Positions 1-64,000 are shown, counted from the first letter of the stretch. The stretch is DNA of 64,000 bases from Gemmatimonadaceae bacterium (GCA_036003045.1 DASYSS010000038.1:1-64000), one strand, 5' to 3'. Numbers and translations: made by a program. Notes: generated from the letters alone by a model not told the origin.

Positions 1-132
1 GAGATCGTGTCGTTCGACGACCAGATCGGCGCGCACGGGGCGGCAGGCGGGAATCAGTTGCATCCGTTCCTTATCGGTCCGGCGATACTGAATCTCGATC
101 AAGAGACGATCGACGACCCGCGGGACGTGCAC
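1..132 (-). CDS. possible partial gene at left edge
   Basis: An open frame on the minus strand starts with GTG near 132 and runs off the left edge, giving 44 residues that begin MHVPRVVDRLLIEIQ. Third codon positions are mostly G or C, as in real genes here, and the frame would be divergent from the TonB receptor. I do not recognise a family. The fragment is too short to decide between a real N-terminus and a chance frame opposite a 5' leader. Confidence 0.2.
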   Translation of the reverse strand, partial: MHVPRVVDRLLIEIQYRRTDKERMQLIPACRPVRADLVVERHDL

Positions 133-135
133 CGG

Positions 136-2490
136 GTGATCCTGTCAAAGTACGTCGCCGGCGCGGCGCTGGCTTTTGCATGCCTTGGACTGGGCGCGGC
201 GCGAACCTCGCTTCGCGCGCAACAGACGCCGAGGCGAGACACGACCGGCGTGATCGTCGGTCGAGTCCTCGACGCCGAGCGAGCCGAGCCGCGCGCGGGC
301 GCCGCCGTCTCGATCGTCGGGACGACGCAGGGCGCGCTCGCCGACGTCGACGGGCGATTCGTCATCAGCGCGGTTGCGGCCGGTGAACGGACGATCCGCG
401 CGCACCTGCTGGGTTACGCCGCACTCGATCGTGTGGTCGTCGTGCGCGCCGGCGACACGACGCGTGTCGAGCTGCGGCTGCAAGCGGAAGCGCAGGTGCT
501 GAACGCCGTACGGACCGAGGCGCGGCCGATCGATCGCGAGCTGTTCGACTCGAGACCGGCGGTTGGCACCGTTCAAATCACGGCGCGCGCGGCCGAGGGC
601 GTACCGAGGCTCGGCGAACCCGACGTGCTGCGCATCGTGCAGCTGCTGCCGGGCGTCGAGGCGCGAAACGATTTCTCGACGGGGTTCAACGTGCGCGGCG
701 GCGAGGCCGATCAGAATCTGATTCTTCTCGACGGCTATCCGATCTACAACCCGTTTCACGTCGGTGGACTCTTCAGCACGTTCATCGATCCGACCGTCGG
801 CGACATCACGCTGATGACGGGCGGTTTCCCGGCGCGCTACGGCAGCCGGCTGTCGAGCGTGCTCGACGTTCATTCGGCCGACGAGACCCGCGCGGGCGTA
901 CACGGAACGGCAGAGCTCTCGTTGCTGTCGTCGACCGGCGAGTTGGGCGGATCGTTCGACCACGGGAAGGCGTCGTGGATGGTCGCCGGGCGACGCACGT
1001 ACGCCGACGAGTTCGTGAGTCTGATCAGCGACAATCAATTGCCTTATCACTTCCGCGACGAGCAGGCACATTTCGCGTACGCTTTTTCTCCGACGACGCG
1101 CCTCATCGTGACGGCCTACGATGGACGCGACGTGCTCGACGCCAACATCGCGGCGTTCAACGACACGACGGGCGTGAACGCGACCGGCGGCACGTTCTTG
1201 TTCGACTGGGGAAACACCGTCGCCGGCGCGACGCTGGCGACGTCATTTCGCAAACCGAGCGCGCGATGGCTCTTCGGCGACAGCGCCACGGCCGAACAGC
1301 ATCTGTCGCGCTCGAGATTCTCGACGAAGCTCGACATCGGCGCGGGATCGCTGACGCTGGCGAACACGGTGAACGACACGCGGATCGGCGGATCGATCAC
1401 CGCGCGCACGGCGAAGCACGACCGCACGCTCGGCTACGACGTGGCGACGTTCACGATCGACTATGGGGCGTCGTCGCCGCAGACGGAGACGTTCCTCTAC
1501 TCGTTGCACCAGCGCCCGACGTCGGGCGCGTTGTTTCTCGACGACCTCTGGCGCCCCTCGTCATCGTGGCTGGTGGAAAGCGGACTCCGCGGCGAGGCGT
1601 ACAACGGCGCGGGGTTCAACTGGCTTGGCGTCTCTCCGCGCGTGTCGGCGAAGTACTTCATCACGCCCGAGCTCGCGGTGACCGCGGCGGTCGGGAAATT
1701 CACTCAGGGGATGCACTCGCTGGCGCGAGAAGACATCCCCGTTCGCCTGTTCGATTTCTGGGTCGCGAGCGATTCGGCGACGCCGGTATCGAGCGCGTGG
1801 CACTACGTGACGGGCGCCGAGAAGTGGTTCGGGAATTCGCGATACGTGCGCGTCGAAGGGTTCTACAAGCGGTACTCGCGGCTGTTGGACGGCAACCCGT
1901 CGCCCGATCCCGACGATCCGCGAACGAACTTCTTTTCGGTGGGCGGCGAGTCGTACGGCGCCGACGTGCTGTTGCGGCAGTTCGAGCGCGGGCCGTTCAG
2001 CGGATGGGTCGCCTATACGTACGCCGTCGCGGCGCGGCAGCTCGACTCACTGCACTATTTCCCGGGCCACGACCGACGGCACGACCTCAACTTCGTGGCG
2101 AACTGGCGGGCGAAGAAATATCTGATCGGGCTGCGGTTCGGATATGCGACGGGGACGCCATACACCGACATCGTCGGCGAGATCGTGCGGCGCGTGTACG
2201 ATCCGGCGCTCAACGCGTTCGGCACGCGCGGCGGAAGTCCGCAGAACGAATTCGTCGGCGGCCCGCGTGACGGCGCACGTCTTCCGCCGACGCAGCGCCT
2301 CGATCTGAGCGTGACCCGGACGTACTCGGTGCGCGGCACGTCGATCTCGCCGTACGTGAGCGTGGTGAACGCGTACTACGCGAAGAACGTGTTCATGTAC
2401 GTCTTCGACTATTCCGCGAGTCCGCCCACGAAAGAAGCGATCTCGCAGTTCCCACTTTTGCCGTCAGCCGGTGTCTCGATTCGGTTCTAG
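136..2490 (+). CDS. TonB-dependent receptor with carboxypeptidase-regulatory-like domain
   Basis: SusC/CirA-like outer-membrane receptor of about 784 residues, expected to import a large or chelated substrate using TonB energy. From GTG 136 the protein begins MILSKYVAGAALAFACL, a signal peptide ending near residue 28. A carboxypeptidase-D regulatory-like Ig fold follows (GVIVGRVLDAE to about residue 120). The plug contains FNVRGGEADQNLILLDGYP and the rest is a beta-barrel ending in SIRF, the terminal Phe typical of BAM substrates. The frame stays open upstream to 7, but those residues look non-coding, so the GTG before the signal peptide is preferred. The stop overlaps the DUF4249 gene, the usual partner of this receptor type. 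The substrate cannot be read from sequence. Confidence 0.88.
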   Translation: MILSKYVAGAALAFACLGLGAARTSLRAQQTPRRDTTGVIVGRVLDAERAEPRAGAAVSIVGTTQGALADVDGRFVISAVAAGERTIRAHLLGYAALDRVVVVRAGDTTRVELRLQAEAQVLNAVRTEARPIDRELFDSRPAVGTVQITARAAEGVPRLGEPDVLRIVQLLPGVEARNDFSTGFNVRGGEADQNLILLDGYPIYNPFHVGGLFSTFIDPTVGDITLMTGGFPARYGSRLSSVLDVHSADETRAGVHGTAELSLLSSTGELGGSFDHGKASWMVAGRRTYADEFVSLISDNQLPYHFRDEQAHFAYAFSPTTRLIVTAYDGRDVLDANIAAFNDTTGVNATGGTFLFDWGNTVAGATLATSFRKPSARWLFGDSATAEQHLSRSRFSTKLDIGAGSLTLANTVNDTRIGGSITARTAKHDRTLGYDVATFTIDYGASSPQTETFLYSLHQRPTSGALFLDDLWRPSSSWLVESGLRGEAYNGAGFNWLGVSPRVSAKYFITPELAVTAAVGKFTQGMHSLAREDIPVRLFDFWVASDSATPVSSAWHYVTGAEKWFGNSRYVRVEGFYKRYSRLLDGNPSPDPDDPRTNFFSVGGESYGADVLLRQFERGPFSGWVAYTYAVAARQLDSLHYFPGHDRRHDLNFVANWRAKKYLIGLRFGYATGTPYTDIVGEIVRRVYDPALNAFGTRGGSPQNEFVGGPRDGARLPPTQRLDLSVTRTYSVRGTSISPYVSVVNAYYAKNVFMYVFDYSASPPTKEAISQFPLLPSAGVSIRF

Positions 2491-3634
2491 CGCAGCGCAC
2501 GGCGTGGCGATCGCACTCGTCGCCCTCTCGGCATGCGAGCTGGAGAAGGTGAACGTCCCGCAATCGACACCGAAGCTCGTGGTGCACGCCGTGCTCACCC
2601 CGAGCGCCGCGGAGCAGATCGTCTTTCTCGAGCAGACGTTGAGCGGGGCGATCAACGCCGGCGACCACCACACGTTCAATCTCAACGACCCGATCGAGAG
2701 CGCCGGCGGCGTGCCGATCATCAACGCGCTCGTCGAGATCGTCGACTCGAGCGGGGTTGTGGTGAGGGGCTCCGAGACGCCCGTGCCGAGCGCCACCGTC
2801 AACGGGCCAGGCGTCTACCACGTTCCAATTCCCGGCCACTCGCTGCTCCTTGGCGCCCGGTACAAGCTCCACGTGCGCACCACGGACGGCGACGACATCA
2901 CCGCGTTCACGCGCATCCCGCTCCCCGAAGTGACGACCACCGGCGGGCTCACGCGAACGCTGAATCGCGACCACGACACCCTCAACATCGTGTGGGGCGA
3001 AGCGCCCAAGGCACGGGCGTACGCGATGCGCGTCGAGAGTCCGTACGGTCCGTTCTTCCTGTTCACGGACAGCCTACACGTGCGTCTCACCGGCGATCTG
3101 CGAAATCTGTTCTCGGAGAATCTCCAGCACGTGCTGATCCCGGGGTTCCACCAGGATCTGCTCGTCGCGGCGGTGGACTCGAACTTCTTCGACTACTATC
3201 GGACGAACAACGATCCGTTCACCGGCGCGGGGATCATCAGCCGAATCAATGGCGGGCTCGGGCTATTCGGATCGCTCGTGACGCTCACGAACGGGACGCT
3301 GACCGTCATCGCCGACCAGACGGAGCCGATCGAGGGACGATTTCGTCTGCAACCGAGTGCCGACACGGGCTTCGTCGCGTCGTTCAACCTCTATGTCGAG
3401 TCTCCGGCCATCAGCAGCACCGCGCCCGCTGCGCTCAGCGGCAGGTACATCACCACGGGCACCAACCCTCGCGCCGACGGCGTCGTCGGCCGCATCAAGG
3501 GCAACGACGTGGTGCTCGCCTTTCTCAGCAATCAGACCGCGAGCGACACGCTGGGCGTCTTCGTCGGCCAGTTGAACAACGGCGTGCTCAAGGGCCAGTT
3601 CAACACTGGTCTGGCGGCGACGTTCTCCAAGTAG
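2471..3634 (+). CDS. DUF4249-type outer-membrane lipoprotein
   Basis: 387-residue lipoprotein starting at GTG 2471, overlapping the receptor stop by 20 nt, so translation is probably coupled. The N-terminus has a lipoprotein signal with lipobox LSAC (VALVALSACELEKVNVP). The body (KLVVHAVLTPSAAEQIVFLEQTLSG, cut here to its first part) resembles the DUF4249 family, found next to TonB receptors carrying a carboxypeptidase-regulatory domain. That pairing suggests a surface or periplasmic accessory of the receptor. The function of DUF4249 proteins is not established. The C-terminal third (about residues 270-387) is Thr/Ser-rich and predicted beta-rich. Confidence 0.75.
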   Translation: MSRFGSSAAHGVAIALVALSACELEKVNVPQSTPKLVVHAVLTPSAAEQIVFLEQTLSGAINAGDHHTFNLNDPIESAGGVPIINALVEIVDSSGVVVRGSETPVPSATVNGPGVYHVPIPGHSLLLGARYKLHVRTTDGDDITAFTRIPLPEVTTTGGLTRTLNRDHDTLNIVWGEAPKARAYAMRVESPYGPFFLFTDSLHVRLTGDLRNLFSENLQHVLIPGFHQDLLVAAVDSNFFDYYRTNNDPFTGAGIISRINGGLGLFGSLVTLTNGTLTVIADQTEPIEGRFRLQPSADTGFVASFNLYVESPAISSTAPAALSGRYITTGTNPRADGVVGRIKGNDVVLAFLSNQTASDTLGVFVGQLNNGVLKGQFNTGLAATFSK

Positions 3635-3721
3635 GAGGCCGCACGCTCGTGGGAGCTGCGCTCAAGGATACAGAGCCGCCGGCCATTACTACGACGGGAG
3701 TCTGCACCGGGAGACTGAGAA

Positions 3722-4150
3722 TCAACGTCCACCGAGAGCGGAGCGAAGGTCGTCGGCGTCGAGCCGCGCGGGGTCGTCGAGATCGCCGGAGCGGCGTTGG
3801 ACGCCGCGGACGACGGCGTCGACTGTCACCAGCGGCGCGTCGGCTTCGGCGACGATGGTCGTCTCCCACTTGCCGCGGTCGGGCCCCTTGAGCACGAGGC
3901 GGTAGTGCGCGGTGTAAACGACGTAGCGCGGGTCCTTGTCGGCGAGGTCCTGTCCTTCGAAGGGAATTGCCGCAACGACGGCGACGCCGCTTTCGACACC
4001 GCCTTGACGGATCGGCGCAAACAGATGCACCTCGGCGATGCGGTCGATGGCGATCTGCGCCGTGATCGCCAGGAGGAATCGCTCGCGCGCGTCCAGTGGA
4101 TGAGTCGCGGGCGACTGCTTCGGTCGCGCGGGTGGGGGGGCCATGGTCAT
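3722..4150 (-). CDS. hypothetical protein coupled to the LOR/SDH gene
   Basis: 142-residue protein starting MTMAPPPARPKQSP at 4150. Its ATG overlaps the stop of the upstream LOR/SDH-domain gene as ATGA, which fixes the start and implies co-translation. The first ~20 residues are Pro-rich and low in complexity. Next come a helical segment (ARERFLLAITAQIAIDRIAE) and a beta-rich part with YVVYTAHYRLVLKGPDRGKW. There is no signal peptide or membrane segment. I do not recognise a family. Its fixed position suggests a partner or accessory of the preceding enzyme. Confidence 0.7.
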   Translation of the reverse strand: MTMAPPPARPKQSPATHPLDARERFLLAITAQIAIDRIAEVHLFAPIRQGGVESGVAVVAAIPFEGQDLADKDPRYVVYTAHYRLVLKGPDRGKWETTIVAEADAPLVTVDAVVRGVQRRSGDLDDPARLDADDLRSALGGR

Positions 4151-5271
4151 CGCGACGCCGCCTGCGCGACGCCTCGAGCGGGGGTCGCGCGCGTCTGGAT
4201 CTCTTTTTCGACGTAGAGCCGAAGGATGTGCATGAAGTCCTGTGCGTTGGTGACGACGCCGAACGCCTGGTGCGTTCCGCGATCCTTGAGCTTGCTCACG
4301 ACGAACTCCGACGAATCGACGCAGATGGTCGGCAGCTCGCGCATCGAGCCGTCGGGGTGTTGCACGAATGCAGGCAGCATATTGCCGGTCGCGATCGCGT
4401 GCAACGCCGTGGCGATCATGATCGCCATCGTCGCCTTGATCGTGTGGCGCCGCATCGCGTCCTGCGCGACGAGCATGTCGGTGATGACGTCCGGAAGCGG
4501 GCCGTCGTCGCGGATCGAGCCGGTGAGCACGAACGGGACATTGTTTTTGACGCACGAGTACATGATCCCGTCGGTGATGATTCCCTGCTCCACCGCGGCG
4601 GCTATCGACCCGGCCGCCCGCACCCGATTAATGGCGCGCATGTGCAGCCCATGCCCGCCCTGCGTGATCTCGCCCGTCGAGCTCATGCCGAGCGTGGTGC
4701 CGTAGATCGACGCCTCGATATCGTGCACGGCGACGGCGTTGCCGGCGAGCAGCGCGCCGACGAACCCGTTGGCGATGAACCAGCTCATGTCGGACCGCGC
4801 GCGCGAGTGGACGAGCGCCGGTCCGGTGACCCAGACCGGATAGCCCCCGCGATTCTTCTCGTCGATCAGGACGCGCGCCATGTGCGCGTAGTCGATCGGC
4901 TTTTCGCGCGACACCTCGCTCGACATGAACGTGAACGCGTCGGGGTCGACGCCGTGCGGCACCATGTGCGTCTGCACGAAGATGCCCTGCGAGCCGTCTT
5001 CTTTGTCGCCCACCGCGACGAGGTCGCCCTTCTTGAGCGTGCGCCCCTCGCGAACCCAGATGATTCCGTCGCGGTCGAGCACGAGGCCGCTGTCCATGCG
5101 CGGCTCGCGCGGCGCGACCCACTGGCCCTTGACGCGGACGAACGTCGGGAGATTGGTGGTCGAGAAGAAGCCGTCGGGCAGGACGCCGTCGGCAGGGGCA
5201 GCCGCAAATTTGGCGTCGGGGTAGCTCGTGAACGGCGGCTGCGAGAAATCCGGTGGCGGGAAGTTCGACAC
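4147..5271 (-). CDS. LOR/SDH bifunctional enzyme conserved-domain protein (TIGR00300-like)
   Basis: 374-residue cytosolic protein starting at GTG 5271. The segment GVLPDGFFSTTNLPTFVRV followed by a short Asp-rich element is characteristic of the LOR/SDH conserved domain. That domain also forms the C-terminal part of cyanobacterial ArgZ/AgrE and the archaeal ornithine cyclodeaminase group. The second half (WFIANGFVGALLAGNAVAVHD, PLPDVITDMLVAQDAMRRH) matches the Rossmann-like half with a nucleotide-binding look. No N-terminal arginine dihydrolase domain is present, so this is the stand-alone form. A role in ornithine/proline or lysine-related metabolism is inferred from the family only. It is followed by a coupled 142-aa gene. 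Confidence 0.7.
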   Translation of the reverse strand: MSNFPPPDFSQPPFTSYPDAKFAAAPADGVLPDGFFSTTNLPTFVRVKGQWVAPREPRMDSGLVLDRDGIIWVREGRTLKKGDLVAVGDKEDGSQGIFVQTHMVPHGVDPDAFTFMSSEVSREKPIDYAHMARVLIDEKNRGGYPVWVTGPALVHSRARSDMSWFIANGFVGALLAGNAVAVHDIEASIYGTTLGMSSTGEITQGGHGLHMRAINRVRAAGSIAAAVEQGIITDGIMYSCVKNNVPFVLTGSIRDDGPLPDVITDMLVAQDAMRRHTIKATMAIMIATALHAIATGNMLPAFVQHPDGSMRELPTICVDSSEFVVSKLKDRGTHQAFGVVTNAQDFMHILRLYVEKEIQTRATPARGVAQAASR

Positions 5272-5283
5272 GCACTGGAATGT

Positions 5284-5397
5284 AGGTGGACGGGTGGACG
5301 GGTGGACGGCACCTGGCCACTAACGGCTGAGTTCTGTTGGCTGCGTGGGTCCCGGTCCAACGGTCCACCTGTCCACCCGTCCACCTGTCCACCCGGT
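5284..5397. repeat. 8-bp tandem repeats in inverted arrangement
   Basis: The gap between the LOR/SDH gene and the outer-membrane protein holds about three units of GGTGGACG near 5284-5308. The complementary words (GTCCACCC/GTCCACCT) lie at about 5360-5396. The two clusters are opposed and could form a long hairpin on either strand, directly after the stop of the barrel gene. The same 8-bp word family recurs at 21441-21535 and 39848-39872. It may act as a terminator or REP-like element. Confidence 0.6.
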
Positions 5398-6024
5398 TCA
5401 GCGGCCGCCCCACACGAATCCCATCCCGACGCCGAACCCGAAGCCGCTCGCGTTCTCGGTCAGGGCGTCGGGGTGCGAGAACGATCCGACGGCGTGGTAG
5501 TCGCCCTCGACGCGAAGCATGAAGTGGCGTGCGACGTACCAATCGGCGCCGGCGCCGAACCGCGCGCCGGCGGCGGTCTCGGTGGTCGTCGACGCGGCGC
5601 CGAAATCAGAGGCGTCGGCCACGCTATGGACGTACGGGCCGGCGGCGGCGGAGACGAACGGCCGGAACGAGCGGCTCAGCGAAAGAGGCTCCGGTGAGTA
5701 TCGCACACCGAACAGCACCGGCGCGATCGTGTTGGCGTGGCTGTGGCCGAATTGCTCGAACGTATCGGTGTTCAACACGCCGAACGTGATCTCGACCGCG
5801 GCTTGCGGATGCACGTAGTGGCCGTAGCCGATGTATCCGAGCTCGCCCGTCGTGTGCGTGCTCGATTGCGTCGCGGTGGCCGACACGTCGCGCGCGCCGG
5901 TGAGCCCGACACCCAACGAGATGATGTTTCTTCCCGCGAGGCTCAAGGTGTCATCCGATCGCTGACCGAACGCCAGCGCGGGCACGAGGAGCGAAACCAA
6001 CAACGGTATCGCCGCACGTCGCAT
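5398..6024 (-). CDS. outer-membrane beta-barrel protein
   Basis: 208 residues from ATG 6024, chosen because it opens a clear signal peptide (MRRAAIPLLVSLLVPALAFGQ). The mature part alternates polar and hydrophobic residues with aromatic girdles (GELGYIGYGHYVHPQAAVEI, FGVRYSPEPLSLSRSFRPFV) and ends GMGFVWGGR. This is the pattern of an eight-stranded OmpA/OmpW-like barrel. The text GARFGAGADWYVARHFMLRV is a typical amphipathic strand hairpin. No enzymatic motif is visible. The gene is probably monocistronic, with a repeat hairpin following its stop. Confidence 0.65.
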   Translation of the reverse strand: MRRAAIPLLVSLLVPALAFGQRSDDTLSLAGRNIISLGVGLTGARDVSATATQSSTHTTGELGYIGYGHYVHPQAAVEITFGVLNTDTFEQFGHSHANTIAPVLFGVRYSPEPLSLSRSFRPFVSAAAGPYVHSVADASDFGAASTTTETAAGARFGAGADWYVARHFMLRVEGDYHAVGSFSHPDALTENASGFGFGVGMGFVWGGR

Positions 6025-6122
6025 AGCTGATTCCTGCGAATGGTGGGTTCCGAGAATGCTACCGACTTCGACCACTGTACCACGGTTCGCGAGAAGCCGC
6101 GAGACTCATGGCATCACGGATA

Positions 6123-8390
6123 TCACAGCAGCGCCACGGGGTCCCGGTCGAGCGTCACGCGCAAGTCCGCGCGCTTGGGCGCCTTGAACCGCTCCATGAA
6201 ATAGAGCCCGACCTTCGTGAGGTCGGCCGCACGATCAGACTTCAAGAGCGCGTGCCACCGCCACCGGTTCTTGATCCGTTCGACAGGACACGGCGCCGGG
6301 CCGACGACGGTGAGTCCGTGAATCGATCGCTTGGTCGACAGCGCGTGAAGCCATGCGACCGCCGACGCCGCGAGACGCGCCGTATCGCTCTCCGTCGTGC
6401 CGCTGAACACGATGTTGGCGAGCCGGATCGTCGGCGGATACGCTGGAGAGTCGCGCGCCGTCAGCTCTTCGCGAACGAAGCCGGTGTAGTCGTGTTTCAT
6501 CGCGCAGACGACGGCGTGATGCGTCGGCACGCGCGTTTGAATCAACACGTCGCCGCCGCGCGGACCGCGGCCCGCCCTCCCCGCGACTTGACTCAGGAGC
6601 TGAAAGCACCGCTCGGACGCGCGAAAATCGGGCAGGTTGATGCCGACGTCCGCGTCCACGACGCCGACGAGCGTCACGTTGGGAAAATCCAATCCCTTCG
6701 CGATCATCTGCGTGCCGAGCAGTACGTCCACCTCGCCGCTTCCAACGCGATCGAGGATCTCGGCGTGGGCCCACTTGCCGCTCGTCGTGTCGACATCCAT
6801 CCGCGCGATGCGCGCCGATGGAAAACGGTCGGCCAGCAAACGCTCCACCTGCTGCGTGCCGAGTCCGCGCTGCCGGAGCACGGCGCCGGAACATCTCGGA
6901 CACGCTCGAGGCAGCGGCTCGGTGTGCCGGCAGTAGTGACAGACGAGCCCTTCCGGCGTTCGATGATACGTGAGGCTGATCGAGCAGTTGGGACAGGTCG
7001 CGACGTACCCGCAGGTCTCGCACTGCACGAACGCCGCGTACCCGCGCCGATTCAGCAGCAGGATGCTTTGCTCCTGCTTCTGGAGCCGCTGCGACAGCGC
7101 GTGCTCGAGCTCTTCGCTCAGTACGAGACGCAGCCAGTCGGTCGCGCTGCGCTCGGAGGCCGGACGCACGGCGGCGGCGCGCGACGCCTCGCGGCGGTCC
7201 ACGACGCGCACGTCCGGCAGACGCCCGCCGCCGACGCGCTCGGGCAACGTGATCAACGTGTACGTTCCGCGCTGCGCGTTCGTCCAACTCTCCAGGCTCG
7301 GCGTCGCGCTTCCGAGCACGACGATCGCTCCTTCACGCCTCGCCCGCACGATCGCGACTTCGCGCGCGTGATAGCGCGGCGTCTCGCCCTGCTTGTAGCT
7401 CGACTCGTGCTCTTCGTCGACGACGATCGCGCCGAGGTTGGCGAGCGGCGCGAAGATCGCCGAGCGGGCGCCGACGGCGATTTGCTTGCGCCCTTCGCGC
7501 AGCGCGAGCCATTCGTCATACCGCTCGCCGTCGCCGAGCGCGCTGTGCAGCACCGCCACCGCGTCGCCGAATTCGGCGCGGAAGCGGTCGACCGTCTGCG
7601 GAGTGAGCGCGATCTCGGGGACGAGCACGATCGCCGTCTTTCCTTCGCTCAGAACGAGCCGCTTGAGCAGCTCGATGTAGACGAGCGTCTTGCCGCTGCC
7701 GGTGATTCCGTGGAGCAGGAAGACGTCGCCGCTCTTTCCGCCGGCAAGCGTCTCGAGCGCGGCGCGCTGCGCGGCCGACGGGGCGTGTCCGGTCGCCGCG
7801 GGAGCCGGGCGGCGCGCGAAGGGATCGCGCGACACCGTTTCGTCCGCGAGCGTCACGAGCTCGCGCTTCACGAGCGTCCGAAGCACGGCGGGCGAGAACT
7901 TGTGGCGCTCGGTGAGATGTTCGACCGGCACGGGCCCGCCGATCGATTCGATCAACTCGAAGAGCGCCCGCTGTTGGGGCGCCCGCTTGAACGTCGTATC
8001 GCGCTCGAGGAGCGACGGCAGCTCATCCCGAATCGCCACGATGCGCCGCGTGCGTCGCGACGGTTCCGGCGCCGCGTGAGACGCCAGCGCCGCGGGCAAC
8101 GCGCTACGGATCACGACGCCGACCGGGGCGACGTAGTACTCGGCGATCCACGCGCAGAGCGACAGCATCTCGGCGCTCATCACCGGCTCGTCGTCGGGAA
8201 TCGACTCGACCGGTTTCGCCGCAACGTTTCCCGGCTCGACGTCCGCCGCCACGATCACGCCCATCGCGCGTCGATTTCGAAATGGAACGACGACGCGCCT
8301 GCCCGGCCGCGCGCGGGACGTCAGCTCGGCGGGGACTTGGTACGTGAAGGTGTGGAAGAGCGGAACCGGGAGGGCGACCGAGACGAGCAT
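6123..8390 (-). CDS. priA: primosomal protein N' (replication restart helicase PriA)
   Basis: 755-residue superfamily-2 helicase that reloads the replicative helicase at stalled forks. From ATG 8390 the N-terminal 3'-DNA-binding domain begins MLVSVALPVPLFHTFTYQVP. Walker A GITGSGKT is near residues 228-235, the DEEH box follows near 330, and GSATPS is motif III. The cysteine cluster CETCGYVATCPNC with CHYC and CPRC forms the two zinc sites. QVAGRAGRG is motif VI. Length matches the family. It lies 20 nt after a histidine kinase gene and may be co-transcribed with it. The frame stays open upstream into the kinase gene, but that part is not PriA. Confidence 0.95.
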   Translation of the reverse strand: MLVSVALPVPLFHTFTYQVPAELTSRARPGRRVVVPFRNRRAMGVIVAADVEPGNVAAKPVESIPDDEPVMSAEMLSLCAWIAEYYVAPVGVVIRSALPAALASHAAPEPSRRTRRIVAIRDELPSLLERDTTFKRAPQQRALFELIESIGGPVPVEHLTERHKFSPAVLRTLVKRELVTLADETVSRDPFARRPAPAATGHAPSAAQRAALETLAGGKSGDVFLLHGITGSGKTLVYIELLKRLVLSEGKTAIVLVPEIALTPQTVDRFRAEFGDAVAVLHSALGDGERYDEWLALREGRKQIAVGARSAIFAPLANLGAIVVDEEHESSYKQGETPRYHAREVAIVRARREGAIVVLGSATPSLESWTNAQRGTYTLITLPERVGGGRLPDVRVVDRREASRAAAVRPASERSATDWLRLVLSEELEHALSQRLQKQEQSILLLNRRGYAAFVQCETCGYVATCPNCSISLTYHRTPEGLVCHYCRHTEPLPRACPRCSGAVLRQRGLGTQQVERLLADRFPSARIARMDVDTTSGKWAHAEILDRVGSGEVDVLLGTQMIAKGLDFPNVTLVGVVDADVGINLPDFRASERCFQLLSQVAGRAGRGPRGGDVLIQTRVPTHHAVVCAMKHDYTGFVREELTARDSPAYPPTIRLANIVFSGTTESDTARLAASAVAWLHALSTKRSIHGLTVVGPAPCPVERIKNRWRWHALLKSDRAADLTKVGLYFMERFKAPKRADLRVTLDRDPVALL

Positions 8391-8410
8391 CCTCGGAAAG
8401 TTAGGTCCTT

Positions 8411-10693
8411 CTAGTTCGCCCAGAGTCCTTCCGCCGCGGGAATGGCCAACGGCAATCGCACGACGAACGTCGTTCCCACGCCGAGCGTGCTTTCCACGCG
8501 CACCTGTCCGCCGAGTTGCTGCGTGAGTCGCCGCGCGATGCTGAGTCCGAGCCCGGTGCCGCCGTACGAGCGGGTGCGCGACTGATCGAGCTGGCGGAAA
8601 TCCTCCCAGATCGCGTCGATCTCGTCGGGGCGGATGCCGACGCCCGTATCGGCGACGCGCAAGACGATCGCGTCGGGCTCGCGGTCGACTTGCAGCCGGA
8701 TCGAGCCGCGATTCGTGAACTTGACGGCGTTCGAGAGAAGGTTGAGCAGGATCTGTTTGAGTTTCGTCTTGTCGGTTTGCAGCGGCGGACACTGCGCGGC
8801 GATGACCTTGCGGAAGGCGAGCCGCTTGGACGTCATCATCGGCTCGACCTGCTCCGCCACTTCGTTGATCAGGTCCTCGAGCACGACGCGCTCGACGTGG
8901 ACCGGCATCTTCCCCGCTTCGATGCGCGACAGGTCGAGGATGTCGTTGATGAGCGACAGCAGATGGTGCGCGGCGGCGCGGCTTCGCGTGATGTAGTCCC
9001 GCTGCGCCTCGGTCAGCGCGCCGGCGATGCCGTCGAGCAGGAGCGCGGAGTATCCGATAACCGCGTTGAGCGGCGTGCGAAGCTCGTGCGACACGCTGGC
9101 GAGGAAGTCGGTCTTGAGCTTGTTCGCCTTCGCCAGCTCCTCGGACTGCCACAGGAGGCGCTCGTTCTGCTGCGCGAGATCCGACGTCGCCGCCGCGATG
9201 CGGCCTTCGAGCTCGCCGTTGAGCTGCTTGAGCGCGTCGTAGAGGCGCTCATTCTCCACTTGCTGCGTGAGATCGTGAAGCACGGATACGATCGCGATCG
9301 GCTCGCCGCGATCGTTGCGGATCTTACCCGACACGACTTCCACGGCGAGCGGCGCGCCGTTCATCGGATGCACGAGCGTCATGCGCTCGCGCTTGAGCCG
9401 CTGGTCGGTGAGCGCAAATTCGGAAATGAACGACGTGAACATCGTGTCGTTCTGTCTGACCGACTGCGAGACGCGATAGCTTCGCGCGCCGCCCTTCGGC
9501 CCGTGGAAGAGCTGTTCCGCCTCGTCGTTCATCAGGATGATGTTGGCGGCGCGATCGGTGACGAGAATCGGGTCGGCGACGTTTTCCAGAATCAAGTTGA
9601 GTCGGTCGCGCTCGTCCGTTGCCTCGACCTCGGCCTGACGCACGCGCTGCACCTGCCGCTCGAGCTCATTCGACGCGCGGCGAAGATCGGTGACGTCGCG
9701 CAACACGGAGAGCACGGCGTCGTCGGGGCCGGCTCGCTGAGCGATCGAATGCGTGAGCACCTCGAACAACAAGTCGTTCCCCTCGTCGGGATCCACGAGA
9801 TTGAGCTCGCGTGGGCCCTCGCCGTGCGAGCCGCTGATCGTCGCGCGCGAGAGGAAGGAGCTGAACAGAAGGTTGTTCACCTCCACGGCGCGCCGGCGCC
9901 CCGGCGAATCCGCGTCGCTCACGAACAACAGATGCTCGGCGCGCTTGTTCTGAACGATGATGTCGTTCACGGCGTCGGTGATCACGACCGGATCGGGGAG
10001 CGAGTCGACCATTTGCTGGTAGCGGCCGCGCTCTTGGTTCACCCGCTCGTATCCGCGCTCGACGTCGATGTGCGCGGCGACGCGCGCGAGCACCGGACCG
10101 GCGTACATCACGATCGCTTCGATTTCTTCGACGAGGTGCGGCGGGAGCGCGAGATCAACGATCACGACGCCGCCGGGCGCCGTGACGAATCCGCGGCTCT
10201 CGCGCCTGATGATTCGCACTCCCGCGCCGAGTGGGGCGAGCACTTCGGCGGCGTACGCTTCCGGCCACGGCGGCGGCGCGCCGCGGTAGTGCGGCCGCGG
10301 CATTGGTAGCGCCGTCCATTCCTCGAATTGGATCCTCGTCGCCGACCGCGGCGGCGCGTCGGCGACGACGGTCGTCTGCGAGAGCGTGGCGACCATCCAC
10401 GGATGCGTGCGCTCGGCGATCGTCAACTCGAGCGGCGCATCGTCGAGTCCCGTCTGCGATACGAGCGCGAGCTGTTGCTCGGAAGAGTCGAAGCCGAGCA
10501 GGCACGCGCGCCGGGCTCCGGTGGCCGCGACGACGTGGCTCAGGAGGAAACCCGCGGCCGCGTCCATGTCCGGCGCCTCGGCCAGCGCGGACAACAGCGC
10601 CAGCTGCGTGCGATCGCTCGACGGCCGCGACCGGGGAGGAGCCGGCGAAGCGGGACGCGCGACGGCAACGGGTTCCATCGTCATGACCACCAC
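8411..10693 (-). CDS. GAF/PAS sensor histidine kinase (soluble)
   Basis: 760-residue kinase without transmembrane segments. A GAF-like sensor occupies roughly residues 25-200. A first PAS domain follows (YQQMVDSLPDPVVITDAVND) and a second lies near 360-480 (LILENVADPILVTDRAANI). A coiled coil leads into the HisKA box SVSHELRTPLNAV with phospho-acceptor His536. The HATPase_c domain shows the N box LLNLLSNAVKFT, G1 VADTGVGI and G2 GGTGLGLSIARR. ATG 10684 is an alternative start. No receiver domain or response regulator lies nearby, so its output partner is elsewhere. It sits between a GvpL/F gene and priA. Confidence 0.9.
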   Translation of the reverse strand: MVVMTMEPVAVARPASPAPPRSRPSSDRTQLALLSALAEAPDMDAAAGFLLSHVVAATGARRACLLGFDSSEQQLALVSQTGLDDAPLELTIAERTHPWMVATLSQTTVVADAPPRSATRIQFEEWTALPMPRPHYRGAPPPWPEAYAAEVLAPLGAGVRIIRRESRGFVTAPGGVVIVDLALPPHLVEEIEAIVMYAGPVLARVAAHIDVERGYERVNQERGRYQQMVDSLPDPVVITDAVNDIIVQNKRAEHLLFVSDADSPGRRRAVEVNNLLFSSFLSRATISGSHGEGPRELNLVDPDEGNDLLFEVLTHSIAQRAGPDDAVLSVLRDVTDLRRASNELERQVQRVRQAEVEATDERDRLNLILENVADPILVTDRAANIILMNDEAEQLFHGPKGGARSYRVSQSVRQNDTMFTSFISEFALTDQRLKRERMTLVHPMNGAPLAVEVVSGKIRNDRGEPIAIVSVLHDLTQQVENERLYDALKQLNGELEGRIAAATSDLAQQNERLLWQSEELAKANKLKTDFLASVSHELRTPLNAVIGYSALLLDGIAGALTEAQRDYITRSRAAAHHLLSLINDILDLSRIEAGKMPVHVERVVLEDLINEVAEQVEPMMTSKRLAFRKVIAAQCPPLQTDKTKLKQILLNLLSNAVKFTNRGSIRLQVDREPDAIVLRVADTGVGIRPDEIDAIWEDFRQLDQSRTRSYGGTGLGLSIARRLTQQLGGQVRVESTLGVGTTFVVRLPLAIPAAEGLWAN

Positions 10694-10719
10694 AATTTTT
10701 CCGCGCGCGCCAACGTCCG

Positions 10720-11523
10720 CTAGTCCGCCTTTTCCAACTTCAGTTTGATGTTGACGAAGTTGTAGGGGGGCCAGGGACCGGAATACTTGAACGAAAGCAC
10801 GTCTTCGTACTTCCGACTCGTCTCCTTGACCCTCTCGTCGAACGCTTGTTCCTGCGCGCGGTCGACGAGGAACGCGGCATTGAGGATCATGCGGTCGCCG
10901 ATCGGCTTGTTCGACCGGCTCGCGACGGCGACGGGCTTGAGCGCGTCGTGGACGTCGGCGACGTATTGCGAGCTCATCTCCTCGAGCGCCGAATCGACGA
11001 GCCGGCCGAGCTGCATGCGCGCGAAATAGGTCGAGGTCGTCGTGTGCCGGCTGATCTCGTCCTTCAATCGGCTGATCTCGTCGTTCTGCCGCTCGAGGTT
11101 CGCGATCACCTTCTCACGGTCCCAGAGCACCTTCAGCCCGAACTCGATCTTGTCCTGCATCTTGTCGAGCACGTCGCTGAATGCCTGATAGGTGGAACGG
11201 AGCAGCTCGGTGACGTCTTCCTCCGAGCGGAACACGGTGCCGAACGACATCGGGATCACCGTGAACTCCTTCATGACCGTCTCGTTGACGAACTCGTGAG
11301 CGAGGACGTTCTCGCGAGTTGGGTCGTAAATCACAATCGGCGTATCGCTGACCACTGCGGCGAGGTCCTGGTAGGCGACTGTGAAGACCCGCTGTCCGCC
11401 GCCGATGCCGATTGCCCCAAAGTCCCGCTGTCGCTCGCTGCGGACAATGCAGTACACGTATTTTCCGCCATCGACGCCACCACCGGCTACCGGCGTCGAT
11501 TCCACGATTTGGGGCTCAGACAT
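10720..11523 (-). CDS. GvpL/GvpF-family protein (orphan)
   Basis: 267-residue GvpL/GvpF family member. The family N-domain is recognisable from GGKYVYCIVRS, and the C-terminal signature SGPWPPYNFVNIKL is characteristic. GvpF/GvpL proteins are accessory proteins of gas vesicles that bind GvpA during assembly. A long helical segment (VIANLERQNDEISRLKDEI) sits in the middle. ATG 11523 is preceded by a GAGG ribosome site. No gvpA, gvpN or other gas-vesicle gene is visible. The gene instead precedes a histidine kinase by 26 nt, so a regulatory or non-vesicle role is possible. A second member lies at 17834-18490. Confidence 0.88.
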   Translation of the reverse strand: MSEPQIVESTPVAGGGVDGGKYVYCIVRSERQRDFGAIGIGGGQRVFTVAYQDLAAVVSDTPIVIYDPTRENVLAHEFVNETVMKEFTVIPMSFGTVFRSEEDVTELLRSTYQAFSDVLDKMQDKIEFGLKVLWDREKVIANLERQNDEISRLKDEISRHTTTSTYFARMQLGRLVDSALEEMSSQYVADVHDALKPVAVASRSNKPIGDRMILNAAFLVDRAQEQAFDERVKETSRKYEDVLSFKYSGPWPPYNFVNIKLKLEKAD

Positions 11524-11639
11524 TCCTACCCTCGGTAAGGAAAAGCCGACTCTGCCGCGAGCGGGTAAAGCATTGCACGTGGAGGCGTTCCGCGCTAGTC
11601 GTGATGCAATTCATGCCGGTTCAGGCCCGTGAGGCGCAT

Positions 11640-13253
11640 ATGACCGACTATCCGTGGTACCATCCCCGAGCCCTTTCCCGATGCTGTGGTCGCTTGGTTT
11701 TTGTGACCTCGATCACCACGGCAATCGCTGGGCCGTTGTGGGCCCAGTCCCCCTCCGCCGACGCACTTCGTACCCGCGTACGGCAATATCGCACCGCGCA
11801 CGATACATCGATCATTCGCGAGTTACGCGATTTCATCGCGATCCCGAACGTGGCGTCGGATACGGCAAACATCCGCCGGAACGCGGAGCGACTGCGGTCG
11901 ATGATGGAAGCCCGAGGCATCGCGGCGAAGATCCTCGATTCGCCCACGGGTGGGTCGCCGGCAGTCTACGGCGAGCTGTCGGCCCCCGGCGCGACGCGGA
12001 CGGTCGTCTTTTACGCCCACTATGACGGCCAGCCGGTGGACCCGGCTCAGTGGACGTCGCCGCCCTGGAGTCCGGTGGTACTCGACAAGCCCCTGGAGGC
12101 GGGCGGCAGGCCTCTGGTGTTGCCGTCGACGCCGGGCTCGATGCAGGGCGAGTGGCGCGTTTACGGGCGTTCGTCGAGCGACGACAAAGCACCCATCGTC
12201 GCCATGCTCACGGCGCTGGACGCGCTCAAGTCGGCGGGAGTACGCCCGTCGGTGAACCTCAAGCTTTTCTTCGAGGGCGAGGAAGAAGCGGGCTCCGGAC
12301 ACCTCGAATCCATTCTGGAGAAGAACGCGACGCTGCTTCGGGCTGACGCGTGGCTCTTCGGCGACGGGCCGGTGCACCAGTCGCGGCGGCAGCAAGTGGT
12401 GTTTGGCGTTCGAGGCGTGACCGGGGCGGAGATCACGCTCTACGGCCCGTCGCACGCGCTTCACAGCGGGCATTACGGAAACTGGGCACCGAATCCGGTG
12501 ACGATGCTGGCAAACCTCATTGCCAGCATGCGCAACGACGACGGCCGCATCCTGATCGCGCACTTTTACGACGACGTCACGCCGATCTCGCCGGCGGAGC
12601 GTCGCGCCCTGGCCAGCATTCCGCCGGTCGACTCGGCGATGCGCGCCGAGACTCAGCTTGGCGCGACGGAAGCCAGCAATGCCGCGCTCGTCGAGCGGAT
12701 CATGCTGCCGGCCTTGAACCTCCGGGGGATTCGGGGCGGCGCGGTGGGCGCGACGGCGGCGAACGCCATTCCCACGGAGGCCACGGCGTCGATCGATTTT
12801 CGGCTCGTGCCGCGGCAGACGCCCGACCACGTCCGCCGGCTCGTCGAGACCCACATTCGGGAACGCGGCTACACGATCGTGCAGCACACGCCGACGCCCG
12901 AGGAGCGGATGCACCACGCGCGCATCGCGAAAGTGACGTGGGAGGCCGGCTACGCCCCGACGCGCGTCGCGATGGACTCGCCGCTCTCACAGGCGGTACT
13001 TCGCGCGACGTCGGAGGCCGTCGGCGGCCCGGTGGTCGCGCTCCCGACGCTCGGCGGGAGCCTGCCGATGTACACGTTCGAGAAGGTGCTGCATGCGCCG
13101 TTGATCGTGTTGCCGATCGTGAACCACGATAACAATCAGCACGCGGCGAACGAGAACCTACGCCTTCAGAATCTGTTCGACGGTATCGACGTTTACGCGG
13201 GCGTGCTGGCGCGACTGGGGACGTACTGGGATCGCGAGCGAGTGCATCCGTAG
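11640..13253 (+). CDS. exported M20/M25/M40-family metallopeptidase
   Basis: 537 residues from ATG 11640, which opens a signal peptide ending TTAIAGPLWAQS. Di-zinc aminoacylase/carboxypeptidase fold: FYAHYDGQPVD carries the first His and the bridging Asp comes in GRSSSDDKAP. The catalytic general base is in FFEGEEEAGSGH, further metal ligands are in LFGDGP, and a final His is in HDNNQHAANEN. A dimerisation (lid) domain sits between. Sequence resembles the Xaa-His dipeptidase/CNDP-like branch, so periplasmic dipeptide hydrolysis is likely. The gene is divergent from the GvpL/F gene; the 116-bp gap should hold promoters for both, but no strong box stands out. Confidence 0.88.
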   Translation: MTDYPWYHPRALSRCCGRLVFVTSITTAIAGPLWAQSPSADALRTRVRQYRTAHDTSIIRELRDFIAIPNVASDTANIRRNAERLRSMMEARGIAAKILDSPTGGSPAVYGELSAPGATRTVVFYAHYDGQPVDPAQWTSPPWSPVVLDKPLEAGGRPLVLPSTPGSMQGEWRVYGRSSSDDKAPIVAMLTALDALKSAGVRPSVNLKLFFEGEEEAGSGHLESILEKNATLLRADAWLFGDGPVHQSRRQQVVFGVRGVTGAEITLYGPSHALHSGHYGNWAPNPVTMLANLIASMRNDDGRILIAHFYDDVTPISPAERRALASIPPVDSAMRAETQLGATEASNAALVERIMLPALNLRGIRGGAVGATAANAIPTEATASIDFRLVPRQTPDHVRRLVETHIRERGYTIVQHTPTPEERMHHARIAKVTWEAGYAPTRVAMDSPLSQAVLRATSEAVGGPVVALPTLGGSLPMYTFEKVLHAPLIVLPIVNHDNNQHAANENLRLQNLFDGIDVYAGVLARLGTYWDRERVHP

Positions 13254-13284
13254 CAGCGCGAGCCACGATTCACGGGAGAAGACT

Positions 13285-13400
13285 CAGCGCGGCTGAACGC
13301 AGATTTGAAGAGCAAAACCGCGGATCAGGGCCTCAGTTTTTACCTGCGCAGATTGCCGTTCAGACCTGCGTCATCGTTGTTCCCTTCTTGGTCGTCCGGG
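13285..13400. repeat. interspersed repeat, copy 1 of a pair flanking the plug gene
   Basis: Intergenic element with the words GAACGCAGAT, CCGCGGATCAGG and CTGCGCAGATTGCC. It ends in a tail ATCGTTGTTCCCTTCTTGG (from about 13373) that is almost identical to the tail of the copy at 14365-14480. Words recur in complementary form, so the RNA could fold on itself. No reading frame of interest. Confidence 0.55.
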
Positions 13401-13420
13401 CGACTGGCTAACAGCCAGAA

Positions 13421-14236
13421 TCATCTCTCTCGCGTCCACAGCATGAGGGCACCACACGAGGTCCCGGCGCTCGAGTACTCGGCTGGCATCGTCGCGCCGC
13501 TCGGGTAGTACTCGACGCCCTGTAGCTCCGAGACCTGCATCGTGTTCAGGTTGAACGGAAACCGGCCCGCCTTCATCGCTACTCCATCCACGAACACCTC
13601 GGGGGCGCCGCCGGTGCCGCCTCGGCCGCATGTCAGATACGCCGATCCGAATCCAGCCTCGCGGATGAATGCGCCCGGCAGTTGCGATCGCAACAGATTC
13701 GAGAACGAACGGTTTTCGGATTTGCGGAGCAGCGAATCCATGATGAAGTATCCCGCCACCCGCATTCGTGCCCGTTCTTCGAAGGCGTTCAAGTTGCCGG
13801 AGATGTAGTGGCGCGCGGTGTCGCGGGTGACGACGGCCGGGAGCTCGGCAACGCGAGAGAGAAGCAACGTGATCGGCGCGGTGTCTCGCGGCGAAATCGC
13901 GATCTTGGTCAAGACCGGCGCGTAGCCGACCTTCCGAATCCGCACGAGGCCGCCGCCCTCAGGAAGGAATAGGAGACTCACGGTGCCGGTCGCCGTCGTT
14001 TTCGCCGACCAGCCGGTGCTTACGTCGACGACCTCCGCGCCCTCGACTGGATCGCCCGTCGTCTGGTCGAACAGCCCGAGAACCCGGTTCCGGTATGCCT
14101 GGCTGCGGGTCGTGTCGCGAGACGGGGCGCTCTGAGCGGCAGGGCTGCCGATCGCGATGGCGGACAAGAGGCCGCTGACAGCCAATTGTTGTCGAAATTG
14201 AGTGGTCAGGCGCCGACGTTTCCGCAAACCGCCCAT
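13421..14236 (-). CDS. barrel-less TonB-receptor plug-domain protein
   Basis: 271-residue exported protein. A signal region (VSGLLSAIAIGSPAAQS) precedes a carboxypeptidase-regulatory-like Ig domain (VLGLFDQTTGDPVEGAEV to VGYAPVLTKIAI). A TonB plug-like segment follows (NLLRSQLPGAFIREAGFG, APEVFVDGVAMK, LQGVEYYPSGA). The protein stops where a receptor barrel would begin, leaving only GALMLWTRER. The same architecture occurs at 41622-42398, so this is probably a real family rather than a truncation. The function is unknown; a periplasmic or surface adaptor is possible. The gene lies between two direct repeat copies. Confidence 0.75.
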   Translation of the reverse strand: MGGLRKRRRLTTQFRQQLAVSGLLSAIAIGSPAAQSAPSRDTTRSQAYRNRVLGLFDQTTGDPVEGAEVVDVSTGWSAKTTATGTVSLLFLPEGGGLVRIRKVGYAPVLTKIAISPRDTAPITLLLSRVAELPAVVTRDTARHYISGNLNAFEERARMRVAGYFIMDSLLRKSENRSFSNLLRSQLPGAFIREAGFGSAYLTCGRGGTGGAPEVFVDGVAMKAGRFPFNLNTMQVSELQGVEYYPSGATMPAEYSSAGTSCGALMLWTRER

Positions 14237-14364
14237 CCGCGTAAAGGTTCCTCACGACGACGTGGAGTACGGCCGGCGGGCAGAAACGTCCGTCGCGCAG
14301 AAAGCCGCCAGCGCGCCGATCGGCCACCGACCAATAGAACCCTAACGTGAACTCGGGGAATTAA

Positions 14365-14480
14365 GAAAACTCAACGCAGATGCGGCAGATCCAAACGACA
14401 ATTCCGCAGATGAAGCCTGGCTGTATCTGCGGATTCGCAGTTCAACTCTGCGGAATCGTTGTTCCCTTGTTGGTGTCGTG
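14365..14480. repeat. interspersed repeat, copy 2 of the pair
   Basis: Copy in the same orientation as 13285-13400. ATTCCGCAGA (14401-14410) and TCTGCGGAAT (14447-14456) are perfect 10-bp inverted arms. Inside them a second pair, CCGCAGA/TCTGCGG, also matches. The tail ATCGTTGTTCCCTTGTTGG matches copy 1 except for one base. The remaining intergenic sequence from 14237 shows nothing else recognisable. Confidence 0.6.
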
Positions 14481-14513
14481 CTCCGAATGCTGAGTGGAGT
14501 TGGGCCAGCGGCC

Positions 14514-15800
14514 CTAGCGCCTGAGACCGTGGGCTCGCAGCACTTCGAGAACGGGCTCACTGGCGGTGTACTCCTCGTGGACCTTCGCGCCGGCGTCCAA
14601 CAGCGCGTTCACGACGCCGGGATAGTCCGCGGTGCGGCGTCCCCAGCCGTTGCGCGAGCCGTACATCGCCCAATCGAGGGGCGTTCCGTCGAACTCGCCG
14701 TCCTTGAACGCGAGCGGCGCGCCGCGGGCGAGCAGCAGCTTCGCGATCTCGACGTCGCCGTGAAAGCCGGCCCAGTGAAGCGCGGTCACGTGCTTCGGCA
14801 TGGTCGCGTCGACGGGCCATCCGGCATCGAGGAACCGGCGGACTGCCGGCACGTTCGACGCTTGGGCCGCCACCGGCAGTCGCTCGAGCTCTTCGTCGGC
14901 GAGCGTCTCGACGATGCCGGGGTTGTCGGCGATCAACCCCTCGGCCGCGCGCTCGTCGCCCAACTCGAGCGCGACGGCGAGCGCGAAAGGGGCACGCGTG
15001 CGCGACATCAGCAGCGCGAACACGTTTTCGTGGCCGAACTCGCGCGCGATCTGATGCGCGGTCTTGTGGCCGCCGAGCGTCCAGATGTAGATGGTGCCGC
15101 CGGCGCGCGGATTCGTCTTCGGGAAGTAGCGGTCGGACACGGTCGACCGCACGCTCGCGGGCGCCTTGTCCAGGTGACTCCGCACCAGATCAACATCGCC
15201 GAGGGCGGCGGCCAGGAGGATGTCAGCCTTCGCGCCGCGAGAAACGAGGAAGCGCGCGACGTCCGTTCGTTCGCGAATGGCCCACTGTGCTGCCGTCGAC
15301 TCGTGGTCCACATCAACGGCGTCGATGTCGGCCCCCGCGTCGAGCAGCACGCTCGCGACCTCGATGTTCGCCGCGTAGTGCAGCGGCAGCTGGCCGTCGC
15401 CGCCGCGGGCGTGCACGGCGCGTGGATCGTCGCGAAGAATCCGTTCGATCTCGTCGATCATGCCCAGCCGGGACGCGGCGTGAAGCGTCAGGACGGCGCC
15501 ACGTTCGCGCAAAAAGGGCACGAGCGACGCATCCGCCGCGTCGATCGGTCCGAAGCTGCCCGCCCACCAGTGGCTCCGCGCGTTGACGTCGGCGCCCGAA
15601 CGAACGAGCAGGTCGATCATCTCACGCCGATTCTGCTCGACGGGCTGGCGTAGGATCGTTCCGCCGAAGCTTTCGCCCGGCGCCGGATCGTTCAACTGAC
15701 TCGAGAGTGATGGATTCGAGGCGAGGATCGACTTGGCGCGGCCGACGTCGTTCGACCGCACCGCGGCGGCAAGCTCGGCGAACGCATCGCCCGCGGTCAC
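14514..15800 (-). CDS. ankyrin-repeat protein
   Basis: 428 residues from GTG 15800, which overlaps the epimerase stop as GTGA and is therefore the likely start. At least six ankyrin-type helix-turn-helix repeats are visible. Examples are EMIDLLVRSGADVNARS, GQLPLHYAANIEVASVLLD, TALHWAGFHGDVEIAKLL and PLDWAMYGSRNGWG. There is no signal peptide and no catalytic domain, so it is probably a cytosolic protein-binding scaffold. It is the last gene of the eight-gene operon with a Ser/Thr kinase, a deacylase and a ubiquitin-like protein. Its targets may be products of that operon, but this is inference. Confidence 0.85.
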   Translation of the reverse strand: MTAGDAFAELAAAVRSNDVGRAKSILASNPSLSSQLNDPAPGESFGGTILRQPVEQNRREMIDLLVRSGADVNARSHWWAGSFGPIDAADASLVPFLRERGAVLTLHAASRLGMIDEIERILRDDPRAVHARGGDGQLPLHYAANIEVASVLLDAGADIDAVDVDHESTAAQWAIRERTDVARFLVSRGAKADILLAAALGDVDLVRSHLDKAPASVRSTVSDRYFPKTNPRAGGTIYIWTLGGHKTAHQIAREFGHENVFALLMSRTRAPFALAVALELGDERAAEGLIADNPGIVETLADEELERLPVAAQASNVPAVRRFLDAGWPVDATMPKHVTALHWAGFHGDVEIAKLLLARGAPLAFKDGEFDGTPLDWAMYGSRNGWGRRTADYPGVVNALLDAGAKVHEEYTASEPVLEVLRAHGLRR

Positions 15801-16825
15801 CGCCGAGTGACTCCGAGCCCCGCGGCGTCGGGGATCGCGATGCGCCCGCGCTCGATCGTCGCGCCGCAGTATGGGTCGTCCGAGAGCAACGCTGCCCCAT
15901 CGTAGTCGGCGTAGTCGAGCAGCGGCGCAAAGTGCGCCGCCGCGGTGATCCCGAGACTCGTTTCGATCATGCAACCGGCCATCACGAGCATGCCGTGTGC
16001 GCGGGCCGTGGCGATCATCTTTAGCGCTTCGCGGAGCCCGCCGCACTTGGAGAGCTTGATGTTGATCCCGTCTGCTACGCCGACGAGGCGCGCGACGTCG
16101 GCGGGTCCGACGCACGACTCGTCGGCGATCACCGGCAGCCGCGATCGCTCGCGCACGAACCGCAGGCCGTCGAGGTCATGCGCCGCGACCGGCTGCTCGA
16201 CGTACTCGACGCCGCACTCGGATAGGACGTCGATCATCCGCAGCGCGTGCTTCGGCGTCCACGCCGCGTTCGCGTCGACGCGTAGCACCTTCTCGGGCGC
16301 CGCGTCACGCACCGTGCGGATGATCCGCTCGTCGTGATCCGTGCCCAGTTTCACCTTCAGCACCGGATACGGCGCGGCGTCGGCGACGCGCTTGCGCAGC
16401 TCGTCGTCGTTGGCGGCGATCGCGATCGTGAAGCTGGACAGCGGCGCGCGCGTGGGATCCAACCCCCAAAGTTTATAGACTGGAACGCCGAGCCGCTTGC
16501 CCATGAGGTCGTGCAACGCCGCGCTCACAGCCGACTTCACGGACCCATTGTAGCGCAGCGCGCGGTGCAGCTCCGCCTCGACGTCTTCGAGGTGCCACGG
16601 GTCGGCCGCCGAGACGATCGGCGCGAGACGCTCGAGCGCGGCGAGCGCGGTGTCCGGCGTCTCGCCGTAGAAACGATTCGGCGCCGCCTCGCCCCAGCCT
16701 TCGCAGCCGTCGTCGGCGATGAGCCGCACGCGTACGAGGCGATGCTCGGTCGCGCCGCCGCGCGCGATGACGAACGGATGAGTTGTGTGGACCGTCGCGA
16801 CGTCGTGCTCGACCTTCAGCGTCAT
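15797..16825 (-). CDS. dipeptide epimerase (enolase superfamily)
   Basis: 342 residues from ATG 16825, overlapping the kinase stop as ATGA. The enolase-superfamily layout is complete: capping domain, then a TIM-like barrel with the catalytic lysine motif YPVLKVKLG. Metal ligands lie in LRVDANAAW, YVEQPV and IADES, the second lysine in INIKLSKCGG, and the C-terminal loop is GCMIETSLG. These residues fit L-Ala-D/L-Glu-type dipeptide epimerases, which interconvert dipeptide stereoisomers during murein peptide recycling. Exact dipeptide specificity cannot be read. It is an unusual cargo for a signalling-type operon; perhaps it supplies or removes a peptide signal. Confidence 0.85.
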   Translation of the reverse strand: MTLKVEHDVATVHTTHPFVIARGGATEHRLVRVRLIADDGCEGWGEAAPNRFYGETPDTALAALERLAPIVSAADPWHLEDVEAELHRALRYNGSVKSAVSAALHDLMGKRLGVPVYKLWGLDPTRAPLSSFTIAIAANDDELRKRVADAAPYPVLKVKLGTDHDERIIRTVRDAAPEKVLRVDANAAWTPKHALRMIDVLSECGVEYVEQPVAAHDLDGLRFVRERSRLPVIADESCVGPADVARLVGVADGINIKLSKCGGLREALKMIATARAHGMLVMAGCMIETSLGITAAAHFAPLLDYADYDGAALLSDDPYCGATIERGRIAIPDAAGLGVTRR

Positions 16826-17829
16826 CTGCCCGAGAGCAATCCCGCGCGGCGCGCGATCGTCGCCATCCGGTGCGGCGTCGAGCCGTCGGCCGTGGAGCGA
16901 AGGAAACCGATGAGCGCGTCCGCGAGCTCGTTGCCGCGGCCGTAGCGTCCCGAGGGCGCCTTCGAGAGACACTTCATCACGATGTCGGAGAGCGCGGCGG
17001 GCACGCGCTGGTTCGCCGTCGACGGCGGCACCGCGGTGTCGTGCACTTGCTTGTAGCTCACCGAAAAAGCGTCGGCGGCGTCGAACGGCGGCTGACCGAC
17101 GAGCGCCTCGTAGAGCAGGATGCCGATCGCGTAGATGTCGCTCCGCCCGTCGACGAGCTTACCCATCGCCTGCTCGGGCGACATGTAGTGCGGCGTCCCC
17201 ATCGCGCGGCCGCTCGCCGTGAGACGCCCGTGGAAGCGCGCCGTCGCGATGCCGAAGTCGGTGATGATCGCGTTGCCGTCTTCGTCGAAGAGCACGTTGT
17301 CGGGCTTCACGTCGCGGTGGACAACGCCGCGGCGATGCGCGTAATCGAGCGCGCACGCCACCTGGGCCGCGACCGCCGCCGCCTTCATCGGCTCGACTTG
17401 CCGTTCGACCTGAATGAGGTCGGCCAACGCGCCACCCTCGAGGAAGGGCATGACGGTGTACACGACGTCGTCGGTTGCACCGTAGTCGAGGACCGGACAG
17501 ATGTGCGGATGAACGAGCTTCGCCGCCGCCTCCGCCTCGCGCCGGAAACGCTCAGCGACTTCCGCGTCGCGCGCGAGATGCGCGTGCAGCACCTTGATCA
17601 CCACCTGCCGCTCGAGCTGCGCCTGCTCGGCGAGATAGACCTCGGCCATGCCGCCGCCGCCGTGACGGCGAAGGACGCGATACCGGTTTCCCGTCGCGCG
17701 GCGAAGGCGCGTCAGCTCGTCGTCGGGGCGCTCGAACGCCCCGCGCTTGAGCTCCGGAAGGGCTTCGCCGCAGCGGTCACACGCCGCCGACGAGGCTCGA
17801 TTCCAGGTGCCGCACTGAGGACAGAACAC
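16822..17829 (-). CDS. zinc-ribbon Ser/Thr protein kinase
   Basis: 335-residue Hanks-type kinase from GTG 17829. The N-terminus carries a zinc ribbon (CPQCG...CDRCG, residues 3-21). The kinase domain starts near residue 50. It shows a glycine loop HGGGGMAEVYLAEQ, the ATP lysine in QVVIKVLHAH, the catalytic loop HRDVKPDN, the metal Asp in ITDFGIA and the activation segment GTPHYMSPEQ. All key residues are present. It ends soon after the kinase domain, with no membrane or PASTA segment, so it is cytosolic. It is 4 nt from the GvpL/F stop and coupled to the epimerase. Confidence 0.93.
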   Translation of the reverse strand: MFCPQCGTWNRASSAACDRCGEALPELKRGAFERPDDELTRLRRATGNRYRVLRRHGGGGMAEVYLAEQAQLERQVVIKVLHAHLARDAEVAERFRREAEAAAKLVHPHICPVLDYGATDDVVYTVMPFLEGGALADLIQVERQVEPMKAAAVAAQVACALDYAHRRGVVHRDVKPDNVLFDEDGNAIITDFGIATARFHGRLTASGRAMGTPHYMSPEQAMGKLVDGRSDIYAIGILLYEALVGQPPFDAADAFSVSYKQVHDTAVPPSTANQRVPAALSDIVMKCLSKAPSGRYGRGNELADALIGFLRSTADGSTPHRMATIARRAGLLSGR

Positions 17830-17833
17830 TCGG

Positions 17834-18490
17834 TCAGCCCCCGAACTGCATTTGCACGAAGTCGTACGGCGCCCAGGGCCCGGTCACTTCGAACTTGAGC
17901 GCGTGATGCGCTTCGTGTTGGTCGGCCACGGCGCGCAGGAAGTCCTTCCAGTGATCGCGCTCGACGAGAAACGCCGCGCTCGAGACGCGCCCGCTCGCCG
18001 CATCATAGGCGAGTGGGACGGCCATCACCGCCGCGCGGCGCAGAGCGCGGACCGCCTCGTTCGCCGCATTGGCCACGTCGGCGTCGGCACCGGCGGCGGC
18101 CGCGGCCGCGCGGCTGGAATTGTTTGGCGTAGCCGAGATGTGCACGCGGGCGGCCGCGCGATCCTCGACGAACTCCAACGCTCCCGTCAACGACACGTAG
18201 TGAAGTTCCATCCACCGGGTGAGTGCGTCCGACGACCGAAAGACCACGCCCACCGGTGCGGGGAGCACGGGGGCGATGTGGAACACGGCGTCGACGATCG
18301 CCCGATGCTCCTCGATTCGGCCGCTGTCGACGTCATCCAGCACAAAACTCTTCTGGTCAGAGACGACCGCGCCGACGTCTCGATACGAGATGAGGCGAGT
18401 CCCCCGGGCCGCGCCGGGGACCTCCGGGAGGGCATGCCCGTCGGAGAGGACGATTCCGTGGAGGAGGAGAGGCGACTGGGCGGGTGGCAT
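17834..18490 (-). CDS. GvpL/GvpF-family protein, second orphan copy
   Basis: 218-residue GvpL/GvpF family protein, shorter than the copy at 10720-11523. The N-domain (LLHGIVLSDGH, RLISYRDVGAVVSDQ) and the C-terminal signature VTGPWAPYDFVQMQF place it in the family. A low-complexity Ala/Asp linker (SSRAAAAAAGADADVANAAN) replaces the coiled coil of the first copy. It lies between a deacylase (10 nt) and a Ser/Thr kinase (4 nt) with no gas-vesicle structural gene in view. Vesicle assembly is therefore not supported by context; phospho- or acyl-regulated oligomerisation is a speculative alternative. Confidence 0.85.
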   Translation of the reverse strand: MPPAQSPLLLHGIVLSDGHALPEVPGAARGTRLISYRDVGAVVSDQKSFVLDDVDSGRIEEHRAIVDAVFHIAPVLPAPVGVVFRSSDALTRWMELHYVSLTGALEFVEDRAAARVHISATPNNSSRAAAAAAGADADVANAANEAVRALRRAAVMAVPLAYDAASGRVSSAAFLVERDHWKDFLRAVADQHEAHHALKFEVTGPWAPYDFVQMQFGG

Positions 18491-18500
18491 ATGACGCGAT

Positions 18501-19427
18501 CTATTCTAGAGCCCGCATGTGCACGACGCACGCCGCCGCCAACCGCTCAGGGACGTAGCCCCCCTCCAGCGCGCTGACGACGCGGCCGCCGCACCACTGC
18601 TCCGCACGGTCGACGACGAGTCGCGTCAGCTGTTCGACGTGCTCGAGCTCGAGGGTGAAGCCGCCGAGTGGGTCGCCGGCCAGCGAATCGAAACCGGCCG
18701 AGATGAACACGACGTCCGGGACGAAATCGGCGGTCGCCTCGTCGAGCGCGCGCTGGAAGCCCTGGACGTAGGTCCCAGGCTCGAGGCCCGGGGGCATCGG
18801 GAGATTCCACACATTGTCGTGCGGACCTCGGTCGTCGGCCGAACCGGTTCCAGGATACCAGGGCCATTGGTGCATCGAGACGAACCGAATGTCGCGCTCT
18901 TGTTCGACAAGCGCCTGGGTGCCGTTGCCGTGGTGAACGTCCCAATCGACGATCAGCACTCGCTCGGCGCCGTGGCGCTGGCGTGCGTAGTGCGCGCCGA
19001 TGGCGACGTTTCCAAAGAGGCAGAAGCCCATCGCGCGCGCGCGAATCGCGTGGTGTCCGGGCGGACGAACGGCGCAAAAGCTTCGGCGCGGGCCGTCGAC
19101 GAAGGCGAAGTCGACGGCGTCGAGCACCGCGCCCGCCGAAGCCGTGGCGGCGTCCCACGAGCCTTCGCTCACGACGGTGTCGGGATCCAGCCGGCCGCCG
19201 CCCGCGGCGACGAGCGCACGCACCGCGTCGACGTACGCTCGGTCGTGCGCGATCGCCAACTCGTCGACCGACGCGTGGCGCGCGTCGACGTGCTCGATGC
19301 GTCCGAAGAGCTCAGGGTCTTCGCGGAGCGCCCTCGGAATCGCGCGAAGGCGTCCGGGATGCTCGGGGTGACCCCAACCGGTGTCGTGCCGACCGCAGTC
19401 GGAGCTCGAGATGAGCGCGATCGTCAC
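18501..19427 (-). CDS. histone-deacetylase-family deacylase
   Basis: 308-residue arginase/deacetylase-fold enzyme starting at GTG 19427. Catalytic features are intact. RPPGHHA gives the His pair and DWDVHHGNGTQ holds the first Asp/His zinc ligands. SAGFDSLAGDPLGG supplies the second Asp, and ALEGGY carries the transition-state Tyr. It belongs to the bacterial HDAC/AcuC/acetylpolyamine amidohydrolase group. Substrates of such enzymes include acetyl-lysine proteins and acetylated polyamines, and cannot be chosen here. It lies 22 nt after the ubiquitin-like gene and 10 nt before GvpL/F. It has no signal peptide, so it acts in the cytosol. Confidence 0.92.
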   Translation of the reverse strand: MTIALISSSDCGRHDTGWGHPEHPGRLRAIPRALREDPELFGRIEHVDARHASVDELAIAHDRAYVDAVRALVAAGGGRLDPDTVVSEGSWDAATASAGAVLDAVDFAFVDGPRRSFCAVRPPGHHAIRARAMGFCLFGNVAIGAHYARQRHGAERVLIVDWDVHHGNGTQALVEQERDIRFVSMHQWPWYPGTGSADDRGPHDNVWNLPMPPGLEPGTYVQGFQRALDEATADFVPDVVFISAGFDSLAGDPLGGFTLELEHVEQLTRLVVDRAEQWCGGRVVSALEGGYVPERLAAACVVHMRALE

Positions 19428-19449
19428 GCGGGTGGCGGGGCCGGGGAGG

Positions 19450-19773
19450 CTAACGAACCGGCCGCCTCCGCCGAAACATCATGACCAGGATCGATCCGTC
19501 TTCGATGCCGGCATCGGCGAGCGACGCCATCTCGTCGAGGATCTCCCAGCCGCGCAGCTTGACGACCATTTCCTCCGGCGCCGCCTCGGGATAGAGTGCG
19601 TCGAGCGCCGCGGTTTTGACGTCGATCACGGGCTGCGTCGGCTCGGCGACGATGCGAACGACGTCCCACACCTCGGGCATCTCGACGCGAATCGTGATCG
19701 CGAGCGCGTTTTCGGGCGCGACGCGGATCGTCGCGTTGCGCGCGCGCAGCGTGGTTACGAACGGAGCGCTCAC
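19450..19773 (-). CDS. ubiquitin-like beta-grasp protein
   Basis: 107 residues from GTG 19773, overlapping the upstream stop as GTGA. From about residue 38 the sequence follows ubiquitin closely. VRIVAEPTQPVIDVK matches the ubiquitin strand-2/helix-1 entry, PEEMVVKLRGWEI the PDQQRLIFAGKQL strand, and LADAGIEDGSILVMMF the final turn and strand. The tail is RRRRPVR rather than Gly-Gly, so E1-type conjugation is not expected. It may instead work as a non-covalent adaptor, like YukD-type proteins. The N-terminal ~35 residues are an added beta-rich segment. No E1, E2, JAB or ThiF gene is visible in the window. Confidence 0.65.
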   Translation of the reverse strand: MSAPFVTTLRARNATIRVAPENALAITIRVEMPEVWDVVRIVAEPTQPVIDVKTAALDALYPEAAPEEMVVKLRGWEILDEMASLADAGIEDGSILVMMFRRRRPVR

Positions 19774-20051
19774 GACGAGGCCTCGGGCGCGGGGTTGAGC
19801 GTCGCGAAGAAGCGCGAGACCTGCATGTCGAACAGGTAGCTCGATCCAGTCACGCGCGTGCCGCCGCTGGGGCTCGCCGCGACGCCGATCGCGATCTCCT
19901 CGCCGCCCTGGCCACGGAAGGTGGCGAAACCAGGACCTTCTTCATCGATGTAGGCGGTGTACAGCGACGGGCGATTCGCGAAAAACACCTTGGCGCGAGC
20001 CAGCACTTCGTCGGGGCTCGCGCTGGTGGTCGTTTCCTGGAGAGTCGGCAT
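19770..20051 (-). CDS. small conserved-looking protein upstream of the ubiquitin-like gene
   Basis: 93 residues from ATG 20051, 12 nt after the histidine kinase stop, with its own stop overlapping the ubiquitin-like start. A helix (SPDEVLARAKVFFAN) is followed by paired strands (SLYTAYIDEEGPGFATF, EIAIGVAASPSGGT, SSYLFDMQVSRFFATL). This resembles a compact alpha/beta fold. No signal peptide, no cysteine and no known motif are seen. The tight coupling suggests that it and the ubiquitin-like protein are made in equal amounts and may interact. Confidence 0.65.
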   Translation of the reverse strand: MPTLQETTTSASPDEVLARAKVFFANRPSLYTAYIDEEGPGFATFRGQGGEEIAIGVAASPSGGTRVTGSSYLFDMQVSRFFATLNPAPEASS

Positions 20052-20063
20052 GGGTTGCGAAAG

Positions 20064-21419
20064 TCAGTGAGCGCTGGCGGGTGTCGGCCGCGGCGCGCGA
20101 AGCGGGACGTCGAGTCGGAAGGTAGAACCCTGTCCAACGGTGGACGTCACCGTGATGTCGCCATGCAGGAGCCGGGCGAGACGCCGTCCCAGCGCGAGGC
20201 CGAGTCCCGACCCGCCGTACTCACGGGTGAGTCCGCCATCCACCTGCTGGAATTCGTCGAAGATCGTGTGCATGGAGTCGGCGGGAATGCCGATGCCCGT
20301 GTCGCTGACGAAGTAGACGGCCCGCTCGTTCCCGATCTCGAGCGAGACCCGCACCTGCCCCGCGCGCGTGAACTTGTACGCGTTCGCGAGCAGGATGCGA
20401 ATCACCTTCGACAGCATCCGGCCGTCGCCGATCATTGGCGGAACGATGTCCGGCTCGGAGATGTTCAGCGTGACGCCTTCGCGCTTTCCCTTGGCGGCCT
20501 TGATCGCGTCGCGCATCGGCACGCGCGGATCCAGCTCGGCGAGCTCGAGGTCCAGCGCTCCGCGCTTGAGCGCGGTCAGCTCGAGCAGGTCGCCGATGAG
20601 GGTGAGGAGATGCTCGCTCGCCGCGTTCACCTGCTCGAGCGTGTGCTTCTGTTCATCGGTGACCGGGCCGGCGACGCCCTCCTCGAGCAGCGCGGTGTAG
20701 CCCATCACGGCGGTGAGCGGGGTGCGCAGCTCGTGCGAGATGTTCTGGAGGAATTGGTCTTTCACCCGCCGCGCCTCGACCGAGTCGGCGTATTCCTGCT
20801 CGAGCTGATTGTTCGTGGCCGTGAGCGCGGCGTTGGCGCGCTTGAGATCCTGGATGAGGCGCGCCTTCTCGGCCGTCGCGGCCATTTGATCCGCGACCAT
20901 CCGAACCAAGTGACGCGTGTCCCGTCCCACGGCGTTGGGAGACGTGAAGTAGAACGTCACGGTCCCGAGCACGGCGCGCGGCGTCTGGAGCGGCAGCGCG
21001 ACGAACGACCTGAACCCCAGCTCCTTCGCGACTTCTCGCCAATCAGTGAGCGTCGGATCCTGGAAGACGTCGAGCACTTCGATCGTGCGACGCTCGGCCG
21101 CGGCGACACCGCTCGGCCCCTGGCCGAGGCGCACGCGCATTTGGCTGAGGAACTTCGCGTAGCGCCCGGGCCAATTGTGGACCGCGGCGAGCCGCATCAA
21201 GTCGCTCCCGTCGTCTACGACGTAGACGCAGCCAAAGGAGGCGCCGATGAGCGGACTGACGCGGTCGAGCGCAAACTGAAAAACTTCTTCGGGCCGCTCG
21301 GCAGTGATGAACGCGTGGACGATCTCGCGAGCCGCCATGAGCTCGCGAAGCCCGACATCCCCGTCGGGTGCGCGGTAGGGGGGGGACGTGGTCGTCGACA
21401 TCGTCGTCGTCACGTTCAC
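20064..21419 (-). CDS. GAF-domain sensor histidine kinase
   Basis: 451-residue soluble kinase. A GAF domain covers about residues 30-190 (EEVFQFALDRVSPLIGASFG, FRSFVALPLQTPRAVLGTV). A coiled coil (KRANAALTATNNQLEQEY) leads to the HisKA motif ISHELRTPLTAV with His229. ATPase motifs are IRILLANAYKFT (N box), SDTGIGI and GGSGLGLALGRR. The first gene of the eight-gene operon, it probably supplies its sensory input. No response regulator is linked. ATG at MSTTT (about 21401) is an alternative start. The upstream gap contains an 8-bp tandem array. Confidence 0.9.
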   Translation of the reverse strand: MNVTTTMSTTTSPPYRAPDGDVGLRELMAAREIVHAFITAERPEEVFQFALDRVSPLIGASFGCVYVVDDGSDLMRLAAVHNWPGRYAKFLSQMRVRLGQGPSGVAAAERRTIEVLDVFQDPTLTDWREVAKELGFRSFVALPLQTPRAVLGTVTFYFTSPNAVGRDTRHLVRMVADQMAATAEKARLIQDLKRANAALTATNNQLEQEYADSVEARRVKDQFLQNISHELRTPLTAVMGYTALLEEGVAGPVTDEQKHTLEQVNAASEHLLTLIGDLLELTALKRGALDLELAELDPRVPMRDAIKAAKGKREGVTLNISEPDIVPPMIGDGRMLSKVIRILLANAYKFTRAGQVRVSLEIGNERAVYFVSDTGIGIPADSMHTIFDEFQQVDGGLTREYGGSGLGLALGRRLARLLHGDITVTSTVGQGSTFRLDVPLRAPRPTPASAH

Positions 21420-21440
21420 GGAAACTAGACGAGGGGGGGA

Positions 21441-21640
21441 TGGGTGGACAGGTGGACCGGTGGACGTGAGCGGGTGGACCGGTGGACCGGTGGACCGGTG
21501 GACCGGTGGACCGGTGGACCGGTGGACCGGTGAAAATGACGAGAGATCGGATGTCTGATATCAGACGTCTGACGCGAGATTCGTCCAGTCGCGTCGTCGG
21601 CTCTACCGGTCCACCGGCCTACCGGCCTACCGGCTCTTCG
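21441..21640. repeat. 8-bp tandem array with internal palindrome and inverted distal units
   Basis: About ten units of the 8-bp word GGTGGACC lie between 21441 and 21535, seven of them perfect and consecutive from about 21472. A perfect 14-bp palindrome, GTCTGATATCAGAC, follows at 21553-21566. Complementary units (CCGGTCCACCGG, CCTACCGG twice) lie at 21605-21635, where they include the stop codon region of the SDR gene. There is no spacer structure, so this is not a CRISPR array. Confidence 0.8.
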
Positions 21641-22313
21641 GCACCGTCAACGTCCGAATCTCCACGCGATGGATCAGCACCGCCGGTGGCGTCGCGAGGA
21701 TCGACGCGACCGCGTCGGCGACGTCGCTGGCGGCGAGCGCCCAGCTCGAGTTGTCGCGCTCGGAGAAGCTGGTCGCGACGGAACCAGGGTTCACCACCGA
21801 GACCTTCACCCCGGAGTCGCGCAGCTCGAGCATCAACGACTCGGCGAAGCTGTTGGCCGCGGCTTTCGTGGCGGCGTAACACGTTCCGCCCACCGACGGG
21901 CTTCGTCCCGTGATCGATCCGATGATCACCACGTGCCCCGAGCGCCGCGCGACCATCGCCGGCACGACGGCGCGCGTGACGTCGAACAGCGAATTGAAGT
22001 TGAGGTTCACCATCCGCAGCCACTGGTCGCGCGTCAGCTCGAGGAGCGGCTTGAGCACGCCGACGCCGGCGTTGTTCACCAGGACTTGCGCGTCGATCCC
22101 GCGAAGCGACGCCTCGACGGCCGCGGGATCTGTGATGTCGATGGCGATGGCCCGGCACGATCCACCCGCCCCCGCAATCTCGCGCGTCAACGCCTCGAGC
22201 TGGTCCGCCGAGCGTGCGACGGCGACGATATCAAACTCGGCGGCCAGCCGCTGGGCGATCGCGCGGCCGATGCCGCGAGACGCTCCGGTGACGACGGCGA
22301 TTGGCTTGGCCAT
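21627..22313 (-). CDS. short-chain dehydrogenase/reductase
   Basis: 228-residue classical SDR. Cofactor motif VTGASRGIGRAIAQ lies at residues 9-22 and the adenine-ring motif is NNAGVG. The catalytic Ser is in IIGSITGRS, and YAATKAAANSF holds the Tyr-x-x-x-Lys pair. Oxidises or reduces an alcohol/carbonyl with NAD(P); the substrate is not readable. The stop codon falls inside the distal part of the 8-bp repeat region. It follows the M3-type peptidase by 11 nt in the glyS transcription unit. Confidence 0.9.
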   Translation of the reverse strand: MAKPIAVVTGASRGIGRAIAQRLAAEFDIVAVARSADQLEALTREIAGAGGSCRAIAIDITDPAAVEASLRGIDAQVLVNNAGVGVLKPLLELTRDQWLRMVNLNFNSLFDVTRAVVPAMVARRSGHVVIIGSITGRSPSVGGTCYAATKAAANSFAESLMLELRDSGVKVSVVNPGSVATSFSERDNSSWALAASDVADAVASILATPPAVLIHRVEIRTLTVPKSR

Positions 22314-22324
22314 TCCGGGATTCG

Positions 22325-23836
22325 TCAGCCGAGCATTCGCTCGACGGAGCGAAGCAGCGGCGCAAAGGAGAGACCTTTGCCGGAAACGCGCTCCGCCTGC
22401 TCGTGCGCCAGCTCGCGCTGGCCTTCACCGAAGAGCGCGGAGCAGATCCACGGACCGGCGCGCGGATTGCGCCACCAATCCACGTCGTAGCGCTCGACCA
22501 GCGTCTCGTTGATGAGAGCCTGCAGCTGCCAGGCACGGAGGTAGCGCGCGGCGTAAAACCGCGGATCGACGTCGACGAACGCGTCGGCGCGGCCGTATTG
22601 GAACGTCGTCGCCGACGTGAGGCGATCGACATAGACGTCGGGCAGCGATTCCCAACTCTTGGAACCGCCGTACAGTTCCAGCTCGTAGATCAGCTTCGCG
22701 CAGTAGCGACGCAGGAAATGCAGCTCTTCGAAGCCGATCGCCCGAATGAACGCGGGAAGATTCTTGGCGCTCAGCTCCGTGTAGCGCGCCAACCAGCCGC
22801 TGTCCTGCATGCGGTGGTCGAACAGCATCGCGTAGCCTTCGGTGATCGAGTTGTCGCCGAGCCAGCGGTACTCGAACGCGAGGTCGGGCTGCATGTAGGC
22901 GAAGTGCAGCGCGTGCCCCAACTCGTGGAGGAAGGTCATCCAGTCGGTCTGCCCGCCATGCGGGCGCATGACGAGATACACTTCGTCCGGCACTCGCACG
23001 CTCGAGCAGAAGGCGCGCGAGCGCTTCCCTTCGCGCTCGCCGGTGTCGAGCACGATGCGGCCGGCGGCGAGCGGGTCGATGCCCATCTCGCGCACTTGGC
23101 GGCGAATCGATTCCTCCATTCGCGCCGCCGGGAACGACGCGTCGAACGATCGCGCGCGAAAGAGAGCTCCGGCGTCGGCGCGCGTCAGCTCGGACGGCTC
23201 CATGCCGAGAACGCGACGTGAGAATTCGGGGAGCACCTCGCGCCACATGTCGTCGGTATCGCGCAGGAAGCCCTCGCACGCGGCCGCGAGATCGACGAGC
23301 GAGACGCCGCTCAACTGCTCGAACGTCTCGATATAGTCACCAAGCCCGAGCTGCTCGACGATGTCGATCTCTCGCTGAAAGCGCTCGCGGCGGAGCGGCG
23401 CCAGCTCGGCGGCGACGAGCCTGTCGCGCGCGGACTCGATCGTGTGACGCGCTCGCGCGTCGCGTTCGTTCGCCAGCTCGATCGCGACCGCCTGGAACTG
23501 CACTTGCCGCGTGTCGCTGACGTTCACGACGGCGGTGCCTTCCCACTCGATCTCGCGCTCGTCCTGCGCGGCGAGCTGACGCGAGCTCTGCGACTCGACC
23601 TGCCAGTCCAAGAGGGCGCGCGAGGAGCGGCGGTCCTCGCTTTCCTCCGGCGCGCCGAGAAAGGCCTCGCGCGTGAGCTCGAATGATTCCTGACCGAGAA
23701 TGGCCGAGTGCTTTCGGTACACCGGCTGAAGCTCGGGCGCCTGCTTTTGCCCCGAATAGGCCAGGTAGTACTCGCGCGAGATCTCTTCCATGAAGACTTC
23801 GCCGTCGCGGCGAAGCCCATCGAGCGACATGGTCAC
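22325..23836 (-). CDS. M3-type zinc oligopeptidase
   Basis: 503-residue cytosolic metallopeptidase of the gluzincin type. The active-site helix [11 protein letters not shown] gives the HExGH motif typical of M3 peptidases, and the third zinc ligand is Glu in [13 protein letters not shown]. The first ~150 residues are helical. Substrates are probably short peptides. The family match outside the active site is weaker than for PepF or oligopeptidase A, so the subfamily is left open. The gene overlaps the glyS stop by 4 nt, which implies coupling. Start at ATG 23836, with a second ATG two codons later. Confidence 0.8.
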
Positions 23837-25182
23837 GCCGACAGACGCTCCTCGATGATGGCGCCGACGCGTTCGGCGGCGATGCGGTCCTGGAGAAGCG
23901 TGTCGCGATCGCGCACGGTGACCGTGCCGTCTTCGGCGGTCTGTCCATCGATGGTGACGCAGTATGGCGTTCCGACTTCATCCTGCCGGCGGTAGCGGCG
24001 GCCGATCGCCCCCGACTCGTCATAGAAGACCGGGAAGCGCTTGCGCAGGTCGGCCGCGAGCTTCTCCGCGAACTCCGGCATGCCGTCCTTCTTCACGAGC
24101 GGGAATACGCCCGCCTTGATCGGAGCGAGCGACGGATGGATGCCGAGAACGGTGCGCCCTTCCTCCTCGCCCTCGACCTTCTCTTCCCGGTATCCGTTGA
24201 CCAGCACGGCCAGCGTCGTGCGGTCGGCGCCGACCGACGTCTCGACGACGAACGGCACGTAGCGGCGGTTGTTGGGCTGGTCGAAGTACTCGAGCTTCTT
24301 GCCCGAGAACTCCTGATGCCGCGAGAGGTCGAAGTCGCCGCGGTTGTGGACTCCCTCGATTTCCTGGAAATCGAGCGTGCCACCGAAGTCGAACTGGATG
24401 TCGAACGCCGCGCGCGCGTAGTGCGCCAACTCTTCCTTGGTGTGCTGGTGAAAGAGCAGCCGCTTCGGATCGAGGCCGAGCGACTTGTGCCACTCCATGC
24501 GCTGCTCTTTCCAGTACTCGAACCAGTGCATGTCGGTGCCCGGCTCGACGAAAAACTGCATCTCCATCTGCTCGAACTCGCGAGTTCGAAAGATGAAGTT
24601 TCCCGGAGTGATCTCGTTTCGGAACGCCTTGCCGATCTGCGCGATGCCGAACGGAACCTTCTGACGCGTCGATTGCTGGACGTTCAGAAAATTCACATAG
24701 ATGCCCTGCGCCGTCTCGGGGCGAAGGTAGGCGATGGAAGCGCTGTCTTCGACGGGCCCGATAAAAGTCTTGAACATCAGGTTGAACATTCGCGGAGCGG
24801 AAAGCGTGCCCTTCATGCCGCAGGCCGGACACTGCGCGTCGGGCGTCCCCGGCGTGCCCTTGATCTTCGGGTCGTCGGCGCGAAATCGCTTCTTGCAATT
24901 GCGGCAGTCGACCAGCGGATCGGTGAAGCCGGCGACGTGGCCGCTCGCCTCCCACACGCGCGGATGCATCAGGATCGCCGCGTCGAGTCCCTCGATGTCG
25001 TCGCGCGCGCGGACCATCGCGCTCCACCAGCGGTCCTTGACGTTCTTCTTGAGCTCGACGCCCAGCGGTCCGTAGTCCCACACGGAACCCGCGCCGCCGT
25101 AGATCTCCGACGATTGGAAGATGAATCCGCGGCGCTTGCAGAGCGAAACGAGCTTTTCGAGAACGTCGGGCTGGTTCGGCAT
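23833..25182 (-). CDS. glyS: glycyl-tRNA synthetase (dimeric class II type)
   Basis: 449 residues from ATG 25182 ([20 protein letters not shown]), the usual N-terminus of bacterial/eukaryal-type alpha2 GlyRS. Motif 1 region [14 protein letters not shown] and the motif 2 region [17 protein letters not shown] are seen. The zinc-binding insertion has CRNCKK and CPACG. The C-terminal anticodon-binding domain holds [20 protein letters not shown]. It attaches glycine to tRNA-Gly. The frame is open upstream, but those residues are not conserved-looking. A self-complementary repeat occupies the 278-bp upstream gap. The M3-type peptidase is translated downstream with a 4-nt overlap. Confidence 0.95.
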
Positions 25183-25306
25183 GTAGTACTTGAAGGAATC
25201 GTACGCGAAGGCCAGAACCGAAATTAGCGAGGCCTGAGAGGGAGCGCATGCGCCGACGGGCTCGCTGGCGTCGCCGACTGAGGTCCCTTGTAATGCGAGA
25301 AGGTGC

Positions 25307-25419
25307 AACGCGGATGAACGCGGGCTGGAAGGGCGATTGCCGCGGATGAATCAAAAGGATGAACTGCGAAACCTCGGTCCCATCCGCGATCGCTTTTCAG
25401 ATCCGTGGCCATCCGCGTT
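25307..25419. repeat. 113-bp self-complementary interspersed element
   Basis: Perfect 10-bp terminal inverted arms, AACGCGGATG (25307-25316) and CATCCGCGTT (25410-25419). Inside are more complementary words: GCCGCGGATGAATC and GATCCGTGGCC, plus CATCCGCGATCG. This belongs to the same word family as the elements at 13285, 14365 and 50918. The rest of the 25183-25460 gap shows no gene. Confidence 0.7.
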
Positions 25420-25460
25420 CAAGTTGCTTCCAGGTTCTCGTGGCCGGCCCAGCGACAGGA

Positions 25461-26480
25461 TTATGTATCCAATTCTGCGCTCAGCTTGGGCTCGGCGGGA
25501 GCCCGCGCTCCCGTCAGACGCGCGACGATCTTGTCGCCGTGGTAGCGCCCGTTCTCAATGAACACCTTGTTGGCGTCGTACCCCGCCACGACCACGCCCG
25601 CGATGAACAGATTCGGGATCGCGGTCTCCAACGTGTTGGCGTCATGCGACGGGATCCCCGTCTGCGAGTCGATCGGGACACCCACCTCGCGAAGCAAGTC
25701 CGTATTCGGAGCGAATCCCGTCATCACGTAGACCAGATCCGCCGGAAGACGCTCCTCACCGCGCCGCGACGCGATCGTCACGCTTTCCGGCTCGATGCGG
25801 ACCACGCGCGAATCCCAGCGCGTCGCGATGCTACCCTCCTTTTCCCGGTTCAGGAAGTCGGGCAGCACCCACGGCTTGATCTTCTTGTCGAACGTCGGAC
25901 CGAAGTGCACGAGCGTAACGCGCGCGCCGGAGCGCCAGAGGTCGAGTGCCGCTTCGGCGGCCGAATTGCCGCCACCCACGACGACGACCGTCTGGTCGAA
26001 CGCCTCGTGTCCCTCGCGGAACACGTGGGTCACGTGCGGCAGATCCTCACCCGGCACGTGCAAGTAGTTGGGCGAGCCGAAATAGCCTGTGGCGACGACG
26101 ACCGCGCTCGCGCGCGTCGCGCGAGGTCCATGCGCGCGCGACTCGGACCGGACCAGGAAACCGTCGCCGTCGCGCTCGATGGCGACGACGCGCTCGTATT
26201 GCCGCAGCGGCAAACCGAAGTGGCGCACGACCGCGCGATAGTAGGCCAGCCCGTCGCGCCGCGTCGGCTTCTCCGTCGCGATGATGAATGGCAGATCGCC
26301 GAGCGCCAGCTTCTCGGCGGTGGAGAAAAAACGAACGTACGTCGGGTAGTGCGCGACCGTGCTCACGACGGCCGACGCCTCGATGATCACGCACCGCAAA
26401 CCGGCGCGTTTGGCCGAGATCGCCGCGGCGAGCCCGCACGGGCCGCCGCCGACGATCAGGAGATCGACGGCGTCCGCCAT
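25461..26480 (-). CDS. ypdA: YpdA-type bacillithiol disulfide reductase
   Basis: 339-residue FAD/NAD(P) oxidoreductase related to thioredoxin reductase but without its redox CxxC. The FAD motif is VGGGPCGLAAAISAKRAG. The second Rossmann motif VVVVGGGNSAAEAALDL binds the pyridine nucleotide. VYVMTGFAPNTDLLREVG and IPNLFIAGVVVAGYDA are strongly YpdA-like. In Firmicutes YpdA (Bdr) reduces bacillithiol disulfide, so the organism probably makes bacillithiol. It starts 1 nt after the purA stop and is likely co-expressed. Confidence 0.9.
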   Translation of the reverse strand: MADAVDLLIVGGGPCGLAAAISAKRAGLRCVIIEASAVVSTVAHYPTYVRFFSTAEKLALGDLPFIIATEKPTRRDGLAYYRAVVRHFGLPLRQYERVVAIERDGDGFLVRSESRAHGPRATRASAVVVATGYFGSPNYLHVPGEDLPHVTHVFREGHEAFDQTVVVVGGGNSAAEAALDLWRSGARVTLVHFGPTFDKKIKPWVLPDFLNREKEGSIATRWDSRVVRIEPESVTIASRRGEERLPADLVYVMTGFAPNTDLLREVGVPIDSQTGIPSHDANTLETAIPNLFIAGVVVAGYDANKVFIENGRYHGDKIVARLTGARAPAEPKLSAELDT

Positions 26481-26481
26481 G

Positions 26482-27762
26482 TCAAGGTCCGATGATCTGA
26501 TCGCGGCGCGTGCCCACGCTCACGTACGTGATTCGCGTCTCGACGAGCTCCTGCAAACGATCGAGATACGCCCGCGCCTGCGGCGGCAGCTCCGCGAGGC
26601 GGCGACACGCGTTCGTCGGACTCAGCCAGCCGTCGAGCCACTCATACCTCGGCGTGATCTTGTCGAGCGCCGTCACGTCGCCGGGGAATTCCGTGTGCAG
26701 GTCGCCGTCGTATTCGTAGCCCGTACAGACCGCGATCCGGTCGAGCGTGTCCAGAATGTCGAGCTTGGTGACGGCGACGTCGGTGAGGCCGTTGATACGC
26801 GTCGCGTAGCGCACGACCACCGCGTCGAACCAACCGCAGCGGCGTGGCCGACCCGTCGTCGCGCCGAACTCGCCGCCGAGCGTGCGCACGCGCTCTCCCA
26901 TCGCGGTGTCCATCTCCGTCGGCAGTGGACCCGCGCCGACGCGCGTCGTGTACGCCTTCACGACGCCGAGCACCGCGTCGATCGAGCGCGGCGAGATGCC
27001 GGCGCCTGTCGCCGCACCACCGGAAGTCGTGCTGCTCGACGTCACGAACGGATAAGTGCCGTGGTCGACGTCGAGCAGCGAGCCCTGGGCGCCCTCGAGC
27101 AAGACGGCCGCGCCGTTCTTGATGGCGCGGTGAACCACGAGCCCCACGTCCTCGGCGAGCGAGAGGAGCCGTTCGGCTGCGCTGGAAAGCACGTCGATCG
27201 ACGCGTTCACCTCGGCGCGCTTCGGGCTGCCGAACGCCGCGAGCTGCGCGTTCGCGTGCGCTACCCCGGCTTCGACCAACTCGCGCAGCCGGCCCGGATG
27301 TCTGAGGTCGAGGACCCTGATGCCGCGCCGCGCGACTTTGTCTTCGTACGCCGGTCCGATTCCGCGCCCCGTGGTGCCGATGGACTTGGAGTGGCCGCTC
27401 TCGGCGTCGACCAGCTTGTGGTACGGCTGCACGAGGTGCGCGCGGTCGCTTACGTAGAGGCGTCCCTCGACGTCGATGCCGTCGGCGACGAGCTGATCGA
27501 TCTCCGTGAAAAGCTTTTCCGGATCGAGCACGACGCCGTTGCCGATGGCGCAGCGCACGCCCTTGTGTAGAATGCCGCTCGGGATCTGGTGAAGCACGAA
27601 CGACAGGTCGCCCAGATCGACCGTGTGTCCGGCGTTGGCGCCGCCCTGATAGCGCACCACCCAATCAGCGCGCTCGGCGAGCACATCGACGAGCTTTCCC
27701 TTCCCTTCATCGCCCCACTGCGCGCCGACGACGACGACCGTGCGGTGGGACGGGCTGAACAT
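26482..27762 (-). CDS. purA: adenylosuccinate synthetase
   Basis: 426 residues. Joins IMP and aspartate, using GTP, in the first committed step to AMP. GAQWGDEGKGKLVDVLAE holds the catalytic Asp and P-loop, and GGANAGHTVDLG holds the catalytic His. Also present are GTTGRGIGPAYEDK, LEGAQGSLLDVDHG and TTGRPRRCGWFDAVVV. Length and start (ATG 27762) fit the family. No Shine-Dalgarno is evident. A hairpin with a U tract and a promoter-like pair lie just upstream at 27808-27873. Confidence 0.97.
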   Translation of the reverse strand: MFSPSHRTVVVVGAQWGDEGKGKLVDVLAERADWVVRYQGGANAGHTVDLGDLSFVLHQIPSGILHKGVRCAIGNGVVLDPEKLFTEIDQLVADGIDVEGRLYVSDRAHLVQPYHKLVDAESGHSKSIGTTGRGIGPAYEDKVARRGIRVLDLRHPGRLRELVEAGVAHANAQLAAFGSPKRAEVNASIDVLSSAAERLLSLAEDVGLVVHRAIKNGAAVLLEGAQGSLLDVDHGTYPFVTSSSTTSGGAATGAGISPRSIDAVLGVVKAYTTRVGAGPLPTEMDTAMGERVRTLGGEFGATTGRPRRCGWFDAVVVRYATRINGLTDVAVTKLDILDTLDRIAVCTGYEYDGDLHTEFPGDVTALDKITPRYEWLDGWLSPTNACRRLAELPPQARAYLDRLQELVETRITYVSVGTRRDQIIGP

Positions 27763-27807
27763 TTTCGGAGCGGGCGAGGGAGAGGGGGAGCGGCCCGGGG
27801 AGCGGGC

Positions 27808-27839
27808 AAAAAAATACGCCCCGGCGAACCCCGGGGCGT
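27808..27839 (-). terminator. GC hairpin plus U7 in the purA leader
   Basis: On the minus strand a perfect 9-bp stem (AACGCCCCGG side at 27839-27831, CCGGGGCGT partner at 27824-27816; loop of 6) is followed by seven U residues (A run at 27808-27814). Formally this is an intrinsic terminator, 46 nt before the purA start. The predicted transcript start falls at the hairpin itself, so it may serve instead as a 5' protective structure. An attenuator for an upstream transcript is the other option. Confidence 0.6.
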
Positions 27840-27845
27840 TGTGTC

Positions 27846-27873
27846 AATCTATCGGGACGAGAAGCGGAGTCAA
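27846..27873 (-). promoter_or_regulatory. putative purA promoter
   Basis: Minus-strand -35 TTGACT (27873-27868), 16-nt spacer, -10 TAGATT (27851-27846). Transcription would start near 27839, the first base of the GC hairpin. Five of six and four of six matches to the sigma-70 consensus. Confidence 0.45.
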
Positions 27874-27944
27874 TGAACGGAGGAGTCGGTCACCGGTCTT
27901 TGGTCATGATCTCCGATCTGATATCTCTGTAGTTCCGGTGGCCG

Positions 27945-28055
<111 letters not shown>

Positions 28056-28175
28056 GCAAACCCGATCTTTCCCTCGCGACAGAGCAGACCTATCGTTCAG
28101 CTTGCCCGCTCCCCCGCCCCGGGCCCGCAGCAGCCTCTCCTCCCGGTCGTACTCCTCTCTCAGCCGGAGGCAGTG

Positions 28176-28607
28176 ATGGCGATCAACACCTCGAAGGTGA
28201 TCGTTGGCGGCATCGTCGGCGGAATCGTGGCGAATGTGATCGATTTCGTCGGCAACTCGTTCATCCTCGGCGGCATGCATCAAGCCGAGATGACGAAGCT
28301 GAATCCTGCGCTCGCGGTCGCGCCGTCGGGCGGACAGATCGCCGGGTTCGTGATCTTCGACATCATCTGGATCATGACCGCGGTCTGGATCTACGCCGCG
28401 ATTCGTCCGCGATTCGGGCCCGGCCCCAAGACCGCCGTGTACGCGGCGGTTGCGTCGTGGCTCATCGGAAGTTCGGTCGCGGGATTCTTCTGGATGCTCG
28501 GCATGTTCGGCACGCACCTGTTCTTCGCGAGCGCCGTGCTGGAACTCGTCAACGCGATCGTCTCGACGCTGGTCGGGGCCTGGCTCTACACCGAGGAGCC
28601 CGCGTAG
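28176..28607 (+). CDS. small four-helix membrane protein, unknown function
   Basis: 143 residues from ATG 28176; GGAGG at 28165-28169 is well placed for this start, and GTG one codon earlier is the alternative. Four hydrophobic segments are visible: VIVGGIVGGIVANVIDFV, FVIFDIIWIMTAVWIYAA, AVYAAVASWLIGSSVAGFFW and VLELVNAIVSTLVGAWLY. Short loops contain few charges. There is no catalytic motif. It resembles widespread uncharacterised inner-membrane proteins. It converges on the DUF456 gene with no gap between stops. Confidence 0.75.
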   Translation: MAINTSKVIVGGIVGGIVANVIDFVGNSFILGGMHQAEMTKLNPALAVAPSGGQIAGFVIFDIIWIMTAVWIYAAIRPRFGPGPKTAVYAAVASWLIGSSVAGFFWMLGMFGTHLFFASAVLELVNAIVSTLVGAWLYTEEPA

Positions 28608-29099
28608 TCAGAGAAGCGCCGCCGCGACCATCCAGACCGCCATCACCAGCCCGATGGCGACCTTGGTCGCGGCGGCGACGACGCGTCCGAGAAACGCGCC
28701 CCACGCCACGCGTGCAGCGTCGCCGTGTCCGCTGCCGCGGCTCCACTCAGCGACGAACGCGCCGATGAACGCGCCGGCGAACGCGCCGATGATCGAGCCG
28801 ACGATCGGCACCGGCACTCCCACGAACGCGCCGATCATTCCGCCGATGATCGCGCCCCAAGACGCTCGTCGCGATCCGCCATAGCGCCGCGTGAATCGGC
28901 CCGTGAGCACCCACTCGAGCGCCTCGGCGATCACCATCAACACTCCGACACCGACGACGGTGATCAGACCGACGCCGCCCGCGGGCACGAGTAGGTGGTA
29001 GCACAGCGCCGCCGCGAACAGCACGAGCGTGCCCGGGAAACCGAATGGGATCATCACCAGGCCGAGCAGAATCGCGGCGACGAGCAGCAGTTGCGGCAT
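28608..29099 (-). CDS. DUF456-family membrane protein
   Basis: 163 residues with the DUF456 layout: hydrophobic segments (LLLVAAILLGLVMIPFGFPG, ITVVGVGVLMVIAEALEWVL) around a Gly-rich repeat. The repeat region is ASWGAIIGGMIGAFVGVPV, then SIIGAFAGAFIGAFVAEW. The function of the family is unknown. Its ATG overlaps the M28 stop by one base (TAATG), so it is the last gene of the long trpS-to-DUF456 run. Confidence 0.8.
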   Translation of the reverse strand: MPQLLLVAAILLGLVMIPFGFPGTLVLFAAALCYHLLVPAGGVGLITVVGVGVLMVIAEALEWVLTGRFTRRYGGSRRASWGAIIGGMIGAFVGVPVPIVGSIIGAFAGAFIGAFVAEWSRGSGHGDAARVAWGAFLGRVVAAATKVAIGLVMAVWMVAAALL

Positions 29100-30166
29100 T
29101 ACACCAACCTTGCGGCGGTCCGGGCGAGCATGCGCGCTGCGCCCTCGATCCCTACGCCGCGCATCGAGCTCAGATTGTCGCGCGACGTGTGGATCCTAAG
29201 AAGCGTACGCAGCGTGCCCCGGCTCAGTGTCAGCGTCTCCCAGCCGGCGTCGGCGAGCGCGACGCTGTCGGTGAGGATTCCCGGCAACAGCCTCGTCACC
29301 CGCAGCGGCTCCTGCAGAGCGGCGGACGCCTCGGTGAGGGCCGCCAGAAGTCGATCGGGGCGCCGACGCGTGAACATCGCCGTGAGCTCCCCGTCGTCGT
29401 CGACGCTGTCGCAGTTGAGCGCGACGCCCGCGGCTCGCGAGCGCGCCCACGCGCGCGCCCCGGCCAGCGACAACTCCTCGGCGTCCGTGATCAGTACCCC
29501 GATCGGGAGCGCGGGTGACAGCGCGGCCGCGGCGTCCAACACGGCGGCGACGCCGCTCGCGTTGTCGAGCGCTCCCGCGCTGCGGTTGCCCACAATCGAG
29601 AGCATGAGCGGCACGCCACCGATCCATGCCACGATCAGCGCGCCGACGGCAGCAGTCGGCTTGACGACGAGCGCGAGGGCGACGGCGAGTAGACCAAGCG
29701 CCATCACGACGACGCCGGCTACGCGCACGAGCATGGGAACAGGCTGCGACTTGGAGTCGAGATGCGCGACGAGCCAGAGTCGCGCGGGTGACGGTCCTCG
29801 GGTCGCCTCGATGTTCACTCCCGACTTCCGCATCACGGGCGCGCCGAGCACGCCCCGCGTCAAGACGATCGCCGCCCCGATCGCGAGGACGACGCCGCCG
29901 AGCGCCAACCAAGGAACGTCCGCCACCGGTCCGTTCCGCGTCGCGACGGCGATCGTCGCGGCGAGGGGAAGCAGCGCCCCGAACGACGGCGCTCCGAATC
30001 GTCCGGCAAAGGCGGAGTACTCGAACGGCTCCTCGCGCACGACGAAACCCAAACGATGCAGCTCGATGGCGCAGTAGGCGCGCGCCGTCGAAACGGCGGC
30101 GCCGCCGGTCGGACGCGGACTGGCGGCGAGCCGGGCGAGGTGTGGTGACCCGCCCGCGTTCTTCAC
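29099..30166 (-). CDS. M28-family zinc aminopeptidase with membrane segments
   Basis: 355 residues from GTG 30166, immediately after the dapA-like stop. Co-catalytic zinc ligands appear in order: His/Asp in LVAHLDSKSQ, Asp in ALDNASGVAAVL, Glu pair in ITDAEELSLAGA, Asp in NCDSVDDDG and His in IHTSRDNLSSM. Two to three hydrophobic helices (PLAATIAVAT, VPWLALGGVVLAIGAAIVL, VAGVVVMALGLLAVALALVV) interrupt the front half, so the enzyme is probably membrane-embedded. This is like some integral M28 peptidases. The substrate is unknown. Confidence 0.8.
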   Translation of the reverse strand: MKNAGGSPHLARLAASPRPTGGAAVSTARAYCAIELHRLGFVVREEPFEYSAFAGRFGAPSFGALLPLAATIAVATRNGPVADVPWLALGGVVLAIGAAIVLTRGVLGAPVMRKSGVNIEATRGPSPARLWLVAHLDSKSQPVPMLVRVAGVVVMALGLLAVALALVVKPTAAVGALIVAWIGGVPLMLSIVGNRSAGALDNASGVAAVLDAAAALSPALPIGVLITDAEELSLAGARAWARSRAAGVALNCDSVDDDGELTAMFTRRRPDRLLAALTEASAALQEPLRVTRLLPGILTDSVALADAGWETLTLSRGTLRTLLRIHTSRDNLSSMRGVGIEGAARMLARTAARLV

Positions 30167-31072
30167 TTATGCCGTGACGAGCTCCGCACTGCGCAGTAGC
30201 TCGGACACGATTTTGAGTTGGGGCTCCTCGAGCGGCAACAGCGGTGGCCGGACCAGCCCGCCGACGAGCCCTCCGCCGACGGCATCCATGGCCGCTTTCA
30301 CGCCCGCGATGCCAAGCTCGCCGATGATCTTCGTGCCGAGCGGTGACATTCGCGCTTGCGCCGACCGCGCCGATTCTCGTTCTCCGCGGCGAGACGACTC
30401 GAGGACGTCGATCGCCATCGTCGGCGCGAACAAAGCCGCCGCGAGGATTCCGCCGCGCGCGCCCATCTGAAGCGCGTCGAGAAACATCGGGGCGTTGCCC
30501 GTGAGCACGGCGAACGTGTCGGACTGGGCGGGCATATACGACGCGAACAGCTGCCGGTCACCGGAGCTGTCCTTGATGCCGATGACGTTCTGGTGGCGCG
30601 CCAACGCCGCGACCAAGGTCGCGGGCAGCGAGTAGTGCATGTACTTGGGAATGTTGTACAGCACGACCGGAACGGGCGACTCGTCCGCGACTCGTTGGTA
30701 GTGCTCGGCGAGCGCGCGCTCGGTCATCGAGGGCCCGTAGTAGTGCGGCGCGACGATGAGCACCGCGTCCGCGCCCCGGCCGGCAGCGTCTTTGGTGATA
30801 CGAATGCAAGTTCGCGTCGACTCGGCGCCGGTTCCGACGATGAGCGGGCGGTCTCGCGGCACCACCGCGCGAGCCACGTCGATCAGCGAGTTGCGTTCTG
30901 CGCCGCTGAGCAGGGCGGCTTCGCCCGTCGATCCGTTGACGACGATGCCGTGAATCCCGGCGGCGAGGTGGGCGCGGATGTTCGCGCGGAATCCGGCGAA
31001 GTCGAGCTCTCCGTTCTTCGGAGAGAAGGTCGTGACGACGGGGGCGTGAATGCCCTCGAGCAGCTTGTTCAT
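30167..31072 (-). CDS. dihydrodipicolinate synthase/N-acetylneuraminate lyase family protein
   Basis: 301 residues from ATG 31072, overlapping the pilT stop as ATGA. Class I aldolase TIM barrel: GIVVNGSTGEAALLSG, the catalytic Tyr in VVLYNIPKYMH and the Schiff-base Lys in VIGIKDSSGD. The residues suit DapA (aspartate semialdehyde + pyruvate) but also related lyases such as KDG or HOG aldolase. The neighbours (PilT, M28) do not help decide. No other lysine-pathway gene is nearby, so dapA itself is not assigned. Confidence 0.85.
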   Translation of the reverse strand: MNKLLEGIHAPVVTTFSPKNGELDFAGFRANIRAHLAAGIHGIVVNGSTGEAALLSGAERNSLIDVARAVVPRDRPLIVGTGAESTRTCIRITKDAAGRGADAVLIVAPHYYGPSMTERALAEHYQRVADESPVPVVLYNIPKYMHYSLPATLVAALARHQNVIGIKDSSGDRQLFASYMPAQSDTFAVLTGNAPMFLDALQMGARGGILAAALFAPTMAIDVLESSRRGERESARSAQARMSPLGTKIIGELGIAGVKAAMDAVGGGLVGGLVRPPLLPLEEPQLKIVSELLRSAELVTA

Positions 31073-32289
31073 TGTGCCAGGAAGTCTAAGCCCCCTGTTT
31101 GCAGTCCGTCGAGCGCCTCTTCGAGTGGCGGCGGCGGTGCTTCCTCCTCCTCCTCTTCGGGCGGGGGAACGGACTGGTGGGAACCGGTCGCGCGCCCGCC
31201 TCCACCGCCACCGGCTGCCGGGCCGCCGGAGAACATCTTCATCTGGAGCTCGAAGTCCGACGGGTTGGACGCCGCGGCCTTCGCCGTTTCGAACGTCACC
31301 ACGTTGTTCGTGACGAGGTCGGCGAGGCACTGATCGAACGTCTGCATGCCGTATTGCTCGCGGCCGGCGGCGATGAAGTCGCGGATCTCGCCGATGCGTT
31401 GGCCGTCGAGCATCAGCTCGCGGATCGCCGGCGTGTTGACCATGATCTCGGCAGCCACCGCGCGTCCCTTGCCGACCTTTTTCGGAAGCAGACGCTGCGA
31501 GATCACCGCGTGCAGCGACTCCGCCAGGCGGATGCGGATGATCTCCTGCTCCTCGGGCGGGAACATCGCCATGATGCGGAGGATCGTGCTTTGCGCGTCG
31601 GGCGTGTGCAGCGTCGACATGAGCAAGTGCCCCGTCTCCGCCGCCTTGATCGCCGTGTCCACCGTCTCGGCGTCGCGCATTTCGCCGATCATGATCACGT
31701 CCGGATCCTGACGGAGCGCGGCGCGCAATCCCATCTTGAAGTCCGTCGTGTCCGAGCCGACCTCGCGCTGCGTGACCGACGACTTGTTGTCGCGGTGCAA
31801 AAATTCGATCGGATTCTCGAGCGTGAGGATGTGTCGGCTCTCGCGCGAGTTGATGTAGTTGATGAGCGCCGCCATCGTGCTCGACTTGCCGGATCCGGTC
31901 ACGCCCGTCACGAGCACCATGCCGCGCTCGGTGGCGGCGATGTCGGCCAGCACGGGCGGAAGCCCGAGCCGTTCGAACGTCGGCACCTCCCACGGAATCA
32001 CGCGCATGATGATCGAGAACGATCCGCGCTGGCGCATGATGTTCACGCGAAAGCGCCCGATTCCCGACGCCGCCCACGAGCAGTCGTAGTCGAGGATCTT
32101 GTCGATGCGCGCCTTGTCGTCCTCGTTCTGCATGAGATGCAGCGCGATCTGGCGGGTCTGGTCCGGCGACAGCGCCTGCTTCGTGAGCGGAACGAGCTCG
32201 CCGTGAACGCGCGCGCGGAAGACGTCGCCGGCCTTGATGTGTAGATCCGAGGCTCCGCGATCGACCGCCGCCTTGATGATCTTTTCCAT
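31069..32289 (-). CDS. pilT: type IV pilus retraction ATPase PilT
   Basis: 406 residues from ATG 32289. Hexameric ATPase that depolymerises type IV pili for twitching. The N-terminal domain begins MEKIIKAAVDRGASDLHIKA. Walker A GVTGSGKSSTMAALINY, Asp box RHILTLENPIEF, Walker B region RQDPDVIMIGEMRDAET, the His box AAETGHLLMSTLHT and the AIRELML motif typical of PilT are all present. After about residue 350 comes an unusual tail: Gly-rich, then PPPEEEEEEAPPPPLEE. No other pilus gene is close; instead it is coupled on both sides to metabolic genes. Confidence 0.93.
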   Translation of the reverse strand: MEKIIKAAVDRGASDLHIKAGDVFRARVHGELVPLTKQALSPDQTRQIALHLMQNEDDKARIDKILDYDCSWAASGIGRFRVNIMRQRGSFSIIMRVIPWEVPTFERLGLPPVLADIAATERGMVLVTGVTGSGKSSTMAALINYINSRESRHILTLENPIEFLHRDNKSSVTQREVGSDTTDFKMGLRAALRQDPDVIMIGEMRDAETVDTAIKAAETGHLLMSTLHTPDAQSTILRIMAMFPPEEQEIIRIRLAESLHAVISQRLLPKKVGKGRAVAAEIMVNTPAIRELMLDGQRIGEIRDFIAAGREQYGMQTFDQCLADLVTNNVVTFETAKAAASNPSDFELQMKMFSGGPAAGGGGGGRATGSHQSVPPPEEEEEEAPPPPLEEALDGLQTGGLDFLAQ

Positions 32290-33326
32290 CAATAGCCCGC
32301 CCGTTTGTTCACCAGGTTCTTCAGGGGCATTCCGCTCACGTAGCGCCGCCAGTTGTCGAGGAAGAGGTCGAGTTGCCGGGGCCAGAATCGGCCCGGCGAG
32401 ACCGGGGACACGTGCGGCGTGAGCAGAACCTGTCTGAGCTGCCACAGGGGACTGAACGTCCCCAGCGGCTCCTCGCGAAACACGTCAAGCACCGCGCCGC
32501 GCAACCTTCCGTCCCGCAGGCGTACGACGAGCGCCTCCTCGTCCAGCAACGCCCCGCGAGCCACGTTGACGATGATCGCCGAACGCGGCAGGAGGTCCAA
32601 ACGCTTACCATCCAGTAAGCCGGCGGTGTTGGAGGTCAGCGGAGCGGCAAGAACGACCACATCGTGGCGCGGCAACTCCTCGTCGATCGCGTCCAGAGAC
32701 ACCACCCGCTCGAACCCCGGCGGCGGACCCAACTCCGGACGACGCCTGATGCCCGTGCAGTGGCCGCCAAGGGCGGTCAACCGCTCGCCGACCGCTTGTC
32801 CAATGCCCCCGGTTCCGACGACCAGCGCGTGCACGGTGTCCATCTCGCGCAGAACCGAATCGAGCCGCACGAACGGGGTCTTGTTCCACTCTGTGCGGTC
32901 CTGCTGGTCGACGGCGTAGTCGAGGCCGCGGAGAAAATGAAGCACGCCCGCGACGACGTATTCCGCCATCGGGATGGCGTGCACCCCCGCCGAGTTCGTG
33001 AACGCGACGTCGCTGGCGACCATCTCCGGGTACAGCGCGGTTCCCACTCCCGCCGCGGCGGAATGGACCCAGCGAAGATTTCGCGCCGCCAACAAAAGCG
33101 GACGCGGAATTCCGAACCCGAAGTAGACCTCTGCTTCGCGAACCGCGTCGAGCACCTCGTCGCTGGGTCGCGGCGGACCGTCACCATCGGAACTCGTCGC
33201 CGCTTCGACCATGTGGATGGTCCAGCCGGCGGGCGTTTCGGCCTTGATTCGTTGCGCGCCTTCAGGCGTGAGCGCCCAGTTTTTCGACGTCGCCGCGAGA
33301 TCGACGACCAACAGGCGCGCCGTCAC
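32289..33326 (-). CDS. D-2-hydroxyacid dehydrogenase
   Basis: 345 residues from GTG 33326, overlapping the MgtC stop as GTGA, and ending in a TGATG overlap with pilT. NAD-binding motif VVGTGGIGQAVGERL is followed by SAIIVNVARGALLDEEAL and the catalytic His region LLTPHVSPVSPG. The catalytic Arg lies in the IVNVARG strand and a Glu in FREEPL. It oxidises a D-2-hydroxyacid or reduces a 2-ketoacid. Similar to GhrA/phosphoglycerate-dehydrogenase relatives; the precise substrate is unknown. Confidence 0.88.
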   Translation of the reverse strand: MTARLLVVDLAATSKNWALTPEGAQRIKAETPAGWTIHMVEAATSSDGDGPPRPSDEVLDAVREAEVYFGFGIPRPLLLAARNLRWVHSAAAGVGTALYPEMVASDVAFTNSAGVHAIPMAEYVVAGVLHFLRGLDYAVDQQDRTEWNKTPFVRLDSVLREMDTVHALVVGTGGIGQAVGERLTALGGHCTGIRRRPELGPPPGFERVVSLDAIDEELPRHDVVVLAAPLTSNTAGLLDGKRLDLLPRSAIIVNVARGALLDEEALVVRLRDGRLRGAVLDVFREEPLGTFSPLWQLRQVLLTPHVSPVSPGRFWPRQLDLFLDNWRRYVSGMPLKNLVNKRAGY

Positions 33327-34072
33327 TCGGTGACGATGCTGACGACGTTCTTGTCGCGTCGCAGCGCATCGACCATCGCGTCGAGCTGTTTGGTGGCGCC
33401 GACCAGCATCAGCTCGAACGTCCGATCCTGCTCGTGCTCGAACGTTCGGTGGGAGAAGACGTGTATGCCTTCCACGTGAATGAGTTTCTCCATTTCGGAG
33501 AATGTTACGCCCGGCAGCACCCGCAACGTTGCGCGGACGCGCCGCCGCATCCGCATCAACCGCTGCTCGAGCGGGCGCAGACCGACCAGCACCAACACGA
33601 TGAGCGCCGTCCCGCCGAGCGCGTCGACGTACGCTCCGGCGCCCACCGCCGCGCCGATTGCCGCAACGACCCACACCGTCGCCGCCGACGTCAGGCCGAC
33701 GATCGCGCCCTCGGCATGCAGGATCGCGCCGGCGCCGAGGAACCCGATCCCCGAGACGATCTGCGCCGCAATGCGAGTCGTGTCGCCGTACGGACGTCCG
33801 TCCGGCGTAAAGCCGATTTGCGCGATGTCGATCGAGAGCTGCGTGAACAGCGCCGCGCCGACGCAAATGAGAATGTTCGTGCGCAAGCCAGCCGGCTTGT
33901 TCGACAGCTCGCGCTCGATGCCGACGGCGCCGCCGAGCAGCGTCGCGAGAAGCAGTTTGACCAGAACGGTGAGGCGGAGCGCGGACGCCAACGCCTCGAA
34001 CGGCGTCTGGGCGCCGAGGGGAGCCGGGACGGGGGCGGCGTGAACGACGAACGCGGCGAGCTCGGGCGTCAT
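33323..34072 (-). CDS. MgtC/SapB-family membrane protein
   Basis: 249 residues. Five hydrophobic segments carry the family signature: VKLLLATLLGGAVGIERELSNK (shown to 20: VKLLLATLLGGAVGIERELS), GLRTNILICVGAALFTQLS and IVSGIGFLGAGAIL. A cytosolic ACT-like C-terminal domain (FSEMEKLIHVEGIHVF) follows. MgtC proteins help growth at low magnesium and modulate membrane ATPases; SapB-type roles are unknown. It couples by GTGA to the dehydrogenase gene. Confidence 0.88.
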   Translation of the reverse strand: MTPELAAFVVHAAPVPAPLGAQTPFEALASALRLTVLVKLLLATLLGGAVGIERELSNKPAGLRTNILICVGAALFTQLSIDIAQIGFTPDGRPYGDTTRIAAQIVSGIGFLGAGAILHAEGAIVGLTSAATVWVVAAIGAAVGAGAYVDALGGTALIVLVLVGLRPLEQRLMRMRRRVRATLRVLPGVTFSEMEKLIHVEGIHVFSHRTFEHEQDRTFELMLVGATKQLDAMVDALRRDKNVVSIVTE

Positions 34073-34115
34073 CGAGATTGAAAACTGACTAGGCGCGATG
34101 GCCCGCGCCAGCGGC

Positions 34116-34619
34116 TCAGGTCAGCGTCGGGGCTTGCAGCACGGCGAACACCACCTGCATCACGATCAAACCGAGCGGCATCGCGTACGCGGCGAGCGAA
34201 TTTCGCATTTCGTCGCGCAGCGACGAGCGGTACACGAGCCAGCACGCCACGACGATCACCGACTCGAGCACGACGTCGCGATAGGAATGCGTGTAGTAAT
34301 GCAGACCCACCGACGGCCCGCCGGGCCACGTCGGCTTGAGGCCCGTCACGCAGTCGGCCACCCAGTGCGACACGTATGTCGCGCCGACCGCGATCGCGTC
34401 GACCGCGCCGAAGAACGGGGCCGAGCAGAGCGCGATGATTACCGAGACGATCCCAACCGAAACGAGCGAGTGCGAGATCTCCGGATTCGGATGGTGGACG
34501 ACGTGGCTCAACAGGTCGATCCAGTCCGGTCCGAACGCGACGGGAACGAGCAGGGCGAGCGGCAGACGCGGCCGCTTGCCCTTCACGAACGTCGCGATGG
34601 CGGCGTGTCCGGCGAACAT
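34116..34619 (-). CDS. membrane-bound metal-dependent hydrolase-like protein (DUF457/YdjM-like)
   Basis: 167 residues from ATG 34619. Hydrophobic segments alternate with His/Asp motifs: MFAGHAAIATF, FGPDWIDLLSHVVHH, EISHSLVSVG, ATYVSHWVADCVTG and GLHYYTHSYRDVVLES. That spacing is typical of YdjM/LexA-regulated and DUF457-like putative membrane hydrolases. The substrate is unknown. Sits between the 44-aa peptide and MgtC in the nine-gene run. Confidence 0.7.
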   Translation of the reverse strand: MFAGHAAIATFVKGKRPRLPLALLVPVAFGPDWIDLLSHVVHHPNPEISHSLVSVGIVSVIIALCSAPFFGAVDAIAVGATYVSHWVADCVTGLKPTWPGGPSVGLHYYTHSYRDVVLESVIVVACWLVYRSSLRDEMRNSLAAYAMPLGLIVMQVVFAVLQAPTLT

Positions 34620-34634
34620 GAGACGGCCGGTCGG

Positions 34635-34769
34635 CTAGCGCTGACGGTTCAGCGTGCGGTCGATCGCGACGAGCCAGATCCAGGGCGCGAGAAGTCCCGC
34701 GAGAGTGACGGCCCGGATCGCGATGTTGCGCGGCACCATCGAGAACGCCGCCAGCGGGTCCAGGATCAA
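34635..34769 (-). CDS. possible 44-aa single-span membrane peptide
   Basis: A TTG codon overlaps the trpS stop (TTGA) and opens a 44-residue frame ending 15 nt before the DUF457-like gene. Ile/Leu-rich segment VTLAGLLAPWIWLVAI forms one membrane helix, preceded by VPRNIAIRA and followed by DRTLNRQR, giving a positive tail. ATG at 34739 gives a 34-residue alternative. The coupling and hydrophobicity support translation; no family is recognised. Confidence 0.4.
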   Translation of the reverse strand: MILDPLAAFSMVPRNIAIRAVTLAGLLAPWIWLVAIDRTLNRQR

Positions 34770-35779
34770 AAACCCATCCGGTCGCGGACGCCGTCCATCG
34801 TTTCGCGCGCGAGTCGGCGGCACTTGGCGGCGCCCGCGTCGAGGGCGTCGTCCACCAGCGTGGGCTTCGCCTCGAGCTCCGCGGCGCGCGTCCGAATCGG
34901 TCCCAGCTCGGTCTCCATCGATTCGGCGAGCACCTTCTTGCAGTCGATGCACCCCCAGCCGGCCGACGTGCACTGATTGTGCACGTGCTCCACGGTCGCG
35001 ATGGGACTGAACGCCTTGTGCAGATGATAGATGTTGCACACCTCGGGAGTGCCCGGGTCCGTTCGCTTGATGCGCTTCGGATCCGTCACCGCCGGGCGCA
35101 GCTTCGCCCAGATGCCGTCCGGTGTATCGAGCAGCGGCACCGTGTTGCCCATCGACTTCGACATCTTCGACTGGCCGTCGAGTCCCATGATGCGGCGCGT
35201 CGGCGTGAGCAGCGGTTTCGGTTCGGGAAAGAACTCCTCGCGCTCTTCCCCGCCGTCGAGGGTACGACGCCCGGTGAGGTGCCCGAACGCCGCGTTCCAA
35301 CGCCGCGCGATCACGCGCGAGAGCTCGAGGTGCTGCACCTGGTCTTCGCCGACGGGAACCATGTCGGCCTTGTAGAGCAGGATGTCGGCCGCTTGAAGCA
35401 CGGGATAGTTGAGGATTCCCGCGAGGATGCTCTCCTGACGCTGCGCTTTCTCCTTGAACTGTGTCTGCCGTTCCAGCTCGCCGAGCGGCGTGATCGTGTT
35501 GAAGATCCACGCCAATTCCGTGTGTTCCGGAACCTGCGACTGCACGAACACGGTGCACACGTTGGGATCGAGCCCGGCTGCCAACAACGAAAGCGCCATC
35601 GCCCCGCGACGGACCCTCAGCTGTTCCGGCTCGTACGGATGGGTGATCGCGTGGTAGTCGACGATGCAGAAAATCGACTCGTACTCGTGCTGCAGCCGTG
35701 CCCAATTCTTGACCGCGCCGAGGTAGTTTCCGATGTGGAGCTCCCCGGACGGTTGAATTCCACTGAAAATCCGTGACAT
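34766..35779 (-). CDS. trpS: tryptophanyl-tRNA synthetase
   Basis: 337 residues. Class I synthetase attaching tryptophan to tRNA-Trp. N-terminus MSRIFSGIQPSGELHIGNYL contains the HIGH-type motif, and QSKMSKSMGN the KMSKS loop. GEDQVQHLELSR is also typical. Length normal for bacteria. Its start codon lies only a few bases from the start of the divergent inositol monophosphatase, and the longest versions overlap by 7 nt. It leads the nine-gene minus-strand run. Confidence 0.96.
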   Translation of the reverse strand: MSRIFSGIQPSGELHIGNYLGAVKNWARLQHEYESIFCIVDYHAITHPYEPEQLRVRRGAMALSLLAAGLDPNVCTVFVQSQVPEHTELAWIFNTITPLGELERQTQFKEKAQRQESILAGILNYPVLQAADILLYKADMVPVGEDQVQHLELSRVIARRWNAAFGHLTGRRTLDGGEEREEFFPEPKPLLTPTRRIMGLDGQSKMSKSMGNTVPLLDTPDGIWAKLRPAVTDPKRIKRTDPGTPEVCNIYHLHKAFSPIATVEHVHNQCTSAGWGCIDCKKVLAESMETELGPIRTRAAELEAKPTLVDDALDAGAAKCRRLARETMDGVRDRMGF

Positions 35780-36582
35780 CCGCTCAACATAACAGCGCCC
35801 CTCCCCGGGTGCTGCTCGCGACCTGCGTCGCGGCCGCGGCGCGCGCCGCCGAAATCATTCGCCGCGGCGCCGAGACACGCGCCTCGCTCACCTGGGAGCG
35901 CAAGTCGGCGACGGATTTCGTCAGCGAGGTGGATCGCAACTCGGAGCAAGCGATCAACGAGATCGTCGCGTCGCGCCATCCCGACGCGCGCGTGCTCGGC
36001 GAAGAGCTCACGCCGTCCACCGACAACCGCGCCGGCCTCGTGTTCGTGGCCGATCCGCTCGACGGGACGACGAACTTTCTCCACGGGTATCCGTGGTACT
36101 CGGTGTCGATCGCCGCGCTCGTCGATGGGGAACCGATCGCCGGTGTCATTCTCAACGCCGCGACCGGTGAGCTCTTTTCGGCGACGGCCGGCGGCGGCGC
36201 ACGGCTGAGCGGCCAGCCGATCGGCGTGTCGGCGATCGAGGACCCGGCGCTCGCGCTCCTCGGCACCGGCTTTCCATTCAAGACTCCTCATTTGGTGGAT
36301 CCGTACGTGGCGTCGCTGCCCGTCGTCATGCGAGACGTCGCGGGGATTCGGCGCGCCGGCTCGGCCGCGCTCGACCTCGCCGACGTGGCGTGTGGCCGCT
36401 TCGACGGATTCTGGGAGTACTCGCTCGCGCCGTGGGACGTCGCGGCTGGAATCTTGTTGGTACGAGAGGCGGGCGGCGTCGTAACGGACGCATCCGGCGC
36501 TCCGGCGACGGTGAGCCATACGTCGATCGTCACCGGCAACCCGACGATGCACTCGTGGCTGCTCGAGCGCGTCCGCTTGTGA
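35773..36582 (+). CDS. inositol monophosphatase family protein
   Basis: Up to 269 residues from GTG 35773; GTG 35809 (257 residues) avoids the overlap with trpS and starts just before the first helix, so it may be the true start. Mg-dependent phosphatase motifs: FVSEVDRNSEQ, GEELTP, the metal motif VADPLDGTTNFLHG, and the second signature YSLAPWDVAAGILLVREAGG. Hydrolyses inositol phosphates or related sugar phosphates (SuhB-like); histidinol phosphatase activity cannot be excluded. Followed by the 250-bp repeat. Confidence 0.88.
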   Translation: MTSAQHNSAPPRVLLATCVAAAARAAEIIRRGAETRASLTWERKSATDFVSEVDRNSEQAINEIVASRHPDARVLGEELTPSTDNRAGLVFVADPLDGTTNFLHGYPWYSVSIAALVDGEPIAGVILNAATGELFSATAGGGARLSGQPIGVSAIEDPALALLGTGFPFKTPHLVDPYVASLPVVMRDVAGIRRAGSAALDLADVACGRFDGFWEYSLAPWDVAAGILLVREAGGVVTDASGAPATVSHTSIVTGNPTMHSWLLERVRL

Positions 36583-36589
36583 CGCTCCA

Positions 36590-36850
36590 GCTTGTCAACC
36601 GACCCCGTACGAGCGGATGTTCGAGGTTGAGATCTACGAACTGGTACTGCGACGATTTCGCGGAAAAACCACGGCTTTTGCGGAGTACGACTAACAGCGG
36701 CAAGTCGTTGCCGAACGACCTCGGGAAGCCTCGCCATGACACCCCGGGTTGTTCCCAAATGGCTTTTCGCCGTTGCACCTCTGCGCCCAGTGTGTCACTC
36801 TACGTCCTCTGTGTCCCTCTGCGTCCCCTGCGTAGGTGTTGCAGTTTCGT
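36590..36850 (+). repeat. ~250-bp interspersed repeat, copy A
   Basis: Contains TACGAACTGGTACTGCGACG, ATTTCGCGGAAAAACCACGG, GCGGAGTACGA and GAACGACCTCGGG. It ends in TCTGCGTCCC-type words (36780-36835). The reverse complement of 39085-39330 carries the same blocks in the same order, with about four fifths identity in the best 70 bp. An imperfect hairpin (AACGACCTCGGG with CCCGGGTTGTT) lies at about 36714-36753. Both copies share a short reading frame, YELVLxRFRGK, which may be a relic of coding sequence. Confidence 0.7.
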
Positions 36851-36859
36851 GTTTCTCTC

Positions 36860-37432
36860 ATGAGCGTTGTCCTAAGATCCGGTCTGTTGGCGGCGAGCCT
36901 CGCCGCCAGTGAGTGTGCGGTTGTGATCACGACCGGGAACCTCAACGCGTTCGTCGTTTTCGGCTTTACGTCAGGCGAAAAGCTTCTCACCATCTCGGGC
37001 GCCGACGTCAGCGTAAACCCCGCGCATCCGCGACCGTGCGCGTCTGCCGGCGGGTTCTCCGGTGGGAAGCTCGTTTCCACCCGCGTCGTTCTCTCCTCGC
37101 AAGGGGACGCGTGGGTCGGGCGTTCGATGGCGACGGCGGATGGAGACCTCGCGTTCACGCTGCGTTCGGCCGGCGTATCGAGCGGGAGGCGACTCGTGAA
37201 CGGGACGTTCTCAGGCCACGCGGTGAGCGTCGCGACGCGGGCAACGAAGCCAAGCGGCGTGCGAATCGTGTTCGACTCGCTATCGGCGAAGACGATCGAC
37301 GGCGACGGCGACGCGGCCAGCCAGGTCGCGAGCGGCAACATCGCCGGCAGCATCACGTTCGTCGACGCGAGGGGCAACGTCGCCACGTGCGATTGGGTGC
37401 AGTGGACAATGCAGCCGCTGCCGCCCGGGTGA
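36860..37432 (+). CDS. exported protein of unknown function
   Basis: 190 residues from ATG 36860. Signal-like N-terminus SGLLAASLAASECAVVI; the Cys does not sit in a good lipobox. The mature part is beta-rich and Gly/Ser-rich (VVFGFTSGEKLLTISGADVS, GDLAFTLRSAGVSSGRRLVN, VASGNIAGSITFVDARGN). It has three cysteines, two of which (PRPCASAG, ATCDWVQW) could form a disulfide. No family is recognised. It stands between the repeat and ftcD on the same strand, with a 117-bp gap before ftcD. Confidence 0.6.
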   Translation: MSVVLRSGLLAASLAASECAVVITTGNLNAFVVFGFTSGEKLLTISGADVSVNPAHPRPCASAGGFSGGKLVSTRVVLSSQGDAWVGRSMATADGDLAFTLRSAGVSSGRRLVNGTFSGHAVSVATRATKPSGVRIVFDSLSAKTIDGDGDAASQVASGNIAGSITFVDARGNVATCDWVQWTMQPLPPG

Positions 37433-37549
37433 CGCACCCCGGGGTCGGGCGGCCCTTCATATATTGAGGCACGCTGCCGGCGCGTCCTCGGCGCTGCATC
37501 GTTTCGTTCCACCCGCCTCACCATCGCCTCAACTGCCCAACCGCATTTC

Positions 37550-39073
37550 ATGAAGCTCGTCGAGTGCGTCCCGAACTTTTCCGAAGGCCGCCGGCCCGAA
37601 GTCGTCTCCGCGATCCGTGACGCGATCGCCGCCGTCGAGAGCGTCGCACTGCTCGACGTTTCGTCGGACGCGTCGCACAACCGCACCGTCGTCACGTTCG
37701 TGGTGGCCGTCGAGCATGCCGTGGATGCGGCGTTCGCCGGAATCCGCGCGGCGCGCGACCGCATCGATCTCAACTCGCACAGCGGCGAACACCCGCGTAT
37801 GGGCGCGACCGACGTCGTTCCGTTCGTTCCGCTCGAAGGCGCGACGATGGAGGACTGCATCGTCCTCGCCAAGCAGCTCGGCGAACGGGTGGGCAAGGAG
37901 TTGGAGATTCCGGTCTTCTTGTACGAGCGCGCCGCCACACGTCCGGACCGCGAAAACCTCGCCGACATCCGGCGCGGCGAGTTTGAGGGAATTCGCGACG
38001 AGATGGCGAAAGGCGCCGCCAACCGCATCCCCGACTTCGGTCCGTCGAAGATTCATCCGACCGCCGGCACCGTGGCGATCGGCGCGCGACCGTTCCTCGT
38101 CGCGTACAACGTCTACCTCGGCCCCGCGTCGAACCTGCAGGTGGCGAAAAACGTCGCGAAGGCGGTGCGCGGGTCCTCCGGCGGACTTCGCTACGTGAAG
38201 GGACTCGGCCTCGAGGTCGACGGCCAAGCGCAGGTCTCGATGAACCTCGTCGACACCGAGAAGACGCCGCTCTACCGCGCCTTCGACACGGTGAAAATGG
38301 AAGCCGAGGCGCAGGGCGTGTCGCCGACCTGGAGCGAGATCGTCGGCCTCGTTCCCGAGCGCGCGCTGTTCGAGACCGCGGCGCGCCACATCCAACTCCG
38401 CGATTTCAAGCCGGAGATCGTCCTCGAGAACAAGGTGCGCGCGGCCGTGCAAGGCGGCGAATCGGTGTCGGGCTTCATCGCATCCATCGCGTCGTCGGCG
38501 CCGACGCCCGGCGGCGGCAGCGTCGCCGCGCACGCCGGCGCGCTCGCCGCGGCGCTCGCGCAGATGGTCGCCGGACTCACCGCCGGCCGAAAAAAGTACG
38601 TCGCCGTAGACGCGGAGATGCGCGCGCTCGCCCTCGAGGCCGCGGGTCTGGTCAACACACTATCCGCGCTCGTGGCCAAGGATGCGAACGCGTACAGTGC
38701 GGTCTCCGCGGCGTACAAGCTGCCGTCCGAGCCCGCCGAAGCGCTCGCCAAACGCAAGCGCGCGATCGACGACGCTCTCATCGGCGCGGCCGAGGTGCCG
38801 CTCGAGACGGCGCGCGCGTGCGCGAAGGTCGCCGAGCTGGCCGCGACGTGCGCCACGAAGGGGAACTCGAACGCGGTCTCCGACGCCGGAGTCTCCGCGC
38901 TCCTCGCCGACGCCGCTTGTCGCAGCGCGGTCTACAACGTCCGCATCAACATCTCGGCCCTCGACGACAAACCGCGCGGCGCCGGCCTCGTCGCCGAAGC
39001 GAATCAGTTGCTGACCAAGACCCGCGCGCTCGCCGACCAGGCGACTGCTGCCGTTGAAGCGGCGATCGGTTGA
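37550..39073 (+). CDS. ftcD: glutamate formimidoyltransferase / formimidoyltetrahydrofolate cyclodeaminase
   Basis: 507-residue bifunctional folate enzyme. Residues 1-~300 are the transferase (KLVECVPNFSEGRRPEVV, LNSHSGEHPRMGATDVVPFV, FLVAYNVYLGP). Residues ~305-507 are the helical cyclodeaminase (FIASIASSAPTPGGGSVAAH, AALAQMVAGLTAGRKKY). It moves the formimino group of formiminoglutamate to tetrahydrofolate and releases ammonia, the last step of the histidine degradation branch. No hutH, hutU or hutI is close. The gene lies between inverted copies of the ~250-bp repeat. Confidence 0.93.
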   Translation: MKLVECVPNFSEGRRPEVVSAIRDAIAAVESVALLDVSSDASHNRTVVTFVVAVEHAVDAAFAGIRAARDRIDLNSHSGEHPRMGATDVVPFVPLEGATMEDCIVLAKQLGERVGKELEIPVFLYERAATRPDRENLADIRRGEFEGIRDEMAKGAANRIPDFGPSKIHPTAGTVAIGARPFLVAYNVYLGPASNLQVAKNVAKAVRGSSGGLRYVKGLGLEVDGQAQVSMNLVDTEKTPLYRAFDTVKMEAEAQGVSPTWSEIVGLVPERALFETAARHIQLRDFKPEIVLENKVRAAVQGGESVSGFIASIASSAPTPGGGSVAAHAGALAAALAQMVAGLTAGRKKYVAVDAEMRALALEAAGLVNTLSALVAKDANAYSAVSAAYKLPSEPAEALAKRKRAIDDALIGAAEVPLETARACAKVAELAATCATKGNSNAVSDAGVSALLADAACRSAVYNVRINISALDDKPRGAGLVAEANQLLTKTRALADQATAAVEAAIG

Positions 39074-39084
39074 CGACAACCGCA

Positions 39085-39330
39085 ACCGCAACTGCAACCA
39101 CTTGACGCAGAGGACGCAGAGAGGACACAGAGGACGCAGAGGAAACGGCGAAAGGGATTTGTGGAGCGACCTCGGTGTGCCACGCGTGGCGACCCGAGGT
39201 CGTTCAATAAATCCTTTCGCCGTTCGGTTGTACTCCGCGAAATCCGTGTTTTTTCCGCGAAATCGTTGCAGTACCAACTCGTAGACCTCCATCGGCCAAC
39301 ACGAACCTTCCACGCCAAGCGGACCGCGGC
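39085..39330 (-). repeat. ~250-bp interspersed repeat, copy B (inverted relative to copy A)
   Basis: On the minus strand it reads TACGAGTTGGTACTGCAACG, TTTCGCGGAAAAAACACGG, GCGGAGTACAA, GAACGACCTCGGG, then four TCTGCGTCCT/TCTGTGTCCT words. Centre: the arms CGACCTCGG (about 39167) and CCGAGGTCG (about 39194) enclose the palindrome GCCACGCGTGGC, a strong cruciform. Follows the ftcD stop, so it may also end transcription. Confidence 0.75.
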
Positions 39331-39331
39331 G

Positions 39332-39829
39332 CTAGTGACGCTTACCGTCATCCGGATGACAAGCTTCGTCGATCACGACGGCCACGGCCAATAAGAGCAC
39401 CTGGTCCTCGCTGCTGCGGATGTCGATGCCGTACGTGTCGCCCCACGCGAACCACTGTTTGGACACCGTGGCCACGACGTTCTCTCCACGCATGATCTGG
39501 TACTCGTGGTCCGTGAGGTTGCCCTCGGCGTCGAAGTTGTCGTCGACGCCGGGGACTTCGACGGTGAAGCGGTGCTTGAAGAAGGCGAGCGGCTCTTTGC
39601 GGACCGTCGCGACGACCTGGCCCTCGCGAGAGATCTCGTACGTCTTTCCCCACGACAGCACGCGCTGCTTGATGAACGCCAGCTCGTTGCCGGCCAGATC
39701 CTGAAACGACAGCTGGTCGCCGATCGTGAACGCTTTGCCGTCCACGAAATACACGTCGTTCCCGTCCTTGTCTTTGATGTAGAAGTCGTCGCCCCACGAC
39801 AGCAGCTTCTGCTTCATCATGTATTGCAT
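39332..39829 (-). CDS. LURP-one-related protein
   Basis: 165 residues. Tubby-like LURP-one barrel: MMKQKLLSWGDDFYIKDKDG, VYFVDGKAFTIGDQLSFQD, LAFIKQRVLSWGKTYEISR, and KHRFTVEVPGVDDNFDAEG. The repeated LLSWGDDF/VLSWGKTY/WFAWGDTY hairpins are typical. Bacterial members have no assigned biochemical role; the fold suggests ligand or membrane binding. No signal peptide. The C-terminal helix LLLAVAVVIDEACHPDDGK is as expected. Confidence 0.88.
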   Translation of the reverse strand: MQYMMKQKLLSWGDDFYIKDKDGNDVYFVDGKAFTIGDQLSFQDLAGNELAFIKQRVLSWGKTYEISREGQVVATVRKEPLAFFKHRFTVEVPGVDDNFDAEGNLTDHEYQIMRGENVVATVSKQWFAWGDTYGIDIRSSEDQVLLLAVAVVIDEACHPDDGKRH

Positions 39830-39847
39830 TCTTCGGTGGGCCCGGTA

Positions 39848-39872
39848 GACAAGTGGACCGGTGGACGGGTAC
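39848..39872. repeat. short 8-bp repeat run
   Basis: Two to three units of the GTGGACCG/GTGGACGG family (AAGTGGACCGGTGGACGGG) occupy the 58-bp gap between the M20 peptidase and the LURP-one gene. Same word as at 5284 and 21441. Confidence 0.5.
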
Positions 39873-39887
39873 GACGAGACGCGGCAG

Positions 39888-41291
39888 CTACTCTTTGCCG
39901 GCGACGTCCACCAGCGCGCGATAGATCATTTCCGTTCCCTGCTTGAGCGACGCGACGCTCACCTTTTCGTCGTTGCCGTGCATGCGCGTCAGCTCGTCGG
40001 CGTCGATCGGATAGGGATAGATCCCGTAGACCGGCACGCCGCGCGACCGCCACGCCCCCGCGTCGGTCCCCGCCTGAAAGAGATACGGCGTGACCTCCGC
40101 GCCCGGGAACGTCGCGTGCGCTTCCTTCTCTAACGCGCGATACAGCGCCGTTGTGTCAGGCGATTCCGGCGACGCCGCGTAGACGCGGTTCCCGATCGAA
40201 AAATCCAGCCCCGGATCGCCGGCGACCTTCTTGAGCGTCGCGACGACCGCCGCCGGGTCGCTGCCCGGAATCAACCTGAGGTTGATCATCGCCTGGGCCG
40301 AGCCGGGGATCACGTTGTTGCGGAACCCACCGTTGACGATCACGGGCGCGATCGTGTTGCGGATCAACGAGTGGAGCAGCGGATCTCGGCTCACCACGGA
40401 ATCGGCTCGCCGCGCTTTCACCGGATCGCCGCCGACGACGTCGCGGTAGTAGCCGGACATCGGCGGCGCGCTCGTCTTGGAGAGTGCGAGGAAGAACTTT
40501 CTGGTCGACGGCGAGATGGTGAGCGGCGTCTCATACGCGGAGATCTTCGCCATGCCGCGCGACAACGCGAAGATCGCGTTGTCGGGGCGCGGCATCGAGC
40601 TGTGGGTCGACGTTCCGTGCGCGGTGATCGTGAGCGGGATCGACATCTTGTCCGCGGTCGAGATGCTCACGTACCGCACGTGCCCATCGTCGCCCTTCAT
40701 GATCCATCCACCTTCGTTCAGCGCGAACTCGGCGTCGATGTCGGACCAGTTGCTCTTCGCCAGCCATTCCGTGCTGTACGGGCCACCGCTCTCTTCGTCT
40801 GCCTCCGCCAGAAAAATCACGTCGCGCGCGAGCGGCACTCTTCGCTCGGCGAGCAGCATCACCGCCCGCGCGAAGACCGCCATCCCACCCTTGAAGTCGA
40901 TCGCGCCGCGGCCGTACACGTACCCGTCCTTCTCGATTCCGTCGAACGGTTCGAGCGACCACTTCTCGCGCTCGACACCCACCACGTCGGCGTGCGCGGA
41001 GATCAACACGGGCCGCTTCGACCCATCGCCGCGAAGCCGAGCGATGAGGTGCGTCTTCGACGAATCCGGCGTCGGGACGATCTTCACGTCGAGCCCCAAC
41101 GCCCGAAAACGCGCCGCGAGAATCTCGTCGACCGCCTGCGTTCGCCCCGGCGGATTGGCCGAATTCGCGCGAATCAGCTCGCGGAGCAAAGCCGCGGTGG
41201 AATCGCCTGCCGCCTGCGCGCCGCCGGCCATCGGAAAGGACAGCGCCGCCGCGAGGATCCACGACAAACCTGTGGTACGCGCTCGAATCAT
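39888..41291 (-). CDS. exported M20-family peptidase
   Basis: 467 residues. Signal peptide MIRARTTGLSWILAAALSFP to about GGAQA. Di-zinc site: LISAHADVVGVE (His, Asp), YGRGAIDFKGGMAV (bridging Asp), FLAEADEESGG (general base Glu and ligand), and TRMHGNDEKVS (final His). A dimerisation domain lies between. Like the 11640-13253 peptidase it acts outside the cytosol on peptides or N-acyl amino acids, but the two are only distant relatives. Possible downstream partner is LURP-one, 58 bp away. Confidence 0.88.
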   Translation of the reverse strand: MIRARTTGLSWILAAALSFPMAGGAQAAGDSTAALLRELIRANSANPPGRTQAVDEILAARFRALGLDVKIVPTPDSSKTHLIARLRGDGSKRPVLISAHADVVGVEREKWSLEPFDGIEKDGYVYGRGAIDFKGGMAVFARAVMLLAERRVPLARDVIFLAEADEESGGPYSTEWLAKSNWSDIDAEFALNEGGWIMKGDDGHVRYVSISTADKMSIPLTITAHGTSTHSSMPRPDNAIFALSRGMAKISAYETPLTISPSTRKFFLALSKTSAPPMSGYYRDVVGGDPVKARRADSVVSRDPLLHSLIRNTIAPVIVNGGFRNNVIPGSAQAMINLRLIPGSDPAAVVATLKKVAGDPGLDFSIGNRVYAASPESPDTTALYRALEKEAHATFPGAEVTPYLFQAGTDAGAWRSRGVPVYGIYPYPIDADELTRMHGNDEKVSVASLKQGTEMIYRALVDVAGKE

Positions 41292-41387
41292 TGGATTGGT
41301 TGCGGCTCGGGGGAAGGACCTACGGGGAGTGCCGATCTATCTACGGCGCGGCCGGCTGCGTGTCCACCGTGTGGCGGTCTAGATGAC

Positions 41388-41575
41388 AGACCAGCATCGA
41401 GGATCGAGCATCGGGATGGCGAGACGTGAGAGCTGCGTTGAAGCTGTTGCGCCAGGAATGCCCCCTACCGCCGAACCCAGGTGCGAGGATGCCCGTCTCC
41501 ATTCTCCGGTCTGAGCACGGGCTCAGGCATCTCAGCTCTCAGGCAGTCTGAGTGCTCGACCCTCGATGCCGGTCT
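41388..41575. repeat. long imperfect inverted repeat in the intergenic gap
   Basis: Outer arms of 23 nt at 41388-41410 and 41553-41575 match at 21 positions as reverse complements. Inner arms TGAGAGCTG (41427-41435) and CAGCTCTCA (41533-41541) are perfect. The loop has no obvious reading frame. The 330-bp gap 41292-41621 holds nothing else I can name. Confidence 0.65.
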
Positions 41576-41621
41576 GGCTCCTCTCACTCGCTCCGCCTAC
41601 GCCCCGAGACAAGCGCCGTTA

Positions 41622-42398
41622 CTACTTGCTCGACAAATTCGCGAACAGATCCCAGTACACCGCGACTCCGCACCGCTGCCCGGCCCCCGAATCCCACATG
41701 TAGCGCTGGTATTCTTTCGGAACGTCATTCGGAGTCGGGTAGACTTCGAGTGCTATTAGGTCCCACGGCAGATCAGGGACGAAATTGGCCGCCGTCGCCG
41801 GGCGCCCGTTCACGAGCGACACCATGCAGTGTAGTCCCGTCGCCACCGGGATCCTGCGATTGCCGGTTCGTGTCGGCCGCACGTCGACGCGGAAGCCCGG
41901 GATGTCGCGGAAGAGATCTGCCGTCGTGAGCGGGTCCTTGTCGTCGATGTCCATGTAGTCCATGAACACGCCTTTGTCGCCGCGCTTCCGCCGGCACATG
42001 AAGCCGTCGAGCGAACGATCCGGGCAGCTTCCATCCTCACGGACGACGACCGTGTCGAGGTTCGCCATTCGGTGCTCGAGGATGAGCTTCACCTCGGCCG
42101 AGCCGTCACCATGAATGTCGGCCGTCGCCTCACCGGGCGAGTAGCCGAGCTTTCTGGCGTGCAACACGAACTGCCCGCCGCCGGTGCCGGTAATCGTGAA
42201 CCGGCCGAGCGAATCGGTTCGCGCGTGATGGGGCCCCGGAGTCGCGACGACCTCGGCGTTGGCCACCGGCCGGTCCGCCGAGTCGCGGACAATCCCGCGC
42301 AGCGTTCCCCCACCGCCTCCCCCCCGAGCCCCGCCTTGGGCGAAGAGCATGGCCGGAAGGAGGGCGATCGCGCAGAGCGACACGGCCGATGAGCGCAT
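41622..42398 (-). CDS. barrel-less TonB-receptor plug-domain protein, second copy
   Basis: 258 residues from ATG 42398, which opens the signal peptide MRSSAVSLCAIALLPAMLFA. A Gly-rich spacer (QGGARGGGGGG) leads to a carboxypeptidase-regulatory-like domain (LRGIVRDSADRPVANAEVVA, GQFVLHARKLGYSPGEATA). A plug-like part follows (LTTADLFRDIPGFRVDVRP, CMVSLVNGRPATAANF, LIALEVYPTPNDVPKEYQRY) and the protein then ends. Cysteines in SCPDRSLDGFMC, GLHC and RCGVAV may form disulfides. Same layout as 13421-14236. Divergent from the amidase. Confidence 0.75.
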   Translation of the reverse strand: MRSSAVSLCAIALLPAMLFAQGGARGGGGGGTLRGIVRDSADRPVANAEVVATPGPHHARTDSLGRFTITGTGGGQFVLHARKLGYSPGEATADIHGDGSAEVKLILEHRMANLDTVVVREDGSCPDRSLDGFMCRRKRGDKGVFMDYMDIDDKDPLTTADLFRDIPGFRVDVRPTRTGNRRIPVATGLHCMVSLVNGRPATAANFVPDLPWDLIALEVYPTPNDVPKEYQRYMWDSGAGQRCGVAVYWDLFANLSSK

Positions 42399-42548
42399 GA
42401 CTGGGAAGCTAAAGGGTGGCCCGGATGACTGCGCCAAACTTGGGACCAGACGTGCGCGAAGGCCGCGCCAAAGGGACGAAGCGGAGCCCTGTCGCCGCCC
42501 GGGCTCGGCGAACATACTTGTCGATCACCCGCGACCCGACGAGCGCCC

Positions 42549-44483
42549 ATGAGCATTCGCGAAGACCTCGAGTTCCTCGACCAGACCCAGCACGAGCTGG
42601 AATTTCTCGGCGAGGAAATGGAAGAAACGCACGGCATCGACCGACGCGACTTCGTGTTCTGGTCGCTCGTGACGGCCGCCGCGAGCACGTTCGGGTTCGG
42701 CGCGAGTGCTCTCGCCCAAGGGGCGCCGACCGCTGCACCGAACGGGGGTGCGCCGCAGCAGCCGGCCCCGCCGCCGCTCGGCAACGGCGAACCGGTCTCG
42801 TGGACGTTCCAGCCGTATCACGAAGGCACCGGTGCGCTCATGGAAAAGCTGATCAACGAGCGCGGCGCGGCGGCCTTCCAGCGCGCCACCTTCGTTGTTC
42901 AACCATGGACGGGCAAAGTCCCGACCGATCCGACCGAGATCGCGTTCCTCCCAGCGCACCGCCTCTCCGCACTCGTCAAAGCTCGCCACATCACGTCGAC
43001 GCAGCTCACGCGCATCTATCTCGACCGCATCAAGCGGCTCGATCCGACGTTGCTCTGCGCGGTCACGATCATGGAGGACCAGGCGATGGCCGAGGCGGCC
43101 AAGGCCGACGCCGACCTCAAGGCCGGCAAATACCACGGCCCGCTGCACGGCATCCCGTACGGCGTGAAGGATCTCTTCTCGACGAAGGGCGTCCGCACGA
43201 CCTGGGGCTCGAAGGATTTCGAGAACCGCATCATCGATGAAGACGCCGAAGTCGTCGTGCGGCTGCGCAACGCGGGCGCGGTGCTCATCGCCAAGCTCGC
43301 GACCGGACTCTTCGCGCAAGGCGACCAGTGGTATCGCGGACGCACCAACAACCCGTGGGACATTCGCCGCGGATCGAGCGGATCGTCGGCCGGCCCGGCG
43401 TCGGCGACAGCCGCCGGCTGCGTCGCGTTCGGGATCGGCACGGAGACGTCAGGCTCGATCGTGTCGCCGTCACGCGAGTGCGGACTCAGTTCGCTGCGTC
43501 CCACGTTCGGCCGAGTGACGCGCCATGGCGGAATGGTGCTGGCGTGGTCGCAGGACCGCGTCGGACCTCTCTGCCGCACGATCGAGGACGCGGCGATGGT
43601 CTTCAACACGATTCACGGCGTCGACCCGAAAGATCCGGGTACGATCACGGTGCCCTTCCATTTCGACCCCAATATCAAGCTCGCTTCCGTACGCATTGGC
43701 ATCGACGCGCAGGCGCCGAAGGAGTTCGTCGACAAGCTGCGCGAGCTCGGCGCGAATCCAAAGGAGATCGCCGCGCGACCCCAGATGGGGGGTGGCGGCG
43801 GGGGCGGTGGACTGGGTGTCGAGTCGGCCGCGGCGTTCGACTCATACGTGCAGTGGAAGGCGAAGGAGCTCGGCATCGACCTCGCGACGATTCCTGAGCC
43901 GCAAGGTCGCGGCGGGTTCGGCGGAGGTGGTGGTGGCAGAGGTGGACGCGGCGGAGCGCCGGGTGATTCCGTCGCGCTCGCGGGTCGCGCCGGTGGCGCG
44001 CCCGATAGCGCGGCCGCCGGTCGTCGTGGCGGCGGTGGTGGTGGCGGCGGTCGCGGCGACGCTGGAAATCCGACGGGCATGGCGGCGCTCACGCGTTGGA
44101 CCGGCGGGCGATTCCCGAAGGCGATGGACTTCGTTCAGCAGCAGCGCCGGCGTCAGATTCTCATCACGCAGATGGCCGAGCTGCTCAAGGATCTCGACAT
44201 GTACGTGCCGGGCGCCAACGGGTATGACGTTGGGCTGCACGCGCAGACGGGACATCCGTGCGCGGTCGTGCCGTACAAGTTCGAGCCGCAGCCCGCTGGT
44301 CGCGGTGGCCGGGGGGGCGGGGGCGGAGCCGCCGGCGATTCGACGACGCCACCGGTCACGTACAATCCGCAGCCGATCTGCACGGTGCTCGCGGGGAATT
44401 TGTACAACGACGACAAGATTCTCTCGGTCGCGCACCAGTATCAGATTCACACGGACTGGCACACGAAACACCCGACGCTCTAG
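42549..44483 (+). CDS. Tat-exported amidase with Gly/Arg-rich inserts
   Basis: 644-residue amidase-signature enzyme, longer than the usual ~470-500. A twin-arginine signal (GIDRRDFVFWSLVTAAAS) follows an acidic N-tail. The Ser-cisSer-Lys triad is intact: Lys in IPYGVKDLFS, cis-Ser in GSSGSSAGPASAT, nucleophile Ser in GIGTETSGSI. After about residue 410 come Gly-only runs and a GRGGRGG-type stretch (roughly 455-515), then another near 590. These interrupt the C-terminal half of the fold. It hydrolyses an unknown amide in the periplasm. It precedes a second Tat protein by 17 nt. Confidence 0.88.
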   Translation: MSIREDLEFLDQTQHELEFLGEEMEETHGIDRRDFVFWSLVTAAASTFGFGASALAQGAPTAAPNGGAPQQPAPPPLGNGEPVSWTFQPYHEGTGALMEKLINERGAAAFQRATFVVQPWTGKVPTDPTEIAFLPAHRLSALVKARHITSTQLTRIYLDRIKRLDPTLLCAVTIMEDQAMAEAAKADADLKAGKYHGPLHGIPYGVKDLFSTKGVRTTWGSKDFENRIIDEDAEVVVRLRNAGAVLIAKLATGLFAQGDQWYRGRTNNPWDIRRGSSGSSAGPASATAAGCVAFGIGTETSGSIVSPSRECGLSSLRPTFGRVTRHGGMVLAWSQDRVGPLCRTIEDAAMVFNTIHGVDPKDPGTITVPFHFDPNIKLASVRIGIDAQAPKEFVDKLRELGANPKEIAARPQMGGGGGGGGLGVESAAAFDSYVQWKAKELGIDLATIPEPQGRGGFGGGGGGRGGRGGAPGDSVALAGRAGGAPDSAAAGRRGGGGGGGGRGDAGNPTGMAALTRWTGGRFPKAMDFVQQQRRRQILITQMAELLKDLDMYVPGANGYDVGLHAQTGHPCAVVPYKFEPQPAGRGGRGGGGGAAGDSTTPPVTYNPQPICTVLAGNLYNDDKILSVAHQYQIHTDWHTKHPTL

Positions 44484-44500
44484 TAGGAGTCCTGTCAGCG

Positions 44501-45112
44501 ATGCAACGCCGCGATCTACTGAAAGCGTTCGGCGCCGCGACGGCGCTCGCGTTCATCCCTCGCGATGCGATGGCCATATGGGCGCGCGTCGCGAGCGGCG
44601 TGCGCCCAGCCGGCGGCCTCACCGACGCACAACTGTCGCTCGTCGGCGCGATCGCCGACACGATTCTTCCGCGGAGCGATTCGCCGAGCGCAACGGACGT
44701 CCAGGTTCCCTCGTTCGTCGACGTGGTCGTGAGCGAGAACTACTCCGATGCTGAGCGCGCCGCGTTCCTCGCCGGACTCACGACATTGAGCACCTGGTCG
44801 CCGCCGGCGCCCACATCTGCCGACACGACCGTGCAAGCTGGGCGCTCGACGCGTTCGTTCGTCGATCTACCAGGCGAAGAACGCGGCGCTCTCATCGAAG
44901 CGCTCGAGCACGCGCCGAGCCGCCGCGAAGAGCCGATGCGCACGTACTGGCGTCTCAAGGGACTCGTCATCCACGGCTACTTCACGAGCGAGCGCGTTTC
45001 CAAGGAAGTGCTCCACGTCGAAGTCATGCCGGGCCGATTCGAGGGGTCGGCGCCGCTCGCTGCCCCGGCCCCAGCGCACCGCAGCGGGGACCACGAAGCG
45101 GCGCGAAGTTAA
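44501..45112 (+). CDS. gluconate 2-dehydrogenase subunit 3-like Tat protein
   Basis: 203 residues from ATG 44501, with AGGAG at 44485. Tat signal MQRRDLLKAFGAATALAFIP. The core matches gluconate dehydrogenase subunit 3: LSLVGAIADTILPRSDSPSA, VPSFVDVVVSENYSDAER, EPMRTYWRLKGLVIHGYFT. Such proteins accompany a GMC flavoprotein subunit and help its export or assembly. A suitable GMC partner is encoded 3.2 kb downstream (48301), beyond PadR and ADOP. The C-terminus is an Ala/Pro-rich tail. Confidence 0.85.
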   Translation: MQRRDLLKAFGAATALAFIPRDAMAIWARVASGVRPAGGLTDAQLSLVGAIADTILPRSDSPSATDVQVPSFVDVVVSENYSDAERAAFLAGLTTLSTWSPPAPTSADTTVQAGRSTRSFVDLPGEERGALIEALEHAPSRREEPMRTYWRLKGLVIHGYFTSERVSKEVLHVEVMPGRFEGSAPLAAPAPAHRSGDHEAARS

Positions 45113-45155
45113 TTCAATCGTAATCGACGACACGTCGTCCGCTAATCCCGGGCGA

Positions 45156-45184
45156 TTGACACATCGTCCTGGAGTCGCATATGT
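45156..45184 (+). promoter_or_regulatory. padR promoter
   Basis: A perfect -35 TTGACA (45156-45161) is followed after exactly 17 nt by ATATGT (45179-45184), or TATGTG with 18 nt. The -10 lies inside the palindromic operator, so repressor binding would block RNA polymerase. Confidence 0.7.
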
Positions 45185-45199
45185 GTGGCTCACACATAT
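45179..45199. promoter_or_regulatory. PadR operator palindrome
   Basis: Perfect inverted repeat: arms ATATGTGTG (45179-45187) and CACACATAT (45191-45199) around GCT. It contains the ATGT...ACAT words known for PadR operators and ends 14 nt before the padR start. Its position over the -10 suggests autorepression of padR and the permease gene. Confidence 0.8.
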
Positions 45200-45213
45200 C
45201 AGACTCCCCCCCC

Positions 45214-45546
45214 ATGCTCACCGACGAGCTCAAAAAGGGCAGTGCCGAGTTTTTGGTGTTGTCGTTGCTCGACGCCGAGCCGCGCCACGGGTACGAGCTC
45301 CAGAAGTTGATCGAATCACGATCGGCCGGCGTTCTCGTATTTCACGTCGCCTCGCTCTATCCCCTCCTCTATCGAATGGAGGAGCGTGGGCTGATCCTCG
45401 GGCGGTGGGTGGAAAAAGCCGGTGAGCGGCGCCGCCGCTACTATCGAATCACACCCGCCGGCCGCTCCGCGCTCGAGGCCCAGCGCACGACCTGGCGCGA
45501 GTTCGTCGGCGCGATCAACCGGGTCGCGGGGGTGCGTTATGCGTGA
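45214..45546 (+). CDS. PadR-family transcriptional repressor
   Basis: 110 residues from ATG 45214 (MLTDELKKGSAEFLVLSLLD). The winged-helix domain of PadR is complete: EPRHGYELQKLIESRS, FHVASLYPLLYRMEERGLI, and the wing KAGERRRRYYRITPAGR. The earlier ATG at 45181 would put the operator inside the gene and is rejected. It overlaps the permease gene by 8 nt. PadR next to ADOP permeases is a recurrent pair in Acidobacteriota and Gemmatimonadota; PadR probably represses both. Confidence 0.93.
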   Translation: MLTDELKKGSAEFLVLSLLDAEPRHGYELQKLIESRSAGVLVFHVASLYPLLYRMEERGLILGRWVEKAGERRRRYYRITPAGRSALEAQRTTWREFVGAINRVAGVRYA

Positions 45547-48223
45547 GCGAAACGGAACATTCGATTGGCGCTCCGACGTTCGCGCGCGCCTCGCCGGCGC
45601 CAAGTTGCGCCCCGAGGACGAAGCGCAAATCGTCGAAGAGGTCGGGCACCACCTCGAGCAACAGTTCGAGGAGATGACCCCCAGGGTCGGACAGAAGGCC
45701 GCGCGCGAGGCACTGCTCGCGCAACTTCACGAGCGGGAGTTCGACCAAGCGGTCGCTGGAAAGCGCCGTCGCGAGGCGCCGAGCCGGGCACGCGTCTGGA
45801 CGTCGTCGTCGATCCTGCAAGACATTCGATATGGGCTTCGTTCGCTGCGGCGCAGTCCGGGGACGCTCGTGGCAGGTAGCGCGGCGCTGGCGCTCGGCAT
45901 CGGGCTCACGACGATGATGTTCAGCGTGATCTATGGGCTGCTCATCAAGGGCCTGCCGTACGACGATCCGTCGCGAATCGCGGTCGTCAAATTCATCGAT
46001 CCGACACAGCCGGGTGTTGACGCGCTGGTGCCGCTGGCCGACGTTACGAAATATCGGACGCAGCAACGGTCGTTCGAGTTCCTTGGCGGCTATTCCGACG
46101 CGACCGTGAACGTCAGCGGCGGCGATCGCCCCGACCGTGTGCAAGCCTCGCGCGTGACGCGCGGCGTCCTCGACGTCGCGCGCGTTCGCCCCCGACTCGG
46201 TCGGCTCTTCGTCGAGGCGGACGTCGCTGCCGACGCACCGCCGACGGCGGTCCTCAGCTACGCGCTCTGGCGCGATCGGTTCGCGGCCGATTCCAGCGCG
46301 CTCGGTACCACGCTTCGGGTGGACGGCCGTCCGCATACCATCGTCGGCGTCATGCCACCGGGGTTCGAGTTTCCGGCCAGCACGAGAGTGTGGCTGCCGC
46401 TACCGACGGATCCCGCGCCCGCGCAGGCGGCCGGCGGAGGGCCGGTCGTCAGTCTCATCGGCCGACTGCGCCCCGACGTGCCGTACGACAATGCCAACGC
46501 CGAATTCAAGGAGCTGGCGCGACAGATCGCGGCCGCACGCCCGGTGGCGGATACCAACAGCCATCTGCGAATCGCCGTCCTGCCCTTCGTGCGCGCGAGC
46601 GTGAACCCGCGCTTCTTCACGCTTCTCTACGCGATGCTCGGCGCCGTTTTTCTGGTGCTGCTCGTCGCGTGCGCCAATGTCACGAACCTTCTCCTCGACC
46701 GAGCGGTGAACCGTTCGCGTGAGATCGGAATCCGTACGGCACTTGGCGCGTCACGCCTCGCCGTGATGCGACAATCGCTCGTCGAATCGGGCATTCTCGC
46801 CATCATCGCGGCGTGCCTCGGCATGGCAATCGCGCAGCTCGGGATCACGCTGTTCAATCGCGCGGTCGCCGGGGCGCCCGGACCGATGTTCTGGATGGAT
46901 GTTCGTCTCCATCCACCGGTGCTGGCATTCGTCGTGGCGGTCGCGATAGCGGCAAGTCTCGTATCGGGGTTGCTCCCGGCCATCCAGTCGTCACGCCTCG
47001 ACGTGGCGGCGATCCTCAAGGATGAGTCGCACGGCGCGTCATCGCTGCGCGTCGGACGTCTCAGCCGGGCGATCGTCGTCGTTCAAATCGCCGTCTCGTC
47101 CGCCGTGTTGCTCGCCTCGGGATTCATCACGCGAACGATCGTCGAACTGCGCAACGTCGATCCGCGATTCGACACTCGAGGAATCACGACGGCGCACGTC
47201 ACGCTGGCCACTCGCGACACGTCTCGCCAACGCGCTTTCTTCGAGGCGCTCGCGCGCGACGTCGAGAAACTTCCGGGACACGAGGACCTGTACGTCGGCG
47301 CCGGCCTGCCGGGAACGGGGTGGATCGCGCACCATATCACGGTCGAAGGCCAAACGTATCGTGGCGACCGCGATCACCCGATCGCCCGAACGCTCAGCGT
47401 CACGCCCGGTTTCTTCCAAACCTTCGGCGTTCGTGTCGTCCGTGGGCGGACGATTGCAGCCGGCGACCGGGCCGGGACCGAAGGCGTCGCCGTGGTGAGC
47501 GAGTCCTACGCTCGCCGCGTGCTCAAGGGTCGTGACCCGATCGGCGGTCGACTTCGTGTCTCATCAGCGCCGGACGCGCCTTGGCTCACCGTTGTCGGCG
47601 TCATCCCCACGTTGTTCGCCTCGACGTTCGACGACCCCTGGCCACCGGAGGTGTTGACGTCATTCTCGCAGCAGACCGGCGTTGCCTCCGCCGCGCTGGC
47701 GTTTAGGGGAGGGGGCGACGGCGCGTCCGCCGCGGCCGCCTTGCGCAAAATCGTCGCGGCGATTGATCCCGAGGTTCCGGTCTACGGCGTGCAGAGCATG
47801 ACCGACGTCATGGCGCAGCCGCTGTTCCTGTTCGACGTGTTCGCCAGCATGTTCGTGGTCTTCGGCGTCGTAGCCCTCGCGCTGTCCGCGATCGGACTGT
47901 ACGCCGTGATGACGTTCTCGGTCAGCCGCCGCGCCCGCGAGATGGGAATCCGGCTCGCGCTCGGCGCGACGGCCGGGGCGGTGCTGCGTCTGATCGCTCG
48001 CCAAGGCGCGCGACAAACGGCGCTTGGCATGGCGATCGGATTCTCTTTGGGCATGCTGCTCGTGCGCGCGATTGCCGCATCGCTTTTCGGCGTGCGACCG
48101 AACGACCCAATCGTCCTCGTGGTCGTTGCCGCCGTGCTCGGCGGGTCGGCGACGATCGCGTGCGTCGTTCCGGCGCGTCGAGCCACGCGCGTCGATCCTG
48201 TCGTGGCGCTTCGATCGGAATGA
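45539..48223 (+). CDS. ADOP-family ABC transporter permease (FtsX/MacB-like)
   Basis: 894 residues from ATG 45539. An N-terminal ~85-residue ADOP-specific region (FDWRSDVRARLAGAKLRPED, EEVGHHLEQQFEEM) precedes DIRYGLRSLRRSPGTLVAG. Two MacB periplasmic domains and two FtsX domains follow, as in acidobacterial duplicated orphan permeases. Repeated signatures are ANVTNLLLDRAVNRSREIGI with RTALGASR, and SRRAREMGIRLALGATAG. About eight membrane helices. No ATPase gene is adjacent, which is usual for orphan permeases. Likely exports a compound or couples to a distant MacB-type ATPase; the ligand of PadR may be its substrate. Confidence 0.93.
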   Translation: MRERNGTFDWRSDVRARLAGAKLRPEDEAQIVEEVGHHLEQQFEEMTPRVGQKAAREALLAQLHEREFDQAVAGKRRREAPSRARVWTSSSILQDIRYGLRSLRRSPGTLVAGSAALALGIGLTTMMFSVIYGLLIKGLPYDDPSRIAVVKFIDPTQPGVDALVPLADVTKYRTQQRSFEFLGGYSDATVNVSGGDRPDRVQASRVTRGVLDVARVRPRLGRLFVEADVAADAPPTAVLSYALWRDRFAADSSALGTTLRVDGRPHTIVGVMPPGFEFPASTRVWLPLPTDPAPAQAAGGGPVVSLIGRLRPDVPYDNANAEFKELARQIAAARPVADTNSHLRIAVLPFVRASVNPRFFTLLYAMLGAVFLVLLVACANVTNLLLDRAVNRSREIGIRTALGASRLAVMRQSLVESGILAIIAACLGMAIAQLGITLFNRAVAGAPGPMFWMDVRLHPPVLAFVVAVAIAASLVSGLLPAIQSSRLDVAAILKDESHGASSLRVGRLSRAIVVVQIAVSSAVLLASGFITRTIVELRNVDPRFDTRGITTAHVTLATRDTSRQRAFFEALARDVEKLPGHEDLYVGAGLPGTGWIAHHITVEGQTYRGDRDHPIARTLSVTPGFFQTFGVRVVRGRTIAAGDRAGTEGVAVVSESYARRVLKGRDPIGGRLRVSSAPDAPWLTVVGVIPTLFASTFDDPWPPEVLTSFSQQTGVASAALAFRGGGDGASAAAALRKIVAAIDPEVPVYGVQSMTDVMAQPLFLFDVFASMFVVFGVVALALSAIGLYAVMTFSVSRRAREMGIRLALGATAGAVLRLIARQGARQTALGMAIGFSLGMLLVRAIAASLFGVRPNDPIVLVVVAAVLGGSATIACVVPARRATRVDPVVALRSE

Positions 48224-48260
48224 CTTGACGACCGCGGAGGGTCGGGCCAGCATAGACGAC

Positions 48261-48308
48261 ATGAACCTCCTCCTCCCGATCCTCCACGAAAAACCGACGC
48301 ATGCGTGA
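48261..48308 (+). CDS. possible 15-aa leader ORF before the GMC gene
   Basis: ATG 48261 opens MNLLLPILHEKPTHA and stops inside the GMC gene, sharing ATGCGTGA with its start. The same eight bases form the PadR/ADOP junction. Neither this ORF nor the GMC gene has a clear Shine-Dalgarno, so coupling may help GMC translation. It may also be chance. Confidence 0.25.
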   Translation: MNLLLPILHEKPTHA

Positions 48309-49988
48309 CACCACGCATTTCGACGCGATCGTCGTCGGCTCGGGGATCTCCGGCGGCTGGGCGGCCAAAGAGCTCACTGAGCAGGGACTCAAGACGCTCG
48401 TGCTCGAGGCCGGCGGCCCCGTCGATCCGAACCACGACTTCGTCGAGCACGTCCAACCGTGGCAGATGCATTTCCGCGGGCTCGGCGACCGCAAGCTGCT
48501 CGAGGCGGATCATCCGATCCAACGCGAGTGCTACGCGTGCGACGAGGTGGGACACAAGTTCTTCGTGAAGGACGCGGAGAATCCGTACACGAACCCGGCC
48601 GACGCGCCCTTCCGGTGGTTCCGCGGCCGGCAAGTTGGCGGACGGTCCATCACGTGGGGTCGCCAGGTGTATCGCTGGAGCGATCTCGATTTCACCGCGA
48701 ACGCGAAGGACGGCCACGGCAACGACTGGCCGATCCGCTATTCCGACATAGCCCCGTGGTATTCGCACGTCGAGCGTTTTATCGGGATCACCGGTGCACG
48801 CGAGGGCTTGTCGCAGCTGCCCGACGGCGAATTCCTGCCGCCGATGCAGATGACCGCCGTCGAGCACGACGCTCGGCCCAAGATCCTCAAGGCGTTCAAC
48901 AACGAACGCGTGATGACGATCGGCCGCGCGGCGATTCTGACCAAGAATCACAACGGTCGGCTGGCCTGCCACTACTGCGGCCCGTGCGAGCGCGGCTGCA
49001 TCACGCACTCGTACTTCAATAGTCTAGGGTCGACTCTGCCCGCCGCGTCGAAGACGGGCAACCTCACGCTGCGCCCGAACAGCGTCGTCGCGGAGGTGCT
49101 CTACGATCCCAAGAAGTCTCGCGCCAGCGGCGTCCGCGTGATCGACGCCAACACGATGGAATCCCGCGAGTACACGGCGCGCGTCGTGTTCTTGTGCGCG
49201 TCGACGATCGAGTCGGTCCGCCTGCTGCTCAACTCGAAGAGCGCGCGCTTCCCCGACGGCCTCGCCAACTCGAGCGGCTTGCTCGGCCGCTACGTGATGG
49301 ACCATCACTACGGATCGGGCGCGGGCGGCACGGTGCCGGGCTTCACCGACAAGCGAACGATCGGCCACCGCCCGAACGGCATCTACATCGTCCGCTTCAG
49401 GAACGTGACGACTGAGCATCCGAATTTCCTGCGCGGCTACGGGATGCAGGGCGGCTCAGGGCGGGGCGGTTGGGGACGCGGGTCCAGTATGCCGGGGTAC
49501 GGCGCGGCGTTCAAGCAGTCGCTGATCGACGAGCTCGGGCCGTGGTCGCTGTCGGCGTCGGGTTGGGGCGAAACGCTTCCCCACCCCGACAACCGCGTCA
49601 CGCTCGATCCCGACGTCAAGGACAAGTGGGGCATTCCTGCCGCGCACATGGACGTGCGCTGGCGCGAGAACGAGCGGGCGATGGACGAGGACATGAAGAC
49701 CGCGATGGCCGAGATGCTCGACGCCGCGGGCTGTACGGACATCCGCACGCATGGGTCGAACAATCCGCCGGGCCACTGCATCCACGAGATGGGCGGCGCC
49801 CGCATGAGCAAGACAGCCACCGAGGGCGTGCTCAATCGCTGGAACCAGGCGTGGGACGTGAAGAACCTCTTCATCACCGACGGCGCGTGCATGGCGAGCA
49901 ACGGCTGCCAGAATCCGAGCATCACGTACATGGCCCTCACCGCGCGCGCGGTGTCGCACGCCGTGACGCTCACGAAGCAGAACGCGCT

Positions 49989-49992
<4 letters not shown>
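48301..49992 (+). CDS. GMC-family oxidoreductase
   Basis: 563 residues. FAD motif DAIVVGSGISGGWAAKELTE at residues 8-27, then LVLEAGG. A cysteine cluster CHYCGPCERGC near 223-233 may hold a prosthetic group. The substrate domain and C-terminal signature include HEMGGARMSK and FITDGACMASNGCQNPS, with the catalytic His/Asn region near the end. No signal peptide, in keeping with co-export with a Tat-bearing subunit 3 protein (44501-45112). Oxidises a sugar alcohol, aldose or related alcohol; the acceptor may be a cytochrome not seen here. Confidence 0.9.
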
Positions 49993-50855
<863 letters not shown>

Positions 50856-50917
50856 ACGGCGATGACGCTGATCGGGCGCCGGTGCGCCCCGGCGAGTTTC
50901 GATCGGCGGACGACAAA

Positions 50918-50985
50918 ACTCAACGCAGACGACACAGACTTTGAAAGGCGATCCAGCCTGCGTTCTCTGCATCGAATTTTCTCGC
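50918..50985. repeat. interspersed repeat fragment
   Basis: AAAACTCAACGCAGACGACA and CAGCCTGCGTTCTCTGCATCG match the word family of 14365-14480 (AAAACTCAACGCAGATG). It looks like a degenerate, shorter copy between the isomerase and ilvE. No gene in the 230-bp gap. Confidence 0.45.
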
Positions 50986-51085
50986 CCGAGTTGGTAGCCC
51001 GAGGCGCCAAAATGACGGACTGCCGCTTGCCTCGCTCTAGCACTCGCGGCATACTCCCACGGTCGACCTCCAACTCTCGGGAACC

Positions 51086-52036
51086 ATGGCCCCCTTCACC
51101 AAATCCGACTTCATCTGGCTCAACGGCGAGCTCGTGCGCTGGGCCGACGCCACCATCAACGTCAGCGCCCACGCGCTCCAATACGGCACGGGCGTCTTCG
51201 AGGGAATGCGTTGCTATGAGACGCCCGAAGGCCCCGCGATCTTCCGTCTCGACGCGCACATCAGGCGCCTCTTCATGTCGGCGTCCTTCTACGAGATCGA
51301 CATTCCGTTCGACTTCAACCAGCTGTGCGCCGCCTCGCTCGAGGTCGTTCGCGCGAACGGGCTCACGAACGCGTACCTCCGGCCGCTCGCGTTCTTCGAC
51401 TCGTACAGCTTCGCCGTGTGGCCGAAGGATTGTCCGGTGAGCGTGGCGATCATCGCCGTCCCCGGCAAACCGTACTTCCAGGGCGAATCCAACCGCGGCG
51501 TGCGCACGACCGTCTCGACGGTCTCACGCATCGACTCATCGACGCTTCCGCCCTTCGTCAAAGCCTGCGGCCACTACACCAACTCGGTGCGCGCCGTCCA
51601 GGAAGCGATTCGCCGCGGCTACGATGACGCGATTCTGCTCAACTCGAAGGGGGATGTCGCGGAAGGCTCCGGCGCGAACCTGTTCATCGTCCGCGACGGA
51701 ACGCTCATCACGAACGACATGGACGCGTCGATCGTCATGGGTATCACCCGCGACAGCGTGCTCAAGATCGCCCACGACCTCGGAATCACGGTCAACGTGC
51801 GTCCCATCAGCACGACCGACATCGCGCTCGCCGACGAGTTGTTCTTCTCCGGCACGGCGGTCGAGATCATGCCGATCACCGAAGTCGACGGACGCGCGCT
51901 CGGCGACGGCCGCCCAGGCATGGTCACGAAGCGCATCCAGCAGGCGTTCTTCGACGTCGTGTACGGGCGCGACGCCGACTATCGCGAGTGGCTGGCCTAC
52001 GCTGGCGCGTCGAGCGAGGCGGTCGCCGGCGTCTGA
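51086..52036 (+). CDS. ilvE: branched-chain amino acid aminotransferase
   Basis: 316-residue class IV PLP aminotransferase. N-terminus SDFIWLNGELVRWADATINV and HALQYGTGVFEGMRCYETP are typical of IlvE. The PLP lysine lies in PPFVKACGHYTNSVRAVQEA. The phosphate-binding part is DVAEGSGANLFIVRDG and the late motif is FFSGTAVEIMPITEVDG. Interconverts Leu/Ile/Val and their 2-oxo acids. The Lys neighbourhood (KACGHYTNS) differs from the more common KASGNYLNS, but the key residue is kept. Monocistronic in appearance. Confidence 0.93.
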   Translation: MAPFTKSDFIWLNGELVRWADATINVSAHALQYGTGVFEGMRCYETPEGPAIFRLDAHIRRLFMSASFYEIDIPFDFNQLCAASLEVVRANGLTNAYLRPLAFFDSYSFAVWPKDCPVSVAIIAVPGKPYFQGESNRGVRTTVSTVSRIDSSTLPPFVKACGHYTNSVRAVQEAIRRGYDDAILLNSKGDVAEGSGANLFIVRDGTLITNDMDASIVMGITRDSVLKIAHDLGITVNVRPISTTDIALADELFFSGTAVEIMPITEVDGRALGDGRPGMVTKRIQQAFFDVVYGRDADYREWLAYAGASSEAVAGV

Positions 52037-52045
52037 TCGCGCGGC

Positions 52046-52080
52046 ACCTGCCGTGGCGCGCGGCGCGCGCTACGGCAGGT
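52046..52080. terminator. hairpin between convergent ilvE and FKBP genes
   Basis: ACCTGCCGT (52046-52054) and ACGGCAGGT (52072-52080) form a perfect 9-bp stem with a GC-rich loop. It includes the stop codon of the FKBP gene. No U tract on either side, so it is a bidirectional terminator only by position. Confidence 0.5.
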
Positions 52081-52564
52081 CCTGCAGCGAATCCAGCGTG
52101 ACCGTGAAGACGAGCGTCGAGTTGCTCGGAATCGCCGGCGGACGTCCCTGTGTGCCATACGCCAACGCCGATCCGATCACGAGTCGTCGCGTGCCGCCGA
52201 TCTTCATGCCGACGATCCCCTGATCCCATCCCTGGATCACCTGACCGACGCCCAGCGTGAACGTGAGCGGCGTCTTGCCGACGTTGCTGTCAAACTGCGT
52301 CCCGTTCGCGAGCCAGCCGGTGTAGGTCACGGTCAGCCCGTGGCCCTTGGCCGCGGCGCTGCCCGTTCCGGTGACGAGATCCTGGATGTACAGCGCGTCG
52401 GAGAGTTTGGTCATCGCCGAGATGTTCACTCCCAGCGACGCCGCGTAGGTCGTGGTCGCCGGATCGGTGCCGCCTGGCGGCGCGGGGGCGACGGTTGAAT
52501 CGCCACAGCCGGCCAGCAACGCGGACACCGCGCAGGCTGCGGCGAGCGTTCTTCTTCGCAACAA
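52070..52564 (-). CDS. FKBP-type peptidyl-prolyl isomerase lipoprotein
   Basis: 164 residues from TTG 52564, chosen because AAAGGA lies 7 nt upstream and the lipoprotein signal LAAACAVSALLAGC follows. The next TTG, one codon later, is possible. The FKBP domain: YIQDLVTGTGSAAAKGHGLT, VTYTGWLANGTQFDSN, LGVGQVIQGWDQGIVGMKIG, and RRLVIGSALAYG. Catalyses proline isomerisation during folding of exported proteins, at the outer membrane or periplasm. It follows the histidine kinase by 25 nt. Confidence 0.9.
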   Translation of the reverse strand: MLRRRTLAAACAVSALLAGCGDSTVAPAPPGGTDPATTTYAASLGVNISAMTKLSDALYIQDLVTGTGSAAAKGHGLTVTYTGWLANGTQFDSNVGKTPLTFTLGVGQVIQGWDQGIVGMKIGGTRRLVIGSALAYGTQGRPPAIPSNSTLVFTVTLDSLQDLP

Positions 52565-52589
52565 GATCTGATCCTTTGTAATGAGTTGA

Positions 52590-54464
52590 CTAACGGCCGT
52601 TCGACTCGGCGGGCACGGCGGGCACACCATACGCTCCCGTTTGCATGCTCGAGGTCGAGGCGTCGACGGTGCCCGCCGGCAAGGTGAGCCGGAAGCAAGA
52701 CCCTTCGCCGGGAGCGCTGGTCACCGTGAGCTCGCCGCGCATTCCGTGAGCGAGATCCCGGCTGATCGACAGTCCGAGGCCCACGCCCTCGTTGGTGCGC
52801 GTAAGCGAGCGGTCGAGCTGCACGAACGGCTCGAAGATCACCCGCTGCCGGTCGAGCGGAATGCCGGGACCGGTGTCGCTGACCTCGATCGCCACCGTCG
52901 TGTCATCCAGTCGGTGCGCGCTCATCGTGATCGTCGCGCCACTCGGCGAGTATCGGACGGCGTTCGAGAGAAGATTCAGGACGATCTGGCGCACTTTTTC
53001 GCGGTCGGCCAGCGCCGCGACGTCCTGCTCGCCGCGATACACGAGCGTCTGCTGTTTGACGGTCGTCTGCGGCAGCACGAGCGCCTCGAGGCCGGCGAGC
53101 AGGGGATCGAGCGCCACGTTCTCCTCGGCGTACGTGATCTGTCCTCGCTCGATGCGGCTCATGTCGAGCAAGCTGCCGATCAAGCCGAGAAGGTGCGACT
53201 GGCTCGTGCGAATGCGAGAGAGGTCGCGTCGCTGCTCGTCGGTGATCGGTCCGCGAACGCCCATCTCCATCAGCTCCGCGTACCCGCCGATGGCGTTGAG
53301 CGGCGTGCGCAACTCGTGGCTCATCGACGCCAGAAAATCCGACTTCGCGCGATTCGCCGTCTCGAGCAGCTTTCGGTCGTCGCCGATCTGCTGCGCCATG
53401 CGATTGAAGCTCGACGCAAGCCGCACGACATCTTCTCTGCCGACCGCTCCGACGCGCGTCGAATACTCGCCGCGCGCCACCGCGTCGGCGGCGTCCGTGA
53501 GCTCGGTGAGAGGCCGCAATATCCGGTGGCCGACGAACCACGTGACCAACGCGGCCGCGAGCGCGAGCAATAGGCACAAGAGCGCCAGCTGCCGCGACGT
53601 TGCGTTGGGAACGGCGAGAACGGCGGCGCGCGGTGTCTCCAGTCCGAAAACGAGCGGCGTGCCGGCGACGCGGCCTTCGGAAAAAAGAACTCGTCCCCCC
53701 GCGGTCGCTCGGAATCGTTCACCCCTGCCGCCCTGATTGGAAAGGGTCGAATCGGGCGGCGACTCTGGGAATCCTCCGACGGAGGTCCACGTGCTGCCGT
53801 CGACGTTCCTCCAGTACCCGGTCGCTGAGCTCAGCTCTCGAATCGTCGCTTCGGTCTGGGGATTCGTCGCGATGTGCCGCCGCAACGCCACGAAACCCAG
53901 AAGCATTCCGCTCTCTCGCACCGGCACGATGAACCAGAAGAGCGTGCGGCCGCCCACTCGCTGGAGCTCGCCGATCTGCGCCGTATCCACGATGCGCAGG
54001 GAGTCCAGTCCGCGGCCGCTGATGGACTCCGGCTCCGATTCCGCCGGGATGTTGAGGCCGATCGTCCCGCCGCTGTCCGTGCCGACGGCGGCCAAGCGAG
54101 CTCCCGCCTCATTCCAAAGCTCGATCGGAAGACCCGAGTCGGGGCGCACGCCGAGGCTTCGCAGCGCCCCGCGGGCCGCGTCGAAGTTTCTTGGCGCGGG
54201 CGTTCGGAGAGCGTTCCTGATCGCCGTATCCTCGGCGATGCGAGCATATCGAAGCTGACCGGTCCGAATACTGTTTACGGTGACGTTCACGAGCTGCCGA
54301 ACCGCCCGGTCCAGTCCCGTCTGGGCGTCATTGACCGCCGCGCGGGTCAACGTGACCCACACGACGATAACGGCAATTCCCAGCGCGGCCGCGACGATCG
54401 CGGTGCTCGCGATCGACAGCGTCTGGGCGGCGGACAGCCGGTGACGGGTCAGGGGCCTACTCAC
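52590..54464 (-). CDS. membrane sensor histidine kinase with HAMP
   Basis: 624 residues. First membrane helix TAIVAAALGIAVIVVWVTL, a periplasmic sensor of about 250 residues, second helix LALLCLLLALAAALVTWFV, then HAMP (ILRPLTELTDAADAVARGEY). HisKA: SMSHELRTPLNAIGGY with His383. ATPase motifs LLSNAVRYS, SDTGPGI and EGVGLGLSISRDL. All catalytic residues are kept. No response regulator is nearby. Its downstream partner is the FKBP lipoprotein, so envelope stress sensing is a possible theme. Confidence 0.92.
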   Translation of the reverse strand: MSRPLTRHRLSAAQTLSIASTAIVAAALGIAVIVVWVTLTRAAVNDAQTGLDRAVRQLVNVTVNSIRTGQLRYARIAEDTAIRNALRTPAPRNFDAARGALRSLGVRPDSGLPIELWNEAGARLAAVGTDSGGTIGLNIPAESEPESISGRGLDSLRIVDTAQIGELQRVGGRTLFWFIVPVRESGMLLGFVALRRHIATNPQTEATIRELSSATGYWRNVDGSTWTSVGGFPESPPDSTLSNQGGRGERFRATAGGRVLFSEGRVAGTPLVFGLETPRAAVLAVPNATSRQLALLCLLLALAAALVTWFVGHRILRPLTELTDAADAVARGEYSTRVGAVGREDVVRLASSFNRMAQQIGDDRKLLETANRAKSDFLASMSHELRTPLNAIGGYAELMEMGVRGPITDEQRRDLSRIRTSQSHLLGLIGSLLDMSRIERGQITYAEENVALDPLLAGLEALVLPQTTVKQQTLVYRGEQDVAALADREKVRQIVLNLLSNAVRYSPSGATITMSAHRLDDTTVAIEVSDTGPGIPLDRQRVIFEPFVQLDRSLTRTNEGVGLGLSISRDLAHGMRGELTVTSAPGEGSCFRLTLPAGTVDASTSSMQTGAYGVPAVPAESNGR

Positions 54465-54569
54465 GTGTGGCGAGGGTCACACGGTCCCATGCACACTCGG
54501 GGCCGCCACGACGGAAGGGCGCCTGCCGCCGCTTCGCGCGACTTTCCGCGCCCCGCGAAGCCCTTCGGC

Positions 54570-55028
54570 TCAGGGCAGCAGCTTGTAGGTCGCATTGCCC
54601 GCGGCGTCGCGAAGCGTGGCACCATACTGACCGCGAGCCCGCCGCTTGGCGCTGTCAGGCTCGAGCGCGACGCCGGCCGCGTCGAGGGCGGCCGACAGGC
54701 CCGCCAGCTGCGCCGAATCGCGAAGGATGAAGACCCGCATGTGCGTCCACGTCGACGATGTGTCGCTGGCCAAATAGGTCGTCACGGACAAGAACGCGCC
54801 GCGGCGCTGTGCTTCGCGATCGATCGGCTCGGCCAACTTCGAGATGTAGTCCGTGTACTCGGCGAACTTACCCGGCTTCGCGCGCCAGTAGTAGACCCGA
54901 GCGAGCGTAGCGGATCCCGAACCGGCCGACGGTGAAGTCTGTGTCGCGGCTGGAGAGTGCGTGCAGGCGAGCGCTCCAACGACGACCAATCCCACCGCGG
55001 CCACCGTGAGTCTTTTCCGCATCACCAC
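54570..55028 (-). CDS. putative lipoprotein, dimeric alpha/beta-barrel-like
   Basis: 152 residues. Lipobox VGALAC at residues ~17-22 (MRKRLTVAAVGLVVVGALAC). A low-complexity Ser/Thr linker is followed by RVYYWRAKPGKFAEYTDYIS, AFLSVTTYLASD and THMRVFILRDSAQLAGLSA. This strand-helix pattern with YYWRAKPGKFAEY recalls ferredoxin-like dimeric alpha/beta barrels. No catalytic residue can be named. ATG two codons later is equally possible. Not clearly coupled to the kinase gene 105 bp downstream. Confidence 0.65.
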   Translation of the reverse strand: MVMRKRLTVAAVGLVVVGALACTHSPAATQTSPSAGSGSATLARVYYWRAKPGKFAEYTDYISKLAEPIDREAQRRGAFLSVTTYLASDTSSTWTHMRVFILRDSAQLAGLSAALDAAGVALEPDSAKRRARGQYGATLRDAAGNATYKLLP

Positions 55029-55193
55029 GTCCTCAGCCCGATCTTTTCCCCCGGCGGCTCGAGGGCCTCATCATATCTCGCCGTGGCCCTGCCGTGCAAG
55101 TCGACCGAGTCGCGTACCGTCGCGCTTCTCGCGTGAGCTTCTCGTTCCGCGTTTGCGGCGACTGAGACGGCCGTCCGTTTGATCGCTATTGCG

Positions 55194-55436
55194 TCATCGG
55201 TGATGGTGCACGGCGAGTCCGCGGCTTCTCGCCGCATTACTCACGAGCAGCCAGCGAAGCCACGCGTTGACCAGGTTCGATGGGCCGTTGAGGAGCATGT
55301 AACGCGCACCGCTTCGTGCCTTCTCCGTCCGCTCGTGCAGCCGGAAATCTTCGTGCAGCGTCAGCTCGGCGCTGAGGAGGTTGGCGTTGTCCAGTGACGA
55401 TATCCATCGAGCGTCGACTCGAACGGGAATGATCAT
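55194..55436 (-). CDS. small protein following infA, unknown
   Basis: 80 residues from ATG 55436 with GAGG 8 nt upstream, overlapping the infA stop. Sequence starts MIIPVRVDARWISSLDNANL and continues AELTLHEDFRLHERTEK, with a hydrophobic C-terminal helix (NLVNAWLRWLLVSN). Its distance of 10 nt from infA argues for co-expression. No family recognised. An 80-residue frame in GC-rich DNA can be chance, but the start signal supports it. Confidence 0.5.
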   Translation of the reverse strand: MIIPVRVDARWISSLDNANLLSAELTLHEDFRLHERTEKARSGARYMLLNGPSNLVNAWLRWLLVSNAARSRGLAVHHHR

Positions 55437-55446
55437 GCGTGTACCC

Positions 55447-55665
55447 TCACGTCTTGTGACGGAATGTGATGCGGCCGCGGCCCAAATCGTACGGTGAGAC
55501 GGCGACCGTGACGCGATCGCCAGCGAGGATGCGAATGCGGAATCGCCGCATCTTGCCGGCCGCGGTGGCGAGCAGCCGGTGGCCGTTGTCCAAGTCGACA
55601 CGAAACATCGCGCTCGGGAGCACCTCGAACACCGTGCCGTCCATCTCGATGGCTTCTTCTTTCAT
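55447..55665 (-). CDS. infA: translation initiation factor IF-1
   Basis: 72 residues. OB-fold: [59 protein letters not shown] and RITFRHKT. Binds the 30S A site during initiation. It is outside the usual ribosomal-protein operon and sits with csp and rpsU. The KMRRFRIRI strand also differs from the usual KMRKHYIRI, so this may be a second, cold-linked infA copy. Overlaps the rpsU stop by 4 nt. Confidence 0.93.
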
Positions 55666-55865
55666 GCATTCCTGGTTTTTTTGCGCGCGGCTCGATCCCG
55701 CGCTCGTTTGGCCGCCTTCGACTTGATCTGTCGCGCGGCGCTCGGTTTGACGTGATGACGGCGTCGGCGAAGCTCCTGGAGGATGCCCGCCCGCTGCACC
55801 AATCGCTTGAACGTCTTGAGCGCCCAGTCGAGGCGATCGGTCTCGTCGAGAATGATCTCTGGCAT
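55662..55865 (-). CDS. rpsU: ribosomal protein bS21
   Basis: 67 residues. [40 protein letters not shown] and the basic tail [15 protein letters not shown] are the S21 pattern. Small-subunit protein that helps mRNA-rRNA base pairing at initiation. Coupled to infA by a 4-nt overlap, and part of the csp cluster. Confidence 0.93.
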
Positions 55866-55868
55866 GCG

Positions 55869-56108
55869 TTACCTCGTTCCGTCGAGAACGATGTCGCGGA
55901 ATCCGACCAAACCCTTACGGTCTTCGTCCCAGAGCGCGAGTCGTAAGCCGGCGGTGCCTGAAACGGCGTGGGTCGCCCACATCGGCAGGGCCAGTGGGAT
56001 CGGCGTCGCGGCGAGCCGAAACGACGCGCGCCGTGCGTTCGGGCCGGCGAACGGCTCGACTACACGGCGCTGGTCCGCTCCCTCGCGGGAGCCGACGACT
56101 CGGGTCAA
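55869..56108 (-). CDS. possible small protein between csp and rpsU
   Basis: 79-residue frame whose TTG (56108) overlaps the csp stop as TTGA and whose stop is 3 nt before the rpsU start. Residues run [19 protein letters not shown], with a later segment [20 protein letters not shown]. Tight packing with csp and rpsU supports translation; the composition (Ala/Arg-rich) is also what a chance frame would show. No family recognised. Confidence 0.4.
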
Positions 56109-56317
56109 CGACCCAGCTTTGTCACGTTCTCCGCGGCCGGCCCCTTCTGTCCCTGCACCACGTCGAACTCGACGCGTTCGCCTTCGGCGAGCGTCTTGAA
56201 GCCGCCACCCTGAATGGCCGAGTGATGAACGAAGCAGTCCTTCTGCCCGCCTTCAGGCGTGATAAAGCCGAAGCCCTTCTCATCGTTGAACCACTTGACC
56301 GTGCCAGTCGTACGCAT
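56105..56317 (-). CDS. cspA: cold-shock protein
   Basis: 70-residue CSD protein: [20 protein letters not shown] (RNP1 KGFGFI) and [10 protein letters not shown] (RNP2 VFVHF-type; here CFVHH). Single-stranded RNA/DNA chaperone. GAGGAG at 56326-56331 is 8 nt from the ATG. A promoter at 56529-56557 gives a ~205-nt leader, long as in other cold-shock mRNAs. First gene of a csp, small ORF, rpsU, infA, small ORF cluster. Confidence 0.94.
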
Positions 56318-56522
56318 ATGTCCTACTCCTCGTGTTCTTTGTTGTGTTCGGAGTTCGAGGATACCGTACGAACCAACACAACGTGCTTCGTGATCATGCC
56401 CTCACGATGGGTTTCCCGCGATCGCGGGACAAAAGCGGTTGGACGCAAAAAGGACCTGCTCGCAATTCGGCAGGCCCCAAGTGAATTCGGAACTTGTCCA
56501 TGCAAACTGCACATGTTTCGCT
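56318..56522 (-). promoter_or_regulatory. long structured cspA leader
   Basis: Predicted untranslated leader of about 205 nt. It holds the terminator-like hairpin at 56447-56477. A perfect 16-bp palindrome, TCCCGCGATCGCGGGA, lies at 56414-56429. An 8-bp stem (GTTGTGTT/AACACAAC; 56375-56382 with 56341-56348) ends 9 nt before the Shine-Dalgarno. Temperature-dependent refolding, as in E. coli cspA, is plausible. Confidence 0.6.
56447..56477 (-). terminator. terminator-like hairpin in the cspA leader
   Basis: Minus-strand stem of 8 bp (56477-56470 with 56459-56452, one G-U pair), loop of 10, then U5 (56451-56447). It would release a ~75-nt transcript from the upstream promoter unless anti-terminated. 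Confidence 0.5.
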
Positions 56523-56528
56523 TATTTA

Positions 56529-56557
56529 AATATAGCGCTGCGAAACCATCCCGACAA
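56529..56557 (-). promoter_or_regulatory. cspA promoter
   Basis: -35 TTGTCG (56557-56552), spacer of 17 nt, -10 TATATT (56534-56529), in the most AT-rich stretch of the area. Predicted start near 56522. Confidence 0.6.
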
Positions 56558-56636
56558 GGCCCGCCGACGTCGGACGACTTCGGACGCGGCCGCCTGGTTG
56601 CGCCTCGCGCACGCAAGCCTTCAACACCGCGCGAGC

Positions 56637-56668
56637 GCCGACGGGCCCGCCTGCACGGGCCCGTCGGC
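56637..56668 (-). terminator. strong hairpin after the M14 peptidase gene
   Basis: GCCGACGGGCCCG (56637-56649) and CGGGCCCGTCGGC (56656-56668) form a perfect 13-bp stem with a 6-nt loop. It starts 6 nt after the stop codon of the M14 gene. No U tract follows, which is common in GC-rich genomes. Confidence 0.65.
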
Positions 56669-56673
56669 TTCCC

Positions 56674-59592
56674 TTATGGAACGATTGCCTGCGTCATGTT
56701 CGTCGGCGCGTAGATGCCGTTGAACAGGAACTTGAACGTCCCGTGCGGCTGCCCGCGGAACGTGATCTCAGGTCCGAACAGATAGACCTTGCCCTTGCCC
56801 ACGCTCGACTCGACGGCGGCGACGCCGCCCTCGAGATAGTTCTGCCCCCACGCCCAACCGCTGCGCAGCGGGGTCGCGCTGTCGAACCATGCCACAGCCT
56901 TCGTTCCCTTGAGCGCGGCGTCGGGCGACAGGCGGAACACCGGGCTGTTGTCGAAGAAAACGTCGAGGTGCTTGTCGAAGCCCGCCGCGACCGGATCGGT
57001 GTTGTCCACGGCAACGTTGAGGATCGAGCCCGGCACGTAGTACTCCTCGCCGGTCAGCGCGCGATCGGGCTGCCCCGGTCCGCGCACGATGAGGTGGTTC
57101 TCGATCGGCAGGTTGAGCGCGTAGCCGAGCGACGTCGCCGTTCCGACCGCGACGATGACTCCACCGTCGTTCAGGAATTGCTTGAGCGCCGGCACGGTCG
57201 CCTCGGGCGTCATCTGTCCGGTCATCTTCTGATACTCGGCCGGGATGTTGCCCCCGCGACCGCCGCCTCCGCCCCCACCCCCGCCGCGGCCACCGAAGCC
57301 CGCGCCGCCGGCGCCGCGAACCTGCGCGCCCGACGGGAGGATGAGCACGTCGAATTTACTCTTGAGATTCCCGGCGTCGAGGTCCTGCGGATACACGACG
57401 GTATAAGGAATCTCGAACTGCTCGAACTCGTAGCGCGTCCAACCCGATGGCATCGATCCGCCGTATTGATCGAACAGCGCGATGCGCTTCTCGGAGAGCT
57501 TGATCGCGTCGGCGGGACGCGAGGTGACACCGACGAAGCTCACGCCCAAGTCCGCGGCCGACTTTTGCAGCACGGCCGCACTCGCCGCCGGAATGAAGAA
57601 CGTGCCGGCGGGATACGTCTTGCCGTTCGCCTGAACCGGCGAGCGCAGCCAATCCACCTCGCCGTTCGCCTTGAACACTCGATTGAGAACGGTGACCGCG
57701 TCGTTCTCCTCGTGCGACATCAGGAAGCCGGCGGCGCCCGACGCATTCGCCAGCGTCCCCGCCATCGGCTTCGCGAGCTCGGTGCCACGAATCTGCTTCA
57801 GGTTCGGCACGTCGAAGCCGTCGAGCACTCGGTCGAACTGCACACCCATCTCGTAGGCGAGCGTCCAACCCGCGTTGTCGTACGGCCGGCGCGGCGGACC
57901 ACCCGGGTACGCGAAGTCGTTCGGGTGGTCCTGCGGCTCCATCATGTCGAGCACTTGGCCGCGGGCCGCTTGCGCCGTCTTGATCACGAACGAACCGGTC
58001 GGATAGCTCTTGCTCCCGACCTTGAACGGCGCCGTCGCCTGATCGACGTACACGCCGACGTGACGAAGCGTGTTCACGAACTTGATCGCCGTGAGGAAGT
58101 CCGGCTGGTCCGACGGGATGATGTAGCCGCGCGGATCGCGCTTGTCCTTGGCGTGGAGCACGTCGTTGTACGCGTGCATCTGCGCGTCGATGTTGCCGTT
58201 GCCTCGGCCGAATGGAGCGCCCGGGTTGCCGACTGCTCCGCCGGGTTGATCGGCCGCCTGAGCCGGCGCACCGGCGCCGCCGCGCCCACCGCGGCCTCCA
58301 CGACCGTTTCCACCGCCTCCCGCCGGCGCACCAGCCTGCGTGGCACTCGTGCCGTTGAGCGCCGCTTCGGCCTCGGCGATCCGCTTGCCGGAGATGGTCC
58401 AGTTGTCGCGGTTCCCTTCTTCGATCGAATGCTTCGCCATCAGGTACTTGTCGTACAAGAACGTCTCACGATAGCGCGAGGCGAGGTCGAAGATCGCATA
58501 GTTCGCTTCGACCGAGTAGTCGATCGCGGTGCGGAAGTGGAACACACCCGGCGGCACGGGCGCCGGCAGATCGCCGCGCGGAAGCTGCTGCTCGGGAATG
58601 AACGGAATTCGCTCGGGCGTCGGGTTGCCGATCGTCTCCGTGAGAATGCCGATGATTCCTTGGAAGTAGCCGATCGTGCGGAAACCGCCGTTCCACCACG
58701 TCGAGTAGCTCGACCCCGAACGCATCGTGAAGCCCGGCATGTTGTGCTCGAGCAGGCGCTGGTGGATCGCCGCGCCCACCATGTCCAGCCCCATCACGAT
58801 CATTGGGTCGAAGTTGTAGTTGAACGGATCGCGGAACGGCGGCGAGAACATCACCGTGCCCGCGGGGCCCGCTTGGTGATGGTTGTACATGATCACCGGG
58901 TGCCAGTCCCAGAACATGAAGTGGTTCACGTTCTTGGTCTCGTTCAGGTTCGACATGAACGAGTCGCGGTTGTCGTCGTGGCCGGCGTACTTGTTGTAGA
59001 GACGCGGGATGTTCATCGACCGCGCCAGCGTGTCCTTGTCCTTCATGTACCAGTCGGCGACGAGCTGCATGCCGTCGGGATTGGCGTGCACGGCGAGAAT
59101 GATGTCGTCGTGCAGGATGCGCTTCGTCTCGTCGTCGTTGCGGCTGAGCAGCTGATAGGTCGTCTCGATCAGCTGGTTCGCGCCGAGGACTTCGGTGGCG
59201 TGGAGGCCGCCGTCGAACCAGACCACGGCCTTGCCTTCCTTCGCCAGCTCGTGGGCTTGAGCGTCGGTGAGGCCTTCGCCCTTCGCGAGCCGCAGCGAGA
59301 TGTCCTGGTATTTCTTGAGGAGCTTGAAGTTTTCCGGGGCCGTGATGATCGCCGCCATCTGCGGTCGGCCTTCCGACGATTTACCGATTTCGACCGCCTG
59401 CATCCGGTCGGACTCCTGGTCGATCTTCTTCCAGTACGCCAGGAACTGATCGTAGTTGGGGAGCCAGTAGTCGTCGCCGATGTTGTGGCCGAAGAACTCC
59501 TTCGGCGAGGTGACGTGACCCTGCGCGCCGGCGGTGACGGCGGCGAAGGCGATCGGCGCGAACGCAAGTCGCCAGGAGCGGAGAATCCGCAT
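56674..59592 (-). CDS. exported M14-family zinc carboxypeptidase-like protein
   Basis: 972 residues from ATG 59592, which opens the signal peptide MRILRSWRLAFAPIAFAAVT; ATG 59616 is an alternative. The M14 domain (about 30-400) shows ligands in FDGGLHATEVLGANQ (His, Glu), Arg/Asn in NIPRLYNKYAGH, His in MYNHHQAGPAG and the catalytic Glu in GILTETIGNP. A Gly/Arg-rich insert (about 460-510) and a Gly-only insert (about 775-795) flank a second half with a glutamine-amidotransferase-like look (FDVLILPSGAQ). It removes C-terminal residues or cleaves a related peptide bond outside the cell. Followed by a strong hairpin. Confidence 0.9.
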   Translation of the reverse strand: MRILRSWRLAFAPIAFAAVTAGAQGHVTSPKEFFGHNIGDDYWLPNYDQFLAYWKKIDQESDRMQAVEIGKSSEGRPQMAAIITAPENFKLLKKYQDISLRLAKGEGLTDAQAHELAKEGKAVVWFDGGLHATEVLGANQLIETTYQLLSRNDDETKRILHDDIILAVHANPDGMQLVADWYMKDKDTLARSMNIPRLYNKYAGHDDNRDSFMSNLNETKNVNHFMFWDWHPVIMYNHHQAGPAGTVMFSPPFRDPFNYNFDPMIVMGLDMVGAAIHQRLLEHNMPGFTMRSGSSYSTWWNGGFRTIGYFQGIIGILTETIGNPTPERIPFIPEQQLPRGDLPAPVPPGVFHFRTAIDYSVEANYAIFDLASRYRETFLYDKYLMAKHSIEEGNRDNWTISGKRIAEAEAALNGTSATQAGAPAGGGGNGRGGRGGRGGAGAPAQAADQPGGAVGNPGAPFGRGNGNIDAQMHAYNDVLHAKDKRDPRGYIIPSDQPDFLTAIKFVNTLRHVGVYVDQATAPFKVGSKSYPTGSFVIKTAQAARGQVLDMMEPQDHPNDFAYPGGPPRRPYDNAGWTLAYEMGVQFDRVLDGFDVPNLKQIRGTELAKPMAGTLANASGAAGFLMSHEENDAVTVLNRVFKANGEVDWLRSPVQANGKTYPAGTFFIPAASAAVLQKSAADLGVSFVGVTSRPADAIKLSEKRIALFDQYGGSMPSGWTRYEFEQFEIPYTVVYPQDLDAGNLKSKFDVLILPSGAQVRGAGGAGFGGRGGGGGGGGGRGGNIPAEYQKMTGQMTPEATVPALKQFLNDGGVIVAVGTATSLGYALNLPIENHLIVRGPGQPDRALTGEEYYVPGSILNVAVDNTDPVAAGFDKHLDVFFDNSPVFRLSPDAALKGTKAVAWFDSATPLRSGWAWGQNYLEGGVAAVESSVGKGKVYLFGPEITFRGQPHGTFKFLFNGIYAPTNMTQAIVP

Positions 59593-59844
59593 CGTCTCTT
59601 GAGACCTCGAGAACATGTGAGTGTAAGGCGGACGCCGGGTGGATGCGCCCGGACCGAGGGCCAAAGCCGTCCTCGGGCCAGGAGATAGATTGGCCTCTGG
59701 GAATACGGGCCGGAAGGGTCCAACGCTGGCTGATTTGCCCCTGGGCAAAGCGCCCGAACCGCCTGAGATTCTCGACGTCGGGCTTCAAACCGTCGGGGCT
59801 TGCGGGGCATCTGTTCCAGCGTCGAACCCACCTCGGAGGAGCGC

Positions 59845-61221
59845 GTGATTCGCCGTCTGTTTCAGCTTCCCCTTGCCCTGGCGACGGCCAACCTGGCCGC
59901 CGCGCAAGCACCCGCGATGCAGGGTTCCAGCCCCAACCCCGTGCCGGCCGCCGACAGCGCCGCGAAACTGAATCGCGCCGGGCGTTGGCGCGACGCGCTG
60001 GCCGTCGCTCGCCTGAGGATGCCCGTCGCTGCGGCGGACGAGAAATGCTCCCTGCGGATCGACATCCTCCAAGCCATTGAGCGGATGGGCTGGTTAGAAG
60101 GAACGGCGAACGAGTTCAAGTCGTTCGACGCGCAGTGCGGAACGTCGGCGCCGGTCCGAGAGCGGGCCGCCGAGGTGGCTCGCATCCGTGCCGAGGTCAC
60201 GTTGCCACCACTCCCCGCCACTGGGTTGGATTTTTCGGGCGTAGACGAGTTCTGGCGACTCGCCGACCAGCTCGCCAAGGACGTGGAACCGTCGGAAGAC
60301 GACTGGCACCGGATGTTCTCGACGGTCGGCTATCGGTTGTCCATGCAGCAGATCTCGAGCACACGATCGGACATGGAGATCGCGCTGCGGCCGTCGCGTA
60401 CCGCCGAGTTCGACAGCTTGACCAAGATGAACAACCAACAAGCCGGTCTGCTGCGGCATTTTCGCGCGACCATCCCCAACCGCGCCGGCATCGCCAAGTA
60501 TCGCGACTCGGTCGCGCGGGCGCTTCCAGTCGAGCAAGCGGTCGCCCTGGCCGCTCGATTCTTGCCGCCACACGCCACCGAAGGAAAGAGTCCGCCGCTC
60601 GTCGCGTTCACTGTTTTCGTCGACGACGCCTATTCGCTGGGGCCGGCAGGCGTGGTCATCGACATCGATCACATCTACGAGGACGGCAGCCTGACGCTGC
60701 TGCTTGCCCACGAATTTCACCATACGTATTTGAGTATGCTCAGCACCCTCCGCGATCCCATGGGCGACTCGTCCGCCACCCTCTACTTCGCGTTGCGCAA
60801 CATGCGAAACGAAGGGATCGCCGACTTGATCGACAAGCCGCATCCACTTGCGCCGGGCAAAACGGCGAACAGGGCGGCGTACGCCAAGAACTACAACGAC
60901 GCCTACGCGCGGACCCCCGCCGTCATTCACTCGATCGATTCGGCGCTGGTCGTCGCCGCGGATGACTCGACCAAGTTGCCGGCGGTCGGTCGTCGCGTGA
61001 GAGAGCTGCTCCCGTCGAGCGGCCACTTCAACGGGTCCTACGTCGCCCGAGAGATCGACGAGACCTTCGGCGCCGACTCGCTCTACCCCGCTGTCCACGA
61101 CTTCTTCGCGTTCCTTCGGATCTACGCGTCCGCCGAAGCCAAGCGCGGCAACCCGCCGCCATTCTCGGCGAAATCGGTGGCGCTCCTCGACGCACTGGAG
61201 AAGAAGTACCTGATACAATGA
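59845..61221 (+). CDS. DUF5700-type putative zinc metallopeptidase
   Basis: 458 residues from GTG 59845 with GGAGGA just upstream. Signal peptide IRRLFQLPLALATANLAAAQ. The active-site helix LLLAHEFHHTYLS gives HExxH, and NEGIADLIDKPH carries a Glu suited as third ligand. The remainder is helical with no further domain. It resembles the DUF5700 group of predicted zinc peptidases. Its stop overlaps the FAD oxidoreductase start as ATGA. The link between an exported peptidase and a lipid-type oxidoreductase is unexplained. Confidence 0.75.
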   Translation: MIRRLFQLPLALATANLAAAQAPAMQGSSPNPVPAADSAAKLNRAGRWRDALAVARLRMPVAAADEKCSLRIDILQAIERMGWLEGTANEFKSFDAQCGTSAPVRERAAEVARIRAEVTLPPLPATGLDFSGVDEFWRLADQLAKDVEPSEDDWHRMFSTVGYRLSMQQISSTRSDMEIALRPSRTAEFDSLTKMNNQQAGLLRHFRATIPNRAGIAKYRDSVARALPVEQAVALAARFLPPHATEGKSPPLVAFTVFVDDAYSLGPAGVVIDIDHIYEDGSLTLLLAHEFHHTYLSMLSTLRDPMGDSSATLYFALRNMRNEGIADLIDKPHPLAPGKTANRAAYAKNYNDAYARTPAVIHSIDSALVVAADDSTKLPAVGRRVRELLPSSGHFNGSYVAREIDETFGADSLYPAVHDFFAFLRIYASAEAKRGNPPPFSAKSVALLDALEKKYLIQ

Positions 61222-62636
61222 ACGCGATCGTCGTGGGCTCGGGTCCGAACGGGCTCGCGGCGGCCATCACGCTGGCGCAAGCCGGTCTCGAGGTCACGGT
61301 CCTCGAGGCCGAAGAGACCATCGGCGGCGGAAGCCGGTCGGCGCAGCTCACGCTGCCCGGCTTCACGCACGACGTCTGCTCGGCGATCCATCCGATGGCG
61401 ATGGCGTCGCCGTTCTTCAGCTCACTGCCACTCGGCCAGTACGGACTGGAGTGGATTCATCCGGTGGTGCCGCTCGGTCATCCGCTCGACGACGGTACCG
61501 CGGCTATTCTGCGACGATCCCTCGACCAGACCGCCGCCACGTTCGCGCGGGACGGCCGCGCGTACCGCCGCATCTTCGGCCCTCTCGTCGAGCATGCCGA
61601 TTCGCTGCTCGACGCGTTGCTGCGGCCGCTCATCCCCCCGCATCATCCAATCGCGCTCGCTCGATTCGGATTGAAGGCGCTTCGTTCGGTGACGGGGAGC
61701 GCCCGCGCGAACTTTCGCGGCGAAGCGGCCCGCGCCCTCTTCGCCGGTATCGGCGCTCACTCGCTGCTCCCTCTCGACGCACCGGCGAGCGCGTCGTTCG
61801 CGCTGGTGCTCGGCATGACCGGCCACGCGTTCGGTTGGCCGTTGCCGCGCCGCGGAGCACAGGCAATTCCGGACGCGCTCGCCGCGCATCTATCGTCGCT
61901 CGGCGGCTCGATCGTCACCGGGCACCGGGTCGTCGATCACCGCGAGCTCGACGCGGCCGACGTCGTGATGTTCGACTTGAGCCCGCGCCACGTCGTCGAG
62001 ATCGCGGGCGATCGACTTCCGGCTCGGTATCGCGCACGTCTTCTCCGGTACAAGTATGGCCCCGGCGTGTTCAAGCTCGACTGGGCGCTCCGAGAGGCGA
62101 TTCCCTGGCGCGCCGACGACTGCCGCGGCGCCGGCACCGTGCACGTCGGCGGCAACCTCGACGATTTGGCGGCGAGCGAGCGCGAGGTCGCCGACGGACG
62201 GCACCCGGAACGACCGTTCGTACTGCTTGCGCAACCGAGCCTGTTCGACGACACGCGAGCGCCGGCCGGACGGCACACGGGCTGGGCGTATTGTCACGTG
62301 CCGAACGGATCCACCGTCGACATGACGGCCCGCATCGAAGCGCAGGTCGAACGGTTCGCGCCCGGCTTTCGCGATCTCATTCTCGAGCGGCACGTCACGA
62401 CGCCGGCCGACCTCGAACGACACAACGCGAACTACATCGGCGGCGACATCGTGGGCGGGGCGAACACGTTGTGGCAGACCATCGCGCGGCCGACGCTCTC
62501 GTTGAATCCGTACGACATCCCCGTGCGCGGCTGGTATCTCTGCTCCGCGTCGACGCCGCCGGGCGGGGGCGTGCACGGTATGTCGGGATTCAACGCGGCG
62601 CGCTCCGCCCTTCGCTCGCTCGGCATTCGCGCATGA
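61218..62636 (+). CDS. phytoene-desaturase-like FAD oxidoreductase
   Basis: 472 residues. FAD motif VVGSGPNGLAAAITLAQAGL and VLEAEETIGGGSRSA at the N-terminus, followed by the CrtI-like substrate domain and a C-terminal FAD motif GWYLCSASTPPGGGVHGMSG. Similar proteins are annotated as NAD(P)/FAD-dependent or phytoene-desaturase-family oxidoreductases of unknown substrate. No crtB or other carotenoid gene is near, so a carotenoid role is not supported. Coupled by ATGA at both ends to DUF5700 and LMF genes. Confidence 0.85.
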   Translation: MNAIVVGSGPNGLAAAITLAQAGLEVTVLEAEETIGGGSRSAQLTLPGFTHDVCSAIHPMAMASPFFSSLPLGQYGLEWIHPVVPLGHPLDDGTAAILRRSLDQTAATFARDGRAYRRIFGPLVEHADSLLDALLRPLIPPHHPIALARFGLKALRSVTGSARANFRGEAARALFAGIGAHSLLPLDAPASASFALVLGMTGHAFGWPLPRRGAQAIPDALAAHLSSLGGSIVTGHRVVDHRELDAADVVMFDLSPRHVVEIAGDRLPARYRARLLRYKYGPGVFKLDWALREAIPWRADDCRGAGTVHVGGNLDDLAASEREVADGRHPERPFVLLAQPSLFDDTRAPAGRHTGWAYCHVPNGSTVDMTARIEAQVERFAPGFRDLILERHVTTPADLERHNANYIGGDIVGGANTLWQTIARPTLSLNPYDIPVRGWYLCSASTPPGGGVHGMSGFNAARSALRSLGIRA

Positions 62637-64000
62637 TCTCGGCGTCGGCGCTCTTCGGCGGCTCGACGAGCGACTACTGGATCACGCGCCTCCTGCTGCA
62701 GCGCGGCCTGGCCGGGATCTACCTCATCGCGTTCATCGTCGCGGTCAACCAATTCCGTCCGCTCCTCGGCGCGCACGGCCTCACCCCGACGCCGTTCTTC
62801 GTGCAGAACGCGCGGTTCATCGAGTCGCCGAGCGTGTTCTTCTGGCACTACTCGGACCGATTCGCGATGGCGCTGTCGTGGTCGGGCGTCGTGTTCGCGT
62901 TGTTCGCGTTGAGCGGTCTGTCGGAGCGATTCGGCACGCCGGTGAGCGTGGCGGTCTGGGGCTGGATGTGGATCGCCTATCTGTCGATCAACAACGTCGG
63001 ACAGATCTGGTACGGATTCGGCTGGGAGGCGCTGCTGCTCGAGTGCGGTTTCCTCGCGATGTTCCTCGGCGCGCGCGACACGGCGCCTCCGACGGTCGTC
63101 ATCTGGATGTTTCGGTGGGTGCTTTTCCGCCTCATGTTCGGCGCCGGAATGATCAAGCTACGCGGCGACTCCTGCTGGCGGGACCTCACCTGTCTCGTTT
63201 ACCACTACGAGACGCAGCCGCTGCCGAATCCGGTGAGCTGGTATCTGGCCAAATCGCCGGTCTGGCTCAGCAAGCTCGGCGTGCTGTTCAACCACTTCGC
63301 CGAGCTGGCGGCGCCGTTCGGCTATCTCATCCCGATCGCGAACGTGCGACGCGTCGCCGGCGTCGTCACGGTGCTCTTTCAGGGCTCGATCATCATCAGC
63401 GGCAACCTGTCGTGGCTGAACTGGCTCACGATCGTGGTCTCGATGTCGTGCTTCGACGACGCGATGCTATCGAAGATTCTTTCGCGACCGGCGGTGCTCC
63501 AGCCGCTCGCCACGCCGCACCAGATCGCCGTCGGCGCGCTGACGGTGCTCGTCGCGCTGCTCAGCGTTCGCCCGCTGCTCAATCTTTTCTCGAGCGAGCA
63601 GCTCATGAACGCGAGCTTCGAGCCGCTGCATCTCGTCAACACCTACGGCGCGTTCGGCGGCATCTCGCGCAAGCGCTACGAGGTAATTCTCGAGGGCAGT
63701 GCCGACAGCGTCGTGACGCCCGCCTCGGAATGGAAGGAGTATCAGTTCAAGGCGAAACCGGGCGACGTCCGGCGTTCGCTGCCGCTGGTCGCGCCATACC
63801 ACCTGCGTCTCGACTGGCTGATGTGGTTCATCCCACTGAGCCCGGGAATGACCGGGACGTGGTTCCCGGGACTCGTCGCGCGGCTTCTGCAAAACGACGC
63901 ACCGACGCTTGCACTCATGGCCGGAAATCCATTCCCGAATGCGCCGCCGAAATGGATTCGCGCGACGATGTACGAGTATCGATTCACGACCTTCGACGAG
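62633..64000 (+). CDS. lipase maturation factor family membrane protein (partial)
   Basis: At least 456 residues from ATG 62633 (overlapping the previous stop as ATGA); the window end cuts the gene. N-terminal LMF signature SDYWITRLLLQRGLAGIYLI, then GLTPTPFF, ESPSVFFWHYSD, FGWEALLLECGFLAMF and FRLMFGAGMIKLRGDSCWRD. Several membrane helices follow, and a soluble segment begins near residue 335 (LHLVNTYGAFGGISRKRYEV). In animals LMF1 aids lipase folding in the ER; bacterial members are uncharacterised integral membrane proteins. Confidence 0.88.
   Translation, partial: MISASALFGGSTSDYWITRLLLQRGLAGIYLIAFIVAVNQFRPLLGAHGLTPTPFFVQNARFIESPSVFFWHYSDRFAMALSWSGVVFALFALSGLSERFGTPVSVAVWGWMWIAYLSINNVGQIWYGFGWEALLLECGFLAMFLGARDTAPPTVVIWMFRWVLFRLMFGAGMIKLRGDSCWRDLTCLVYHYETQPLPNPVSWYLAKSPVWLSKLGVLFNHFAELAAPFGYLIPIANVRRVAGVVTVLFQGSIIISGNLSWLNWLTIVVSMSCFDDAMLSKILSRPAVLQPLATPHQIAVGALTVLVALLSVRPLLNLFSSEQLMNASFEPLHLVNTYGAFGGISRKRYEVILEGSADSVVTPASEWKEYQFKAKPGDVRRSLPLVAPYHLRLDWLMWFIPLSPGMTGTWFPGLVARLLQNDAPTLALMAGNPFPNAPPKWIRATMYEYRFTTFDE

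Follow-up and report, generated by a model that had tools for sequence, protein, structure and literature searches.

Inverted repeats flanking ftcD in a Gemmatimonadaceae genome are probably separate gene-less members of a palindromic family that shares its arms with GxxExxY genes

Two repeats of about 250 bp, here called A and B, flank ftcD in opposite orientation in the 64-kb stretch of DNA that we analyzed (the window). We consider it probable that A and B are separate gene-less, MITE-like members of a mobile family that encodes a GxxExxY protein, a candidate nuclease. The inverted flanking of ftcD would on this reading be a coincidence, the outcome of two insertions, one into each of the gaps that border a native gene.

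The repeats themselves are real. A (36629-36815, plus strand) aligns with B (39104-39289, minus strand) at 77% identity over 187 bp with the order of the blocks kept, and the inverted pair scores 136, the maximum among 299 random window pairs being 33. The predicted inverted pairing held, but neither copy is a simple repeat of about 250 bp: each is palindrome-like, with two different arms. Copies were then counted in the full genome (5.37 Mb, 98.5% complete; the window sits on contig C38) as matches with E up to 1, which gave 20 for A and 61 for B, and 20 repeat loci were read. A and B thus belong to a set of dozens of elements dispersed in intergenic DNA. Most elements are long, near-perfect hairpins of 130-320 nt whose arms consist of tandem 9-bp words, either R-type (CGCGGATTT, CGCGGAAAA) or C-type (CGCAGAGGA), around a common centre, GGAACGACCTCGGG...CCCGAGGTCGTTCC. 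The arms are combined as R/R, C/C, or, in A, B, and the element L001, as R/C. Among 26 elements whose gene context was called with a simple codon-model gene caller, 15 lie in gaps between tandem genes, nine between convergent genes, and one between divergent genes, with one ambiguous; they usually lie 10-90 bp past a stop codon. The excess at convergent sites is modest (9/25 elements compared with 26/123), and we rejected a strong terminator preference on this ground.

Copy A (36610-36860, plus strand; recognised by its identity to B and its fold) is gene-less, has one arm of each flavour, and lies between the stop codon of an inositol monophosphatase-family (IMPase) gene and ftcD. Its R-type arm (TGCGACGATTTCGCGGAAAAACCACGGCTTTTGCGGAGTAC; 36643-36688, plus strand) recurs in the elements L002, L003, L008, L011, and L013, and similar arms surround L251, a GxxExxY gene of the same genome. 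The central stem-loop of A, GAACGACCTCGGG...CCCGGGTTGTTC (36713-36754), is common to B, L001, L002, L005, L010, and L016, and its C-type arm (CTCTACGTCCTCTGTGTCCCTCTGCGTCC...; 36778-36844, plus strand) carries on the minus strand the 9-bp word CGCAGAGGA, which is also the word of the arms of the GxxExxY gene L250. Copy B (39085-39330, minus strand), likewise gene-less and oriented opposite to A, lies in the gap where the ftcD and LOR genes converge. It consists of a C-type arm, GACGCAGAGGACGCAGAGAGGACACAGAGGACGCAGAGG (39104-39143, plus strand), with an exact 17-mer array match, a central inverted repeat (39152-39217) whose 33-nt arms are 79% complementary around GCGACCTCGG...CCGAGGTCGTTC, and an R-type arm, GTACTCCGCGAAATCCGTGTTTTTTCCGCGAAATCGTTGCAGTACC (39230-39276, minus strand). 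A search of positions 35500-40500 against Rfam returned zero matches at E ≤ 1, which ruled out a known RNA family for A and B.

The DNA between the copies is native. ftcD (37550-39073, plus strand) encodes a complete FTCD_N/FTCD/FTCD_C protein, is single-copy in the source genome, and, as had been noted from the window, has no hut genes in its translated neighbourhood. Of 40 relatives, 38 have this gene, and the gene order trpS(-)-IMPase(+)-ftcD(+) is kept throughout the order, the IMPase gene (35773-36582, plus strand; PF00459) being itself a native neighbour in conserved synteny. From this conservation we conclude that the interior is native and not cargo. The gap between the IMPase gene and ftcD measures about 60-100 bp in two same-genus genomes (G002 and G005) and about 970 bp in the window, where it is occupied by copy A and an open reading frame (36836-37432, plus strand). 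The start of this frame overlaps the end of A; its product has no Pfam or NCBIfam match, so that the exported unknown protein of the original prediction is at most a putative one, and it was not found near ftcD in the relatives (L022-L050, E 1e-6). The original prediction had offered a transposable unit with long inverted ends, that is, a 2.7-kb composite transposon carrying ftcD and the open reading frame between A and B. The two copies do stand inverted around two genes, but the native ftcD in its conserved gene order refutes this arrangement, no transposase lies between A and B, and copies occur singly throughout the genome, a spread that the original prediction had itself named as speaking against a transposon; we regard a composite transposon as extremely improbable. 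The other origin it had offered, recombination between two copies of a dispersed repeat, was right about the dispersed repeat, as the genome searches show, but we saw no recombination between A and B. In the same-genus genome G004 (L024), ftcD is flanked on both sides by palindromes built from another word, GTCATCCTGAGCG.

The genome contains four GxxExxY genes (PF13366), and arms of three of them match palindromes. L251, with R-type arms, matches L001, L003, L012, and L019 at 75-90%, and L250, with C-type arms, matches L005, L010, L014, L018, and L020 at 80-97%; L250 lies at C38:65698-66036, only 1.7 kb beyond the end of the window. The right arm of a third gene, L252, matches window positions 14363-14411. 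The word of a gene-less element there (14363-14457) is CGCAGAT. This element matches the right arm of a GxxExxY gene that lies on contig C59, and a short stretch at 50915-50945 (plus strand; ACTCAACGCAGACGACACAGACTTTG) is similar to that arm as well. Because A and B, as R/C hybrids, fell below the reporting threshold of the search with GxxExxY arms, we link them to these genes tentatively, through the R- and C-type subfamilies. Their one R-type and one C-type arm also count against the proposed origin, as a simple deletion derivative of one gene-bearing element does not explain such a combination. L250 and L251 are gene-bearing relatives sharing terminal inverted repeats, as expected of the parents of MITEs, although what they encode is no DDE transposase. 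Bacteroides offers the same pairing: B. congonensis (G084) has one GxxExxY copy and at least 12 gene-less palindromes made of its two arms with a spacing of about 110 bp, and the eight of these that were read are nearly identical. In Gemmatirosa kalamazoonensis (G020) the 17-mer CRCAGAGGACRCAGAGG has 292 matches, and PF13366 has nine, fragments included, which makes this a suitable model genome.

The GxxExxY protein (PF13366/TIGR04256) matches a family of PD-(D/E)XK fold, and its AF2 model has a pLDDT of 93.7. The top VIA-align match of the model was the Cas4-like SSO0001 (Z 9.3), followed by Holliday junction (Hjc) resolvases at Z 6-7, a range in which values (Z < 8) are common by chance. The top Foldseek matches were mostly PD-(D/E)XK enzymes, none of them at E ≤ 0.001, and we therefore base the fold assignment on VIA-align and PF13366. 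E29, D69, E79, and K81 are invariant in 6/6 GxxExxY sequences, so that the protein has both the core fold and the E...D...(E)xK residues of the superfamily. In the literature searched, a coverage that leaves out subscription papers and most preprints, we found no report of an association between GxxExxY and repeats; one paper mentions the protein only as a neighbour of a CRISPR reverse transcriptase (PMC8934634), and another that mentions it concerns an algal virus.

Filled and empty orthologous sites are present in Bacteroides. At a site near the apparent 3' end of dnaN (assigned by eye), several species have 2-17 bp between the flanks, whereas in other species the site is filled with differently worded palindromes; between G103 and G084 the flanks of this site are 98% identical and the words differ (L330 and L331). 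A second site holds a palindrome of about 170 bp in G084 and 2 bp in G103, and is occupied by other words, one of them of 7 bp, in G112, G100, and G092. Upstream of the GxxExxY element of G084, the alignment with G112 ends at the element, and the open frame of G112 continues. No target-site duplication was readable at the filled (G084) and empty (G103) sites, whose flanks are too diverged. The differences in words, as judged from these alignments, could reflect either repeated insertion at tolerated sites or a change of the word in place. L331, L334, L339, and L353 represent one intergenic site with unrelated words in sister Bacteroides species. A plasmid collection screened for close filled/empty pairs contained only six GxxExxY records.

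The architecture extends across phyla. At least 120 stretches contain the word array CRCAGAGGACRCAGAGGACRCAGAGG, and among those listed the hosts belong to Chloroflexota, Planctomycetota, Cyanobacteria, Pseudomonadota, Acidobacteriota, Myxococcota, Verrucomicrobiota, Nitrospirota, Bacteroidota, and Actinomycetota and include one Methanosarcinales archaeon. An inverted partner lies within 700 bp of 63 of the 120 listed arrays, a fraction that counts against the proposed element; several of the partnerless arrays fall inside long reading frames. The GxxExxY gene comes directly after the array at two loci, and at L118 the array encodes GxxExxY codons (TEDTEDTE). In 0.87 Mb around the cross-phylum arrays we found seven GxxExxY genes and no four-helix genes. 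Genomes chosen solely for the array contain PF13366 in 32 of 33 cases, compared with 28 of 59 Gemmatimonadota, two sets from different phyla whose rates are not strictly comparable; the lone exception, Yinghuangia soli, has its array within a 787-aa open frame. Within the Gemmatimonadota, all four genomes with the 17-mer array hold PF13366, a figure that is weak by itself.

We measured the association of genes and arms as the best inverted match between the two 500-bp flanks of a gene (score cut-off ≥ 20), using the best-scoring members of each family and, as a control, left and right flanks taken from different genes. In other phyla, 22/24 GxxExxY loci had such arms against 3/72 mismatched pairs, a rate that is not unbiased for all GxxExxY genes because these genomes were chosen for the array. 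In the Gemmatimonadota the result was 11/24 against 1/72, and the 13/24 loci with no recognisable arms count against the proposed element. Four-helix (PF05635) genes behaved alike, with 20/23 loci in Gemmatimonadota and 19/27 in other phyla (mismatched pairs, 3/69 and 1/81), and their rate in the array-chosen genomes is free of array-selection bias. The baselines were 2/150 for random windows and 1/25 for ftcD loci. The period of the arms is 9 in 17 of 33 GxxExxY loci and 8 or 10 in 13 more, and in four-helix loci it is 7 (31/39) or 8 (8/39); the purine-rich strand forms the 5' arm in 32/33 and 32/39 loci, respectively. Mismatches between the arms, read on the gene strand, comprise 52 GU and 67 AC for GxxExxY and 48 GU and 52 AC for four-helix genes. 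Given this lack of a G-U excess, selection for an RNA hairpin was rejected, and pairing of the arms seems to be conserved in the DNA itself.

These data suggest that the GxxExxY gene marks the parent of a widespread class of bacterial palindromic repeats. The gene-bearing form would comprise a purine-rich 5' arm of words of about 9 bp, a GxxExxY gene of about 120 codons, and the same arm inverted. The GxxExxY protein may drive the spread: as a putative nuclease it would recognise the arms of its own element in their cruciform or hairpin form, and its cut, supplied in trans, could allow both gene-bearing and gene-less copies to spread, the latter perhaps building up because insertions immediately after a stop codon are tolerated. 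Four-helix proteins are not known nucleases and share the architecture, and the gene may therefore be a passenger of a shared mechanism. A broader proposal, which we judge evenly balanced between right and wrong, is that bacteria at large and archaea harbour elements with no transposase, integrase, or reverse transcriptase, in which one gene (GxxExxY or four-helix S23p) sits between self-complementary arms of tandem 7-10-bp words and the word evolves freely, both arms together; their gene-less forms would include many periodic intergenic palindromes of environmental genomes and the 23S rRNA intervening sequences. Short-period palindromic repeats of this type fill the intergenic DNA of many phyla; descriptions of them have been piecemeal, and no driver is known. 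Connecting each word grammar with one small gene family provides a candidate parent for them, offers a link to 23S rRNA intervening sequences, which have long lacked an explanation, and suggests for GxxExxY, so far uncharacterised, a candidate role in mobility as a nuclease that acts on cruciform arms.

We considered whether the palindromes could instead be terminators or insulators selected behind genes, with slippage expanding the arms, template switching in the hairpin homogenising them, and the GxxExxY and four-helix genes merely settling there. The position of the elements behind stop codons and their 15 tandem, nine convergent, and one divergent contexts agree with this, as do the Bacteroides gene ends that bear different words despite 98% identical flanks and the two palindromes of another word beside ftcD in G004. 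It does not explain, however, the recurrence of identical words at dozens of sites per genome, the sharing of arms between each GxxExxY copy and a palindrome set of its own, the specific pairing of arms with their own partner, or the near-identical recent copies in G084; in several species the same site also lacks a palindrome (2-17 bp), and the convergent excess is modest. We therefore think selection as terminators or insulators unlikely. An element acting at the RNA level, like the 23S rRNA intervening sequence, with a hairpin cut by RNase III and copied through RNA, seems to us decidedly unlikely. Four-helix intervening-sequence proteins are flanked by the same type of arm at the rates given above, and in the Coxiella intervening sequence, which RNase III excises, tandem heptamers (GACAGAT) precede the S23p gene (PMC4990558), but G-U is not favoured over A-C, contrary to what RNA pairing predicts, and the element has no reverse transcriptase.

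REP/BIME/REPIN-RAYT systems also resemble these elements. Many small extragenic palindromes are present in the source genome, and PMC2817692 and PMC3116915 describe many small intergenic palindromes with few gene-bearing relatives having the same ends, the gene-less copies far outnumbering the gene. A profile search for the RAYT (Y1_Tnp, PF01797) gave no match in the 98.5% complete genome and was positive in 5 of 14 control genomes, and RAYT-driven REPs were rejected on this basis. In addition, the elements are 130-320 bp long with arms of tandem 9-bp words that differ freely by locus and species, and the gene between the arms encodes not a RAYT but GxxExxY, a PD-(D/E)XK protein; movement by a RAYT transposase is thus very improbable.

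GxxExxY-related mobility, our preferred reading, has partial parallels in other systems. The Coxiella intervening sequence combines a single small gene with ends that pair and with tandem heptamers, an architecture that the four-helix genes match, but A and B sit between protein genes rather than in an rRNA gene, and their family is multicopy and carries GxxExxY, not S23p. Some insertions in the rRNA genes of CPR contain 23S_rRNA_IVP (PMC11270868). The GGGAATC heptamers of Xanthomonas, with about 70 inverted pairs per genome, are likewise tandem 7-bp words, inverted and intergenic; that paper ties them to G-quadruplexes, makes no link to mobile elements, and proposes no parent gene (PMC4692102). 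TAACTGA heptamers of Beggiatoaceae, Cyanobacteria, and Bacteroidetes also form short-period intergenic arrays in distant phyla with no evident transfer mechanism, but they are direct repeats, almost never inverted, and lie upstream of start codons (PMC4679880). The MITEs of Thiomargarita likewise lack a gene, have inverted repeats, and are related to a PD-(D/E)XK_2 (PF12784) gene, but differ in their nuclease family, their 10-bp direct-repeat caps, and their lack of tandem-word arms (PMC4853749).

An inverted-repeat scan of the window and about 350 kb of relatives revealed many palindromes between genes, their arms built from words of 7-9 bp that vary by genome and locus. Three of those in the window, with words of 7-8 bp, follow the four-helix grammar: 5284-5386, with the word GGGTGGAC; 21487-21633, with the 8-bp word GGTGGACC; and 27933-28052, with the 7-bp word GACCGGT, similar words flanking the four-helix gene L254 of the same genome, which has nine PF05635 genes. 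In the Rhodospirillales locus L141, the downstream flank of the GxxExxY gene contains a run of the 4-mer CGAA and GCCTTCCTC-type repeats.
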